64,000 bases of DNA, from contig JBBHKE010002292.1 of NCBI GenBank assembly GCA_037447655.1, forward strand, positions 114,441 through 178,440. Reading direction: 5' to 3'. Under the pieces are notes generated by a model that worked only from the letters and a program-made list of their open reading frames with translations, was not told the DNA's origin and made no database searches. This DNA comes from Zygnema cylindricum (Eukaryota; Streptophyta; Zygnematophyceae; Zygnematales; Zygnemataceae). Positions 1 to 64,000 of this stretch are shown piece after piece. The stretch's first letter is position 1. Each line of letters begins with the position of its first letter. A program made the translations under genes and the position numbers.

Positions 1-430
1 GGCACGTGCGAAAATATGTTCCTATTTGTCAAACGAAAAAACCTAATTTTAAATCACATCGCGCATGTGTTTTAAAGATAAGGTTGAAGATGACGTTTTT
101 TGTCGTCGAAGTGGGTCGAAAAGCATAAGACGACAACTTTTCGTACATCCTAAGTTCAGGGATGACGCAAATTGTACTCTACAAATTTGCGATTCCTTCG
201 TACGGTTGCAACTTAGGCAGTACGGCGCTAAGTTTTACAGCAAAACGACAGGAAAAAACCCTTACTTATGCACATGGGGACACACCCTAAGTAATTTTTG
301 TACTATTCAAGACGTCCGTACGGGCATTTGTAGACGCGACCCTTAACGACACAACAATTGACGAAAAATCGGACGGTCACGAACGAAGGATAGACGGATG
401 AAGACGCATTACTGCAGGTGGCGGTTTCAT
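1..430. other. Intergenic sequence, nothing recognised
   Basis: No exon, repeat or RNA gene could be supported here. A 93-codon open frame at 65-346 has no recognisable motif and low-complexity composition, and I do not call it a gene. Confidence 0.5.
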
Positions 431-709
431 GATGAGTTCAAAGGTAGGTGAAAGTAGGCCCTTACAATATGACCTTAAGACCCATATTGTATTAGGACCT
501 ATTCGGACCAATTAGAACATTTGGACCAAAAATTGGACCAATTAAAACATTCGGACCAAAAAAATTTGTTTACACCGTCAGATTCGGACGATCGGACGGT
601 CGCTGATCAAAGTAGCGATCTAAGACGATCACATGAAAAGCCCATAACACAACTCACGATAAAGGCGCCGACCAAAGGCCTACCATAAAAACGCCTACTT
701 TTGAACTAT
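431..709. mobile_element. 279-bp inverted-repeat element, family C, with 8-bp target duplication
   Basis: The right end reads CTTTTGAACTAT and the left end GATGAGTTCAAAGG, imperfect inverted repeats of each other. The element is flanked on both sides by GGTTTCAT (423-430 and 710-717), an exact 8-bp target-site duplication. A second copy lies in inverted orientation at 37986-38262 and matches along the whole length, including the internal ATTCGGACCA-type repeats. No coding capacity; a non-autonomous DNA transposon (MITE) is the natural reading. Superfamily is not assignable from the sequence alone; an 8-bp duplication suits hAT among others. Confidence 0.75.
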
Positions 710-1228
710 GGTTTCATCTATATTCATTGACAGGTTCGAGCAACCAAGATCTACGGTTAAAAACGATTGCCGGGGGGGTACTTTGAATGTGACCTGATCG
801 TTGAGGTCGCCCAAAGGACAAAGCTACCCGTTTGCTGACGTCGGCCGGGAGACACGCTGTTTACGGGTGCAGACGGACGGAAAGTCGGCCTATTTAAAGG
901 TTTCCTTGCGGACAACCAAAGGTCTATAATTTTAATAAAGATGTACAAATATCCGATGAGTCTTGTCCTTGCATTTGAAGTCTTAAACCGAACTGATTTC
1001 TTTGTCGGCCGCAAATCGAAATACGTCATACGAACGTCAAAGAAGTATTAATTGGCGTTCTTTGGGACTTCGGACGACTGGCATAAGTCCAAGAAAGTAT
1101 TCCAGTCGACAAACACATGAGAAATAGCAAGTACCACAGTAAATTTAGTCCAACTGTGGTGGCTCTCGTCCTCTTTCGAGTGAATTTATAGTGCGGCCTG
1201 TACTTCTGCACTGTACTGTACTGTACTG

Positions 1229-1449
1229 TACACCGTGTATCGCTATTAGTGTTAATGTTTTTTGCGCCACTTAAAACATATTTTCTCCGTACACGTTGGT
1301 CGGATTGTGGATCTGACGGTTGCGATTGAAAAGTAAGATTCTCAGCTTCAGATTGGCAGTCTCAAACTGAAAATCGGACAAGTGTGTACGGAGAAAAGAT
1401 GTTTTAAGTGACGAAAAAACTATTAACCCTAATCGCGATACACGGTGTA
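1229..1449. mobile_element. 221-bp foldback MITE, family B, copy 1
   Basis: Long terminal inverted repeats start TACACCGTGTATCGC and end with its complement GCGATACACGGTGTA. Inner arms carry GCCACTTAAAACAT and ATGTTTTAAGTGAC beside CTCCGTACAC and GTGTACGGAG. A short unique centre (about 60 bp, with GATTCTCAGCTT) separates the arms. No open reading frame. Other copies are at 6622-7808 (interrupted), 8321-8532, 24993-25211 and 28828-29047. Confidence 0.85.
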
Positions 1450-2776
1450 GTTTTGGACTTTCCAGCGACTTGTAGGCCAGATACCGAATATATGAAACAG
1501 TATTATTTTATCCAGATTTACAATATTCAATCGAAGATTTGCACGATACTGTGTTTGATTTTTAGCGGCTGTTAGCAAGGCAAAAATCTGCAAACCGCGA
1601 AGCACCCTCCAAGCTCCAGCTTTCTTGGTGTTCTTTCCATCCGGTCAGCTGGATAGTCACGTGGTTCACATTTTTGGACAGTTAGAATCTTTCTTGGAGA
1701 TTGTCAAACATAGAATCGATATTCCGGTTCAGTTGCCTTGGATATTATTTACGTACTGTACTTGCAAAATGCCAATACGGTATACTAAATCAATAAGCCG
1801 TCAAGTCCACATTAGTATCTGTATGCCACTGCATTAAACGATATATTGTGAAGCTACGCCTGTGTACCAAACCGGTTATATGCACACTATAATGTGTTAC
1901 AATCTGAAAAATAAGCGATATTCTTATGGAATTGATTCTACCATAGCACTTGTTCTTTGTTCGAGGCACAGATGCCGTTTAGGATTTTCCGAGCATGTCG
2001 GCCAATAAGCGCCGGCATGAATTTCTTTTTTACGCCGTTCGATTGCCCTGGAAGTCGCGCGATATCACGACCGTTTCAATATGATGTACAACATTTTTAC
2101 ATCATAAGTAGGTGATGTTGCTGGCTGCAAGATATCCTGTACAATGTACTCTTGTTCAGAGATACAAAGTGAAAAGAAATGGTAGAATGAAACAGGAAGG
2201 CTCTTTTGCACCTCCACACTATTTTAGTTGAAACATTGAAAAGTTAACTCATTGAGGGCAGGATAGTTTACTGGAAAGTCTCACAGTATTCTTTTTACCT
2301 TTTTCTTTTTTTTGAAGCCAATGTTATTTTAGGATAATCTCTTCATTTCCTCTGTTCTTTACTTCTTTTACATGAGATTGCGTCATAAAAGGCTTAAGCA
2401 TCTTTTTTCCTTTTAAAATATACTTTTTAACTCTTTTTCTTTCGTTTTCTAAATTGTCAGTCTTTTAAAAAAATTGGTCTTCCAAATTGAATTTGTGCTG
2501 ACATTGTCTCCAAACCAGCTTTTAAAAATCACGTCTGTGTAATATTTAGCTTTTTAAGCTTCTCACCATTCTTCTCCCTTTTGTAACTCTGAGGACCAGT
2601 TGCTGGTTCTAATGGCTGTTCTTCTAAAGAGATTCTATTCATCTTTTATTTGACAGTTCTGTTGTGATTAACTAAGGAGGTGTCATCCATTCTTTGAGTG
2701 TTTTCAAGCGAGCTTTGTCTCTTGATTTTACACTTTTTAAGACAAGAATAATCCTTTTAAAGCAAGATTAACCTCA

Positions 2777-3027
2777 ATGGATGCCCTAATGAGTAAAAGT
2801 TTCAATATTACCAGCTCCTACTTTTCTGCAACAGCTCAATTTTCCGGCAAAACCGACAGCTCTAATGTTTGTTGTTTTAAGCGAAACATAACCAACCAAC
2901 TAGTAGTTAAACTGACAGATAAACTATCACAAGGTTATGTGCGTCAAAGACAGCGGAGAAGTTATGGAGGCTGTATGGTTAGGATGGAGGGAGGAGAAGG
3001 AAGTGGCCAAGGAAAAGTTGTTACTGG
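2777..3027 (+). pseudogene. Truncated copy of UVR/ApaG exon 1
   Basis: Codes for the first 84 residues of the UVR/ApaG protein (starts [12 protein letters not shown]) with only a few substitutions relative to the intact exon at 9186: F for L at residue 16 and KR for RQ at 35-36. The copy breaks off after VVTG and has no UVR or ApaG domain downstream, so it cannot make the full protein. Whether it is a true pseudogene or an incompletely assembled second gene is open, because the break is followed by reversed sequence and an assembly gap. Confidence 0.7.
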
Positions 3028-3231
3028 CCTGTATTTGTTTTTAGGTGAGAATTCTTAGAATTCGTTAAATTCTGAGTGGAGAAAGCGACAGCGGAGATAG
3101 TTGACGGCTAAGTTTTCAGCGTTGTAAAGTCTTTGAAAATGTAAACAAAGTTGTAGAAGAGGTCTTCAAGGTCGTGGAGGTCATTGTTGAAAAGGAACCG
3201 GTGAAGGAAGAGGAGGGAGGTAGGATTGGTA
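3028..3231. other. 204-bp mirror (reversed, not complemented) copy of 9384-9587
   Basis: Read left to right, this stretch equals 9587 down to 9384 read right to left on the same strand, base for base, with position p matching 12615-p. I compared it in 10-base blocks and found no mismatch. It covers the end of UVR/ApaG exon 1 and the start of intron 1 of copy B. It begins exactly where copy A homology ends and runs into the Ns. Antiparallel copying gives reverse complements, not mirrors, so an assembly or gap-filling error is by far the most likely origin. Confidence 0.9.
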
Positions 3232-3241
3232 NNNNNNNNNN
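3232..3241. other. Assembly gap (10 N)
   Basis: Ten consecutive N. The true distance between copy A and the sequence from 3242 on is unknown. Confidence 0.99.
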
Positions 3242-3495
3242 GGTAGCTGAATGTTACCATGTTTAAACTAAGTTAACACAATACTGTACTGGTTGTTAGG
3301 CAATTAATCGTAACTGTATAACTTTTATACACTCATTTATGTGTTACATTGAACAAGAGAATGATAATGGTAGCGCTCTTTTCACATAAAGAGTTTTTAT
3401 CCAATATTGGAAGGTGTTTTGCGACCTGCTGTTTTTTTACATGTAGATTTTGCCTTGTGGCCGTAGTGCCCGTTTAGTGTTTACTTTTGCATTCG

Positions 3496-4165
3496 TTGGT
3501 TGTTGTTTTCTTATGAAGGTTTGACGTTAAAAATTTCAAAAATCACAATAGTTGCTCACAAATTTTCAATTTTTATGAGTCAAAATTGATTTGCCGTCAT
3601 GTTGAACAAATCGTATTAAATTTGTTCCATTGTGTATTTACTCACATATTTTCAATATGTCAATGCTAATTAACGGATTGTTGGTCATGTCATAACACAA
3701 TTGAATCAAATTTGTACCATTGTAAGTCGATGGTACAATTTTGTACAAATCGAAGTAACCTCTTATGTTGAACCAAATTGATTTACTTGTTAATTTAGTT
3801 ATGTATCGTTTATATAGTTATATACAAATATTGGTTGTTGTTTTCATATGAAGGTTGACGTTAAAAATTTAAAAAATCAGAATAGTTGCTCACAAATTTT
3901 CAATTTTTATGAGTCAAAACTGATTTGCCGTCATGTTGAACAAATTGTATTGAATTTGTTCCATTGTGTATTTACTCACATATTTTCAATATGTGAATGC
4001 TAATCAACGGATTGGCGGTCATGTCGGAACACAATTGCATCAAATTTGTACCATTGTAAGTCGATGGTACAATTTTGTACAAATCGAAGTAACCTCTTGT
4101 GTTGAACCAAATTGATTTACTTGTTAATTTAGTTATGTATCGTTTATATAGTTATATTCAAATAT
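3496..4165. repeat. Tandem duplication, two copies of about 335 bp
   Basis: Copy 1 (3496-3830) and copy 2 (3831-about 4165) both start TTGGTTGTTGTTTTC and share the whole sequence, including CACAAATTTTCAATTTTTATG and TACCATTGTAAGTCGATGG, with only scattered differences. No coding potential. Copy 2 ends next to the family D element. Confidence 0.85.
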
Positions 4166-4173
4166 TTTATTTT

Positions 4174-5183
4174 GGGAATTGCTAATCGCAAAGACGATTT
4201 CTGTTGCGCGCAGGTAGTTTTTAAAAATTGTACATTTGAAGTACAGATTAGTACAAGCTACGTACACCTTTGAGTTCAAATTTGACAGTCTATCCGTCAA
4301 ACAACTTTAAATGTCGAAATATTGTAACGACGGTTAAAAAAGTGTCGCGCTTGAGAACGACGACCGTCATAAAATAAAACATTTCACACGGCCTGCCAAA
4401 GTTTACGGATAACAAAATTGCGGCGACCATATGTAAATAAAATGGCTACGGCGCAGGTAGTTTCTCATTTAACGTGAGTTCCACTGTGTGAGAGCATATA
4501 CTGACATTTAACCTAGCCGCAAAAATGGAATGTAATCGCGAAGCGTTGCGTTGACCTTAGACACAAATCAAAGGAAGACGCCATATCGATAAATAAACTC
4601 GCACGAAACGAAATATACTTCGTACAAAGATAAAAATAAAAACGTAACGGAGTAGAAATATCGATGAAACTAAATGATAAAAACGCGCCTCGTCATTTAG
4701 GAATATTGTCTTTTAAGTGCGTACTTTATTCTATCTTTATGTGGGCATTTTAATTTTTTTTGTGCGCATTTATCATGCGCGGCAAAATCGTTGAAGTGAG
4801 AAAGTACACCTTGAATCTTTATTAGATTTTATCGTCCTTAAATAGTGTAATTTATTATATTTAAGGTATCAATGTCAAAATTTTGGGGCGTCGATACAGA
4901 GTACATAAGGCTAATAACGATTCATGATGTATTTTGCGCGCAACAATTTGATTTACATGTGACTTTCGTAGTTGTGTTACAATAAACCTTGGATGACTGT
5001 TTGAATTGTTGTTTTTTTAATGACGGTCGACGTTTGCATGCGCGACACTTTTTCGCCAGTTAAAGGATTGACCGTCGAGTATGAACTCAAATGTACTTAA
5101 CTTGTACTAATTTGTACTTGAAATGTACAACTTTTGACAACTATCTGCGCGCAGCAAAAATTGTATTGCGATTAACAATTCCC
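4174..5183. mobile_element. 1,010-bp DNA transposon, family D, about 200-bp inverted repeats and 8-bp target duplication
   Basis: The element begins GGGAATTGCTAATCGCA and ends with the complementary TTGCGATTAACAATTCCC type sequence. The arms correspond over about 200 bp, including GCGCGCAG, GTACAGATTAGTACAAG and GTGTCGCGC. It is flanked by exact copies of TTTATTTT (4166-4173 and 5184-5191). A smaller inverted-repeat element (4806-4928) with family-B-like ends appears nested inside. No transposase frame is visible, so it is non-autonomous. It separates the tandem repeat from duplication copy B. Confidence 0.8.
4806..4928. mobile_element. Small family-B-like MITE nested in family D element
   Basis: Ends TACACCTTGAATCTTTATTAG and CTAATAACGATTCATGATGTA are inverted relatives of the family B termini. 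Part of the interior (GTCCTTAAATAG to GGGGCG) recurs at about 28264-28317, again followed by a family-B-like end at about 28361. Confidence 0.5.
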
Positions 5184-5304
5184 TTTATTTTAAGTACAAA
5201 TATCTTATGAGTCTTGTCCTTCTATTTGAAATTTTGAAATCTTAAACCGAACTTTTTTCTTTGTCGGCCGCAAATTGAAATACGTAATACGTACGTCCAA
5301 AAGC

Positions 5305-6420
5305 TAGTGTTGTGTATCGGTAAGGATTTGCCGATAACCGATATGGACATTTTTTCGGGTACTCGATAATCGATATATTGGTACGATATATCGCCATCGG
5401 TGTTATCGCCGATAAATAACCGATATTTATCGGTTATTATTGGCGATAACACCGATATCGATAACTATTGGCGATAATTGTACAGACCGTACAGATAAAT
5501 ATGGTGGCTGTAAATGGCGGCAGTCTGACAAATGTGTTCAGTCCATAGATGTCCCGTGTGCATATTACTCACGGTATAAACTAACGAATACTACGTACGG
5601 TACGCATCAAACGATGATGAGAAATAAATAAAATGCGTACCATACTATCTTCGCGTACAATATTTTTACAATTACGTACAGTGTCCGTCCTTGTTTGTAC
5701 ATTTTAGGGGTTTTTTACGGGATTTTTTAGGGTTTTCAAGGTACATTGTCGTACGTTCATTTATATTTTAGTACGGCTGCTGTAGATATTTCGTACTACC
5801 AGGTTTTTTAGGGTACACTTTCATACAATTTTGTACATTTATGATGAATATTCGTACTTTTTTAAAAATTTATGGATTTTCTAAGATTTCGCTTTTCGTA
5901 CGTTATTGTACATGGTTGTACTTCAAAATTTACACAAATTTTACGAAAAGTATGAAAAGACGAATACTACATAGTTTTCGTAAAAAAGTTAAAATCCGTA
6001 CGAATTGGCCATCAACGGTTCAGTCTGCTATGTTCGTCAGTTCTTTTTCTTTTTTAAATAGTTTGATTCTCGAATTTTACAATGTATTCTAATTTTTTCG
6101 TTTCGGTAGTATAGTTTTAGAACTATAAAGTATTATTTTATATTTGTCTACGTTTACGTGCTGCGCTGTCCGTAACAATTATCAGTTACATAGATACGGA
6201 ACAGATTGTTATATGTGGCATGCCATGCTATATAATGTAAATAATGTAAAACAGTATATTGTAAAGTACTATAGTATGCGTACTATATATTTTCTAAGTT
6301 ATCGCCGATATGGAATTTGTCGGTCTCCGACCGATATATCGGGACCTCTCACAGTTCGATAACCAATAACTATCGGTATCGGTATTATCGCGATAAGTTT
6401 TTTACCGATACACATCACTA
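5305..6420. mobile_element. hAT-like MITE, family A, 1.1 kb copy
   Basis: Termini TAGTGTTGTGTATCGGTA and TACCGATACACATCACTA are inverted repeats. The interior is rich in ATCGATA/CGATAAC palindromes and in GTAC motifs. Copy A of the segmental duplication has the empty site (around 1036), so insertion followed the duplication or was lost from A. Flanks CCAAAAGC and CAAAAAAA are a degraded target duplication. Other family members with exact 8-bp duplications are at 34563-34907 and 44820-45608. No transposase; internal open frames are short and unlike any family I know. Confidence 0.8.
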
Positions 6421-6830
6421 CAAAAAAATATTAATTGGCGTTCTTTGGGACTTCGGACGACTGGCATTAGTTCAAGAAAGTATTCCAGTCGACAAGCACA
6501 TGAGAAATCACAAGTACCACACTAAATCTAATCCAACTGTGATGGCTCTCGTCCTCTTTCTAGTGAATTTATAGTGCGGCCTGTACTTCTGCATTGTACT
6601 GTACAGTACAGTACTGTACTGTACACCGTGTATCGCTATTACTGTAGTGTTAATGTTTTTTTCGCCACTTAAAACATCTTTTCTCCGTACACGTTTGTCG
6701 AGTTGTGTATCTGACGGTTGGAATTGAAAGGTAAGATTCTCAGCTTCAGATTGGCAGTCTCAAAATGAAAATCGGACAAGTGTGTACGGATAAAAAATGT
6801 TTAAAGTGACGAACAAAACTATTAACCATA

Positions 6831-7115
6831 CTATGTACCTCCGGATCTAAAACTTTCGTCTTCTTCCCCACTACACGCCATTTCCTACTTCCCGCTACTA
6901 TGTACCTCCGGATCTAAAACTTTCGTCTTCTTCCCCACTACACGCCATTTCCTACTTCCCGCTACTATGTACCTCCGGATCTAAAACTTTCGTCTTCTTC
7001 CCCACTACACGCCATTTCCTACTTCCCGCTACTATGTACCTCCGGATCTAAAACTTTCGTCTTCTTCCCCACTACACGCCATTTCCTACTTCCCGCTACT
7101 ATGTACCTCCGGATC
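6831..7115. repeat. 67-bp tandem repeats at the 5' end of a retroelement fragment
   Basis: Four full copies start at 6831, 6898, 6965 and 7032, plus a partial fifth from 7099. Each begins CTATGTACCTCCGGATC and contains CTTTCGTCTTCTTCCCC. The copies are essentially identical, so the array is young or homogenised. The fifth unit leads straight into the coding remnant. Confidence 0.9.
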
Positions 7116-7523
7116 CGGCCTGCGGCCGCTTCCAACCGCACGAACACCGGCAAAACCATAGCTCGACATGTGGGCGTGGCCGCACGCGACGCGGCTAGGA
7201 GGAAGGAGCGTGATTATGCCCATCGCGATGCTATGGATGGTTTCATTCCGATGGCGGTGGAGATATTTGGTTGTTTGGGTGTGGCTTTGGACGAGTTTCT
7301 CCGTGCTTGTGGTCGGCGTTCGTTTGAGCGGCGGGGACCTGGGAGCCCTTCAGTTTCAGTACTTACTTCTTTTTACCGTCAACGTTTATCAGTGGCCCTT
7401 CAGCGAGTGCAGGCTTCTATCCTCCTTGGATCGTCTATTGCGGCTATGGATCGTCGACGTGTCCCGGAACTCCCGCCTCGTGCTCCTCCGGGGTTCGGGG
7501 ACTTACGTGGTTGCTTTGCATAG
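7101..7523 (+). pseudogene. C-terminal remnant of a non-LTR retrotransposon ORF2
   Basis: An open frame of 140 codons with the look of the region downstream of reverse transcriptase in plant and algal LINE-type elements: an RRKERDYAHR basic stretch, then FIPMAVEIFGCLG and later SVLTSFYRQRLSVALQRVQAS. No polymerase motif is present, so the element is 5'-truncated. The sequence after it (to 7790) behaves like a 3' UTR with AATAAAG and a terminal C/T run. It is GC-richer than its surroundings, as expected for a recent insertion. The family assignment is from memory of such tails and not from a search. Confidence 0.55.
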
Positions 7524-7790
7524 ATTTTTAGTTATGTTAGGGTTTTGTTGTTAGGTGTTAGCTTTTTCTTTTGGTGTTTCGTTTGTTGTTTTTTGCTTTT
7601 TTGGGTGTTTTCCGTCTACTAGTTGTCATTTTGTGGTTTCGTTGCTTTTGCCTTGCTTATCGTTTTTGTTTTTTCCCCCAACATATAGTTTTTCAATTTT
7701 TGCCGTGCTACTTCTCTTTTGTTCCCCATGAACTTAGATGGTTTACCATCGCGCTTTTTAATAAAGTCAGCCCCCCTTTTTTTTTTTATA
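7524..7790 (+). mobile_element. Retrotransposon 3' UTR and tail
   Basis: TG-rich sequence ending in TTGTTCCCCATGAACTTAG, then AGATGGTTTACC, then TTTAATAAAGTC and a homopolymer C/T run. A related tail occurs at 56728-56830, which shows this is a dispersed element 3' end. It interrupts family B MITE copy 2. Confidence 0.65.
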
Positions 7791-8320
7791 ATAGCGATAC
7801 ACGGTGTAGTTTTGGACTTTTCCAGCGACTTGTAGGCCAGTTACCGAATATACGAAACAGTATTATTTTATCCAGATTTACAATCCTCCGTAGAAGATTT
7901 GCGCGATACTGTGTTTGATTTCCAGCGTCTGTCAGCGAGGCAAAAATCTGCAAACCGCGAAGCACCCTCCAAGCTCCAGCTTTCTTGGTGTTCTTTCCAT
8001 CCGGTCAGCTGGATAGTCACGTGGTTCACAATTTTGGACAGTTAGAATCTTTTTTGGAGATTGTGGAACACAGAATCGATATTTCGGTCCAATTGCCTTG
8101 GATATTATTACGTACTGTACTTGCAAAAAATACCAATACCGAATTGATTCTACCATAGCACTTGTTCTTTTTTCGAGGCACAGATGCCGTTCAGGATTTT
8201 CCGAGCATGTCGGCCAATAAGCGCCGGCGTGAATTTCTTTCTTACGCCGTTCGATTGCCCGGGAAGTCGCGCGATTTCACGACCGTTTCATTATGATGTA
8301 CTTCAATTTTGCATCATAAG

Positions 8321-8532
8321 CACCACAGCGAATCGTTATTAGCGTCAAGATTTTTTTCGCCACTTAAAACATATTTTCTCCGTACACACTTGTCGGATTT
8401 TGGATCTGACGGTTGCGATTGAAATGTAAGATTCTCAGCTTCCGATTGGCCGTCTCAAAATGAAATCCAACAAGTGTGTACGGAGAAAAGATGTTTTAAG
8501 TGGCGAAAAAAACCTTGACGCTAGTAACGATT
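8321..8532. mobile_element. Family B foldback MITE, copy 3, with 12-bp target duplication
   Basis: Begins CACCACAGCGAATCG and ends CGCTAGTAACGATT, with arms CTCCGTACACACTTGTC and GTGTGTACGGAG. Flanked by TTGCATCATAAG (8309-8320) and TTACATCATAAG (8533-8544), 11 of 12 identical. Copy A has a single CATCATAAG at the corresponding place near 2101. The long arms and 9-12-bp duplication suggest a Mutator-like (MULE) origin; this is inference. Confidence 0.75.
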
Positions 8533-9185
8533 TTACATCATAAGTAGGTGATGTTGCTGGCTGCAGGATATCCTGTACAATGTGCACTTGTTCAGAGACA
8601 TAAAGTGGAAACAAATGGTAGAGTGAACCTGGAAGGCTCTTCTGCACCTCCACACTATTTTAAGTTAACTCATTGAGGGAAGGACAGTTTACTGGAAAGT
8701 TTCACAGTGTTCTTTTACTTTTTCTTTTTTTTGAAGCCAATGTTATTTTAGGATAATCTCTTCATTTCCTCTGTTCTTTTACATGAGATTGCGTCATAAA
8801 TGACTTAAGCATCTTTCGTTCTTTTAAAATATACGTTTTAACTCTTTTTGTTTCGTTTTCCAAATTGTCAGTCTTTTAAAAAAATTGGTCTTCCAAATTG
8901 AATTTGTGCTGACATTGTTTCCAAACCAGCTTTTACAAATCATGTCAGTGTAATATTTAGTTTTTTAAGCTTCTCACCATTCTTCTCCTTTTTGTAACTC
9001 TGAGGACCAGTTGCTGGTTCTAATGGCTGTTCTTCTAAAGAGATTCTATTCATCTTTCATTTGACAGCTCTGTTGAGACTAACAAAGGAGGTGTCATCCA
9101 TTCTTTGAGTGTTTTCAAGCGAGCTTTGTCTCGATTTTACACTTTTTAAGACAAGAATAATCCTTTTAAAGCAAGATTAACCTCA

Positions 9186-12100
9186 ATGGATGCCCTAATG
9201 AGTAAAAGTTTCAATATTACCAGCTCCTACCTTTCTGCAACAGCTCAATTTTCCGGCAAAACCGACAGCTCTAATGTTTGTTGTTTTAGGCAAAACATAA
9301 CCAACCAATTAGTAGTTAAACTGACAGATAAACTATCACAAGGTTATGTGCGTCAAAGACAGCGGAGAAGTTATGGAGGCTGTATGGTTAGGATGGAGGG
9401 AGGAGAAGGAAGTGGCCAAGGAAAAGTTGTTACTGGAGGTGCTGGAACTTCTGGAGAAGATGTTGAAACAAATGTAAAAGTTTCTGAAATGTTGCGACTT
9501 TTGAATCGGCAGTTGATAGAGGCGACAGCGAAAGAGGTGAGTCTTAAATTGCTTAAGATTCTTAAGAGTGGATTTTTGTTTATGTCCTTGTTTCTGTTAT
9601 TCTATCATTCTTGATCAGCTAATTTTGTAGTTCAAATTTGTGAAAGCGATTGGAGACTTATTTGTGGTTTCCCCGCACTAAATGCGTACTGTATGGTTTT
9701 TTTTAGTATAACACACGTATAGCATAGGGAAATCTCATGTAGCGTTTCCGGTCGTTTTCAAACATTTGAGTTTGTTAGTACCCATATTTCTGTTATCATT
9801 CTTGTTAATATCTGTGGATTTTAAGCAAAGAGAACGTCCGTAGTAGATATAATGTGATTATTTCTTAAGTATTGCTGAGGCTTATGTCCTTTAGGCAATC
9901 GTTCAACTGCTGCAGCATGTGTTAGAAATTTATAAGGGAATTTTTGGTACATCGTAATTGGCGTTACTTGTACAGTAGTCATAATATTTGTGTAAATAAT
10001 TGAACGATTTTGTAGAATATGCACATTTTCCTGTATGGTGTTCGGTGATCACTAGCCAGTAAGCCAGTAATAGTGTATGTGTAATCACCTTTTTATGATT
10101 GCTGCTGGTTTTTTGTACTATTTACGCATATATATGCACACACATTTACACACTGAAGTATGTGTGTGTATGTCATTCATGGTCGTCTGCTGGTTCCTGG
10201 AGGATAAGTAAACCTAAGTGTATACTGTTTATTGTCAACTGGAGAGCGCAAATAAGAGTAGTGTAGCCAATACTGCGCAAACTTTGCTTGTTTTTGAACT
10301 CAGAATGGATAATCCCTTTTTTTTTTCTTTCAAGTTTTGAGTAGTTCTGCATTTCTTTCTTAGCTCATTTGACTTCTCTTTGTCTTTCCCTTTTAGTGAT
10401 TATAGCCTGTGTTCGCTTCAGTCACCATTTGGCCCTTTCTATGGTGCCACCTGTCAGTTTACAGGAAACTGAGGCATTTTTCCGGGCTTTTTTTTGAATT
10501 CTGACACAGGATTACACTGAAGCTGCAAAAGTTCGTGATTTGATGAAGTCTCTGGAAGAAAAGGATCCAGCATTGCAACTCCGAAAGCTGCTTTCTCAAG
10601 CTATTGCAGAGGAGCGATACGCTGTAAGTATTATTGATTCAAAAAGAAATGACAACTTCACTACACTGCCCATCTCTATGAGAGTTAATCGCATACGAGT
10701 GCATGTTTTTTTGAAAAAATCATAAGTTAGAGTTAAGGAAGTTGATTAAGTGGCAATAATGAGCCACGTGTTGAAACATAGTTTTGTGTAGGTAATTTTT
10801 AAAAAGTGCGAACGCTTACAATTTATTAAGCTGAATGGTGATGGGCAGTGTAGTGAAACTGGTAATTTTTTAGGCTCTGGTGGCTCCTGCTTTACCTGCG
10901 ATGAAGAGCGAGTTAATCCTCATTGTATTGATACTTTTAAATTAATAAATAGTCCACACTATTGGTGGAGTGTAGCTGAAATCTGTATTTCCTTTTTGCC
11001 GTTTTCATATATTTCAATGTGTCAATAGTTTCTATTTAGTAATTTCAATGGGACAGTCTAAGGTGTTTAATCTCTGAACATGTGTCGTAGATCATATTGG
11101 TTTTGAAGTACTTAATAATTTGGAAACCGGAACTAAATAAAGATTGTAATAGAAATTGTATGTATAGTATTTTGTTCCTCAAGTGGCCTGTTGAGTGGGT
11201 CTTTTGGGAAGACAGGATGCAGCTCAATATCGGGATAAGTTGAGGCAAATTGCTCCCCCAGAAGTCGAGGAACCAAAATCAGTTCCTAGATGTAATAGTA
11301 ACACCGTGACAAAGGTAAAACTTTCTGATCCCGACTTTAATGCTTTGTTTAGCATTTTGAACTTACCTGGACGTTTTTAAACATAAGGTTGTATTAGGTC
11401 GTGTCTTTTCTGTCTGACTTTTTTCTTTTTTTTGCTGGTGTCCTGCAATTCTTATATTTGATGGCATGGTCAATATGCCTACAAAGGTCAGGATAATTCT
11501 TGAAGTTATGGTAATGATTAGATTCAGTCTTGCAAATAATTCTAGAATTGTTTATTGTTATGTCTCACTGTTTTTGGTATGTATCATCATGTTGCCAATA
11601 TCATTAGGTCAAGAGAACAAGCATATGTTTATGTAAAAGTTGGAATAAATCTTATGTTACTAATTTTCAGGGCATTTTTTGTGCTATATGGGTTTTAGGG
11701 CGTGAGAGTGATTGTTCGTAGCATTTACGTTAGGGATCGGAGCACCCCTTCAAGACAACAATTTTTCTTCGCTTATCGAGTTAGAGTCTCCAATGAGGGC
11801 ACTCGACCTGTCCAGCTTTTGAATCGCCATTGGGTGATTACCGACGCAAATGGTCGAGTAGAAGAAGTGAGGTGAGTGCCTCGTGAATTACTATTAGAGT
11901 AAAGAAATTATTCGAGTGGGTTTTTTTAGCTATTAATCTTGATTGATCTTGATCTTGATTGAGGTAAGAGAGAATTGAACGATTATTGACCGCTTGACGT
12001 ATTAGTGTTATAAACAGAAAATCAGTGTAGTTAACGCTATTTGATGGTCAGAGGCCAAAAAGGACCAACACTGAATCAGCGTTTGGAACACTAATAATGG

Positions 12101-13273
12101 TGAAGTCAGCCTGTCACAACAGGTTTTTGGATCCTGATCATGGTGTTGAACCCTCTGGTTTGTATGTACACTAGTTATTTTATGTTTCCTTTTATTGGTG
12201 AATTTTTACTAAGATTTGTACGTTCTTGGTACAAAATTGTACAGAAATGTTCCAAGAAATACAATCTCAGTCAACAGCTGGAGGTTTCATAGTACAGACA
12301 GTTTAGTCAGATATATTATTCTTGTTGAGCTTTTCCCTTTTGTCTTTTTGGAAAGGATTGCAAAACGGTGTATTGTTAATGTTTTGACGTTCTCATTTAC
12401 TAGTAGCCAACTTATAGGTTTTACTACTGCCAGGTTAAGAAAAGTTCGAAATGGGGAAAAATCATTGAAAAATATCATTATCTTTATGAAATTTACATGA
12501 AATTGTTTGTGTTGATCGGGTTCAGAGGCCCAGGTGTGATTGGTGAACAACCTGTATTGCGACCTGGAGCCAGTTTTGAATACACATCAGCTTGCCCCTT
12601 ACGAACACCTTCTGGAACTATGGTATGTATTAACCACTTTTCTAATTTTGATTTCTTCAGTTCTGGTATTCAGTAATTGCTTTGCTGTTTTGTAGTTGTT
12701 CAGTTATGGTATACAATTAACTCTTGTTCATATATTATGTGTCCAGTTATGGTATACAGTAATCTATTTTCGATTTTTCCTTTGTTCAATTACAGTATTC
12801 AATAATGCCTTCTCTATTTTATTTATTTTTCAGCTTTTAATGGTATTGAGTCTGATGCGATAAGCTGGACCAATCATCACTTTATTATCCTTTTTGTCGA
12901 TACAGCCATCAATGTATCTTATTCGTGAGGGATTTCGCATTTTTTTATTTTTTTTTGTGTGTTTTTTTTCTAAACAGCATTAGTTGACTCTCCTTGAACA
13001 GCAGGTCACGCTGTTCACGTTGGTCCTGTAGTTTAGGTTCACGTATTCTTCTCCAGTTGCTCCCTCTCCCTCTCCCCTCCTCTTTCCCTCCCTCCCCCTC
13101 CCTCTCCCTCTCCCTCTCCCTCTCCCTCTGCATTCTTAACACAAAATTGTTGTTATTGTTTGCTGAAACAGGAGGGAGAGTATGAAATGATTTATTGTGA
13201 CGATGTTGTTCCCGACCCATTCGAGGTAAAAGTTGGTCCTTTCGGTTTGAATGTGAATGATGATGCTTTGTAA
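9186..13273 (+). CDS. UVR-motif and ApaG-domain protein (311 aa, 6 exons)
   Basis: Exons: 9186-9536, 10510-10623, 11216-11314, 11699-11871, 12526-12622, 13172-13273; frames close at every junction (936 nt). Residues about 98-136 and 140-168 are two UvrB/UvrC (UVR) motifs ([20 protein letters not shown], then [20 protein letters not shown]). Residues about 189-310 form an ApaG (DUF525) domain: [67 protein letters not shown] motifs mediate protein contacts in UvrB/UvrC, Clp and plant plastid proteins; ApaG is a fibronectin-III-like fold of unclear biochemical role, found in bacteria, plant F-box proteins and animal PDIP38. A UVR+ApaG combination is known in plants; plastid location is plausible but the N-terminus is not a clear transit peptide. 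The start is the first ATG, preserved in duplication copy A. Confidence 0.88.
12650..12840. repeat. Intronic minisatellite (AGTTATGGTATACAGTAA-type)
   Basis: Within UVR/ApaG intron 5, a unit resembling TTCAGTTATGGTATACAGTAA recurs at about 12660, 12700, 12744 and 12786 with decay. Confidence 0.6.
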
Positions 13274-13284
13274 TTAGGGCCAAA

Positions 13285-13535
13285 GTATCAGGAATTTGTA
13301 TTTTCCTTTTTTTTTCGAATTATTAATAAGGAAATTTTCGACAAAAGGGGGTATTTTTCGAATCTCTTTTTTTCTTTGTTTGGGACATAAAAAGGAGAGG
13401 GTTTCCGACATAAGCGACTTTTTGAAGATCTGTATTTTTCTTTGTTTGGAACATAAAAAGGAAAGTTTTTTCAACACAAACGACTCTGATTCACCAATTT
13501 TGCTTTGCTTTAGTAAGAAAAAGGAAGGGTTTCAA
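13285..13535. repeat. Minisatellite, about 70-bp unit
   Basis: Unit with TTTTTCTTTGTTTGG, GACATAAAAAGGA and an ACAAACGACT-like end recurs about 2.5 to 3 times just downstream of the UVR/ApaG stop codon. Confidence 0.6.
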
Positions 13536-15396
13536 TATAATCTTATCTTTTTGAATACGGTTTTCTGTGACTGTCCATATTTATCGTAATTCATGTAATA
13601 TATTTTCAGAGTATCGATAGCAGTTCGCATCCGTTCAGTATAAAGTGAAAACTGGTCACTTCTTCTAATATCAATTTTCAGGTTCCGTAGGTGGTCATTA
13701 GAGTCATCCGGTAATGATCTTTCATACTGAAAGAAGCCGTATACCTCTCTTTTATAAGTTATCTTTTTAGAGTTGTCGAAGTTACTGGTTTTCAAATTGC
13801 GCTCAAGCCTCTATTTCTATTGGATATGTGAAGAATCAACTTTTTTTGAGGAAAGATATGTTTTGATTTACCCGTTTTGTAATGGAGATAATATGTTTTG
13901 GCCCGTTAACTTTTTTGGTGAGTTATTGCTTGTGACAGATATAATTTCCTCAACTTTTTATTATTACAACCTAGGTGTATGGTTGATGAATTTCTGTTAC
14001 ATTTTTCTATCAACCGGCATTATTTTATTTTATTTTCCGGTCGGCGATTGTCATGAGGATAAGTGAATGACTCACTGTCCACAATGTGAAATAAATCAAA
14101 TCATGCAAATTTAAGTGAATATTTTTTTTAACTCAATTGTATCACAACTGCCATTATTTTTGCTTACATTAATTATCACTAGCGCTAATAATTTGATTAT
14201 TAGTTTTAATGATCCTTTTTTGTTGTATATCATATCGCATTTTGGAAAATTATTGCGATAGTAAAACCAAACATCCATGTTATCAAAGGCATTTCAAATA
14301 GCATGTCATATTGAGTACAATATAGATGTGTGTTGCGAAATCTGCTGACGGCCTGATATTTACATATCGATAGCTGTGAAGTGTTTCAAACGCTTGAAGA
14401 AAACGGGTTTGTACATTGTATCAATTTTTGGAGATATTTCGCATGGTATGATTTGTACATTCAAAATCCCCGAAGGACTTGCATATTGCAGATTGATATT
14501 ATCTGCAGTATTGTATGACAGTGAAACTTATGTTCTGTATCATACTTCAAAATCTTTTAAAATGTAATTCAATATATAACACAAGGTAGCACACAGGTCT
14601 AAAAGAGTGCAAATAAACATTAATTTGTCAAAATTGATAGCTTTGGAGGATCAGTAAAGAAATAGTAACAGAAATAGGCACAGTAATAATGGACTGATAG
14701 TAACACAAATTGTCAAAAATATCAACAGGAAGTGTAAAATATTATTGTAATTGTGACACTGTAATAGCAATAGTTGCATTAGTAATTAAAGTAACAATTA
14801 AACTAATAATATGAGTTGTAACATGAGTAGATTCCACAATAGTAGCTACTACAATCCAAAGCTTAAGCCACCACTTTCCAGACATCTCAAAGCAAAACAT
14901 GTCTTGAAATAGAATTGAGGTGAATGTTTCCATGAAGTCTAATTTCCCTCAGTCATCCCAGCATTGCAAAAGAAGGGTTAAAGAGGACGGAAAGAGAGAA
15001 GCTGTAACTACAGATTTACCTCAAATTGATTACGAACAGACAAGAAATCGTTTCAAAACTAGTTCCTCCTACAAAAAGGCTATGACCTAAACCTCAAATG
15101 GTAGAAACTTCCTGCCAAAAATAATATAAAAGTAGTATAGACACTCAAACTTTCTGAAAACAGGCCAAAAAGAAGGGTACTCATTAGCACAAAAACCTGT
15201 TATGACTGAGTTTGCTGTTTCGAATTTTCGAAAGCTACAATTTTTTGAGAAAAAGTGGAAGTAAAAAGTCGAGAGGATGGTTTTATGTGACTGAAATTGC
15301 AGAGCTTAATCATAAACGTACTTCATAAAAATGCACTTATAAGAAGTACATAATACAAACACTTATAAAAGTACGTTTATAGAAAGGAAGACATTC
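13536..15396. other. Intergenic, between convergent UVR/ApaG and KAS1
   Basis: AT-rich sequence shared as the 3' flank of two convergent genes. I see no exon, RNA gene or resolved transposon in it. Confidence 0.5.
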
Positions 15397-18300
15397 TTAG
15401 TCGGTGTATGAACCAAAAACACAACACGAGTTGTGGCCTCCGAAACCAAATGAGTTGGAAATACCTGCGACAAACGACAAATGTTCGGAAAAAAAAATGA
15501 ATAATAAAGACAACATACACAGATTAGTTATGTAAATTCCGTTAAAATAATATCAACTCATGGCGCTAGTTGCCTGAACATTGTGACCCACGTTTAATGA
15601 TATTGAGAGAGGTTGAGGTTGAGGGAGAGGGAGGGAGGGAGCAAGAGCGGGGGACAGAGCGGGAGATACAAGGTGAGAGAGAGGGAGAGATGGAGAGAGA
15701 CATTGTGTTCTCCACAATAATTATTAGTCAAACCTACGAGGACTTTCTCTCTCAACAGGCTGACAATGCATATCTAAACGGGACAGTAAACAACCGTATA
15801 GCTTGTTTTCTTATTCATTGTACCTCAAGGATCCTAAATTTAACAGAGTATACTGTATCAATAATATTACTGTTTTTTACCTTTGAGAATCCTATGTATA
15901 ACATTGTATCGTATCAATGATATTATCGTATCATATGTTATATAATACAAACTCTTTTCCACTCGTAGATACCGTTAATTAGTTTAAAATTGGGCTAAAG
16001 TTGTCAGAATACTACCGAAACAAACAAAGTTCCCATGATGGCTGTCATTTGTGAAATGTTTATTTTTCAACGAAATTAGGATTAAATGGTTTATGTGACT
16101 TTACCAACGTTGACTTGATGCTCCTTCTTCACATTAGGCACTGTATCGTAAATGACACTCTCCTCCTTTTCCTGTACACCCGAAAACCACAAGGATTAGA
16201 CGTGAGGCACATAAGTGCAATAAAAAACATCATTTTTCAAGGGAACATCAATTAGGTTATAATCCGTTTCGACCATTCAGAGCTAGTAAAACTTCTTTAA
16301 AACCACCCATAAATCTTTGGGAAGTACAACATTAGCATTTGTGACTAAATAAATGACGGCAAGGATTCCAAATAATGCATCCCTCATCCTCAAAAACTCT
16401 CGTTTATTAAACCAAAAAGCCATGTGAACAATACTGCACATTCTTTATTTCGATAGGAGGATATTCATTAATTAGGAGAATATTTGACTAAGAGAATTCA
16501 TTAACTAGAGGAATACTATAATACTTGACTAAGAGAATATTCATTAACTAGGAGAATAATTGACTAGAAAAATATTTATTAGCAAGGAGAATATTTATTG
16601 AATAGGAGAACACTTGAATGGGAGAAAAATCATTAAGTTCATTAACTGAGAGCATATTTGGACTAGGAGAATATTTTTAGCGTATTGTTTACGTGTGTGC
16701 CGTTGTTTGTGCATCTCTCCTGCGCAAAGGTCACTTACATTGAACAGTAAATAGAAGCACGAAATAAGCAAGGACCAATCCACCTCACAGTAGTAAGACT
16801 AGGTTAAAACAAATTCAAATGTCAACTCTGGAGACACACTGTAATTTACATCACCAGGTATTACAGAACAAAAAATTGTCAAATAGAGGACTCCAAATAA
16901 CTTTTTCTGTGTAGAAATAGTGAGTAAAACCATACATCCTCTTACTCCGTTTATATTACAGTGACAAGTAGCCACACCTTTACTTCTGATAAAAGGAAAG
17001 TTGGAACTTACAAATTGATTAATACTAGGATGAACCCATCCAGTTGTGATAGCTTTGATGGTTGCAATCGCCTCCAATCCTCCAGCAGCTCCCAAACAGT
17101 GACCAATCATAGACTGCGATTTCACTCACACAAAACTCTTTGGAAGTTAGGACAGATTTGCTGACATCTTCATTCATTCATTCACAGTTAAATCATAATA
17201 GACGGGTTAACATGCAAAAAACTAGTTTGCACCCATGTGTAGTCCCTCAATTGACCTCACGCTCTAAAAAGTTCATCCCTCACATTCATTTTAAAATTGC
17301 TTTAGGCCATCCTTACAACAGTTCCTTAGGCAGTCCTTACAACCAGGTTCTACGGTACATTATCTTTGTCAAAAATGAGCATCAATTGCCATATTACTCA
17401 TTCATAGATTCATCCACAATGAAACTGCTTGTTATTTGGCTTTGAAAAGCAGACAGATCACGAAATTATTGTCTGCCTTGTTCATCACTAAGAAGCACAT
17501 TGTGCCCCTATCGGGCTCCTACTAAACCCAAGTTATTCGAGTCATACACCATTTATTCTGCTTCTAGATTACATTTCTTTCCCAGAGAAAAAAAAACACA
17601 TGGATCCATCGTTATTTCTTCTCTTGCGCCTACCAATGTTTTTTTTACATGTAACTGCTTTTTACCTTGGTAGCATTCATTTTGATATCCTTCGACTCTC
17701 CAAACACACTCTTGATGGCATTTACTTCTGCCAAATCTCCCACAATGGTCGAAGTTGCATGGGCATTAATATAGTTCACCTGTGCCAAAATTAAAAAAAA
17801 AAATCAGCTCTTATTGCAAGAGTTCAACAATTAAGGCATAAAAAATCAAGGGAGATACTCCTCATTTAGCATTGCTGCTCTCGGGAAAAGTCCCATTCTA
17901 CTCTTCCATCAATGGTGAAATGTGTCGAAGTAGTTGACTAAATCCCTATTAAGAAAAAAGAATTATTCGTGTAAATGCAAAATTAGAATGTTTAATACTA
18001 ATTTAGTGCAGGAGATATGGCAGGTGGCAGTCCACTACTTCCAGACCTGGCAGATTGCAGTTCACTCCTTACAATAGTGTTAACAACAGTATCTTATGAT
18101 TATCCAGTTACTTACACTGGTGATTCCTCCTACTAAAATAGCCAAACAGAGAAAGTCGGATACTCTTTATACTTCCAAACTTGGATCATACAGTTCGTTG
18201 TATACAAACAAACACTATCCCACAAACATTTATAAAAAGCCAACTTTTAGCTATTAAAAACACACAGAAATACAATCTCAAATGAAAAAATAACAGCCAA

Positions 18301-21300
18301 CTTAATCATTTAATGTGCGGAAACGTATGAACACACCATTTGATGTAACCCCGTACTATATATCAAATTAAAAGTAACCACGTATAGTGTTTTCATAAGT
18401 TTTTATTGTATCCCACAAACAACATCAAACATCATCATTCGGTTCAAAAGTTACCTAAGCAACCAAACATTTATAAAAAGCCAACTTTTAGCTATTAAAA
18501 ACACACAGAAATACAATCTCAAATGAAAAAATAACAGCCAACTTAATCATTTAATGTGCGGAAACATATGAAAACACCATTTGATGTAACCCCGTATTAT
18601 ATATCAAATTAAAAGTAACCACGTATAGTGTTTTCATAAGTTTTTATTGAAACCAATAACTTGATGTGAGAATCGGCAAGTGTTTTGACACTAACCTCCT
18701 CAGGTGAGACTCCTGCATCTTGCAGAGACTTTCTAATGCACGATGAGACACCATAACCATCGGGACGAGGGTCGGTCATATGATGGGCATCACTAGTCAC
18801 AGCCCCTCCCAAATACTCAGCAATAATAGGCACACCTCGCCTCTGGGCACTTTCCAAGCTCTCCATTATCTGGCAAAAGACGAGAAAAGAGTACACCAAA
18901 TGTCAAGTCACCAGTGGTGAGGCATTTCTTGACTCCCAAACAGAGAAAAGACAGAAAAGTTGTCATTATCTTTATAAAATTGCCCAGTTTCTCCCTTCGG
19001 TCAAAGTTTAGCAGCTTCATTTGTTTTCACTTGATTAAACTTCCCCGCGTGTTTATACAAGGTTGAAGATGTTGCTCAGAAAAAAGTGGCTTACCAAAAC
19101 TCCAGCTCCCTCCCCCATGACGAATCCCTCTCTATTTTTATCCCAAGGCCGAGATGCCGTCTTTGGATCATCATTACGAGTTGATAGGGCTCTACAGGCA
19201 ATAAAACCTCCAAGTCCAATGGGGATAATTGCTGCTTCCGTACCACCAGCAACGATGATATCAGCCTCTCCCCTGAAAATAAAACAGAATCAAAAACAAA
19301 AACCACACATGACTCAGTTTTGTGTTTTGTATACATTTTATGACATGACAGCCAAGTGGATGCGATCAGCAAAGACACCTACGTTCCAAAGCCTTGAAAT
19401 TTACTAGCCAGACAGTAGGGAGCTCGCAAAACAATAATTAGGACATGGCAATTCCATAGTTATTACCACAAAAGAAGCCCCTTAACCCACGCTTGGTTCC
19501 TTGTGGTCACACAAAATCAGCATACATTCAGATCAGACGGATTCACTAGACAACTCCATGCAAAACGGATGCACTTGCATCTTCATTCACCCATGCATTG
19601 CCAACGAGAATTTTAAATGTCTGGTAACACCATCCAAAAGTCTTCCAAATGTTTTTGATGTCATGTCCGTGCAAGTTTTTTTAGAAATGCAGCTGTACGT
19701 AAGTTTTCCCATGTGGATTTAAGTAGTATTTTCTTGCAGTTTCAACCAATATCAGCTCTTACATTTGACAGTTAAGTTGTTCTGCGCTAGATAGCTATGC
19801 ATTCTCTAGCATCATCAGAATTTGTCCACAAAATAATATCCAGTCGAAGGGTACACTGCCACTGCCCATCACTATTAATACAAAGGAATTATTAATGTGA
19901 ATGCGGAAGTAGAATGTACAACACTAATTTAGTGTTGGGAAACTTGACAGATTGTAATCGACTCCCTTGAATAGTGTAATTAGAACTGTTTTATGATTTT
20001 TAACCAAAAAACAGTGGCGACCTTGGGACCTCACAGCTTAATTGAGCGAGTGTTTTTTTGACCCAACAACATAAACTAGTATTAATAACACTAATAAAGT
20101 GGCCCGAAATTAGCCACGTGTCAGAATATGTGGTGTATTTTATTCTAGTAAAGTGTTAACGCTAGTACTTCTTTAACTCTAAAAATGATAGGAGGTGTAG
20201 TTCCCAAATTTGACTTACCTGCGAATATGATTGGCAGCCGCATAGAAACAGTAATTAGAGGTTGCACAAGCCGTTGAAATTGAGTAACTAGGTCCCATGA
20301 GACCAAGCTCAATAGCTAAAAGAGCACTTCCCATATTAGTGATGGCGTAAGGGATGAAGAAAGGACTGATTCTCTTGTAACCCTTTGTGTTAAGGTTTTG
20401 AACACCGTCAGCAAAAACTGTCAAGCCTCCCATTCCTGAGCCTATAAGCACACCAACTTTCTCCTTGTCCACCTGCCAAAAGCAATATTGAAGGATAATA
20501 TTCAACATTGGGTCAGGATGATGATCACTTTGACGACTATACTGCTCATCGCTTTTAGTGTAAGGAAATTATTAGTATTAAAGCGAAATCAGTATCATTA
20601 ATACTGATTTAGAGCAAAGTGACGTAGCCATTTGTAAACACTACATTGAATAGTGTTAGTACATTATATTGTTCGATTAAAAAAAGTCGCTATCGAATAA
20701 GTATTATCAACACATTAAAGATGTGGCATGTATATTTGCAATAATTTGTTTTGGTGTTAATTAAAAAGAAGACAGTAAACAGACCCAAAAATGAAAGCAC
20801 CACAAGATTTGTCCCAGGCATTGTGGTCTACAATAAACAAGATTACCAGGAAGCTGTGAAATCAGACGTTGTGACTACAAAGTGAAAAATTAATAATGAG
20901 AGAAAGTAAAAGCATAAAACAAAAGACGAAGTCCAAAACATTGCAAGGGAAAAAACGGAAATATGAGAAAACTATAAGAATATAAGCAATCGCAAATGAT
21001 GGCAGTAATGGTAATGGTAATAACAGTACAAAAAAAAATAATGTGTGTACTCCCGACGGTGAAAAACAAAGTTTTAATGTCACTCGTCCTTGTTGGTGAA
21101 CTCAGGTTTTTCACATCAACAAAGCAACCAAGGACCACAATGATGTGAACCGCCAAAGATTATTCAGTATACCAGTCAAACAGACAAAAAAATCATAATT
21201 TTTAAAACACATGATAAAGGCGCTTGTTAAACACAGGAAAATACAACAAAAGGTCCAAAAGGGTTGGTCTACTACATGTCTACCAGTTTAATCAACTGTA

Positions 21301-23389
21301 AAATTTTCAATAGAAATCCTGAAATTATAACACACATAATAAAGTTGCCTGAATCAGAACTGTAAAACAGTTATAAACCATTCTATTATTTAAATCCCGT
21401 CAACCACACTTGAAATGCGAACTTTTCAGTGTGACTATTTAACCCATTTTTTCCCCCAAAATAATACAAGCAAGTTCAAGTACTGAATGTCCAAATTTAT
21501 TCGTAATCAACAACAAAGAGAATAACACTGGAGCTAATCACCAAGTTATGCATTTAAAGGTGACAAAAATAGCAGTGGATTCATTTAAGAATTGAGTACA
21601 AGGTCAACATTTATACTATGACACAGTTTGTTTGTTGTATTCAGCACAATCTCACAAGCTGAATGAACAACCTAGAAAAAGAAATGATGACTCTTTTCAT
21701 GCAGGTTCGAGAAAACCCTCTTTGAAGTAAAATACAAAATGGTCGCAAATTAGTAACCATATAGAATAATTAGAATCCAAATAAAATAATCAGTATCCAC
21801 ATAAAACAATTAGTATCCACAAAAAATAGTTGGTAACCACATAAAATAATCAGTATCCATACAAAATAACTAGTATCCGCATAAAAAAAAAAATCCACTT
21901 TAGTGGGACAGAAATTTCAAAAAATGTCATCCATTCTTCAGCCAGAGAATGGGCACAACACTTACCGCCATGACAGCTCAGTTTCAGCATTCTCTACAAA
22001 AAAATAAAATACAAAGTGCATTCCCCTTAAAAAAAAAAAAAAAAAAAAACAAAGTCCATTCTCCATGAAAAGTAAAAGGTGCATTCTCCATGAAAAAAGG
22101 AGAATGGGTTCGCCTAAAAAGAAGAAATACAAAGTGCATTCTCCTAAAGAAAAAATACAGGGTGCATTCTTAAAAAAAAAAAAATACGAAGTGCTTTCTC
22201 CTTAAAAAAAAATACAGAGAGCATTCTCCATAAACAAAAAATACAAAATGCATAAGTGAATTCTCCATTTAAAAACAAAACTAAAGGCGTTAAGGGAGAT
22301 AAAGCATGAAACAAAATCCTGTCAAGTTTCCACCTTCCAAGTTTTGTTTCTTTATCTTGCTAAGCACAAGGATAAAAGAAATAGGCAAATGGAGAAAATA
22401 AACAAGGAAAAGGATAAAAAAAAACTTTCCAAATTAAAATCATGAGTAAAAAGTTATACCTTAGACAGGCCTTGTTCGTCCAGTCCTGCATGATGGAGCG
22501 CCTTCTTTCCAGCAACAATTGCATAACGAATGACGTCATCCAGTCTCCTATCATTTTTACCATCAATATAACCGTCCGAAGAAAAGCCTTTGATTTGAGC
22601 AGCAAATTTAGTAGGAAGAGCCGATGTGTCAAATCGATCAATAATGTCAACGCCACTTTTTCCTTCCAGTAAACTATCATAGAAACTGTCAACGTCATTA
22701 CCAAAAACCGACACAACTCCCATTCCAGTGATCACAACACGTTTTTTCGGATCTGTTTCTCTTTTTGGTGCAGAAACAGTAGCAGCGCTTGCTTTCACAC
22801 TGGAAGCACAAGCTTTTCTCTGGCCTGAGAAACAAACACAACCAAACAGACAATCGTACAGAAATATACTTTTATTACAGAATCGTACAGTTTTCTGTAC
22901 GATACTGTGAACTGCGCAGGTAACCCCAGTTATAAAGCTCATGTATAATTAATTTCCCTGAAAGCAAGTATTGCATCAAGCAAATAGCAGAAAAAATGTG
23001 AATGCTCCTAACTCCTGCCAGCTTTAACAGTCAAGAATCAAGTACATCGCCAGAAAAATAGCAATGTAATAGGCTAACAAATTTTCTTCATCCACAAAAT
23101 GCCAAGCGTAACGTTCTTTCAATAAAATCTCTTCTTTTTTCCATAAAAAAAAGGAATTGAGCAAGCGATCATGTTTCTTGAACACCTTTAGAGACACAGA
23201 AACAGCAAATAGAGGTGGAAATAAAAAAGAGGAAGAGAGGGACAGGAGATGGCAACTGGTAAGCTCACCAGGCAGCTTGTGAGAAATCCGGGCAAGTAAA
23301 CATGTCTTCTCACTATGGCCTTTCTTCCAAGACTGTCCAGCAAGGAGAGAAGGTGATCCTGAGACGGTAACGGCGGCCATGGCTGCCAT
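15397..23389 (-). CDS. KAS1: 3-oxoacyl-[acyl-carrier-protein] synthase I, plastid (480 aa, 9 exons)
   Basis: Exons (5' to 3'): 23389-23269, 22824-22460, 20472-20219, 19272-19095, 18869-18696, 17779-17666, 17113-17012, 16171-16105, 15464-15397; 1,443 nt, frames closing throughout. It condenses malonyl-ACP with acyl-ACP in plastid fatty acid synthesis (C4 to C16). The N-terminal ~50 residues, Ala/Ser/Lys-rich without acids early on, look like a transit peptide. The mature enzyme starts at [18 protein letters not shown]. Catalytic residues are in place: Cys231 in STACATSN, His371 in NAHATST, Lys402 and His407 in [12 protein letters not shown]. The C-terminal [12 protein letters not shown] is the conserved loop. 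Wording throughout ([27 protein letters not shown]) matches plant KAS I better than KAS II. The tail after GGHNS (CCVFGSYTD) is slightly divergent. Introns carry tandem repeats. Confidence 0.96.
15600..15705. repeat. GA-rich microsatellite in KAS1 intron 8
   Basis: (GGGAGA)n/(GA)n tract in the last intron; any open frame across it is compositional. Confidence 0.8.
16445..16680. repeat. Minisatellite in KAS1 intron 7
   Basis: Decayed units of GAGAATATTCATTAACTAG / GAGAATATTTGACTA alternate about eight times. Confidence 0.7.
18224..18649. repeat. Duplicated 186-bp block in KAS1 intron 5
   Basis: 18224-18409 and 18465-18649 are nearly identical (both run from AAACATTTATAAAAAGC to CATAAGTTTTTATTG; a few substitutions such as CGTATGAACAC versus CATATGAAAAC). 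They are separated by 55 bp. The second copy ends 46 bp from the exon 5 donor at 18696. Confidence 0.9.
21770..22260. repeat. Two minisatellites in KAS1 intron 2
   Basis: 21770-21890: unit AATAATTAGTATCCACATAA, about six copies. 22000-22260: unit AAAATACAAAGTGCATTCTCC with variable A-runs, about eight copies. Both lie within the long intron between exons 2 and 3. Confidence 0.75.
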
Positions 23390-24419
23390 TGCTTCTTTGC
23401 TGATAAGTTGGCAGCAGTTTTGGCTGCTAAGGCAAGGAAAATGATTTTGTGGTAATTTACAAATATGTTACAAGAGTGCAAATCCACTGCTGCAGCTTCG
23501 GTACACTACTTTGTACTGTACAGAAGTGTTCATAAGTTTGAAATCACAGCAACAATAAAGTACAAAAGTACATCAGGGTGACGTACAGAAACCTACGATG
23601 CCAAAGTACTTTCCAGCATAGAAACGATAGGTAAAACACATGGAACAAACAATGCATCACGCACTAAGATAACAGTAAAACGAAAAATATTCGGACCGAT
23701 GGAAAGGGCTGGAAGGAGTAAAGTATGGCGTAAATCGACGGTGGCATGGCAGTTAAACATGAAATCATCAGCGTAGATACATGTGTAAGTAGTGCTACAT
23801 GTGCTTATGTTCTTCGTCTGATGTGATGTAGATGTGCGGAGCAGGACAAATCTTACACGGAGCCACATAGAAAGATCCAGTTGCAAGGACACAAAAGCGT
23901 GCCTGGAGCTTGAACAGTTTCCCTTACATAGAGAATGCTTTGACAGGAACGACTGGGTCTTGAGTTCGAACGTCCTGCGAGCGTCGAGACTTCGGCTAAT
24001 CGCAATTCGTGGAAATGATAGCCATTGAATGACTGACACGTACGAAGTGGCATTGGATATGATGCGCTTACGGTGCCACCCGTTCACACCTTTTCTGGCA
24101 GTCAGTAGGAGCCGATGGTTTGGTGGATGAACTGGTTGGCCGACCGGATTATGCTCTGTAGGCGCCACGTGCATCCATGTTAGCAGCAGATGCCATGTCA
24201 GCAAAAGACGACGGCATAGAAACACCGTGGCACCAACCTCCGTGCGATAGCGAATGAGCGATGATCCGAGCAAAGATTGATATGTCCCCTTCATATTTCA
24301 CAGCGATACTGTACGATCCACATATAGATGCGTATGATTGCACGCTGCCTTCCGGAGATGTCGTGGGACGGATCCGGTTTGTAAAGCGTTGTGCCTCCCT
24401 CTCAGAGTCCGCAAAGTCC
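23390..24419. other. KAS1 upstream region, no second gene supported
   Basis: The 5' flank of KAS1. A 233-codon open frame on the minus strand (24294-23593) has no domain I recognise and no splice context, so I leave it uncalled. Confidence 0.45.
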
Positions 24420-24960
24420 AAATTTTACATAACCGACCGTTTTTTTTTCAAAATCTGAGTAACCGACGCCAGACCGGGTTATGTCACGCTCCAAAATTGT
24501 TAACCGTTAACCGACCGGCGTTTACGAAAATAAAGTTAACCGAAACTCGATTCCTCGCGACTAACCGTACCCGCCCGTAACCGAAAAAGTACAAAAAAAA
24601 TCTTAGTTTTTCACGACGTATGAATAAGCCAATAATTACGATTTGTCGCGTTCCCTACGATTTTCGAAATGAAGTGTTACTACCGTGCCAGATTTGACGC
24701 TAATCATGATGTCACGTACTTCCACGATACCAAAGAATACAACGTACAATAATGTTGGATTGTATAAACAAGTACAAAATTTTCATTTTTTTTCGTATTT
24801 TGCTTGACCAACCGTAACCGATTTTTTTTTTTCTTGTGAGTCAACCGACCGCGACCGCCCGGCCCCCAAAATTTGGCAACCGAGTCCGTCTCGGATCCGA
24901 CGCAAGCGGTCGGTTAACGGTCGGTCACGGTTTTGGTTGACCGTTTGCAACCTCTACTCC
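24420..24960. repeat. ACCGACCG-rich palindromic repeat
   Basis: Dense in TAACCGACCG on the left and CGGTCGGTTAACGGTCGG on the right, that is, inverted to each other, with scattered AACCGTAACCG. Probably a decayed inverted-repeat transposon; exact ends and target duplication were not found. Confidence 0.4.
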
Positions 24961-24992
24961 CTCTCGATAAGTGAGTGGAGCAAATATTAGTG

Positions 24993-25211
24993 TACACCGT
25001 GAACCGCTATTAGTGTTGAGGTTTTTTTGCCACGTAAAACATATTTTTTCCGTACACACTTGTCCGATTTTGAATTTGAGACTGCCAAACGGAAGTTGAG
25101 AATCTTACCTTACAATCGCACTCGTCAGATCCACAATCGGACATGTGTGTACGGAGGAAAGATGTTTTAAGTGGCGAAAAAATATAAACAATAATAGCAA
25201 TACTCGGTGTA
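24993..25211. mobile_element. Family B foldback MITE, copy 4
   Basis: TACACCGTGAACCGCTATTAG at one end and GCAATACTCGGTGTA at the other, with matching CCGTACACACTTGTC and GTGTGTACGG arms. The unique centre is inverted relative to copies 1-3, so insertion orientation differs. Confidence 0.8.
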
Positions 25212-25403
25212 AGTTCCATACGATGTGGCGATGCTCCACTATATTAAAAAATGAAGTACCGTCGTGCTATTCTACACCGTGAATCGTTATTAGCATCAAC
25301 AACAATATATGACACTAAATCGCTGCCCCTATATTTTACGCCTCAGACATAGAAGAGTGTGTAATTGTGTAGAACAATATTAGAGGAGCCCATGCTTATT
25401 TTG

Positions 25404-25837
25404 TGGTGTTGTGTATCGGATCCGAATCTATCGTGATACAGTCGGCACCAATAATGTTTGGTTATCGAATTGTGAGGGGTCACGTTATATCGCTCGTGAA
25501 CCAACATTTTATCACCGATTAGTGTAGAAAATAAAGTATAATGCATAATAATACTTTATACTATATTCTAAAATATTTTATGCATTATATAGAGTGACGG
25601 ACCACGTATGACAATCTGTTCCGCACATTAGTAAAAAACAGTACAAATGTACAGTCTTAGCCGTACAATAATCGTCGATAATTATCGCGCCAATATTTAC
25701 CAGTATTTATCGAAATATATCGGTTTTTAATCGTTATAAAGTCGTTACCAATATAATGGACCAATGTATCGCTTATCGGTAGATAAACAATAAATACATA
25801 TCGGTTGTTGGCAAATGGATACCGATACACAACATTA
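25404..25837. mobile_element. hAT-like MITE, family A, 434-bp copy
   Basis: Termini TGGTGTTGTGTATCGG and CCGATACACAACATTA; ATCGATA-type interior. Flanks TTATTTTG and ATATTTTG match at 7 of 8 positions, a slightly decayed 8-bp target duplication. Confidence 0.75.
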
Positions 25838-26239
25838 ATATTTTGGCTGGGGGCAAGCAATTACGTGAACCAATACAAAATAGTACAGCATATATCTATA
25901 TTAGTATGTTTTTTGTAAGTTGAATCAAGATTTTACAGTAAATCAATCGACTAGCGTATTGTCACTTTAACATGCCAAAATTTTAATCATCCGGTTTAAA
26001 TTTCGTCATGCTTGTGAATGTTAAGAGTAGCAAGAAAGCAACAATCCACCACTTCGTCTACCAAATTAGTTTTGTGGCGTTTTGTATTAGGGCCCCCTTG
26101 CAAATAATCGATACGCACGTTTTTTGGGTTACCTGATAATCAATGTATTGTCTAGATATATCAAAAATATAATTATTGCCAGTTTTTACTGATGTATGGG
26201 CTTGATATGTCAATATGTTTATATTGCAATATATCGATG

Positions 26240-26320
26240 CGACATTGAGTATTTACCCCCCCCCCCCCCTTTCCGCCAACACACAGGGTAAAGGGTGAGG
26301 GGGGGGGGGGCACTACTAGA
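26240..26320. repeat. Poly-C / poly-G hairpin
   Basis: A run of about 14 C, then CTTTCC, a short spacer, then GGGTAAAGGG and a run of about 12 G. The halves can pair to form a strong hairpin. The surroundings carry ATCGATA palindromes, so this may be the centre of a decayed family A element. Confidence 0.6.
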
Positions 26321-28827
26321 TGGTTTTCCGTACTTTATTTATAAACTACAATTGTACGGACCCAAATCTTGTCGGTCTTATGCGATATCTAGCCCTCCAA
26401 CTTTCCGATATTTGATATCGAATATTGAATTTATCACGATATTAACTTTCTCAATACACAATATTACAAATTAGGGATAGAAGCATAAAAATCATAAAAA
26501 TATATCAAATACCATAAATCCGAACCATAAAACCCCCCCAAAATAAATAAAAAAACCAAACGTAACATTGAAATACCATACAAAATGAATGTCAACTAGA
26601 ATAACAAATGACAAGTTTGATGGCGTGTATGGCGCGTGTAAAACAAATTATGCAATAAATTGTGTGGAAAACGCCCATTAAATATAAAAATAGGTAGCAT
26701 GAATCTTCTATGTGACTTTATCCACTTGCTTGGCCTTATGGTAGCATCCATCGGTTGGATTCAATCGTTGTTCATTGCACAGTTTTTTTGATGCGAGCAG
26801 TATCTACCTTTATGTATTAACAAAGTGTAAAGAAATAATAAACATACGAATGCCCTGTTTTGTTTTATTTAAAAAAACCACGTTATTAGCATTTATGACA
26901 GAGTAAAGTTGGAGATCCCCAGTTTAAAAACAAATCCTACGCGACATGTTAAAGCACCTATTTGGTATAATTATAAAGGAACATTGTCCAAAATAATAAT
27001 TGATTAATTGAAAGTTACATCCACATTTTTAACCAAACGGATATGCTCCACGAGTGATATTCAACCATACCCCTACCACTTTTAAATTGCTTTATCATTG
27101 TTACCCAAGATGATGATTTGATTACATTCTTCCCATGTGTAATGTATTCATTCCATAGCATGGACGGAACATGGTTTGACGACCATTAAAAGTTTAAGGG
27201 GAAATATTTGTCAAATTATAAGAACGACAAAAGATAAAAACATCGAAGGGACAAACAAAAAAGCTGAACAAATTGTATACTTTTTTTAATACGTTAAATA
27301 CGACAAAAAAACAGGGCCATATGTTGTACTACCGAGGAAAATGTTTGTGAGAGAAGGCAACAACAACCCTTATAATCGAGTAAAAATATCCTTTTATCCG
27401 TAGGTGGTTAAATAACGCACTACTTAATCTTATGCAATATTAGTATGCGATGTATAGTCCCCTAAAGGAGTCAATTTAGCTAGTTAAGAAAACGTGTATT
27501 TGCTCAAGCTTCTTTGGCTTTTAATGGGGACTTTGATGATATATGATTCTCATGTAGAAAGCTTAAGTGACATGGTTATCGCGTGCACTCATCCGTGTCG
27601 TTTGACCCTCATTCCCCAAACAAGGTAACGAAGGCACTTGGTTATAGTAAGGAACAATCACGTTCAAGGCGCATTAAATGATATAGCCCCCCATGGGTGA
27701 TTTTTTGGGATCTTCGACCTCAAACACCTTTGGCGCACTATGGCGAACTTCATTATTGTATGTATACATCTGTTTCGCAGCTTGCTAAAAGGAAATAGTC
27801 TCGGGTGAGTAGCGGCCATGGCCGTTGGTTGGATGTAGAAATAAATAGGGGAGACCTATTTATTCGTCACCACACAACATATTGGTGCCCTTTGCCACTC
27901 GATTTCCAGTGACATAATATCAGATACACAACACAAAAATACATTTGAGATTTCACAAAAAAAGAAAATAATTCAGGAAATTACAGGTACCGTTGTAGAA
28001 TGTGACAGTATCAGAGCAAAACATTTTGGTGATCATGTTACGGAATTTTTCACTTTTACATTTTTTCATGGTGATTGCTCAAAATTTTCAGCATTGCCGG
28101 AGTGTACACGTACGCATGTACGTCCAAATTGCGGGAAAGAGCTATAATCGAGGGATGACTTTTCTTCTCCGTAATCATTATTACATACGACAAGCTTAGC
28201 GAATCGTGACGAGAGAATGTAGTAATTCAGTGCCAGGAGACGTGGCAAATTATGGTCCACGTCCTTAAATAGCGTCATTTATTCTATTTAAGGTTCAAGG
28301 GTCAAAATTTAGGGGCGCCGAATTAGTGTTCAACACGCTAAATACGATCAGCGGTGTACTTTACTGTAGCTAATTTTCACCTAATATCTATCAGGTTATA
28401 TATTTTCTGCGCACGCGTCCTGTTTTTAGTGGTACAGCATTGTACTTGCTGGCTGACTGCACAGATTACAAAATCGTCAAAGGATTTGATTTTAGAATCG
28501 CTCCCAGGTACAATGTACGATCTAGAGTACGGTTGTTGGACAGACGGAAAAGCGTGGGAAACTGAAGTTTCGGCGGACAAGTGACCGCGGGACGATCCGG
28601 TTTGTGATTCTGCTGGATTCTGAATCCAACCTGTGGGATGTCACATGGTACTGTACTGAATTTGTATGAAATTATTTTTTTTTTGGCTGTCCGACGTGGA
28701 ACTTATCTTTTATTCACAGTGGAGCGTTTGTTGTCGGCCGGTAGTTTTTTAGCCTCTTCCTGGAGGACGGTCGTCATCTACTGCTTCACGGATGCTAAAA
28801 AAAAAGAAATCGAACGGTGATGTTTAC
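26321..28827. other. AT-rich intergenic sequence, no gene supported
   Basis: Scattered fragments related to families A and B (for example a family-B-like end near 28361) but no exon with convincing splice sites and coding wording. Confidence 0.4.
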
Positions 28828-29047
28828 TACACCTTGAATCGCTATTAGGGTTAATGTTTTTTTCGCCACTTAAAACATCTTTTCTCTGTACACACATGTC
28901 CGATTTTCAGTTTGCGACCGCCAATCGGAAGCGGAGAATCTTACCTTCAATCGCAACCGTCAGATTCACAATCCGACACATATGTACGGAGAAAAGATGT
29001 TATAAGTGGCGTTAAAATCAATAACCCTAATAGAAATACACGGTGTA
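28828..29047. mobile_element. Family B foldback MITE, copy 5
   Basis: TACACCTTGAATCGCTATTAG start and GAAATACACGGTGTA end; arms GCCACTTAAAACATC and GATGTTATAAGTGGC. Same central orientation as copy 4. Confidence 0.8.
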
Positions 29048-30743
29048 CTGGTCTACTGGACGATTGGAGAATTTTAGTAGAAGTTCCGTACGGATGTTTT
29101 TTTGAAAATCAGAAAAAGAAGCGTACGAAAAATTACAATATCGTACGGTAATCACGAAACCTCCCGACTTTCACGCTGACGGAAGGTCACGCTAAATCGC
29201 CATTGTAACGAAGGGCCATTCGCTATTGCTAAAAACAAAAAAATCAACCAACAGAATCTCGTTATTTGCTTCATCACCACATACGACAAACTTTCGCAAA
29301 GGACTTTGTCACAATAGCGTTTTACAGTTAGGGCAAAATGTCCAATGTGACGGTAAGCCCTTGAGTTTGGCTGTCGTTTATAAAAATGTAACCGAAAAAA
29401 TAAAATTCTAACGGTCGAAATGTATTTTTGAAAAGGAAAAGTGCTCGAGAGTCCCTTAACGTTTTGTGGTAATGGGAAGGATCTCCGTTATAATGGACAT
29501 TTGCCGTCGTACTCGGAATTGCCGTGCCGGCTAAAAAGGGCGAAATTAAGAACCGTCAGTCAAACTCGAAGGATAAAAAAAGATGGAAGTTTGTCGAGAC
29601 GACAGAGTCGCAAAGAACATACCGGTAGACGCGCTGGACGGTTGCGGGCAGAAACGTTAGCAATTTTTCATGTAACGACAGAAACAACTAGACGCGGATG
29701 GAATCCTCGCTGGTTCCACGCTGGTACTTTCTTTCTAGACCAGACAAAAGGTACTGCACGTGTCAGACTTTAAATCGTCGTCCCTTCTGACTAGATTGAC
29801 TGTCATATTGTCAGAGGATTCTGCTATACTTGACCAGCGTACAGGACAATGTGCTACAGATAATTTTAAAATAATCAGTACACGTCTAAGATAATTTAAA
29901 ACACAGTTTAATACTTGAATGATACTTAATATTTAGGGCTCTATCATTTATGGCGGGCGGGCAGAAACAATCTTCGCTGCCCTGACCGCTGCTTCGAAGT
30001 TTTATAATTGATCGCAATCATAAGTCAAAAATCTCCATTTCACTTATCCACAATAATGGCGTCTGTCCTTTTCCGTGACACAAATTCTTTCAAACCTGCC
30101 CGTAACACAAACCCGAACCAAAGACCACTGTCCTGCGATTCACACACGTTCCTACCACGGCGGAAACTTCCATCATTTCAATGTGTTTCCCCTAAATTTT
30201 TCCTCTGAGGTCAAATCTCGCATCTACTGCCCGAAACAGACGCACAGCTAAATCGAACGGTCACAATACTTCAATACGATTGTGGCTTTCATCTGACGGC
30301 TCAGAATATACGTCGTTCCTTTTTCAATTTCTTCAGGAAAAGGTGAAAGACGGAAAGTCCAAAACTACAGTACAGCAATCTCTTTGGCTCTTTCTCACAT
30401 GTACGAAGAATCAATTTCTAACGTTATCCGTACATGCGAACAGTCCTAACGTTGTTTAAAAATAAGTACAGTACCGCTGTCGGCGTCGAAACTCATGTAC
30501 TTTGACGGTGACATTTTCGTACGGAATATGAGTTGTGCACTGACGTACACACATACAAGTACGCATTATATACGTGAACTTTTGTACTTTATATTATTCG
30601 CACGAAACAGACATATTGTAAAACGCCTACTTTAAAAACTTTTTGAACAAGCTTACTTCTTGCAGAGAATTGTACCAGACTTCCTCATCTGTAGCTGTAA
30701 GTCTGTAACCCTAATTGAGCAGAGCCTGCCACGTGGCAGATCC
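29048..30743. other. Upstream region of the coiled-coil gene, nothing firm
   Basis: Several open frames of 60-110 codons are present but none shows a motif or splice structure I can defend. The proximal part presumably holds the promoter of the gene starting at 30744. Confidence 0.4.
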
Positions 30744-32957
30744 ATGGCTTCCGGGAATGAAGCACTGCGAGAGAGAATAGCAAAGTTAGAGCGTCTGGCA
30801 ATGCTTCAAAATACTCCAACAAGCCTTTGCACTACAAAAAAAATGGCGCAGGTAAATACTTTACGTATTTAACCATTTTAATATGTAGTCCATTCGTTTT
30901 CCTATTGCTATTCCTATTCATGTCTATATTTATAATTGTATATCTCTCCCTGTGCCTCTCCCTCTCTCTCTCTCTCCCTCTCACTCTCTCTCTCTCTCTC
31001 TCTCTCTCCCTCTCCCTCACACTCTCCCTCTGTTGATCTTCCAATTTTTTAATATAGAGTTTTCTTTATTCATTTTTGTATATTATTGGATTCAGTTTTG
31101 GAATTCAAACTGGATAGTTAAACTGGATAGTTTTTCCTTTTTTTTTTTTAGAAAAGGTCCCTCTTTTTTTATGTTCCAATCTATCCCATTATTGTCACAT
31201 TCCTTTTAAAAAAAAAAAAGAAAAAACCTTTGACCTCTTTTGACTTTCCAAAGTTTGTTTCTAAGAAAAAAACAAAAAAGTTCTGCTTTTCCTTTTCTCT
31301 CTCGAAGCTCTCGCCTCTGCTGTCCATCCTCTCTCGCGCTCCCTTCCCCTCTCATCCCTCTCTCCCTCTCCTCTCCTCTCCCCCTCTTCTCCCCCCTCCC
31401 CTTCCCCCTCTCTCTCCTGGCCCTCTCCCTCTTTTCTGCTGCGCCACTCTTCTCTCTCTCTCCTGCTCCCTTCCTTTGACCCTCCCTTTCCCTTCCCCTC
31501 TCCCTTCTCCCATATCCCCTTCCGCTCCCTCCACCATGCCCTGTTTCGTCCTCTACCCTCCCCCCCTCTCTCTCTCTCTCTCTCATCCCCCCTCCCTATT
31601 GCTCTCCTTCTCCCCACAGGATTCCGATGACCATTCTGTTTCTCGCCACCGTCGCCATCCTGGCGAACTCCATGGCCCTCACTCCCTCCCTCCTCCCCCT
31701 CCCTCCAATCCCAAGTCCAGAGCTCCTCCCTCTTCTCATTCCCCTGGTGTCCTTATCCGAATGGGAGCCTCTCCCGCTCCCTCTCCCTCCTGTGGCCATC
31801 CTCCTTGGATGATCACCGAAAACCTTATTTGCTGCAACCCTAACTCTAATTCTAACCCTAATCTTAATCCTATCCTTAACTCCAATCCCAACTCCAACAT
31901 TAACTCCAACCCTAACTCTAACTCTAACCCTAATCCCAATTCTAATTCTTCAAATTACCCTACCCTTAACCTTAACCCTAATTTTGCGAATGGGGGAGTT
32001 GTTAGCACTTCCCACCTTCTTCAAGAACTGGAAATGACACGGAGACGGAGCATAGAATTGGAGGAATTAGTTAAAAAAGCCGAACACGAAGCCGCGTTGT
32101 TACGGGCCGATAAAGCTTGTATGGTCCAAGCTTTGGATTACACTCGACAGGACAACAACTCCTCTTTACAGTTTTTGGTGGGAGAGGAGGCCGAGTGTAT
32201 AGTCGAATTAGTGAGGAGCGAGAATATGGAGTTACTCGAAATGGTCGAGGAACAACATTCTCTTTTGGCCCAACAACAAGCAAGAGCAAGTAGTGCCGAA
32301 AGAGAGGTACATAGGTTACACGACGAAGTCGAAATAATGAAATCGGCGTTACAAGGGGCGGATGAGAGGACGGAGGTTTTATCACAAAGGGCAGAAGCTG
32401 CCGAAAGACTTCTCGCAATGTTGCTAAAAATGACCAAGGAAGAAAGTCTGAACGGAAATCAGAACGGAAGTCAAGATTCTGTAGGAAGGAACGGGTTTTC
32501 GGTGGTTTTCCCGTCTCTCTCCTCTCTTCCTCCTCTCCCGCCTCTCCCACCTCTCCCTCAGCTTCCTCCGAATGTCTCTAATTCCTCTCACTCTGGTCCC
32601 CTTCCTGCTGTTTCTCCTCCTCCGTCTCCTCTGGAAGTGGGAGGGAAGATGGAGGAAGTCCAGAACTCCTCTCAGGGAACTCCTCCTCCTCCTCCTTCCT
32701 TATCAGCTATTGGGAGAGTCCTAGGGCAAGGTATTTTGACAGGAGAAGATAGCCCTAAAGGACAAAAATCTCCTTCGCAGAAAATATTACAGCAACAACA
32801 ACAACTCCTATTGGCCCTTTTGCAGAAAGGGAATAATTTGGAGGAGGATAGGAGACAGATGAGTCACTGGTCTATCCATGTGGCGTCTTTAGTGACTACT
32901 GCCGCAGCAACAGTTGTCGTGACAGTCATGGTTTTGAATTATCGGAGAAGGTCGTAA
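30744..32957 (+). CDS. Tail-anchored coiled-coil protein (481 aa, 2 exons)
   Basis: Exons 30744-30851 and 31620-32957, joined in phase 0 across an intron consisting largely of CT repeats. The start is the first ATG (MASGNEALRERIAKLERLA). After a Pro/Ser-rich stretch (about 46-100) comes an Asn-rich low-complexity segment (109-157). A long coiled coil follows (about 166-312: SHLLQELEMTRRRSIELEEL, then RASSAEREVHRLHDEV), then Pro-rich and Gln-rich linkers. The end is a hydrophobic segment at about 454-475 (VASLVTTAAATVVVTVMVL) with the short basic tail NYRRRS. That is the layout of a C-terminal tail anchor, and the basic tail favours mitochondria or peroxisomes. Plant PMD1/PMD2 division factors share this architecture, but I see no sequence match firm enough to name it. 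Confidence 0.8.
30950..31619. repeat. CT-rich microsatellites filling the coiled-coil gene intron
   Basis: (CT)n, (CTCTCC)n and poly-pyrimidine blocks at 30950-31035 and 31300-31615, on the sense strand directly before the CCCCACAG acceptor. Open frames here on either strand are compositional. Confidence 0.85.
31836..31985 (+). repeat. Telomere-like CCCTAA hexamer array inside a coding exon
   Basis: About 25 degenerate hexamers of the kind AACCCT, AACTCT, AATCCC, AATTCT follow each other in frame, including several perfect AACCCT/CCCTAA units. Translated, they give alternating Asn with Pro, Ser, Leu or Ile. The hexamer period equals two codons, so length changes by whole units keep the frame open. 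Confidence 0.85.
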
Positions 32958-33414
32958 AAGAGAGGAGGAGGAGGAGAGTGGGGGAGGGAGAGGGGAGGTG
33001 GTGAGGGAGATAGAGGGGAAGGAAGGCTGAAGAGAGAAGGAGGAGGAGGGGATTCACGTGGCATGACGGTATTCATGGTGTGCCTCTATTGGTACAACTC
33101 GAAAGGCGGGCAATCTTTCGTCTTTTGTGGGAACTATTCTGTCTATTGTGGGAGTACGGAAGTCTATATATAGGCCATTAATCGGCCCATGGTAATAGAA
33201 GCATTTTTGCTAAAAGGTTTTCCTTTTAAAGGTGTTTCTGGAGGTGGATATATATCGCCTTTTTACCTAAGATGATGACGAAAATTGAAGTACATGTTAT
33301 CCTAAAGACATTCTTTTCCTTTGTTCCTCAACTCGGGAGCATCGAATAATGAGTGAGTGCAGGAAATGTTTTCAGGAATTACGATTTACCGGAAAATTTA
33401 GCCTTACTTTTCTT

Positions 33415-33630
33415 ACTTTCTTATGTCCTTACATCCTTCTTCTTACTTTTTTACCTTTTTACGTCCTTACTTTCTTATTTCCCTACTTTTTTACGTCCTT
33501 ACTTTTGACTTTTTGACTTTCTTTCTTACATCCTTACTTTTTTACTTTCTTACTTCCTTACGTCCGTCCGTGTTTTCTTGCTTCCTTTCTTTCTTACGTC
33601 CTTTCTTACGTACTTTTTTTATACTTTCTT
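33415..33630. repeat. Pyrimidine minisatellite (TTACGTCCTTACTTTCTTAC-like)
   Basis: About ten decayed units of 15-20 bp, all on one strand, 0.45 kb downstream of the coiled-coil gene. Confidence 0.7.
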
Positions 33631-34205
33631 AATATAGTTATTGTGAATAGGCAAGATATTTTGTTAATGGAGATAAATGGTTACTAGGAAGGGCAAATTA
33701 GGAGGAGAAATTTAGAAGGGGAAATTTAGAAGGGGAATAAGAAATGGAAACTAGAAGGGGAAATTATAAGGACAACTTAGAAGGACATTTTCAAGAAGGA
33801 GAAATAAGATAGAACCATAGTAAAGGTGGTAGAACGTAATGATGTGGTAGGAAAAGGTAGGATTTTCTTTACATGCGTTTTCTATTCACTACTTGTGACT
33901 TACGTATGAATAAAATAAGAATACAAACCGATATTCTCTTTAGAAAAAGTTAGTGAAAGGTTTTGAACCGTGTTTATTTAGTCAATATGGTAGAATAGTC
34001 AATGTTGGAGATGAATGGAAAAAATGTTGTTAAATTGTTATATTTTAATGTGAATGTTTCCTTAGTTATGATCTAGGACTACTCAAAAACAAAAAAAAGT
34101 CCCGAGTTGTTTCAGTTTCCTTTTGGAAATGAGGGAAAAAGACGAATATTTGAGAATGTGGATAAAAATTGCAACTTTTTTTGTGCAACTTTTTTTTTTT
34201 TTCAG

Positions 34206-34238
34206 CTGTTGGGTATTTTTGAAGCAGCCTATAGAAAG
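34206..34238 (+). other. Orphan candidate exon, 33 nt
   Basis: A T-rich tract and CAG acceptor precede an open 11-codon segment (LLGIFEAAYRK), followed by a GTAAAAG donor. It has good exon form but no partner exon in the right frame could be found between 33 and 39 kb. It could belong to an upstream extension of the 39318 gene or be chance. Confidence 0.2.
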
Positions 34239-34562
34239 GTAAAAGTTTTGCTTCCGATTATGATGTCGTGATGGAAATTGGAGTTACGATGAAAAATAAT
34301 ATTGAAAAAATATTTTCTTAGTGCCTGAAAAATGTTAAATGCAGCAGTACCGTGTATTGTTATTAGAGTTAATAACATCATTCTGATCATCTTCAATTCT
34401 AGCCCTCGATAACATGTAGTTAAAGCATGTGATTTTTTTTCTCAAACATTATTTCTTTGAGCAGATTAAAACCAACCTCGATCATTAATCACACTAATGT
34501 AAATCACACACTACTAATGTTTTTAACGGTAATAACGATTCACGGCAGTTTCCTATTTTTGG

Positions 34563-34907
34563 TAGTGTTGTTTATCGGTAGCAATTTGCCGATAACCGAT
34601 ATGTTGGCACGATATATCGGTTCTATACTTATTGACGATAATTGTACGGTCCATGCCGTACAGCTATACGGCTGATTCCAAGTACGGAACAGATTGTCAT
34701 AAGTGACATGCCACGCTATAGACAGTAAAAAATATAATACAGTATATTATAAAGTAATATTATAAAGCGTACGATATTTTTTCTCCACTTATTGCCGAAA
34801 AGGAATTTGTTGGCCCCAGAGCGATTTATCGGAACACCTCACCGTTCGACAACCGATCGCTATCGGTATTGGTTTCATCGCGATGTGTTTTTTCCCGATA
34901 CACACTA
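34563..34907. mobile_element. hAT-like MITE, family A, 345-bp copy with exact 8-bp target duplication
   Basis: Begins TAGTGTTGTTTATCGGTA and ends CCCGATACACACTA. Flanked by ATTTTTGG on both sides (34555-34562 and 34908-34915). The interior shares blocks with the 1.1 kb copy (GTACGGAACAGATTGT, CACGCTATA). Confidence 0.88.
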
Positions 34908-36179
34908 ATTTTTGGGATGATGGATGGTAGACATAGGAAAAACGAACTAAACCAAGAAGTGTTGTAATGCATTTGCGTAGCTTTAGGGGAAAACCCTAAA
35001 AAACTCATAACACCAGGCTTAAAAATTCTGTTATTGCCAAAAAAATGTCATGCTACTACCATTGCTGAGCTTAGGATGTTGTAGAAACCGACAAGTAAAA
35101 CGCAAAATCGACAACCAAATCACAAAGTAAAAGAATAACAGTCAAAAATATACTTAAAATATACCTGGGATTAAGTATTCACAAACAGCAAATAAAATAC
35201 AAACGTATCAACCACAGTCATTAGCCTTTGAACCAATTAACATTAGTAATAGAGGAAAAACAAATGACAAATGACAAATGTCACCACAACATTAACAGAG
35301 ACGATTGAAATATAATAATAACATTTTGCTAACCTAGTTTGGCAAACTTCTAATACAGTTTCTCTTGTCAAGTAAATGTGAACGAATTTGGAAACAAAAC
35401 AAATATACAGTGGATACAAAACAATGAAAAAACCTCAAAGAGCTGATAGCAGATCCTACCTCACATTAAAACTCCGTTTGTATTGATTAGGTTAAAAATT
35501 AGTCTACATGGTACTAAAGACCAAGCGATTAGGTACATAAAAATTTCAAAAAAAGGTTTTTAACCATAGAACAAAGGAAACATGTTCTAGAGTACATACT
35601 TTATGAACTCGATTTCACACAGTACGTAATTCAAGTACATGAACGTACTTTAGTTTGGTCAAAATACCAATTTCGGATAGAATTTACCGACCAAGTATTG
35701 GTCACTATGGCTCATCGGTCCACCAAAAAACCACCAAAACTTTTAGCATTTTTTTCAGCTTTTGATAAGCGCAGACCGTCTCTCCAACCAAAACGGGACG
35801 TCACATAGAACGGCCTTCAAATCTGTAGAGTGCATGACATATGGTAGTGCCACGTTGTCGCCGGTTTTCGTGTATGAGCCAGTACGAACTGTACCGGCTG
35901 AAGTCACTAATTCGTACTTAGTACGTACGGTACTATCGTACTTTTGTTCTATGCTTTTAACCATAAAAGAGTTGAGCTTCCAGAAAGTTTTAATGATGAT
36001 CAGGAGTTCGGGCATGAGACTTGTACTTCTCAATAGGAGTAGGATCCGGACCGATGTCTTTTGAACCTCGGTTTAAAAAAGGGCCTCTTTGAACCGCTTG
36101 TGGACTGAGAGGCCTGTCAATATCAATAATTGGTTTGGAATGCGATATTCTGCACCGGAGGAAATGCCCGTTAAAAATT

Positions 36180-36620
36180 AGCAAGTATATAACTAACTTA
36201 TATCACATGATTAATTAATGTTGACAAGTACATAACTAATTTACCACCAATTGCATAATAATTACCAAGCACGTACATTGATTCATTGTTAGCTATTACA
36301 TAAAAATCACATAGGTTATTCAATGTTAGAGATCACATAATCAAGTCATTGTTAGCAATCACATGATAAACCACATAATCGATTGATTGTCAGCAAATCA
36401 CATAATTAATCACAAGATTGATTCATTATTAGCAATTACATAATCAACGCATCGTTAGAAATCACACAATTAATTCATTTTACGCAATTGCATAATTAAT
36501 TTATTGTCATGATCAATCACATAATAGATATAAGCAAGTTTAGTAAATCGCGTACTCGAATCATTGTTAGTTATCACACAATTAATACATTGTTAACAAT
36601 CAGATAGTTAAGCGATGTAA
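36180..36620. repeat. AT-rich minisatellite (TTCATTGTTAGCAATCACATAAT-like)
   Basis: Roughly 12-14 decayed units of 25-35 bp built on ATTGTTAGCAATCACATAAT. No coding potential. Confidence 0.75.
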
Positions 36621-36769
36621 AGAAAGGCAGAACAATGATGTTGAAACAAAATAATAAGAGAAAATTGAAAACAGCATCAAAACAGTGTATATGCGACAGT
36701 ATCTGGAACTAAGTAAGGCAAAGAATGTTAACTGGAATCAACTAAAAACCATTTCAAAGCACAATTCTC

Positions 36770-36960
36770 CATAAAACTAACCTTAAAAGAAAAGGAAAAA
36801 GCTACATTTCAAAGAAACTGAAAAAACTAACCTTAAAAAGTAGGGTAAAAACTTCGAAACAAAGGGAAAATAAATAACCTTAAAACTAAGAAAAAAAACT
36901 ACATCTCAAACAAAGGTAAAAAACTAACCTTAAAACGAAAGGAAAAGCAAGAGTACTCAA
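36770..36960. repeat. Minisatellite (AAACTAACCTTAAAA-like, about 40-bp unit)
   Basis: About four units, each starting AACTAACCTTAAAA and followed by AGGAAAAAGC-type sequence. Confidence 0.65.
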
Positions 36961-37985
36961 AGCAAAGGCACCGAGTCCATACGCCAAAATTAGGTTATTC
37001 CTCCGACTAGACATTTTTCCCTTTTAACAGAACTTTTTGATTCTGATCACAACTTCACAAAGAAATAAAAAGAACAAAATTTGGAAATTACAGTCAAAAA
37101 ATCTTTCATTTGCAGCTTAACTTATTGCATCAACTTATCTCATTATAAGTCATTTTAACAAACATTATCTTTTCAAAAGTGATCTAATCAAGATTTAATC
37201 AAAGTTATTTTGATTATACTTTGACATATTACTACTTCTCAATCATGTTATGAGTTTAGTAAAACACCTGTTTTTCTTTCTTGCACATGATATACTTGGT
37301 AACTTAATCTATTTTTTTGTTTTTTTTATTATTTACTTCATTGATACAACCTTATTGACACATATTTACTTCATTGAATAAATGCTCTATTGGAAAAAAA
37401 ATGAAGGACTAGTCTTTCTTTAAATTGGTTCCTTGAAATGACCTTCCTTGAGTTGTTACGTTTTCTTCAACTTTTTGATGAGTGAAAACATTTGTCTTGA
37501 TCCTATTCACTTTAGAATTTCTTCATGAAACTTAATTTGCAATTATCTTCTTTGCTGATAAAAATCTTCTGATAAATTTCTGATTATTTTTGATTATTTA
37601 TTAGTTACTTTTTCCTTACCTAGTTTCAAAAAGCCTCAAACATGTCACTGGAGTAACTGTTGTGTTGTCAAAATAAAATACGACCTCCTAGGGTAAGAAA
37701 TTTCAAATTTGCCCTAATGTTGAGTCACTCAGTGTAAACCGTACAGTTTTTCAAAAACCGCAAGTAAAATTAGCCAAATACCTGTACGGAATTGTACGAT
37801 TGGCCCTCAAAGCGGGGGTAAAACTATTGTCGACGCTTTACCCTAGTATTCAAAGGTAAATCGTACAGTTTGTACTGTTTTTTTGGTTACATTTACGTAC
37901 AGTTTGCCTTAAAATGTACGGTTCACCTCAACATAAGGGCAAAAAATTTCAATGCAATTCTCGTTTCTCAATGTTGGTTCGAAGC

Positions 37986-38262
37986 ATAGTTCAAAAGTAG
38001 GCGTTTTTATGGTAGGCGTTTGGTCGGCGCCTTTATCGTAAGTTGTGTTATGGGCTTTTCATGTGATCTTCTTAAATCGCTACTTTGATCAGCGACCGTC
38101 CGATCGTCCGAATCTGACCGTGTAAAACAAATTATTTGGTCCGAATGTTTTAATTGGTCCAATTTTTGGTCCGAATGTTTTAATTGGTCCGAATAGGTCC
38201 GAATACAATATGGTTCTTAAGGTCATATTGTATGGGCCTACTTTCACCTACTTTTGAACTAT
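37986..38262. mobile_element. Family C inverted-repeat element, copy 2
   Basis: Reverse complement of 431-709 along its whole length, with termini ATAGTTCAAAAGTAGG and CTACTTTTGAACTAT. Flanks TTCGAA and TTCTAA suggest a decayed target duplication. Confidence 0.8.
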
Positions 38263-39317
38263 GCTTCTAAGCATAGTTGTTCAAATCGCACGATTTTTTC
38301 CTTTTTCCCGATTAAAACATATAATTCGTGACTTTTGAATAAATCGGAAAAAAACGCGATGTACTTTCTGTCCGGTAAACTGAACGGCTAGTTCACGGAA
38401 ACTGTACGGTGTTTTACGATAGCTGTACGGTTTTGTACGGTAAATGTACGAAATTTGACGAAAAGATACGTTGCACTTCGTAGTACTTTCTGTCTGGTAA
38501 ACTGAACAGGAATTTTACGGAAATGTACGGAATTGTACCAAAAATGTACGGACTATTACGAAAAGATACGGAAAATGTACGAAAATGGTACAAACTGCGG
38601 TATATGTGAAATTTATTTTTCTTTACATGTACGGAATAGTACGGACGAAAATTCATTAACGATTTTTACGATTTTTTCAAAAGGTTCAATGCGTTTGTTA
38701 CGTATAACGTACTGAATATAACCCTAAATAGAATAAAGAAAAAAATAGAATAAACTACGCTATTTGAGAATAAAACAAAAAAAAAGCGGGACGGGATTAG
38801 CGTACACAACGCTAATAGCGATTGGCGGTGTATATGTGGTCATACGACACACACGCGTATTATATATATATATTTTCGAGTATAATACGCATATATTGCG
38901 GTGAGCCACATATAGCGTTTCAAATTGTTATCCAGGAAGTCAGGAACTTTTCCTGATTTTAAAACTAGTATTTTGCAAGTATCCTCAAAAATAAAGGTTC
39001 GTTGGAACAAGTAACTAATTTGAAAAAATATTAGGTTATTACTCTCGAGAAATATAATATTATTCCAAAAGTCAGATTTTGAAGCAAAAATCCAGCACTT
39101 ATTTCAAAAAAAAACATTTTGACACAACGTATCGAGCAGCTAAAACATTTTGAAATAAGTATTTGGCAAGTGAAACATATTTTGAAACAAGTATCCTGCA
39201 AGTATCCTCAAGAAACTTATTCGAAACAAATTAAAATTAGAATAATAATTTTCAGCAATTGAAATATATATTGAATTTTTGAGTATTTTCTAAAGTCAAA
39301 CATATTTTGGAGTATCC

Positions 39318-40807
39318 ATGGGGAAGGAACTCACAGAAAAGGAGATTGCAGATTTGAAGAAACCTATCACACCTGAAGAATTCTGGGCATTCCATAAGTA
39401 TAAGGTATAAGTTTATGTTTTTTTTTTTTTTTTTTTTTTTTTTCCAAGGAATTGAACAAGAAAGTGTTTTCAGCTGTTTTTTTTTTTTTTTTTTTTTTTT
39501 TCCAAGGAATTGAAAAAAAAAATGATTTCAAATGTTTTTTTTTTTTGAAAGTAGAAAAGAAAAAAGAAAAGTAAGAAAGAAATAAAGGAAAAAAGTAGAA
39601 AGAAAGAAAAAAGTAAGGAAAGAAATAAACAAAGGAAGTTAAAAGGAAGGAAAGAAAGAAAGAAATAAAGTTAGTCTCTACTCTTTTGTCTTTTTTATCC
39701 TTTGATTTCTTTTAGAGTCTCTGAAGACTATGGCGGACACATGTCATCAATATGGCCTATATTGTTGCATTTTTTCCTTTTTTTAGGGTTTTTTTAAAAC
39801 CTTAAAATTTAAAAGATGTTGGAATGGAAAGAAGGTAACCTTGAAGTATTTTTTAAAATTTTGTTTTTAGGGTTTGGAGTTAGTTGCATATCGTCTTCAT
39901 TCAAGCTTACAATTATTTCCAACCTTTTTGCAGTTTTTTTTTTTTTTTTAAATAATATTGATGCGTTTGGCTATTTAGTTCTCTCAGTTTCCCCTTTTGC
40001 TGGAAATCTTGTTTCTTCATAGTTGATAGAGTTATTTCATTTTTGCAGTTATTTGTCTTTTCAGGTCTTTTTTTAGGCTTTTAGGTCTTTTTTTGTTTAG
40101 GGTTTTTTGAAATGGTTTCCTTGAAGTTTTTTTTTTTTTTTGAACATTTTAGAAGTCCAAAACCCTACCACCCTTACTACACCCCATACTTCCCCCCTCC
40201 CTACCACCAATGTTTTTTGTATGTTTTTTAGGCTTTTGCCAATTCTGTAATGTTATTTTGTTATTATATTTTTGTTACTTTATTTTGTTGCGATTCCAGA
40301 GACCTTCTGCCATTCGAAGGTGTTTGTCACGTTTTTTTCAATTTCTTGGTTGTTCTAAAGGTAGGTTGTTTAGACCTTGTTGAGTTTCTATAGGTTTTGT
40401 TTGTACTTGTTTACTTCGATGTTTTGGTGGTATTTTTTTTAACATGGTTTTTAAACATTTTTTTTTAAACATCTTTTTTGAACGTTTATGAAAGTAGTGT
40501 CGGACCAAAAATCTCTCTTCGATACTATCGTCGTGTTGAATATGTGACCATAATGCAGAAGCTGCCAGAAAAAGAGCAGGTTTTTTTAGGGTTTTTTAGG
40601 GCTTTTGAAAGTTTTGTTGGACTGACCGCCTTTTCGAAGTTCTTCTGTTGAATATTTTGCGGTCAGGCTGAACAAAAAGCGAAAGCGGCTGCGGAAGCTG
40701 CCCGAAAAAGAGCGGAGGATATTGCCGCAGGGAGAGTTCCAATGAATGGGAGAGAATTGTTCATTCATGAACCATGGGTGTTTGATGATGTTAGGGCGAC
40801 CAATTAA
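39318..40807 (+). CDS. Small GRELF-motif protein, resembles C-terminus of DFRP/ZC3H15 (109 aa, 4 exons)
   Basis: Exons 39318-39404, 40300-40319 (a 20-nt micro-exon), 40498-40579, 40667-40807; 330 nt, frames close only if the micro-exon is included. Residues: KKPITPEEFWAFHKYK, then ISLRYYRRVEYVTIMQKLPE, an Ala/Lys/Glu helix (AEQKAKAAAEAARKRAED) and RVPMNGRELFIHEPWVFDD. The pairing of a [P-x-T-x-E-x-F] helix, a charged helix and M-x-GRELF-x(5)-F-DD resembles the C-terminal domain of DRG-family regulatory proteins (ZC3H15/Tma46), which bind the translational GTPase DRG1. The CCCH zinc fingers of that family are missing; they could lie in unseen upstream exons, or this is a short derivative. An in-frame TAA 27 nt before the ATG supports this start unless an acceptor intervenes. 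Confidence 0.5.
39410..39660. repeat. Poly-T and GAAA-rich tracts in intron 1 of the GRELF gene
   Basis: Two near-identical 60-bp units (long poly-T followed by TTCCAAGGAATTGAA and AATG/GTGTTTTCA), then AAGAAAG-type repeats. Confidence 0.7.
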
Positions 40808-42859
40808 TTTGATTTTCCTTAGAAAACTTGTTTTTAGAAAACGATTTTTTTTGCTGTTTTTTTTTTCCTGCAAAAGCAATAAATGATGTTTTACTTGAAT
40901 CGGCTTTGTTCTGAGTTCTTCTCCGAGCCTGTGAGGGAGTTTGTACTGTTAGGGACCGCAAGTGGTTATTCTTGTTTTCTTTCAACGACTTAAAAAGAAA
41001 AAAACAAAAATATACGGAGGAGTTTGCAGCAGTTGTTTTAGGGATAGTATCATTTGATTGATTGATAAAGTTCTTCTAATGGAAACATCCCATTTGAAAA
41101 CATTGTTGTTTCCAATGATAGCTTGGCTTTCGTGAATGCCAACTTTTGAAAATATTCCTTGACGTTGCATGACGCTCTTTTTTTCTGATGTTTAGAACAT
41201 TGTTGTTGATGTTGGTTATCATTCTAGCTTGCCGTTGGATTTGGTACTTTCCCTCTTACGTATACTCTGCAAGGTTATTTTATCTACCTCGGTTAAATTA
41301 TTGTTGCTAAACTGGCGACTTTGGTAGTAAAATGTACAGCGTACAATATGTTTTATATTTCTGCCAAGATGGCTTATCCATCAAGATAAGAAATTTATAC
41401 TCTTTTCTTCTTTCCCTTAAACAAAATCATATAGAGCTAAAAAATATATTATTTTTACAAGCTCGCTTTTAGTATTTCTGTAAGTGAATGAGGCCATCAT
41501 CTCTACGAGTTACTCGTTTCCACTTAAAAGCAAACTAACGACTGTGGAACCAGAATTGCATTACTACCAAGAAATTGATAACATTTTCAACATCAATGGG
41601 AAACAAATTTATGCACAAAAGAGAAGCTGTCCAAGAGTGGAGAAAATCCCAATACTACCACCAAATGAATGAAACAGTATCAGCAACTATTTCATCACCC
41701 CCCTCCAAATAAAATTCTACTTCTAAAAGCTCAAAAGTCATTTGGGCAGTGAATGATATCTCAAAGTATCCAAAACAAGAAAATCATAGTGACGTCCAGT
41801 ACAAGAAAAAATGACGTACTTTTTTTTAAAAGGACAAAGTTTGCATGTACACATAAGATATCATACACACGACATCAGGCTTGCTCATTTTCGCATCCCT
41901 CATTCCACTGACCAGGAAGAGAAAAATAAGGGTTTAGAACGGGCAGCTTATTCTAAAACACACACAGAATCTATGATAGCAATTAGGGTTAAAGAGATTC
42001 AGAAATGCTTCAAAAAGACAGTACATGGTTTTAAACATCGTTTTGCTACGAGAATTCTTAGAGAGCAGAGAGGAGACGGTAAGGCTTCCCTATCCATTCA
42101 AGTACTAGTCCACTCACAACAAACACACAATAAGAAAGACGAGAGAGGAATTTTTAAAGTGGAGTAAGTGCTGCCTCCATAATCATTTATTCAGTACTGC
42201 CAAACTATCCAATGAGAATCTTCACCCTAGCATAAAAAGCAGTTAACCTATCATCATAAGTATAAATTTGTCAATGCTGCTTGACCCATATAATGGCCAG
42301 TAGCTCCTGAAATGAGAACCACCACAGCCGCATTCTGTGTTACAAAGGTATAGTGTCTCTAAAAGATTCCACAAAAATCCTGCAAGGTTTTCACCGCCAC
42401 TGCCATTTGACTGACAGCTTCTACTCTATTCTATAGTGAGCGACATTGACACACTGTCTAAGCAATAATTGTGCCGTTTTCCCGGTGAATTACAAATTTT
42501 CTAGTCAAAACTTGTGATTGAGCCCAAATTTATTCATACACTAACAGCAAATGTCTCGTCTTGGCAACCTTAGCAGGAGCTGTACAAGAGTATGGACTTC
42601 AGATATCCTGCAGAATACCAGACGTGATTTCTGAAACCAGACATAAAAAACCAAACATTGTTCCTCAGTTCCAAAGACTTTTCAGACACTTTCTCAGTTC
42701 CATAAAACAGTTTCGGACACTGTTGCTTCCAAAACAGTATCAAACACTGTTTCTCAGTTCCGAAACCAGTTTCAAAACACTGTTTCTCAGATCCAAAAAC
42801 AGTATCAGCACTGTTTCTCATTTTCAAAAACAGTTTCAAAAATTGTTTTTTTCTCACTT
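40808..42859. other. Intergenic, between convergent GRELF gene and CKS1
   Basis: No gene supported. The CKS1-proximal end (42600-42859) is a minisatellite with unit about 35 bp around ACACTGTTTCTCAGTTCC, some six copies, lying in the CKS1 3' flank. Confidence 0.55.
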
Positions 42860-43801
42860 TCAAACAGCCTGCGGCTGCTGCTGTTGTTGTTGCTGTTCCT
42901 GTTGGCCAGTTGCCTGGCCTGGTTGACCATAATTCAACGGCCTCCTAAAAAGCATAATATGAGGCTCTGGACGATGGATAGCATAGTGCACCCATCCGCG
43001 TGACTGCTGAACACCAAGAGCACGCCATTCCGTCTGTGACGAATACAAAAGAGAAATACAAGGGTTACAACAAAAAGACATTAAAAGTTGCAGCAAATTA
43101 CAAGGAGCAAACAAATGCACATCGGAGAGCAAAAAAAGTTACTGAACATGGTACGGCATACTGAAAAAGATTCAGTTTCAGAACAACAAATCTCCGACGC
43201 AAAGAGGAAGTCAAAGCTTTAAATGCCACGGACATACCAAGGCATGTTAGAGACTATCAGAAAAAATAGTATGACAGCATAAGGTTTCAGAAGCAGCACA
43301 GGATAAGTTCTTCCTAAGCAAACATGAAGATGCGAATAATTCATGCTGTAAAACAACAGAAACATCCGGACATACACTTCAAAATAATATACAGGTAAGA
43401 TTGTGGTAAAAAGTGTTCTAAAGTATGCCTACCTCAGCCAAAAGACGGTTTTTCGGAAGCATTTTGGCTACCTCAGTTGGTAGAACCACATGTCTGCAAG
43501 GAGAATACAAGCTGCTGGTAAGAAATGGTAAAACATGCAATACCAGGAAGGAAAACCGCAGAAAAACAGAAAACTCCTTAGTTGGGAAAAGAAACCGCCT
43601 TTGGAAAAAAAATCAAAAAACAAGATTCAAACTGCTAATCAATAACCGTTTCTCCTATCCCCTGTTATCCATTTGTTCAATCCAGTTTCTAACCCCTGTA
43701 TTTTATTGCAGCTGATTGCTTCAATCTCTTGATTTCTAACTCTCTCACCTGTATTCATAGACATCATCAAAATACTTCTCGGAATACTGAATTTGAGGCA
43801 T
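42860..43801 (-). CDS. CKS1: Cyclin-dependent kinase regulatory subunit (CKS1), 95 aa, 3 exons
   Basis: Exons 43801-43749, 43493-43433, 43033-42860 (288 nt, frames close). CKS proteins bind CDKs and phosphothreonine sites on CDK substrates and are needed for mitotic progression. The full fold is present: [20 protein letters not shown] (strand 1 and 2 region), [32 protein letters not shown], and the HxPEPHI strand ([16 protein letters not shown]). The hinge HRPEPHI and the anion-pocket arginines are conserved. The core ends at PLNY as in plant CKS; after it comes a 24-residue Gln-rich tail ([12 protein letters not shown], then a polyQ run) instead of the shorter plant tail. Start and stop are unambiguous. 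Confidence 0.96.
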
Positions 43802-44819
43802 GGTCGTAGACAATAGTAGCAAAACTACAAAATCTCTTCCGAATCACAGTTTTTGGTCACCAGATAACTTCTAAAACTGACAGGCTCCAAATAAACAGTT
43901 TGCAGAAGCAAAATATACAAAATTCCACTGAGGAGGAAGGAAACAGTTGGCGGCAAGAACGTTAGCAACTTTGAAATGGCAATAAAAAACTGAGAGATAG
44001 AAAAAGAAACAAGAACTTTGCTGACCAAAACTAGATGATTGTAAGACTGGTCTTATAATAAGCTGTGGGCAATCTCTACATCATTTTCTATGCATCATGG
44101 TTTGCCATAATATGTTCCAGACGTTATGTTAAAGTATCCTGGAACCCAGCGAAGCAGCTAGACAGTCGTACATATTTGGGGTATGAAATCTGTACGAATG
44201 CAGAGAAATTCGTACAATTTAAAGTTCAAATTTCATTGCCGTACATTATGTCGAAGGGCGCGACTTTAGGGCGTTTGAAAATCTGCCCGTTGTGAATCGA
44301 ACGTCGATGCTAAGGTCAGTCAATCTACATCGAGCATTGCAGCGTACAATCCTACCGTCCGATTAGCTCAATTTTATCTGTATGTGGAACGGTTACTTTG
44401 CAATTTGTCCCTTTTTCTTTGTTGTTTGTTATTTGTTGTTTCTTACTTTGGTCATGATGATCTCGTAATCTCGTGTCGCACTAAACGACAGGAGCTTCTA
44501 TGAACAGTTCGAACTTTTGAATTGGCAAATCAGATTCTCGGCCAGATTATTGCCATTTTGCTAATACTGGCCATTACTAGTGTGGTCAACGCTGTTTAAT
44601 TAGTTCAAGGTTAATATTTAGCTTTTCCACGTGTAAAATGTTGACACACTACGAAACATTATTTACCTTAAAGTCAAAGATACTAAAATCGACGGCCAAT
44701 AATAGTTTGACACGTTCAAACTTCAACGCCAGTTTGACTAGATCGCTCGCGCTGGTACTCTTCTCGACTCTGACAAATCCTGAAAGACTTGGTTTTGTTT
44801 CTCCCCTAAGGATATTTTA
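43802..44819. other. CKS1 upstream region
   Basis: Presumed promoter side of CKS1. No other feature is resolved before the family A element at 44820. Confidence 0.45.
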
Positions 44820-45608
44820 TAGTGTTGTGTATCGGTATATAAATTATCGCGATAGCACCGATACCGATAGCTATCGGTTATCGAACGATCAGAGGTCCCG
44901 ATATATCGGTCCGAGACCAACAAATTCCATATCGGCGATAACTTAAAAAATATAGTATGCATACAATAGTACTTTATAATATACTGCATTATATTGTTGA
45001 CTTTATATAGCATGGTATGCCACATGTAAGAATTTGTTCCGTACGCTGTTTAACTGAAATTTATTACGGATAGCGCGGCACATAAACTTTGACAAACTTA
45101 AAATAATAGTTTGTAGTTATAAAATCATAGTACCGAAACGAAAAAAATAATATGCATTGTAAATTTGTAAAATAAAACATTTTCGAAAACCAGACGAACA
45201 AACGAACAAAGCAAACAAACAAATCTGTCAGACTGCCGCAATTAACTGCCATTTATAAAAAAATAACACTCAAAAGGACATTCTGGAAAGGGTACCAAAG
45301 TAAAACTAGAAATAATGAAGAAAATATCGCGATTTTTTACTGAAATCGGGGGGAAGGGAGTCCGCGGCGCGTCCGAGGAATAACACGTACAAGTTGAGTG
45401 TACTGGCCGTACATTTATATGTACGGTCCGTACATATATCGCCGATAGTTATCGATATCGGCGTTATCGCCAATAATAACCGATAAATATCGGGTATTTA
45501 TCGGCGATACAATCGATAACGATATATTGTACCAATATATCAATTATCGGCTACCCGAAAAAAGGCCCATATCGGTTATCGGCAACTCCTTACTGATACA
45601 CAACACTA
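44820..45608. mobile_element. hAT-like MITE, family A, 789-bp copy with exact 8-bp target duplication
   Basis: Begins TAGTGTTGTGTATCGGTA and ends TACTGATACACAACACTA. Flanked by ATATTTTA on both sides (44812-44819 and 45609-45616). TA(A/G)NG-type ends plus an 8-bp duplication are the hAT signature. Interior blocks are shared with 5305-6420, in the opposite orientation. Confidence 0.9.
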
Positions 45609-46019
45609 ATATTTTAGCTCTACTTTCTAATTAAATCAGAAACAAACAAGTATAAAACAATATACATTTGGCGGGGTACCTATATTCGATCTCGGATAAA
45701 TAGCATACTAGAATGGCAAAGCATTTGCAAGCCATTGAACTTGTCACTCCTTCAGATAATGTTAGACTATTTTACAAGAGACTTTAGTAAAATCAAAGAT
45801 GTCCACTAGAAATGTCACCTTCTAGTTTTTATTGTGACATTCATAACATTAATTCACCTACCTAAATGGATTGTGCTGTTGAAAGAGAAAAATAAAAAAT
45901 AACATCTACTGGCCAAGATAAGGTATGTGCTATGCACTGCAAATGGAAGGTGTGTGCATAACATCATCTATCCAAAACATGCTTATGAAGCCCTTACAAG
46001 TGTACGAAACACAAGAAAA

Positions 46020-46330
46020 GTCAAAAACAAAAGTACGCGTACAACACCAACACATGTCCAAACTGTCCAAATTACGTATACAATGCCAAAATAATTCGTA
46101 CACACGAAAAAAATTACGTATACAATTCAGAAAATTATGTATGCACGCGAAAAATTACGTATACACCCAAAAAATAAAAGTATACACACAAAGAGTTATG
46201 TATACAATGCAAAAAAACTACACACAAAATTTACGTCTACAATGCAAAAAATCACGTATACAATGCTAAAAATTACGTATACACGCAAAAAATTACGTAT
46301 AAAATGCAAAAAATTACATCACATTCATAC
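46020..46330. repeat. Minisatellite (AAAAAATTACGTATACA-like)
   Basis: About ten units of 20-30 bp alternating TACGTATACAATGCAAAAA and TACGTATACACGCAAAAA. Lies just beyond the 3' end of the membrane-protein gene. Confidence 0.8.
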
Positions 46331-46400
46331 ATTCAAACCATCTCCCAAATAACATAAGGCAAATTTCTCTTCTTTCGTTTGATTGAAAAATATCTTTCAT

Positions 46401-49400
46401 TCATATTGGACCTTGAGACCCATCTCTAGGGCTTTGTATCAAAGGATTTACGGAAAAGTTAGGGAGTTTAAAATCACTATTCAATCCTTTTTTAACGAGT
46501 TGTTTTGCCTTTCCTTTTAGAATTTCCGCCCTTCCTTTAACCCTCTCAAAACCTCTATTAATTTGTATGGAAAGTTGAGTCGGGTTTTCTTTTTTTGAAG
46601 CAATATTTGATCTTAATTCGTATACTTTATATTTCGCGTCTTTTGCGAATATCTCCACCGTATTCGCCCACCAAGTAGACTGTAAAAAAAAAAAAAAAAA
46701 TATAAATAAATTATGTCTAGTCTTTTTATCAGTACCATGAAAACCGCGTAGACTACCATTACAAAGAAAAGAGAAAAAAAAAAAAAAAGAGAAAAAAAAA
46801 GAAAAGAAGAAAAAAAGCAAATTTGGCTTTATCAGTACCGTGAAATACAAGAAAGAACAAGAAGATAAGCAAGATGTAAAAAGTATATCGAGACAAGAAA
46901 TAAGTTAAAACAAAAGGTACTAAAGGACAGAAAAGTTAAAATCCAAAAGTACTAAAGGACATAAAAGTTAAAACAGGAAGGTACCAAAGACAGAAACGTT
47001 TAAATAGGAAGCTACTAAAGGACAGAAAAGTTATATAGAAAGGTATTAAAGGACAGAAAAGTTAAAGAAAAAATACTAAAAGGGCACAAACGGCCAAAAA
47101 GTAAAACCTTTCGGGAGTTCCCGTTGTACCAACTCCACAGCTATATTGTTTTAGAACGGTTATAAAACTTAATTTAAAAAAAAAGGTAATGCACAAGTGA
47201 CACTAACTCAATGTAAGAAATACACTTCAAATATTTCATTTAAGAAATATTTAGAATAATCCCATTTTCTTGTGAAACTTTTTTAGATATACTTTATTTT
47301 AGATACACTTGAAGAACACCTTCTTTTGCACTATATTAAGAAATACACTCTTTACACTTAAAAACAAACTTTTGTTTTATAAATTGGAAAAATAAGTCAA
47401 AACTTATTACTTCTTTATTATTTAGCCATAAAAAAACTTCTATACTCAAGAAATAATATAGTGTTGAATATTTATTAGCAACTAATTCGACTAATGGAGT
47501 TGTACAAAAAATATACACAAGAACAATAACTCCAAAAAAATACATGTTCTTGTTTGGTTTTTCTCTCCAATAAAACAAGAAAAAACATGAATTTATGAGC
47601 TTTCACTAATTTTTCTAATGAGAGGGAGAACTCACCAAATGTACAATTCCTAACAAAGTTGCATAACTGAGAGGGACGGCAGAAAACCTGCCAGCAATAA
47701 AATTCCGCCACATCAACATCACAAATTGTCAGCATCTTCCACATAGCATGCCACGTCAGCAACATGCCACATCAGCATCCACCACATCAGCACCTTCCAC
47801 ATCAGCACCTTCCACATCAACATCATGACATATCAACAACATGCCACATCAGCATCTGCCACATCAGTATCTGCCACATTAGAATCTGCCACGCGAGCAT
47901 CTGCCACATCAGCAGCTTGCCACATCAGCATTCATAATGTCAGCACGAAGGCAAGGAATACTGAAATAAACCCTAGAGAAAAAGTACGAAAGAGTGAAGT
48001 GTATAAGAAATCTGGAAGTGTTAATTTCAAATAGTGCAGGTAAGCCTGGTAATATGCTACGTGTTAATATGTCTTTTCATACAAAATAGGTCTCACATTC
48101 CCACAATATTTCGTTTTCTTTTTCTCGAAAGTTTGATATTTTGTTGTAGGAAGCAAAACATAAGAGAATTAGGAAATTGATAACAAAGGCAGACCAGAAT
48201 TTACGACATCCGTAGTTATTCTAATAGGATTTCAAAGGCTTTATAAAGATATACTAAGGCTTTACTTTCTGCTTAGGTGACAGTCTCTTTTGACAAACAA
48301 GGAAACTTGAATTTGACAGACTGGCGTACAATAAAACTGTAAGCTCTGGAAAAAAAATGTAACAAAACATAGTTGGAAAATTTAAGTTTTCTGGTAAAAT
48401 GGAGGCAACAAAGTTGAGAATTGTAATTTTAGAGTTAAACGAAAACACCTTAATTGAAAATTGTAAGTTTTGAGTAAAATGAAAAAAACTTAGTCGAAAG
48501 CTGTAGGTTAAAAAAAAAATGAAAGAAACTGAGTTGAAAATAGTAAGTTTTAGAGTAAAATGAAAAAAACTTAATTGAAAATTGTAAGTTTTACACTAAA
48601 ATGAGAAAAAAAATTAGTCGAAAATTGTACGTTTTAGAGTAAAATGAAAATAGCTTAGTCGAAAATTGTACGTTTTACACTAAAATAAAAAAAACTTAGT
48701 CGAAAATTGAACGTTTTAGAGTAAAATGGAAAAAACTTAGTCAAATATTGTACGTTTTAGAGTAAAATGAAAAAAAAACTTACATTCCACGACCACCACG
48801 AGCTGCGATACTGCTGGGAGGAATCCACTCTTCATATCTGCAACTAAAGGCTAAGAAATCTCGACAGGAAAAAAGGGAAGGGAGAGGAGAGGGAGAGGAA
48901 GGGAGGGGGAGGGGGAGGGAGGGAGGGAAGGAGAGAGGAATAGAGGGAGAGGAGAGGAGAGGGAGGGGGAGAGGAGAGAGGAGCGGAGAGGTTGTCGACA
49001 TATTATTTCCATTTAATGCGTGTCAAAATTGAGAAAAACAAACTTCTCAAAAGTGAGAGATAACATTAAAATGTTTTTATGATTACACTCCAAATTTAAT
49101 TGAAAAAAGAACAAAACACTTATAACAAGAAAAACCTCGCAACAAAGGGTACATTTACAATACCCCTCAAATATTCAAATAGTGCAAAGAGTCAACAACT
49201 CGTTTTAAAATTTCAAATCGAAAAGAAAGCATGAAGAAAAGATGGTAGGACAAAACAATGAGTAAAACTAACACGAAAAGAAAATGTAATCAAGAAATAG
49301 ACTTACATCCATCCGTAACGTTTATCATGTACCAGTTGCCGTGGTTTTGCTTCCCCTACCCTTAGATGTAGCCCCTGACATTGTTGGTTGAAAGCTGACG

Positions 49401-49410
49401 GTCGAGGCAT
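46401..49410 (-). CDS. Unrecognised single-pass membrane protein (162 aa, 4 exons)
   Basis: Exons 49410-49307, 48837-48784, 47687-47636, 46679-46401; phases 2, 2, 0 match at each junction and total 489 nt. The start is the first ATG (MPRPSAFNQQCQGLHL). Features: basic N-terminal part, then YGWIYEEWIPPSSIAARGGRG, one hydrophobic segment at about 53-70 (FSAVPLSYATLLGIVHL) followed by STWWANTVEIF, then a Lys-rich soluble tail (NIASKKENPTQLSIQINRGF, KGRAEILKGKAKQLVKKG). The wording is that of a conserved small organellar or ER membrane protein, but I do not recognise the family. The coding exons are short against kilobase introns stuffed with minisatellites; every exon has strong splice sites. 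It shares its 5' flank with the divergent OSB gene 2.0 kb away. Confidence 0.72.
46870..47100. repeat. Minisatellite (AAAGGACAGAAAAGTTAAA-like)
   Basis: About six units of 35-40 bp (GGTACTAAAGGACAGAAAAG). Within the last intron of the membrane-protein gene. Confidence 0.75.
47705..47935. repeat. Minisatellite (GCCACATCAGCATCT-like, 12-15-bp unit)
   Basis: About 15 units of CCACATCAGCA(TC/CC)T. The open frame over it on the plus strand (repeating Ala-Thr-Ser) is a by-product. Lies 18 bp beyond the 5' splice-acceptor side of the membrane-segment exon. Confidence 0.85.
48420..48780. repeat. Minisatellite, about 43-bp unit
   Basis: About eight units of ACTTAGTCGAAAATTGTACG followed by TTTTAGAGTAAAATGAAAAA, directly abutting the donor of the 48784-48837 exon. 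Confidence 0.85.
48870..48990. repeat. GGGA/GAGA microsatellite
   Basis: Purine-rich on the plus strand, so it provides the polypyrimidine tract for the minus-strand exon at 48784-48837. Confidence 0.85.
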
Positions 49411-51450
49411 TCTCTCTCTCCCTCGCCCTCTCTCACTCACTCTCCCTCTCTCTCTCACTCTCTCCCTCTCTCGCTCTACCTCTACCTCTCTCTCTCTCTC
49501 TCTCTCTCTCTACGTGAAATTAAGAAAGTGTGTTCCTTTGGTTCAAACCTTCCCTGTATTATTATTTTCAATAGCGTAGACTGTGATTTTGGCAGAAATG
49601 AGTACTTCCTGAGCAAAAATGACTATTTTTTGAGCGAAAAGGACAATTTTTAAGATTTTTGCCACGTGGCAGCCAGCAATACAAAGTTACAGATACCTGC
49701 AAAATGAGCGTGAGAGGAAAACAGTGAGAAACTAGGGTTCCAGAAAAATGAAAATTATGGTTATTTTGAATGAAATTATGGTTCTTTTGGATTATCGTTG
49801 TTTTGTTCCAATTTAATACAACAGGACGTCTATGGTAAGTTTTCTGGAAATTTACTGCGATGTTGAATGAATTATTATTATATGAGTAAATGTTTCAACA
49901 GTTTAGCTGTTTAGAATGACAACAGTATTTTCTATTTTGTTACGAAAATTCGTCAATAGTTGTATAGCTATGGTAAAGCACTTACCAAGCTAAAAAAAAT
50001 CAGCCAATTTGACAAAGTTTCGAGGAATTGAAGCAGTTTTTTTAATGAGGAGTTCCTTAGACTCTGGCTCACATACGAAACCCTAATTTCTGGAGATGGT
50101 ACAGTGCATGAGAAAAGTAAGCATTGAATTGCATCAAATTTTATACGATATATCGCGTATGATACCCCATCGTGTATCGTATCGAGAAGCGTCATTGGAA
50201 AAATATTGCAAGGGACAAGCGACTGCAAAAAGACAAAACATTTTCACGAACTTGGAAAGGTGCTTTTACATGAGGTCAGGAGACATGTTATTACTTTTCG
50301 CCAGAGTATATGATCCACTAAAAAAATGACATATCTTATTTTCATTGGCCAAAACTGCTGACATGGCTTATTGACTTTTAAGACTAAAAGTGACGCTAGA
50401 CCCGCATAACTAAACCAGATTCTAGAAGAGCGCATTATCTCGTAGGGAAAACGCACAGAATCAAGATAACATGCGCTAAATTTCCCTTTTCGTACGTTCA
50501 AGACAAGCGAAGATTTCATGCGCAGTCCTCACGTGGCGTGACGTTCCATCAGTCAATTCAGGGTAAAATTGAAAACTGACGTAATTGAAAATGTCTTTGT
50601 TAAATATATTTTATTTGACCAATGAATTGCTTTGGAAAAGCATTCGAACCAATGAGAATAAATAGTTAAATCTTTTAGTAGAAGTAAAAGTATCGACAAA
50701 TTGATAGGTTTTGAGTTCTGAAAAGTTTTTGCGTCGTGTAAATTCACTCTTGCGATGATTTTTTTTTTTATGCCAATCACCTTTTTGAATTGCCCACGTA
50801 GAAACGTTTTGTGTCATCTAGTACAAGTTTTTATCGAAATACGACGCTGTCAGTGTAACGATTATCACTTTCACAAGCCAATGGCCACGACCTCTTGTCA
50901 TGATTGCGCAGCTCAAAAACTTCGGTTCGTAGAACTCCGCTGACCCCGTTCCTGTTCCGTTCGTAATGACTGCGCAATATAACCGTCCAGATCAAGATCT
51001 TACGGTCCTAATATACCCAGTCATTGAAAGCTGAACCGAAACAAAACAATGGAGGTTCACCCTGGGCTGATGGAACCCCATTTCCAGTTCCGTTACAAAG
51101 AAAAACTGTGCAACCAAAGAACTGACTTGATGGAAAATCACCCATGGAGCGGAAATTTCAAACCAGCGGAAATTTCATGCGGCCGCAAGAAATTAGACGC
51201 ACGAAAATTAATAAATTATACTACATACAGTACTATGAATTTCCGCACGGTATGCTGATTTCATGTGGTATCCGTACAATTTCATTCTGTACCTTAAGAA
51301 TGGAACTTTCAAGCTGTATTTAAGTGACATCTCCTTGTTCTCTTTGAAGTTTTAGGTTGAAAGTAACATTTAGTCTTCAGAAACAGCAGGAAAAGAGAAA
51401 GAGAGGGATAAAAAAGAGAGGAAAAGGCGAAAGAAGAATATATCCGATTC
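49411..51450. promoter_or_regulatory. Divergent intergenic region between the membrane-protein gene and OSB
   Basis: Head-to-head arrangement, about 2.0 kb. Includes a CT microsatellite (49415-49515) at the 5' end of the minus-strand gene. The promoter function is inferred from position; no TATA element can be assigned with confidence. Confidence 0.4.
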
Positions 51451-54423
51451 ATGGCTGGCCTTACAATTCTGCATCAATCCTCACTTCTTCAATGTTCTCA
51501 AATAATGACGAAAAGAAAATGTTTTGACAAATGTTTGTATCAAATTCATGCAGAAAAATTGCATCCATCTCCTTTATCCTTTCTCAGAATTCATCATTTT
51601 AGCAAAACAAGATGTCAAAATCCTCAAGAGAGAAAAACCTTTACTCCAGTTGCTGTTTATAGACCTTTTTCTGGAGAAGATAATGCCCTTAGTTTTGGCG
51701 ACTTTTCTCCTGATGACGTCAGCTTCTCAACGAGTCCAGAAAGTGAAGTAAAAGTAAATAGTTTTTCATTGATTGGTACTATTGTAGAAGAGCCTGCCAT
51801 AATTTGGGAAGATGACGGAGGTTGTTGGACAAAAGCGGTGCTTAAAGTTTCAACCAGGAATTCTGACGGTGACTTGTAAGTTTCCTTTTTTAATACCAAT
51901 TCCAGTCACTGTAGTAAAGAATTGCATTTGCCGTTAACTTTCAAAGTTACAGCTACAATTGCATTTACTTTAACAACATTATTGTTGTTAAAGTTTTTAC
52001 TCCTAGATTCCTGCAGTTTGTATTCATAGACTACATTCATAGTTTGTAGTCATAGTTTATATTCATATTATATCGATGATTTATTTTCATAGTTTTGTTT
52101 ATAGCAATTGTTTATATTCATAGTTTGTATTCATAGTTTATATTCATTGTTAATTTTATATTTATAGTTTATATATATGGTTTATATTCATAATTTGTAT
52201 TCATGGTCTATATTTATTGTTTATCTTTATGGTTTATATTCATAGCTTATATTCGTAGTCTATATTCATAGTTTGTATTCATAATTTGTGTTCATAGTTT
52301 ATGTTCAAGGTTTATATTCATAGTTTATATTCATTTTATTTTCATGGTTTGTATTCATAGGTTTCTATATCATACGCAAAAAGGAATTGCAGATGAACAA
52401 ACCATCAAACTTGCAAGAAGTTTCCTTGTTAATTTGCCATTTTGACAGAAAATAGTTTTTTTTTTTAACACGGATTGTGTTGTAAAATGAATTCAATTTT
52501 TAAGTTTTTGTAAATGGCTGCCGGAGGACTTTGAAGGGAGACACTTTAGTGAATATCTATTATAACAATACCTCGATAGTTCATGACCCTGTTTTAGGTG
52601 TGAAATAAACCTATGTATATATATGTACAATATGCAAACACACACAGGCATATATCTGTATATACGAAATACGAACGAGCATATTCTCAAGCATTCATCA
52701 TATTTGCACCATTATTGTTTTCAATTCTGTGATATTGTTTGGCTTGTTGTTCATCTGCACCATGACGAAGTATTTGGGGGTGAATGTTTTTGAAAACAAA
52801 GAATGTTGAACGCTTTTGTTGCTCTTTGTTCTTTTCCTTTTTGTAAGGTTTATTTGAAATGCATGTAGTTTGATTGTATATTTGAATGTAGATGCGTTAC
52901 ATATTGCTCGTGAATATAAACGGCAGATTTGTTCTTTTGGCGGAAGCACCGGAGACTGGAGACACTACTTTTCCAGAATTAGTGGTTAATAGTATTTCCG
53001 TAGGAGACGAAGTGCTTGTGGAGGGTTCCCTTCAACTTCGAAAACTTCCAGTTTCGCGTTGGGAGAGTCCTAAAGAACCAGTGGTTTGTTTTCACTTTTT
53101 GTTTTTGCTTGAATGTGTTGCGAAAAAAAGGTCGTAGCTTGTCAAAATTGGTAAAAAAATGTCATATCTTGTGTTCATTTGTGTTGAACACCGTTTAGTG
53201 TTATAAGTAAGCCTATCCGCACTATGGGTGAAAATTTGGGATGTTGACTAAGATTCAAACCTTTTTGGTACCTTTTGCTTACAATTTTTTACCAAAAAGG
53301 TATGAATCTCGGTCAGCATCCAGAGATTTCACCGTAGTGCGAATCAGATTAGTTTTAAGCAGTTTTTGAGCATTCATAGAGGTTTGTTTTAGGACTTTAA
53401 TCGATTGAAAACTAAGGCTTATAGCTTTCGATTTGTGGACTTCTAATAAAAATCTGACTGTTTGTCACAAAGGTAAACAATAACTCGGATGCACTTTCTG
53501 GTTTAATGAACTTCCATAGAAAAAAGTTGGGATAATCTTGACTGTTTTTGAGGTTTTTGTGTATTATATATGATCAGGTAGTGATAGAGAACATATTCAA
53601 AGTGGACCGCAGTTTGATCCCGAAGTCAACCTATTCCAGCCCTCCAGTTACATGTATGGAGCTCAAATTTTTGATCCCAGGTTTTTATCTCTGGTCAAAT
53701 GTAAAAATTAAATGGTTCTGTTGTGATCCATTGTTTTTTATATGTGGTAGGAAATGACAAATGGTTTGTTTCTATCTCTGGTCAAATGTAAAAAGCAAAG
53801 AGTTTGTTTTAATCTCTGGTCAAACAAATGTCAGATAGTTTGTTTAAACCTCTGGTCAACTCTAAAAAGTCAAATGGTTTATTTAAATCCCTGGTCTTAT
53901 GTAAAAATCAAATTAGTTTTTTTCAATCTCTGAAAAAGTCAGATAATTTGCTAAGTCTCTGGTCAAATGTACAAGTAAAAGTATTTTTTGCATTCACCAT
54001 GGTTTATGGAGTTTTGGGAGGTTGTTACTAACTATATTGGTTAGGAGATATGGAAAAAACCATGTTTGTGTTGGATGATTATATGGTTGGTAATCCAAGG
54101 ATTAGAAAATTGGAAATAACTTATTTTGCCATATTTCAGCAACCAAAATATTTCTATCAGCTGAATTCTTAATAGTGAGCCTATCCGGCCTGTGTTGAAA
54201 TCAAAGGATGCTGACAGAGATTTGTCCATGGTGCAAAATCGTATAAAAAAGAGCCAAAAAAAGTACCAAGAAAAGTACCAAGAAAAGTACAGGAATATCC
54301 TAAATGTATCAGGTATCCTAAAAGTTACCAGAAAGTCGGAAATCTCGATCAACATCCTCCAATTTTAATAGGCTTAGTGGACGATTTTTTTTTGGTGAAG
54401 TTTTTACAAAAAGTGTACATATG

Positions 54424-54480
<57 letters not shown>

Positions 54481-55080
54481 TCTCCCCCTCTCTCTTCCTC
54501 TCTCTTTGTCTCTGTATGAATATTTATAAAAATACAAAAGTACAAAAAAAAAACACACACAAAAAGGGGAGGTTTTCATTTTCTGTCCTATTTAAGGTTG
54601 GGTTTGGAGCAGATGAGTCTCAAAGTGGGGAAGAAGGGAGAGGACGTTCGTTCAAAGATGTAGCCATGCCCTTAGAAGAAGAATGGGAGAATTTCTTTGA
54701 CCATCCAGAAGAGTATTGGGACAATCGAGACAGAAAGGTCAGAAGCACGAGAAAACAATTGAAATCAATCATTGAGATATTAATGCTTTTCTATGGATAA
54801 ATTTAGAGACTGATTCATGATATCACATTCTATCGTTTCTTTGTGAAATATAGTTTTTTGTTTTCCCTTTTCTGTTTAGTTTCATTATAACTTTAACCTT
54901 CTGGTTTTTTTTTTGTCTTTTTTTTTTGTTGTTTTGCAGTTATCTCCTCGGTCTCCCGATTTTAGACACAAAACTCGGAAAGTTGGGCTATGGATAGATT
55001 CAAAAGGGCTACCAAATTGGGTTAAGGGCCGTTTGAAGGAGTTCGATGATAGTAAAAAACGCTCGTATTCGGAACCTTGA
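51451..55080 (+). CDS. OSB: Organellar single-stranded DNA-binding protein with PDF motif (OSB family), 342 aa, 6 exons
   Basis: Exons 51451-51875, 52361-52427 (least certain), 52892-53083, 53578-53653, 54610-54737, 54940-55080 (1,029 nt). OSB proteins are plant-specific SSBs of mitochondria and plastids that bind ssDNA and restrain illegitimate recombination. The N-terminus is Ser/Lys/Arg/His-rich and suits an organellar presequence. An SSB-type OB fold runs from about 102 (VNSFSLIGTIVEEPAIIWED, later ISVGDEVLVEGSLQLRK) to about 250. The C-terminal PDF motif is clear at 279-330: WENFFDHPEEYWDNR, SPRSPDFRHK, GLWIDSKGLPNWVKGRL. Exon 2 is required to keep the frame, but its donor (TT|GTTAAT) is weak. 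The end of exon 4 could instead be 53680, in the same phase. Confidence 0.85.
52020..52360. repeat. Minisatellite (TTTATATTCATAG) in OSB intron 1
   Basis: About 22 units of 13-16 bp (TTTATATTCATAG / TTTGTATTCATAG). The last unit supplies the CATAG acceptor used by predicted exon 2. Confidence 0.85.
53675..53975. repeat. Minisatellite (CTCTGGTCAAATGTAAAAAG) in OSB intron 4
   Basis: About seven units of 40-45 bp containing CTCTGGTCAAATGTAAAA and TCAAATGGTTTGTTT. Confidence 0.85.
54428..54510. repeat. CT microsatellite in OSB intron 4
   Basis: Long uninterrupted (CT)n followed by CTCTTCCTC variants. Confidence 0.9.
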
Positions 55081-55106
55081 TTGCATGAAACTTAGGGTTT
55101 TTAGTT

Positions 55107-55107
<1 letters not shown>

Positions 55108-55187
<80 letters not shown>

Positions 55188-55375
55188 TCTCTCTATAGCT
55201 CTTTCCCCCTCTCTCTCTCCCTTCCCCTCTCTCCCTCCCCCCTCCCCCACCGCTCTCGGCCTCTCTAGCGCCCACTGTACCCCTCTCTCCCTCCCTCCCC
55301 TGCTCTCCCTCTCCTCTTGCCCTTCTCCATCTCCCTCTCCCTCTCCCTCTCCCTCTCCCTCTCCCCCTTGAGCAT
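55108..55375. repeat. CT/CCCTCT microsatellite downstream of OSB
   Basis: An uninterrupted (CT)n of roughly 75 bp starts 28 bp after the OSB stop codon, then mixed CCTCTC repeats, then (CCCTCT)n. It probably lies in the 3' UTR. Confidence 0.9.
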
Positions 55376-56317
55376 ATGTTGTTTTTTGAAGGCTTTACAT
55401 AGTCAATAATGCCTTCGAAAAGGGATAAATACTGCACTACCGTAATGCCGAGGATGATAAAATAGTGTAGAGTCGAGGATTCCATGGAGACCCAAAATGG
55501 TGTTGGTAATGGAAAAAGATTTCGTTAGTTTTAAAAAGCTTTGTTTTTTTTACCTCATTGACATTTACTTTTCAACACGTTCGGAAAGTAAAAAAGTCAT
55601 TTTCTTTCTTTCTTTTTTTCTATTCTTTTCTTTATTTTTTTAAGTTTGACAATGTAGACTCTTTTTGAAGAAACAAAGATTTTCAAAGTAGTTTCTCATG
55701 TCAAATGTTTTTTTTTTTGTTTGAACTTGTGGGTGGAACAATGGCAATATTTTTTATCGAAGCATATTATACTCCACACAGGTATTAGTGTGGAGGAATA
55801 GGTACTGTAAAGGCAGAAATTAGCTGATTTAGGTGATATGATAACACTAGGTTGAGGTGGACCATTTTACTTTATGATTGTTAATACCATTTCATGTTTT
55901 TCTGTGAAAGAAAATTGACTAAATTGATGCTATCAACACTAATAGTGATTGGAAGAGTAGTACACAGCGAATTGTTGCATAGCGTGGAAAAGTATTTGGT
56001 ATTTGGTTTATTTTAATGTTATTATTTATAATTTGACTCCGGACTGCTTACCAAATTAGCATTAAGGAAACAAACAATAATGGTACTGTGTGTTCAAGAG
56101 CCAAAAGATTTGGCAACAAAGTATGTCATTAAAAAAAAAAAAAAAAACGATAATAATTGTTCACTGAAAAGGAGCTTACTGAGTATATTTAAGGAGCTTT
56201 CTTGTTGGGATGTCACGTCACTTTACAGATTTACAAGACACCATGACGTCCTGCTTCAAATCTGTATATTGTGTGCAAGAAATGTCTACTAGATGCTCAA
56301 TAGAGAGAGAGAGGGAG

Positions 56318-56400
56318 ATGGAGAGGAAGGCAAAATGCAAAAATACTATGTCCAAGGTAAACCCTTGAGGAACCCCAGGACAGTACACTGCCCTTCGGTA
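56318..56400 (-). pseudogene. Reverse-transcriptase fragment (decayed)
   Basis: Read on the minus strand, one frame gives GVPQGFTLDIVF, which fits the GVPQGxxLxPxLF motif of non-LTR reverse transcriptases. Just upstream in a neighbouring frame comes WLEQKNSQL-type wording, as expected before it. The fragment is short and frameshifted, so this is tentative. Confidence 0.35.
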
Positions 56401-56727
56401 TTAAAGTGAATCACTCCGATACAAAGCTGACTGTTTTTCTGTTCCAACCATAAATTAGTGTCACTTACACCATTAAGTGACTGATAATGAGCCATATTAT
56501 GAAGAATGATTTAGTGAGGTTCATATCAACAGTTTGTGGAGACTAACAATCTTAGAAGTCTAATAACGATGAATGACTGGATTTATTATAGTAGTTCATA
56601 TATTATCTTTAACAGTGTTGTAAAATAGTTTTCCATGATACACACTGGGTCGTAAGTCTACAAGACAGAAGGAACCATACAATACCTTTTCAAACTATAT
56701 CTGATTACAGTTACCTATTAACCACTT

Positions 56728-56830
56728 ACATGTAGTTTTTCAGTTTTGGCATTGCCGCCGCTTTTTGTTCCCATGTACTCAGATGGTCTACCTTTGTGCA
56801 TTTAAATAAAGTCCCATTTTGGTTTTTTTG
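56728..56830 (+). mobile_element. Second copy of the retrotransposon 3' tail
   Basis: TGTAGTTTTTCAGTTTTGGC, GTTCCCATGTACTCAGATGG, TCTACC and ATTTAAATAAAGTCCC align with 7685-7775 (roughly three-quarters identical by eye). Both copies end just after the AATAAAGTC. Confidence 0.6.
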
Positions 56831-57506
56831 TTCCAGTAAACAGGTATATACTAAACAGGTATATACTAAACAGGTATTGTTCTTTTTTGTTGTTTACAGT
56901 AAACGACAGACGTATATAATCTGAGATTCTCTTAAAACTCTATCTGAAGTTAAGGTACATACATTTGTTTCCACTAAAGGTTTCTGTCTTAAGTATTTCT
57001 TATTAAAGCTTTTATTTTGCCTCGATATGTAAATTTACAAATGGTCCGACCTTCAGTTGTGACGAAAAGAATACATTTTCATATGCAAATATCATAAGCT
57101 CATGAATAGAAGATATGGTGCCTTTTGATAACTTCATTATTATATAACTTCATTAGTTTCTAACTTTATTGGATGTCATTGACAACAACAGTACACGATA
57201 CCAATACGGATCTCAAAAACCTTTTTACCTCTTTATATCATCTTTGCGAGCAGGTGATTAAAAAAGGTTACTAAATGGCAAAAAACATACGAAGGAGAGG
57301 AGAAAAATTGCTTATTTAAGACACATGAGAGTGTCAATTTTCCCATTTAATGGAAACAATTGTTATCATATCCAACTCTTTGATAACTACCGGCATCCGA
57401 TTTCCCTCGATTTTCTCCTATACTCGTTAAAAACTCCCCTCAAAACTCTCCTCCTCTCCTCTCCTCTCCTCTCCTCTCCCTCTCCCTCTCTTATTACTAC
57501 TACTAC

Positions 57507-59852
57507 TTACTTTTTTTTGTCCTTAGAATATGCAATTTCTTGAAGTATTGACAAAGTTTCTTTGCGAATCTGGAGCCGTATTCACCAATTTGCCCCAAAA
57601 AGGAAGGGAAAAAGAAGAAAAAGAAAAACAAAAGAAGAAGAAAAGGAAAAAAGAAGATCAGTCGACCAATTTTTCACCACAAGTCAAACACATGACAACA
57701 GTATATAATAAACGATAATAAAAAGGTAAAGACTTATATTAAAATAGTAAATACTAATAACTGGTCAAAGTTGAATAAATATTAGTAAGTAAGCGAAAAT
57801 AGAAGTAAACAGTGAAATCGCTATTAGTGTTACAAACGCTAATTCGATAACCAGTTTTATTTGCTCTCTGACCACAAAATAGAGTTATTAAATAATAATA
57901 CTAATAAGTTACTTCCTTAACCCTAATTTTTTAAACAATTTAAAAACAACCTCGTCATTTGAAATGAATTATAATTAATTATACAAATAAAACCTAATAA
58001 TAACACAACCCTATAAACCTAATAATTACACACAGATATATGATAACAATATACTAAAAAGAAGGTAAAAGACAGTAAACAAAAATAAGAAGGTAAATAC
58101 TAACAAATTGTCATAGATGAATGACTAATAAAGTAAACAGAAATCAAGTACATAGAAGGGGGAGAAGTGGAGAGGGGAAGAGGGGGAGAGAGGGAGAGAG
58201 GGAGAGGGGGAAAGTAATATCCTTACCCATTCAAGCTGTTGGGCTCCTCTGGGTTCCGGGCCCAAATAGAGCTCTCCTGTGACCTGAAAAAAACAAAAAA
58301 ATAAATAAAACAAAGTCAAAATCAGAAAAAGATTACATTTAAACAGAAAATACTTCGAAAGTACAATACAATACGTCAGATAAAAACACCACAGAATAAA
58401 GTAAAATAAAGTTTGATTCAAAAATAGAAAAAACTGATGATGATAAACTAAAACCAAGATGAAGTAAATATTATATTGAATAGGATTTCCCGATAATCGA
58501 TTTGAACTTTTTGGAAAGATCACGATAACCGATAATATCGAATCGATAACTAATATCGTCAATTATCGCAATATATCGATTAATCGATATCACAATATCG
58601 TCAGTATCCATACCGTCCTTTTATTTCTGTATTTTTATTCCCGTACTATTCAAACGTTTTAGTTCCCAAACCCTCGAACATGCCACAGTACTTTTACGTC
58701 TGTACCGTAATCAATTGCCCTATGATTTTTATTTTATATATATACCGAATGTTTGACTTTGATCCTCGATTTTTACATTTCAGATTATGTGCGGAGAAGT
58801 TCCGGCCAATCAAGTGTTCGGTCACGATTTGGTGAGATATCATTTTTGTTTGTTATAGATTTACTTACTGTATAAACTTTCTCTATTTTATTGGTCGATT
58901 ACCACCTGTTATCGCAGTATCGATAGTTAACAGCAAACTGGATAAGTGCTGAATATCAATAATTAATGGGAAACTCGATAAATATAAAATTTTGGCATAG
59001 AGATACTAATACGATATATCAATATTGCAAAAGCCGAGAATTCGCTCGATATACTACTTAATGATAAAATATTACAGTAATAATAATTCAATAATTCTAT
59101 TTAACAATATAACAATATAACAATGTAACAATATAACAATATAACAACATAACAATATAACAATATAACAATATAACAATATAACAATGTAACAATATAA
59201 CAATATAACAATATAACAATATAACAATATAACAATATAAGTAATATAATAACACAATAGTATAATATGATCAATAAAAGCCATCGGGTGAAGCTTCTTC
59301 AAAGAGGGAAAAAGTTTTTTGGGGAGTGAGGGAGGGGGGAAGGTGGGGAGGGGAGGGGCAGGGGGTAGGACAGGGGAGGGGAGGGCGAGGGGAGGTGCGA
59401 GGGAGAGGGGGAGGCAGAGGGGGAAGGAGAGAGGGGAGGGAGAGGGGAGGGAGAGTAGGAGGGCGAGGGGAGGGGAGGAGGAGGGGGTAGGGGTGGAATG
59501 GAGGAATATTAATCAGGTTTCACCGAAAGAAAGAAAGGGATGCAGAGAGGGGGAATAAGGTGATGAAGGTTAAGAGGGAAGGAAGGGAGGCAGAGAAGGG
59601 ATTAAACAGAAGATGACCTGTACTTTATTAAGAGAATCGAGGAAAGCTCCGGGTCGAACTGGAAGATCTACTTTTGCTTTTTTTCCCTGTGACCCAATAT
59701 CCAAAAACGTGCCGATTAACTTCTAGCATCCTCTCCCTCCCCCTCCCTCTCCCTACTCCTTTTCCCCTCCTCCTCCCCCTCCCCCTCCCCCTCCCCCTCC
59801 CCTTCCTCTCCCCCTTCTCTCTCTCCCTTCCCCTCCCTTTCCCTCCTCTCCC

Positions 59853-59915
<63 letters not shown>

Positions 59916-62900
59916 CTGTCTGTGTGTCCATGCCTCTTCATCTTCATTCCTCTCTTCCTCACTTTCCCCTCTATCCTCTCTCATCCCTCCCCTTGCCTCT
60001 CCCCTCTCTCCTCTCTATATTCTCCCCTCTCCTTTGTCCTCTCTCCTCCTTTCACCCTTATCCCTTCTAAAAAAGAAAAAAAGGGAGAAAAAAAGTCAGG
60101 AAAAAAGAGAAGAGGAAAAAAAACACACTCACCTTCCTCTTCTTTTTCGGTTTCACAACTTCCGGCCCCTTCTCCTCTCCTTCTCCTCCTCTCTCCTCTC
60201 CCTCTCCCCCTCCCTCCTCTCCCTCTCCCTCTCCCTCTCCCTCCTCCGGTAAGTCCTTTCCCTCCTCCTCCCCCTTTAACACTTGCGAAATTCTTTCCCG
60301 AAGATTGGGTCCACTCATGGGCATAAGTTTGCCCATAAAATCCACCTGTCAAATTTGACACATATTTTAGTGTGGATTTTTTGATTTCAATTTTGGTTTT
60401 GTGGGTTTATTGGTTTCGGTTTTGGTTTTGATTTTGGTTTTTGTTTTGATTTCATTTATCTATTACTTTTTTCTTTGTCTATTGCTTTATTTTTTCTATT
60501 TACTAAAATATACTATCATTAGTGAGGGAGGGAGGGAGGGAGGGAGGGAGGGAGGGAGGCAGGGAGGGAAAGGATGAGAGAGAGTACATGGTTTCTTGGA
60601 ACGTTTCAATATTTCCATGAATCATTTCTTGTAAGAGTGGAGGGAGGGAGGGACGGAGGGAGGGATGGAGGGAGGGAGAGAGGGGGAGAGGGAGGGGAGG
60701 AGAGAGAGTACATGGTTTCTTGGAACTTTTCAAATTTTGAGTAAATCATTTCTTGTAAGAGGGAGGGGAGAGAGGGAGGGAGGGAGGGAGAGGGGAGAGA
60801 GGGAGGGAGAGAGAGAGAGAAAGAGAGGAAGATAGAGTAATGGTTCTCGGAACGTTATGAAATTTTTGTGTATCGTTTTTTGTAAGAGAGAGGGAGGGAG
60901 GGAGGGAGAGAGGGAGAAAGGGAAGGAGGGAGGGATGGAGGGAGGGAGGGAGGGAGAGAGGGAGAGGAGGAGAGAGAGAGGCAGAGAGGAATAGGAGGAG
61001 AGAGGGAGAGGAGAGAGAATACATGGTTTCTCGGAACGTTTCGAAATTTCCGTTTATCATTTCTTGGATCGTGAATTCCCCCTCCCATAAAACTTCGAGC
61101 TTCCTCTCTCGCCAAAACCATTCGAGCCAAAAGAGGACGATCTTGAATACTTTTGTTTTCCTCCATTCCCTAAAAAGAGATGTATTTTTCATATACAAAA
61201 CACAAAAAATAAGATACAAACTCAACAAGAAACACCAAAATCGAGAGACGTAATCATAAACAAACAATATTTCCGTATAAAGACATCGAAAATAAGGTAC
61301 AAATTACAAAAGAAACTCAAAAGACATTGTCATAAAGACGATAGCAAACATAATTATTGATAGAAGTATAAACTTAGGGTTAAAATAAATCCTAGTGACA
61401 ACCCTTGCAGAAGTTGAATCCCCAACACATGACTCAAGCATTGTTTTGTATAACTTTTACGCGATATTGAACTTTTTGCTTTTTTCAATAAAATACTTCC
61501 GTAAATTGTTTCAACTTCACTTTGTTAACTTTAGTAAACATATTCCAGTTATCAGCTTGCATTTGCGAACCTTTTTGTGTTTTTTGGCTTGTTTTGTAAA
61601 TAATTTATGTATTTTCTTTATTTCAATCATAATTTTGCGAGCTTTTACATAATATTGATACGTATTTGGTTTTCTTTGGTAAAAAACCTCTTGTTTCAAG
61701 GTTACGGGCAAATCTCTACAAATTTCGTGCATACTAATTTTGAACCAATGTTATATTTGGAAACCACAATTATTCCAAAAGCGATACTAAATCAGGTTTA
61801 CCACTCATAAAAGTCAGACAGTCAGGTTTACTACTCACAGGATCAACATTAAAAACACTCCCGGAATCCACACTAAATCAGGCTTAGCACTCGTAGACAG
61901 TACAACAAGTTTACCATCTCTAAAGTTCACACTAAATCAGGTTTACCACCTCTAGAACCCACACTAAATCATGTTTGCCCTCACATTGTCCACACTAAAT
62001 CACGTCCACCACCCCTAGCATCCACACTAGTTCAGGTTAACCACTCCTAGAACCCACACTAAATCAGGTTTACCGTTCATGAAATCGAGACTAAATTAGG
62101 TTTATTACTCACATGAATGAGATCATCTGCTTGTTGAATGATGTCGTCAAGATTACTTCCCGGAATCTCTAACTTTCCACCACTCAAAGTATCGAAAATT
62201 CCTCCTCCGGCAATGGCTCTTCGCAAAATATCTTGTCGACTCGATTTCGATTCCGTTGCCGTTAAAAGACTCATAACACGAACCTGAGTGTAAAAAAGCC
62301 CATTACTATTTCGGGTTTCGACTCAGACTTGGACCAAAAGACTACTTTTTTTCGGTTTTGACTGAAAATTGAGCCTACAGAATGTTATTTTCGTAATTCG
62401 GCTCAAAGTCAAACCTTAAGTTTAAAAATTTTAAGTAATCGATTCAAAATTGGATTGAAGTATGAATCGTCAGTTTTTGACTCAAAATTGAATCGAAGGT
62501 ACACAAAAAAAAAGACTGTTATAGAAGACAAAGAAGGTCAAATGTTGCATTGCATTTATTCTTTATTGGAGTTTGTAGTTCAGTTTCTCAATTTTTCAAG
62601 TTTCTTCAAGCACCTCTTAAAAAAGAAGTGAAATACCATAAAGGACGCCGGTAAATCATTAATAGTGTGGATGGACCCATCGAAAATTTAGGAAATATAA
62701 TATTATGTTTTAATGTAATTTGATAGTTCCAATCATCTCACATATAACCAATATTGACATATGTGAAATTTTGTACCATTCATTTGTTTAATACATTTGT
62801 TTAATATATTTGTTTATATCGTAAAAAAATCGACCTCGGCAAATTATATCCTCGGCAAATTTTTAACTTGAATTGAGTAGATAAAAAAATAAACTTTTTC

Positions 62901-63869
62901 AGAAAATACTGAATTCTTTAAAAAAATAATTTGTAATACCTGTGGAGGGAATTGTGCAGTTAATTGTGCCAAAACTTCCGTTTTTACGGTCTCCAAAAGT
63001 TCTTTTCGCTGTCCACCAAAACCCATCTCAGGAGATTATTAAAAGCAATGTATTATTAATTTAAAAGTCTTATTTAATTTTATCTAAGATGTTTATAAAG
63101 ATAAACATCTTATAAATATTAATTTACTAAGATGAAGGTCTTATTAATACAAACTAAATTAAGTTTAAGGTCTTATTAACATTAAGGCCTTCTTGAATTT
63201 AAGGTCTTGCTAAGATAAAGATCCTAAAAAGATTACCATATAAATATAAAGATCGCCCTAATATTCTCAAAAACCAAAAAGGGGAATTACAGTCGAATAT
63301 ATAAAAACCAAAAAGGGGATTCTGAGTAGAATTCAGAAAAAAAAAAAGAAGAATTCCAGCAAGAATCTAAAAAACCACAATAGCAAAAAAAAAACCCTAA
63401 ATTTTTAATAAAACTCTCAATAAAACTCCCAATAAAATTCTTATCAATAAAGTTCTCAATAAAATTCTCAGGGAGATTACACTATGAATCATCATTTTTG
63501 TCAAAAACTCTAATACAGTCCGGTGTTTTTGCCCACCGACCACGAAATAGTTTCGATGACACTAACGGTTTTCTTTAACGCTAAATCTTTAAAAGGTTCA
63601 AAAACACCCACGGCAATCGAAACTCAATTAGAATCAAAGCCCTTAGAAACCCTATAACCAAACCTCATACTTTAGTTACTCTAACAAATGATACGCGATG
63701 TACCGTTTCCCACCTGCAAATCCATTTCTGATTCTTTTAATTCGACGTCGAGAGCCATAAGAAAAGTTCGGTCGAGTCGATCCAAATGCTTTCGGACCGC
63801 AAATTCTGCACAGATAGAGAGAGCTTCTTTTTCGTCCACATCCTCGTCATCCTCCATGGATTTCTCCAG
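57507..63869 (-). CDS. Unrecognised conserved protein, C-terminal 297 aa (7 exons; 5' end beyond window)
   Basis: Exons 63869-63714, 63026-62940, 62283-62113, 61169-61023, 60345-60133, 58283-58227, 57569-57507, all phase 0 and all with usable splice sites. The 5' part runs off the window edge. Order of elements: acidic start (KSMEDDEDVDEKEAL), an amphipathic segment (VRKHLDRLDRTFLMALDVEL), MGFGGQRKELLETVKTEVLA, LRRAIAGGGIFDTLSGGKLE, LDDIIQQADDLIH, RPLLARMVLAREEARSFMGG, DFMGKLMPMSGPNLRERISQ. A Glu/Gly insertion ending PKKKRK follows, then LYLGPEPRGAQQLEWIRKET and a basic C-terminus. The wording is clearly protein-like and helical, without membrane segments. I do not recognise the family. Two exons are embedded in GGGA/CCTC microsatellite, which has probably written the Glu/Gly insertion into the protein. 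Confidence 0.72.
58485..59060. repeat. ATCGATA-rich, family-A-related debris
   Basis: Dense CGATAATCGAT, ATCGATTAATCGATATC and similar palindromes in the intron between 58284 and 60132. Ends are not recognisable, so no element is delimited. Confidence 0.45.
58784..58831 (+). other. Orphan candidate exon, 48 nt
   Basis: TTACATTTCAG acceptor, 16 open codons (IMCGEVPANQVFGHDL) and GTGAGA donor on the plus strand, opposite an intron of the minus-strand gene. No partner exon found. Either chance or a piece of a nested gene. Confidence 0.2.
59098..59245. repeat. (AACAATAT)n microsatellite
   Basis: About 18 near-perfect 8-bp units. The Ile/Val/Leu/Tyr-rich frame on the minus strand is a by-product of the repeat. 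Confidence 0.95.
59310..59510. repeat. GGGA/GGGGA-rich microsatellite
   Basis: Purine-rich on the plus strand. Open frames over it are compositional. Confidence 0.9.
59730..60060. repeat. CCTC/CT microsatellite block
   Basis: (CCCTCC)n, then (CT)n at about 59860-59915, then CTCTCC variants. A 192-codon Ser/Leu/Pro frame across it is compositional. Confidence 0.9.
60520..61022. repeat. GGGA arrays interleaved with three copies of the adjacent exon's 3' end
   Basis: Tracts of (GGGA)n alternate with about 55-bp units at 60578-60638, 60706-60762 and 60834-60885. Each unit contains ATGGTTTCTYGGAACGTTT followed by ATCATTTCTTG or close variants. The same sequence ends the exon at 61023-61075. On the minus strand two of the units also keep the donor context CCAT|GTACTC. 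Confidence 0.85.
61780..62110. repeat. Minisatellite (CACACTAAATCAGGTTTACCACTC)
   Basis: About nine units of 33-37 bp ending in CTAGAA(CC). Lies in the intron directly after the donor of exon 62113-62283. Confidence 0.85.
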
Positions 63870-64000
63870 CTGCAAAGAAAGAGAGAGGGAGAGAAAGCAA
63901 AAGAGAGAGGGAGAGTGAGGGAGGAAGAGAGGCAAAGAGGGAGGGGAGGGAGGGAGAAAGGGAGAGAGGGGGAAGGTGAAGGGGAAAGGGAGAGGGGGAG
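63870..64000. repeat. GA-rich microsatellite at window edge
   Basis: Plus-strand purine run; on the minus strand it is the polypyrimidine tract of the acceptor at 63870, so it is intronic for the unnamed gene. Confidence 0.85.

Follow-up and report, generated by a model that had tools for sequence, protein, structure and literature searches.

Exact mirror sequences on both sides of an assembly gap in Zygnema cylindricum, very probably a gap-closing artefact

Two blocks of ordinary sequence written backwards on the same strand, reversed and not complemented, flank the sole gap of the analysed window, a stretch of 64,000 nucleotides, and mirrors of comparable strength occur nowhere else in it. 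These blocks almost certainly do not exist in the actual DNA. Very probably they are an artefact of assembly, produced when a gap-closing step wrote partial extensions backwards.

The left mirror patch (3028-3231) is the segment 9384-9587 in reversed, uncomplemented form. An earlier note on this DNA had proposed this relation, and the base-by-base comparison on the same strand (position p against position 12615-p) bore it out without a mismatch, 204 of 204 bases being identical. The limits that had been proposed for the patch were also confirmed: it starts directly after the end of duplication copy A (3027) and finishes at a run of ten Ns (3232-3241), which is the only N-run of the window, with no base intervening between 3231 and the first N. 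Upstream of the patch, all five bases at 3023-3027 mismatch the mirror of copy B. The number of 204-base mirrors expected by chance at the composition of the window is about 10^-108. Since the longest mirrors in simulated windows (n = 20, first-order Markov) reach only 17-21 bases, a chance origin was rejected. The source of the patch on the + strand, either copy B at 9384-9587 or an identical copy of it, lies within the open reading frame 9150-9611, for which no Pfam hit was obtained. This segment apparently spans the end of an exon and the start of an intron, with the boundary placed by eye at a GT near 9537.

When the left patch is un-reversed, it overlaps the end of the left contig by 53 bases (2975-3027) and continues with 151 bases equal to copy B at 9437-9587. 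The overlap amounts to 0 bases when the patch is taken as written, 2 when it is complemented and 0 when it is reverse-complemented. This shows that the source segment straddles precisely the position at which copy A breaks off. That the overlap is as long as 53 bases results in part from the identity of copies A and B in that stretch, and because of the same identity the terminal 53 bases of copy A (2975-3027) are themselves mirrored at 3179-3231. As written, 2975-3231 contains stops in all three forward reading frames; with the patch un-reversed, the frame of copy B remains open.

BLAST aligned copy A (943-3027) in pieces to copy B (5194-9436). Copy B carries two insertions that are absent from A, at about 5301-6420 and about 6831-7788, and approximately 150 bases of copy A (1779-1928) are absent from B. 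Over 2095-3027 the copies differ by 39 substitutions in 906 aligned bases, five of the differing positions falling around 2647-2673. The earlier note had stressed that the patch matches copy B perfectly despite the divergence of A and B. The divergence itself stands; however, the last 127 bases of copy A, at the end of the left contig (2901-3027, + strand), are already an exact direct repeat of 9310-9436 (BLAST), and the perfect match to B therefore starts upstream of the patch. At the average divergence of the copies (39/906), 127 identical bases at the end of A have a probability of 0.0037, and the 151 identical bases by which the left patch extends beyond it have a probability of about 0.0013. 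Reads of copy B may have supplied the end of A during assembly, or the exon may be conserved. The 151 added bases may likewise come from B-derived reads or reflect local conservation.

The insertions of copy B have features of their own. The region 6829-7115, at one end of the insertion reaching about 7788, is a perfect tandem array of 4.3 copies of a 67-base unit, and the open frame 6918-7520 in the same insertion has no Pfam match. The insertion at about 5305-6420 has near-complementary ends (TAGTGTTGTGTATCGGTAA / TTACCGATACACATCACTA) and tentatively resembles a hAT-type element. A 28-base pattern from copy A gave 0 matches in a prokaryote contig collection, a collection that may exclude the window's own genome.

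A second mirror, overlooked in the earlier note, lies across the gap. The right patch (3242-3347) starts at the first base past the N-run and is 3628-3733 reversed and uncomplemented, with 106 of 106 bases identical in the exact-match search; when the comparison is extended to 3351, 109 of 110 bases match. Counting 3348 as the first base of the right contig, the patch corresponds to its bases 281-386 in reverse. The source on the + strand (3628-3733, or an identical copy) lies in the first unit of a tandem duplication beside the gap (3496-4166), the 334-base units of which are 95% alike, with 15 differences in 336 aligned bases. Next to this duplication, the region 4174-5183 is bounded by imperfect inverted ends, one 270 bases long and the other 238, that are 70% alike, as in a transposon with long inverted termini. 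The right patch shares no overlap with the start of the right contig in any of the four orientations. Between the two patches the overlap never exceeds 4 bases, whatever the orientation, and they therefore do not close the gap. Across both patches there are 0 mismatches in 310 bases, whereas copies A and B differ at 39 of 906 aligned bases and the tandem units at 15 of 336.

The window was searched for exact matches under four relations, namely direct, reverse complement, mirror and plain complement. Exact mirrors of at least 20 bases comprised 551 matches, grouped as 48 region pairs. Among the 45 pairs listed, 5 were the gap flanks or derived from them and 40 were simple repeats, such as TC runs; the other 3 pairs measured at most 21 bases each. 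The low-complexity mirrors were rejected as equivalents of the gap-flank patches, as those 40 pairs are simple repeats, unlike the patches. The complexity cut used for one filtered mirror list penalises length and dropped the 204-base mirror, which is retained in the unfiltered lists. When the window was compared by dust-filtered BLAST with its own mirrored text, the hits were the two mirrors at the gap, one secondary match each at the tandem partner (3958-4067) and at the end of copy A (2975-3027), and one weak self-mirror at 31847-31946 with 70% identity. The same search against the plain complement of the window gave no matches.

A gap-closing origin calls for anomalous sequence adjoining the gap, and such sequence is found on both sides of it (3231, N at 3232-3241, 3242). 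It also calls for a patch that, once oriented, overlaps the end of its contig, and this is found on the left (53 bases) and not on the right (0 bases). In the proposed sequence of events, a gap-closing step would extend both contigs into the gap and the extensions would fail to meet. Each extension would then be entered in the scaffold letter-reversed but uncomplemented, the two being separated by a spacer of ten Ns. On the left, the extension would consist of a seed, namely the terminal 53 bases of the contig, followed by 151 copy B-like bases, which written backwards would give 3028-3231. For the right patch, the source would be either the right contig at its bases 281-386 or a copy, located elsewhere, that is identical to them; the right extension may have begun inside the contig, or may have used reads from such a copy. 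The account of the right patch thus stays partial, as this patch is an internal piece of the contig and seed plus extension covers the left side only. A possible route would be a traceback or path string left in its backward order, or a record from the minus strand that was reversed but not complemented. We infer both the gap-closing program as the agent and the route of the reversal. The earlier note had already suggested that gap filling or scaffolding wrote the sequence reversed without complementing; this reading is supported, though not proven, by the second exact mirror across the gap, by the finding of no mirror of mixed sequence and similar strength elsewhere in the 64 kb, and by the way in which the left patch, solely when un-reversed, dovetails over 53 bases with the left contig.

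The reversal may also have preceded this step. In the main rival reading, reads were reversed without complementing before assembly or before gap filling, for example during conversion of mate-pair orientation, and these reads, or small contigs of this kind, were then set beside the gap. Both sides of the gap would then likewise show exact reversed text, and the patch lengths of 204 and 106 bases are about those of a read to a small contig. However, such reads need an overlap in order to be joined, and the patches as written share 0 bases with the adjoining contigs; moreover, the rest of the window contains nothing of the kind, and we regard this origin as unlikely. That a single place is affected in 64 kb would agree with a one-off error in the record after assembly, in which manual patching, file conversion or a sequence edit reversed the text beside the gap. 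Under such an error the whole block 3028-3347 could have been reversed as a single unit, since such a reversal treats the two patches and the spacer symmetrically. A single reversed block, though, would carry the segment overlapping copy A to the opposite side of the gap, away from copy A, which makes reversal as one unit less likely, and a record error of any of these kinds is in our estimation quite improbable.

The text as it reads is the sole support for the reading in which two mirror copies of recent origin are truly present on the same strand of the chromosome. Two events would have had to end at opposite edges of one N gap with zero divergence in 310 bases, and we know of no copying process that yields reversed, uncomplemented DNA. 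If true, such copies would imply an unknown parallel-orientation copying of DNA, and we give this reading practically no weight. Backward-written extensions from a gap-closing step are the explanation that we prefer.

The mirrors at the gap have no biological meaning in themselves; what they provide is a clean marker of faulty assembly. Aligners compare direct and reverse-complement orientations only, and ordinary alignment therefore does not look for an error of this type. Checking the flanks of N gaps for mirrors of the neighbouring sequence would be cheap and would flag affected assemblies. In the present case the error conceals the continuation of copy A past 3027, and a gene model at copy A could appear truncated because of it. 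The next exon of copy B, 10510-10620, contains a UVR motif (PF02151, E 5.9e-06, Pfam), so the duplicated gene interrupted at the gap probably encodes a UVR-motif protein. Elsewhere in the window, an exon of 121 residues encodes a beta-ketoacyl synthase domain, which was confirmed by Pfam. A protein search with this exon, in which candidates were limited to proteins of similar length, gave 347 matches; among the best 120 of the 347, identity was at most 76% and no near-identical protein was present. The named organisms among the matches listed are land plants, and a green-plant lineage is likely. Another open frame gave no match at E <= 0.001 in the protein search. An inverted repeat of 279 bases (435-713 and 37982-38260), 94% alike, is probably a dispersed element.

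Mirror symmetry on the same strand is also a property of the repeats that form H-DNA (triplex). H-DNA mirror repeats are purine-pyrimidine tracts that are symmetric about a near centre. In contrast, the patches described here are of mixed sequence and terminate at a gap, and their sources lie at distances of about 6.4 kb and 0.3 kb. The longest pure purine or pyrimidine run measures 18 bases in the left patch and 5 in the right. An H-DNA mirror repeat was rejected, since purine fractions of 0.62 (left) and 0.47 (right) do not make a homopurine-homopyrimidine tract.

Judged by titles and listings in the open-access literature, no report of a reversed, uncomplemented gap-closing error was recognised. 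Walking into gaps from contig ends is exemplified by Meraculous, in which k-mer walks start from flanking seeds (PMC3158087); in part of its description, no mention was found of 10-N gaps or of reversed output, and nothing ties this program to the present assembly. The arrangement described here resembles a gap-closing misassembly in that a short stretch of incorrect sequence sits at a gap in the scaffold, the extension from the two sides is partial and an N spacer remains. The usual errors of gap closing are wrong copies, wrong lengths and inversions, the last of which appear as the reverse complement. The patches at this gap differ from all of these in being reversed without having been complemented.
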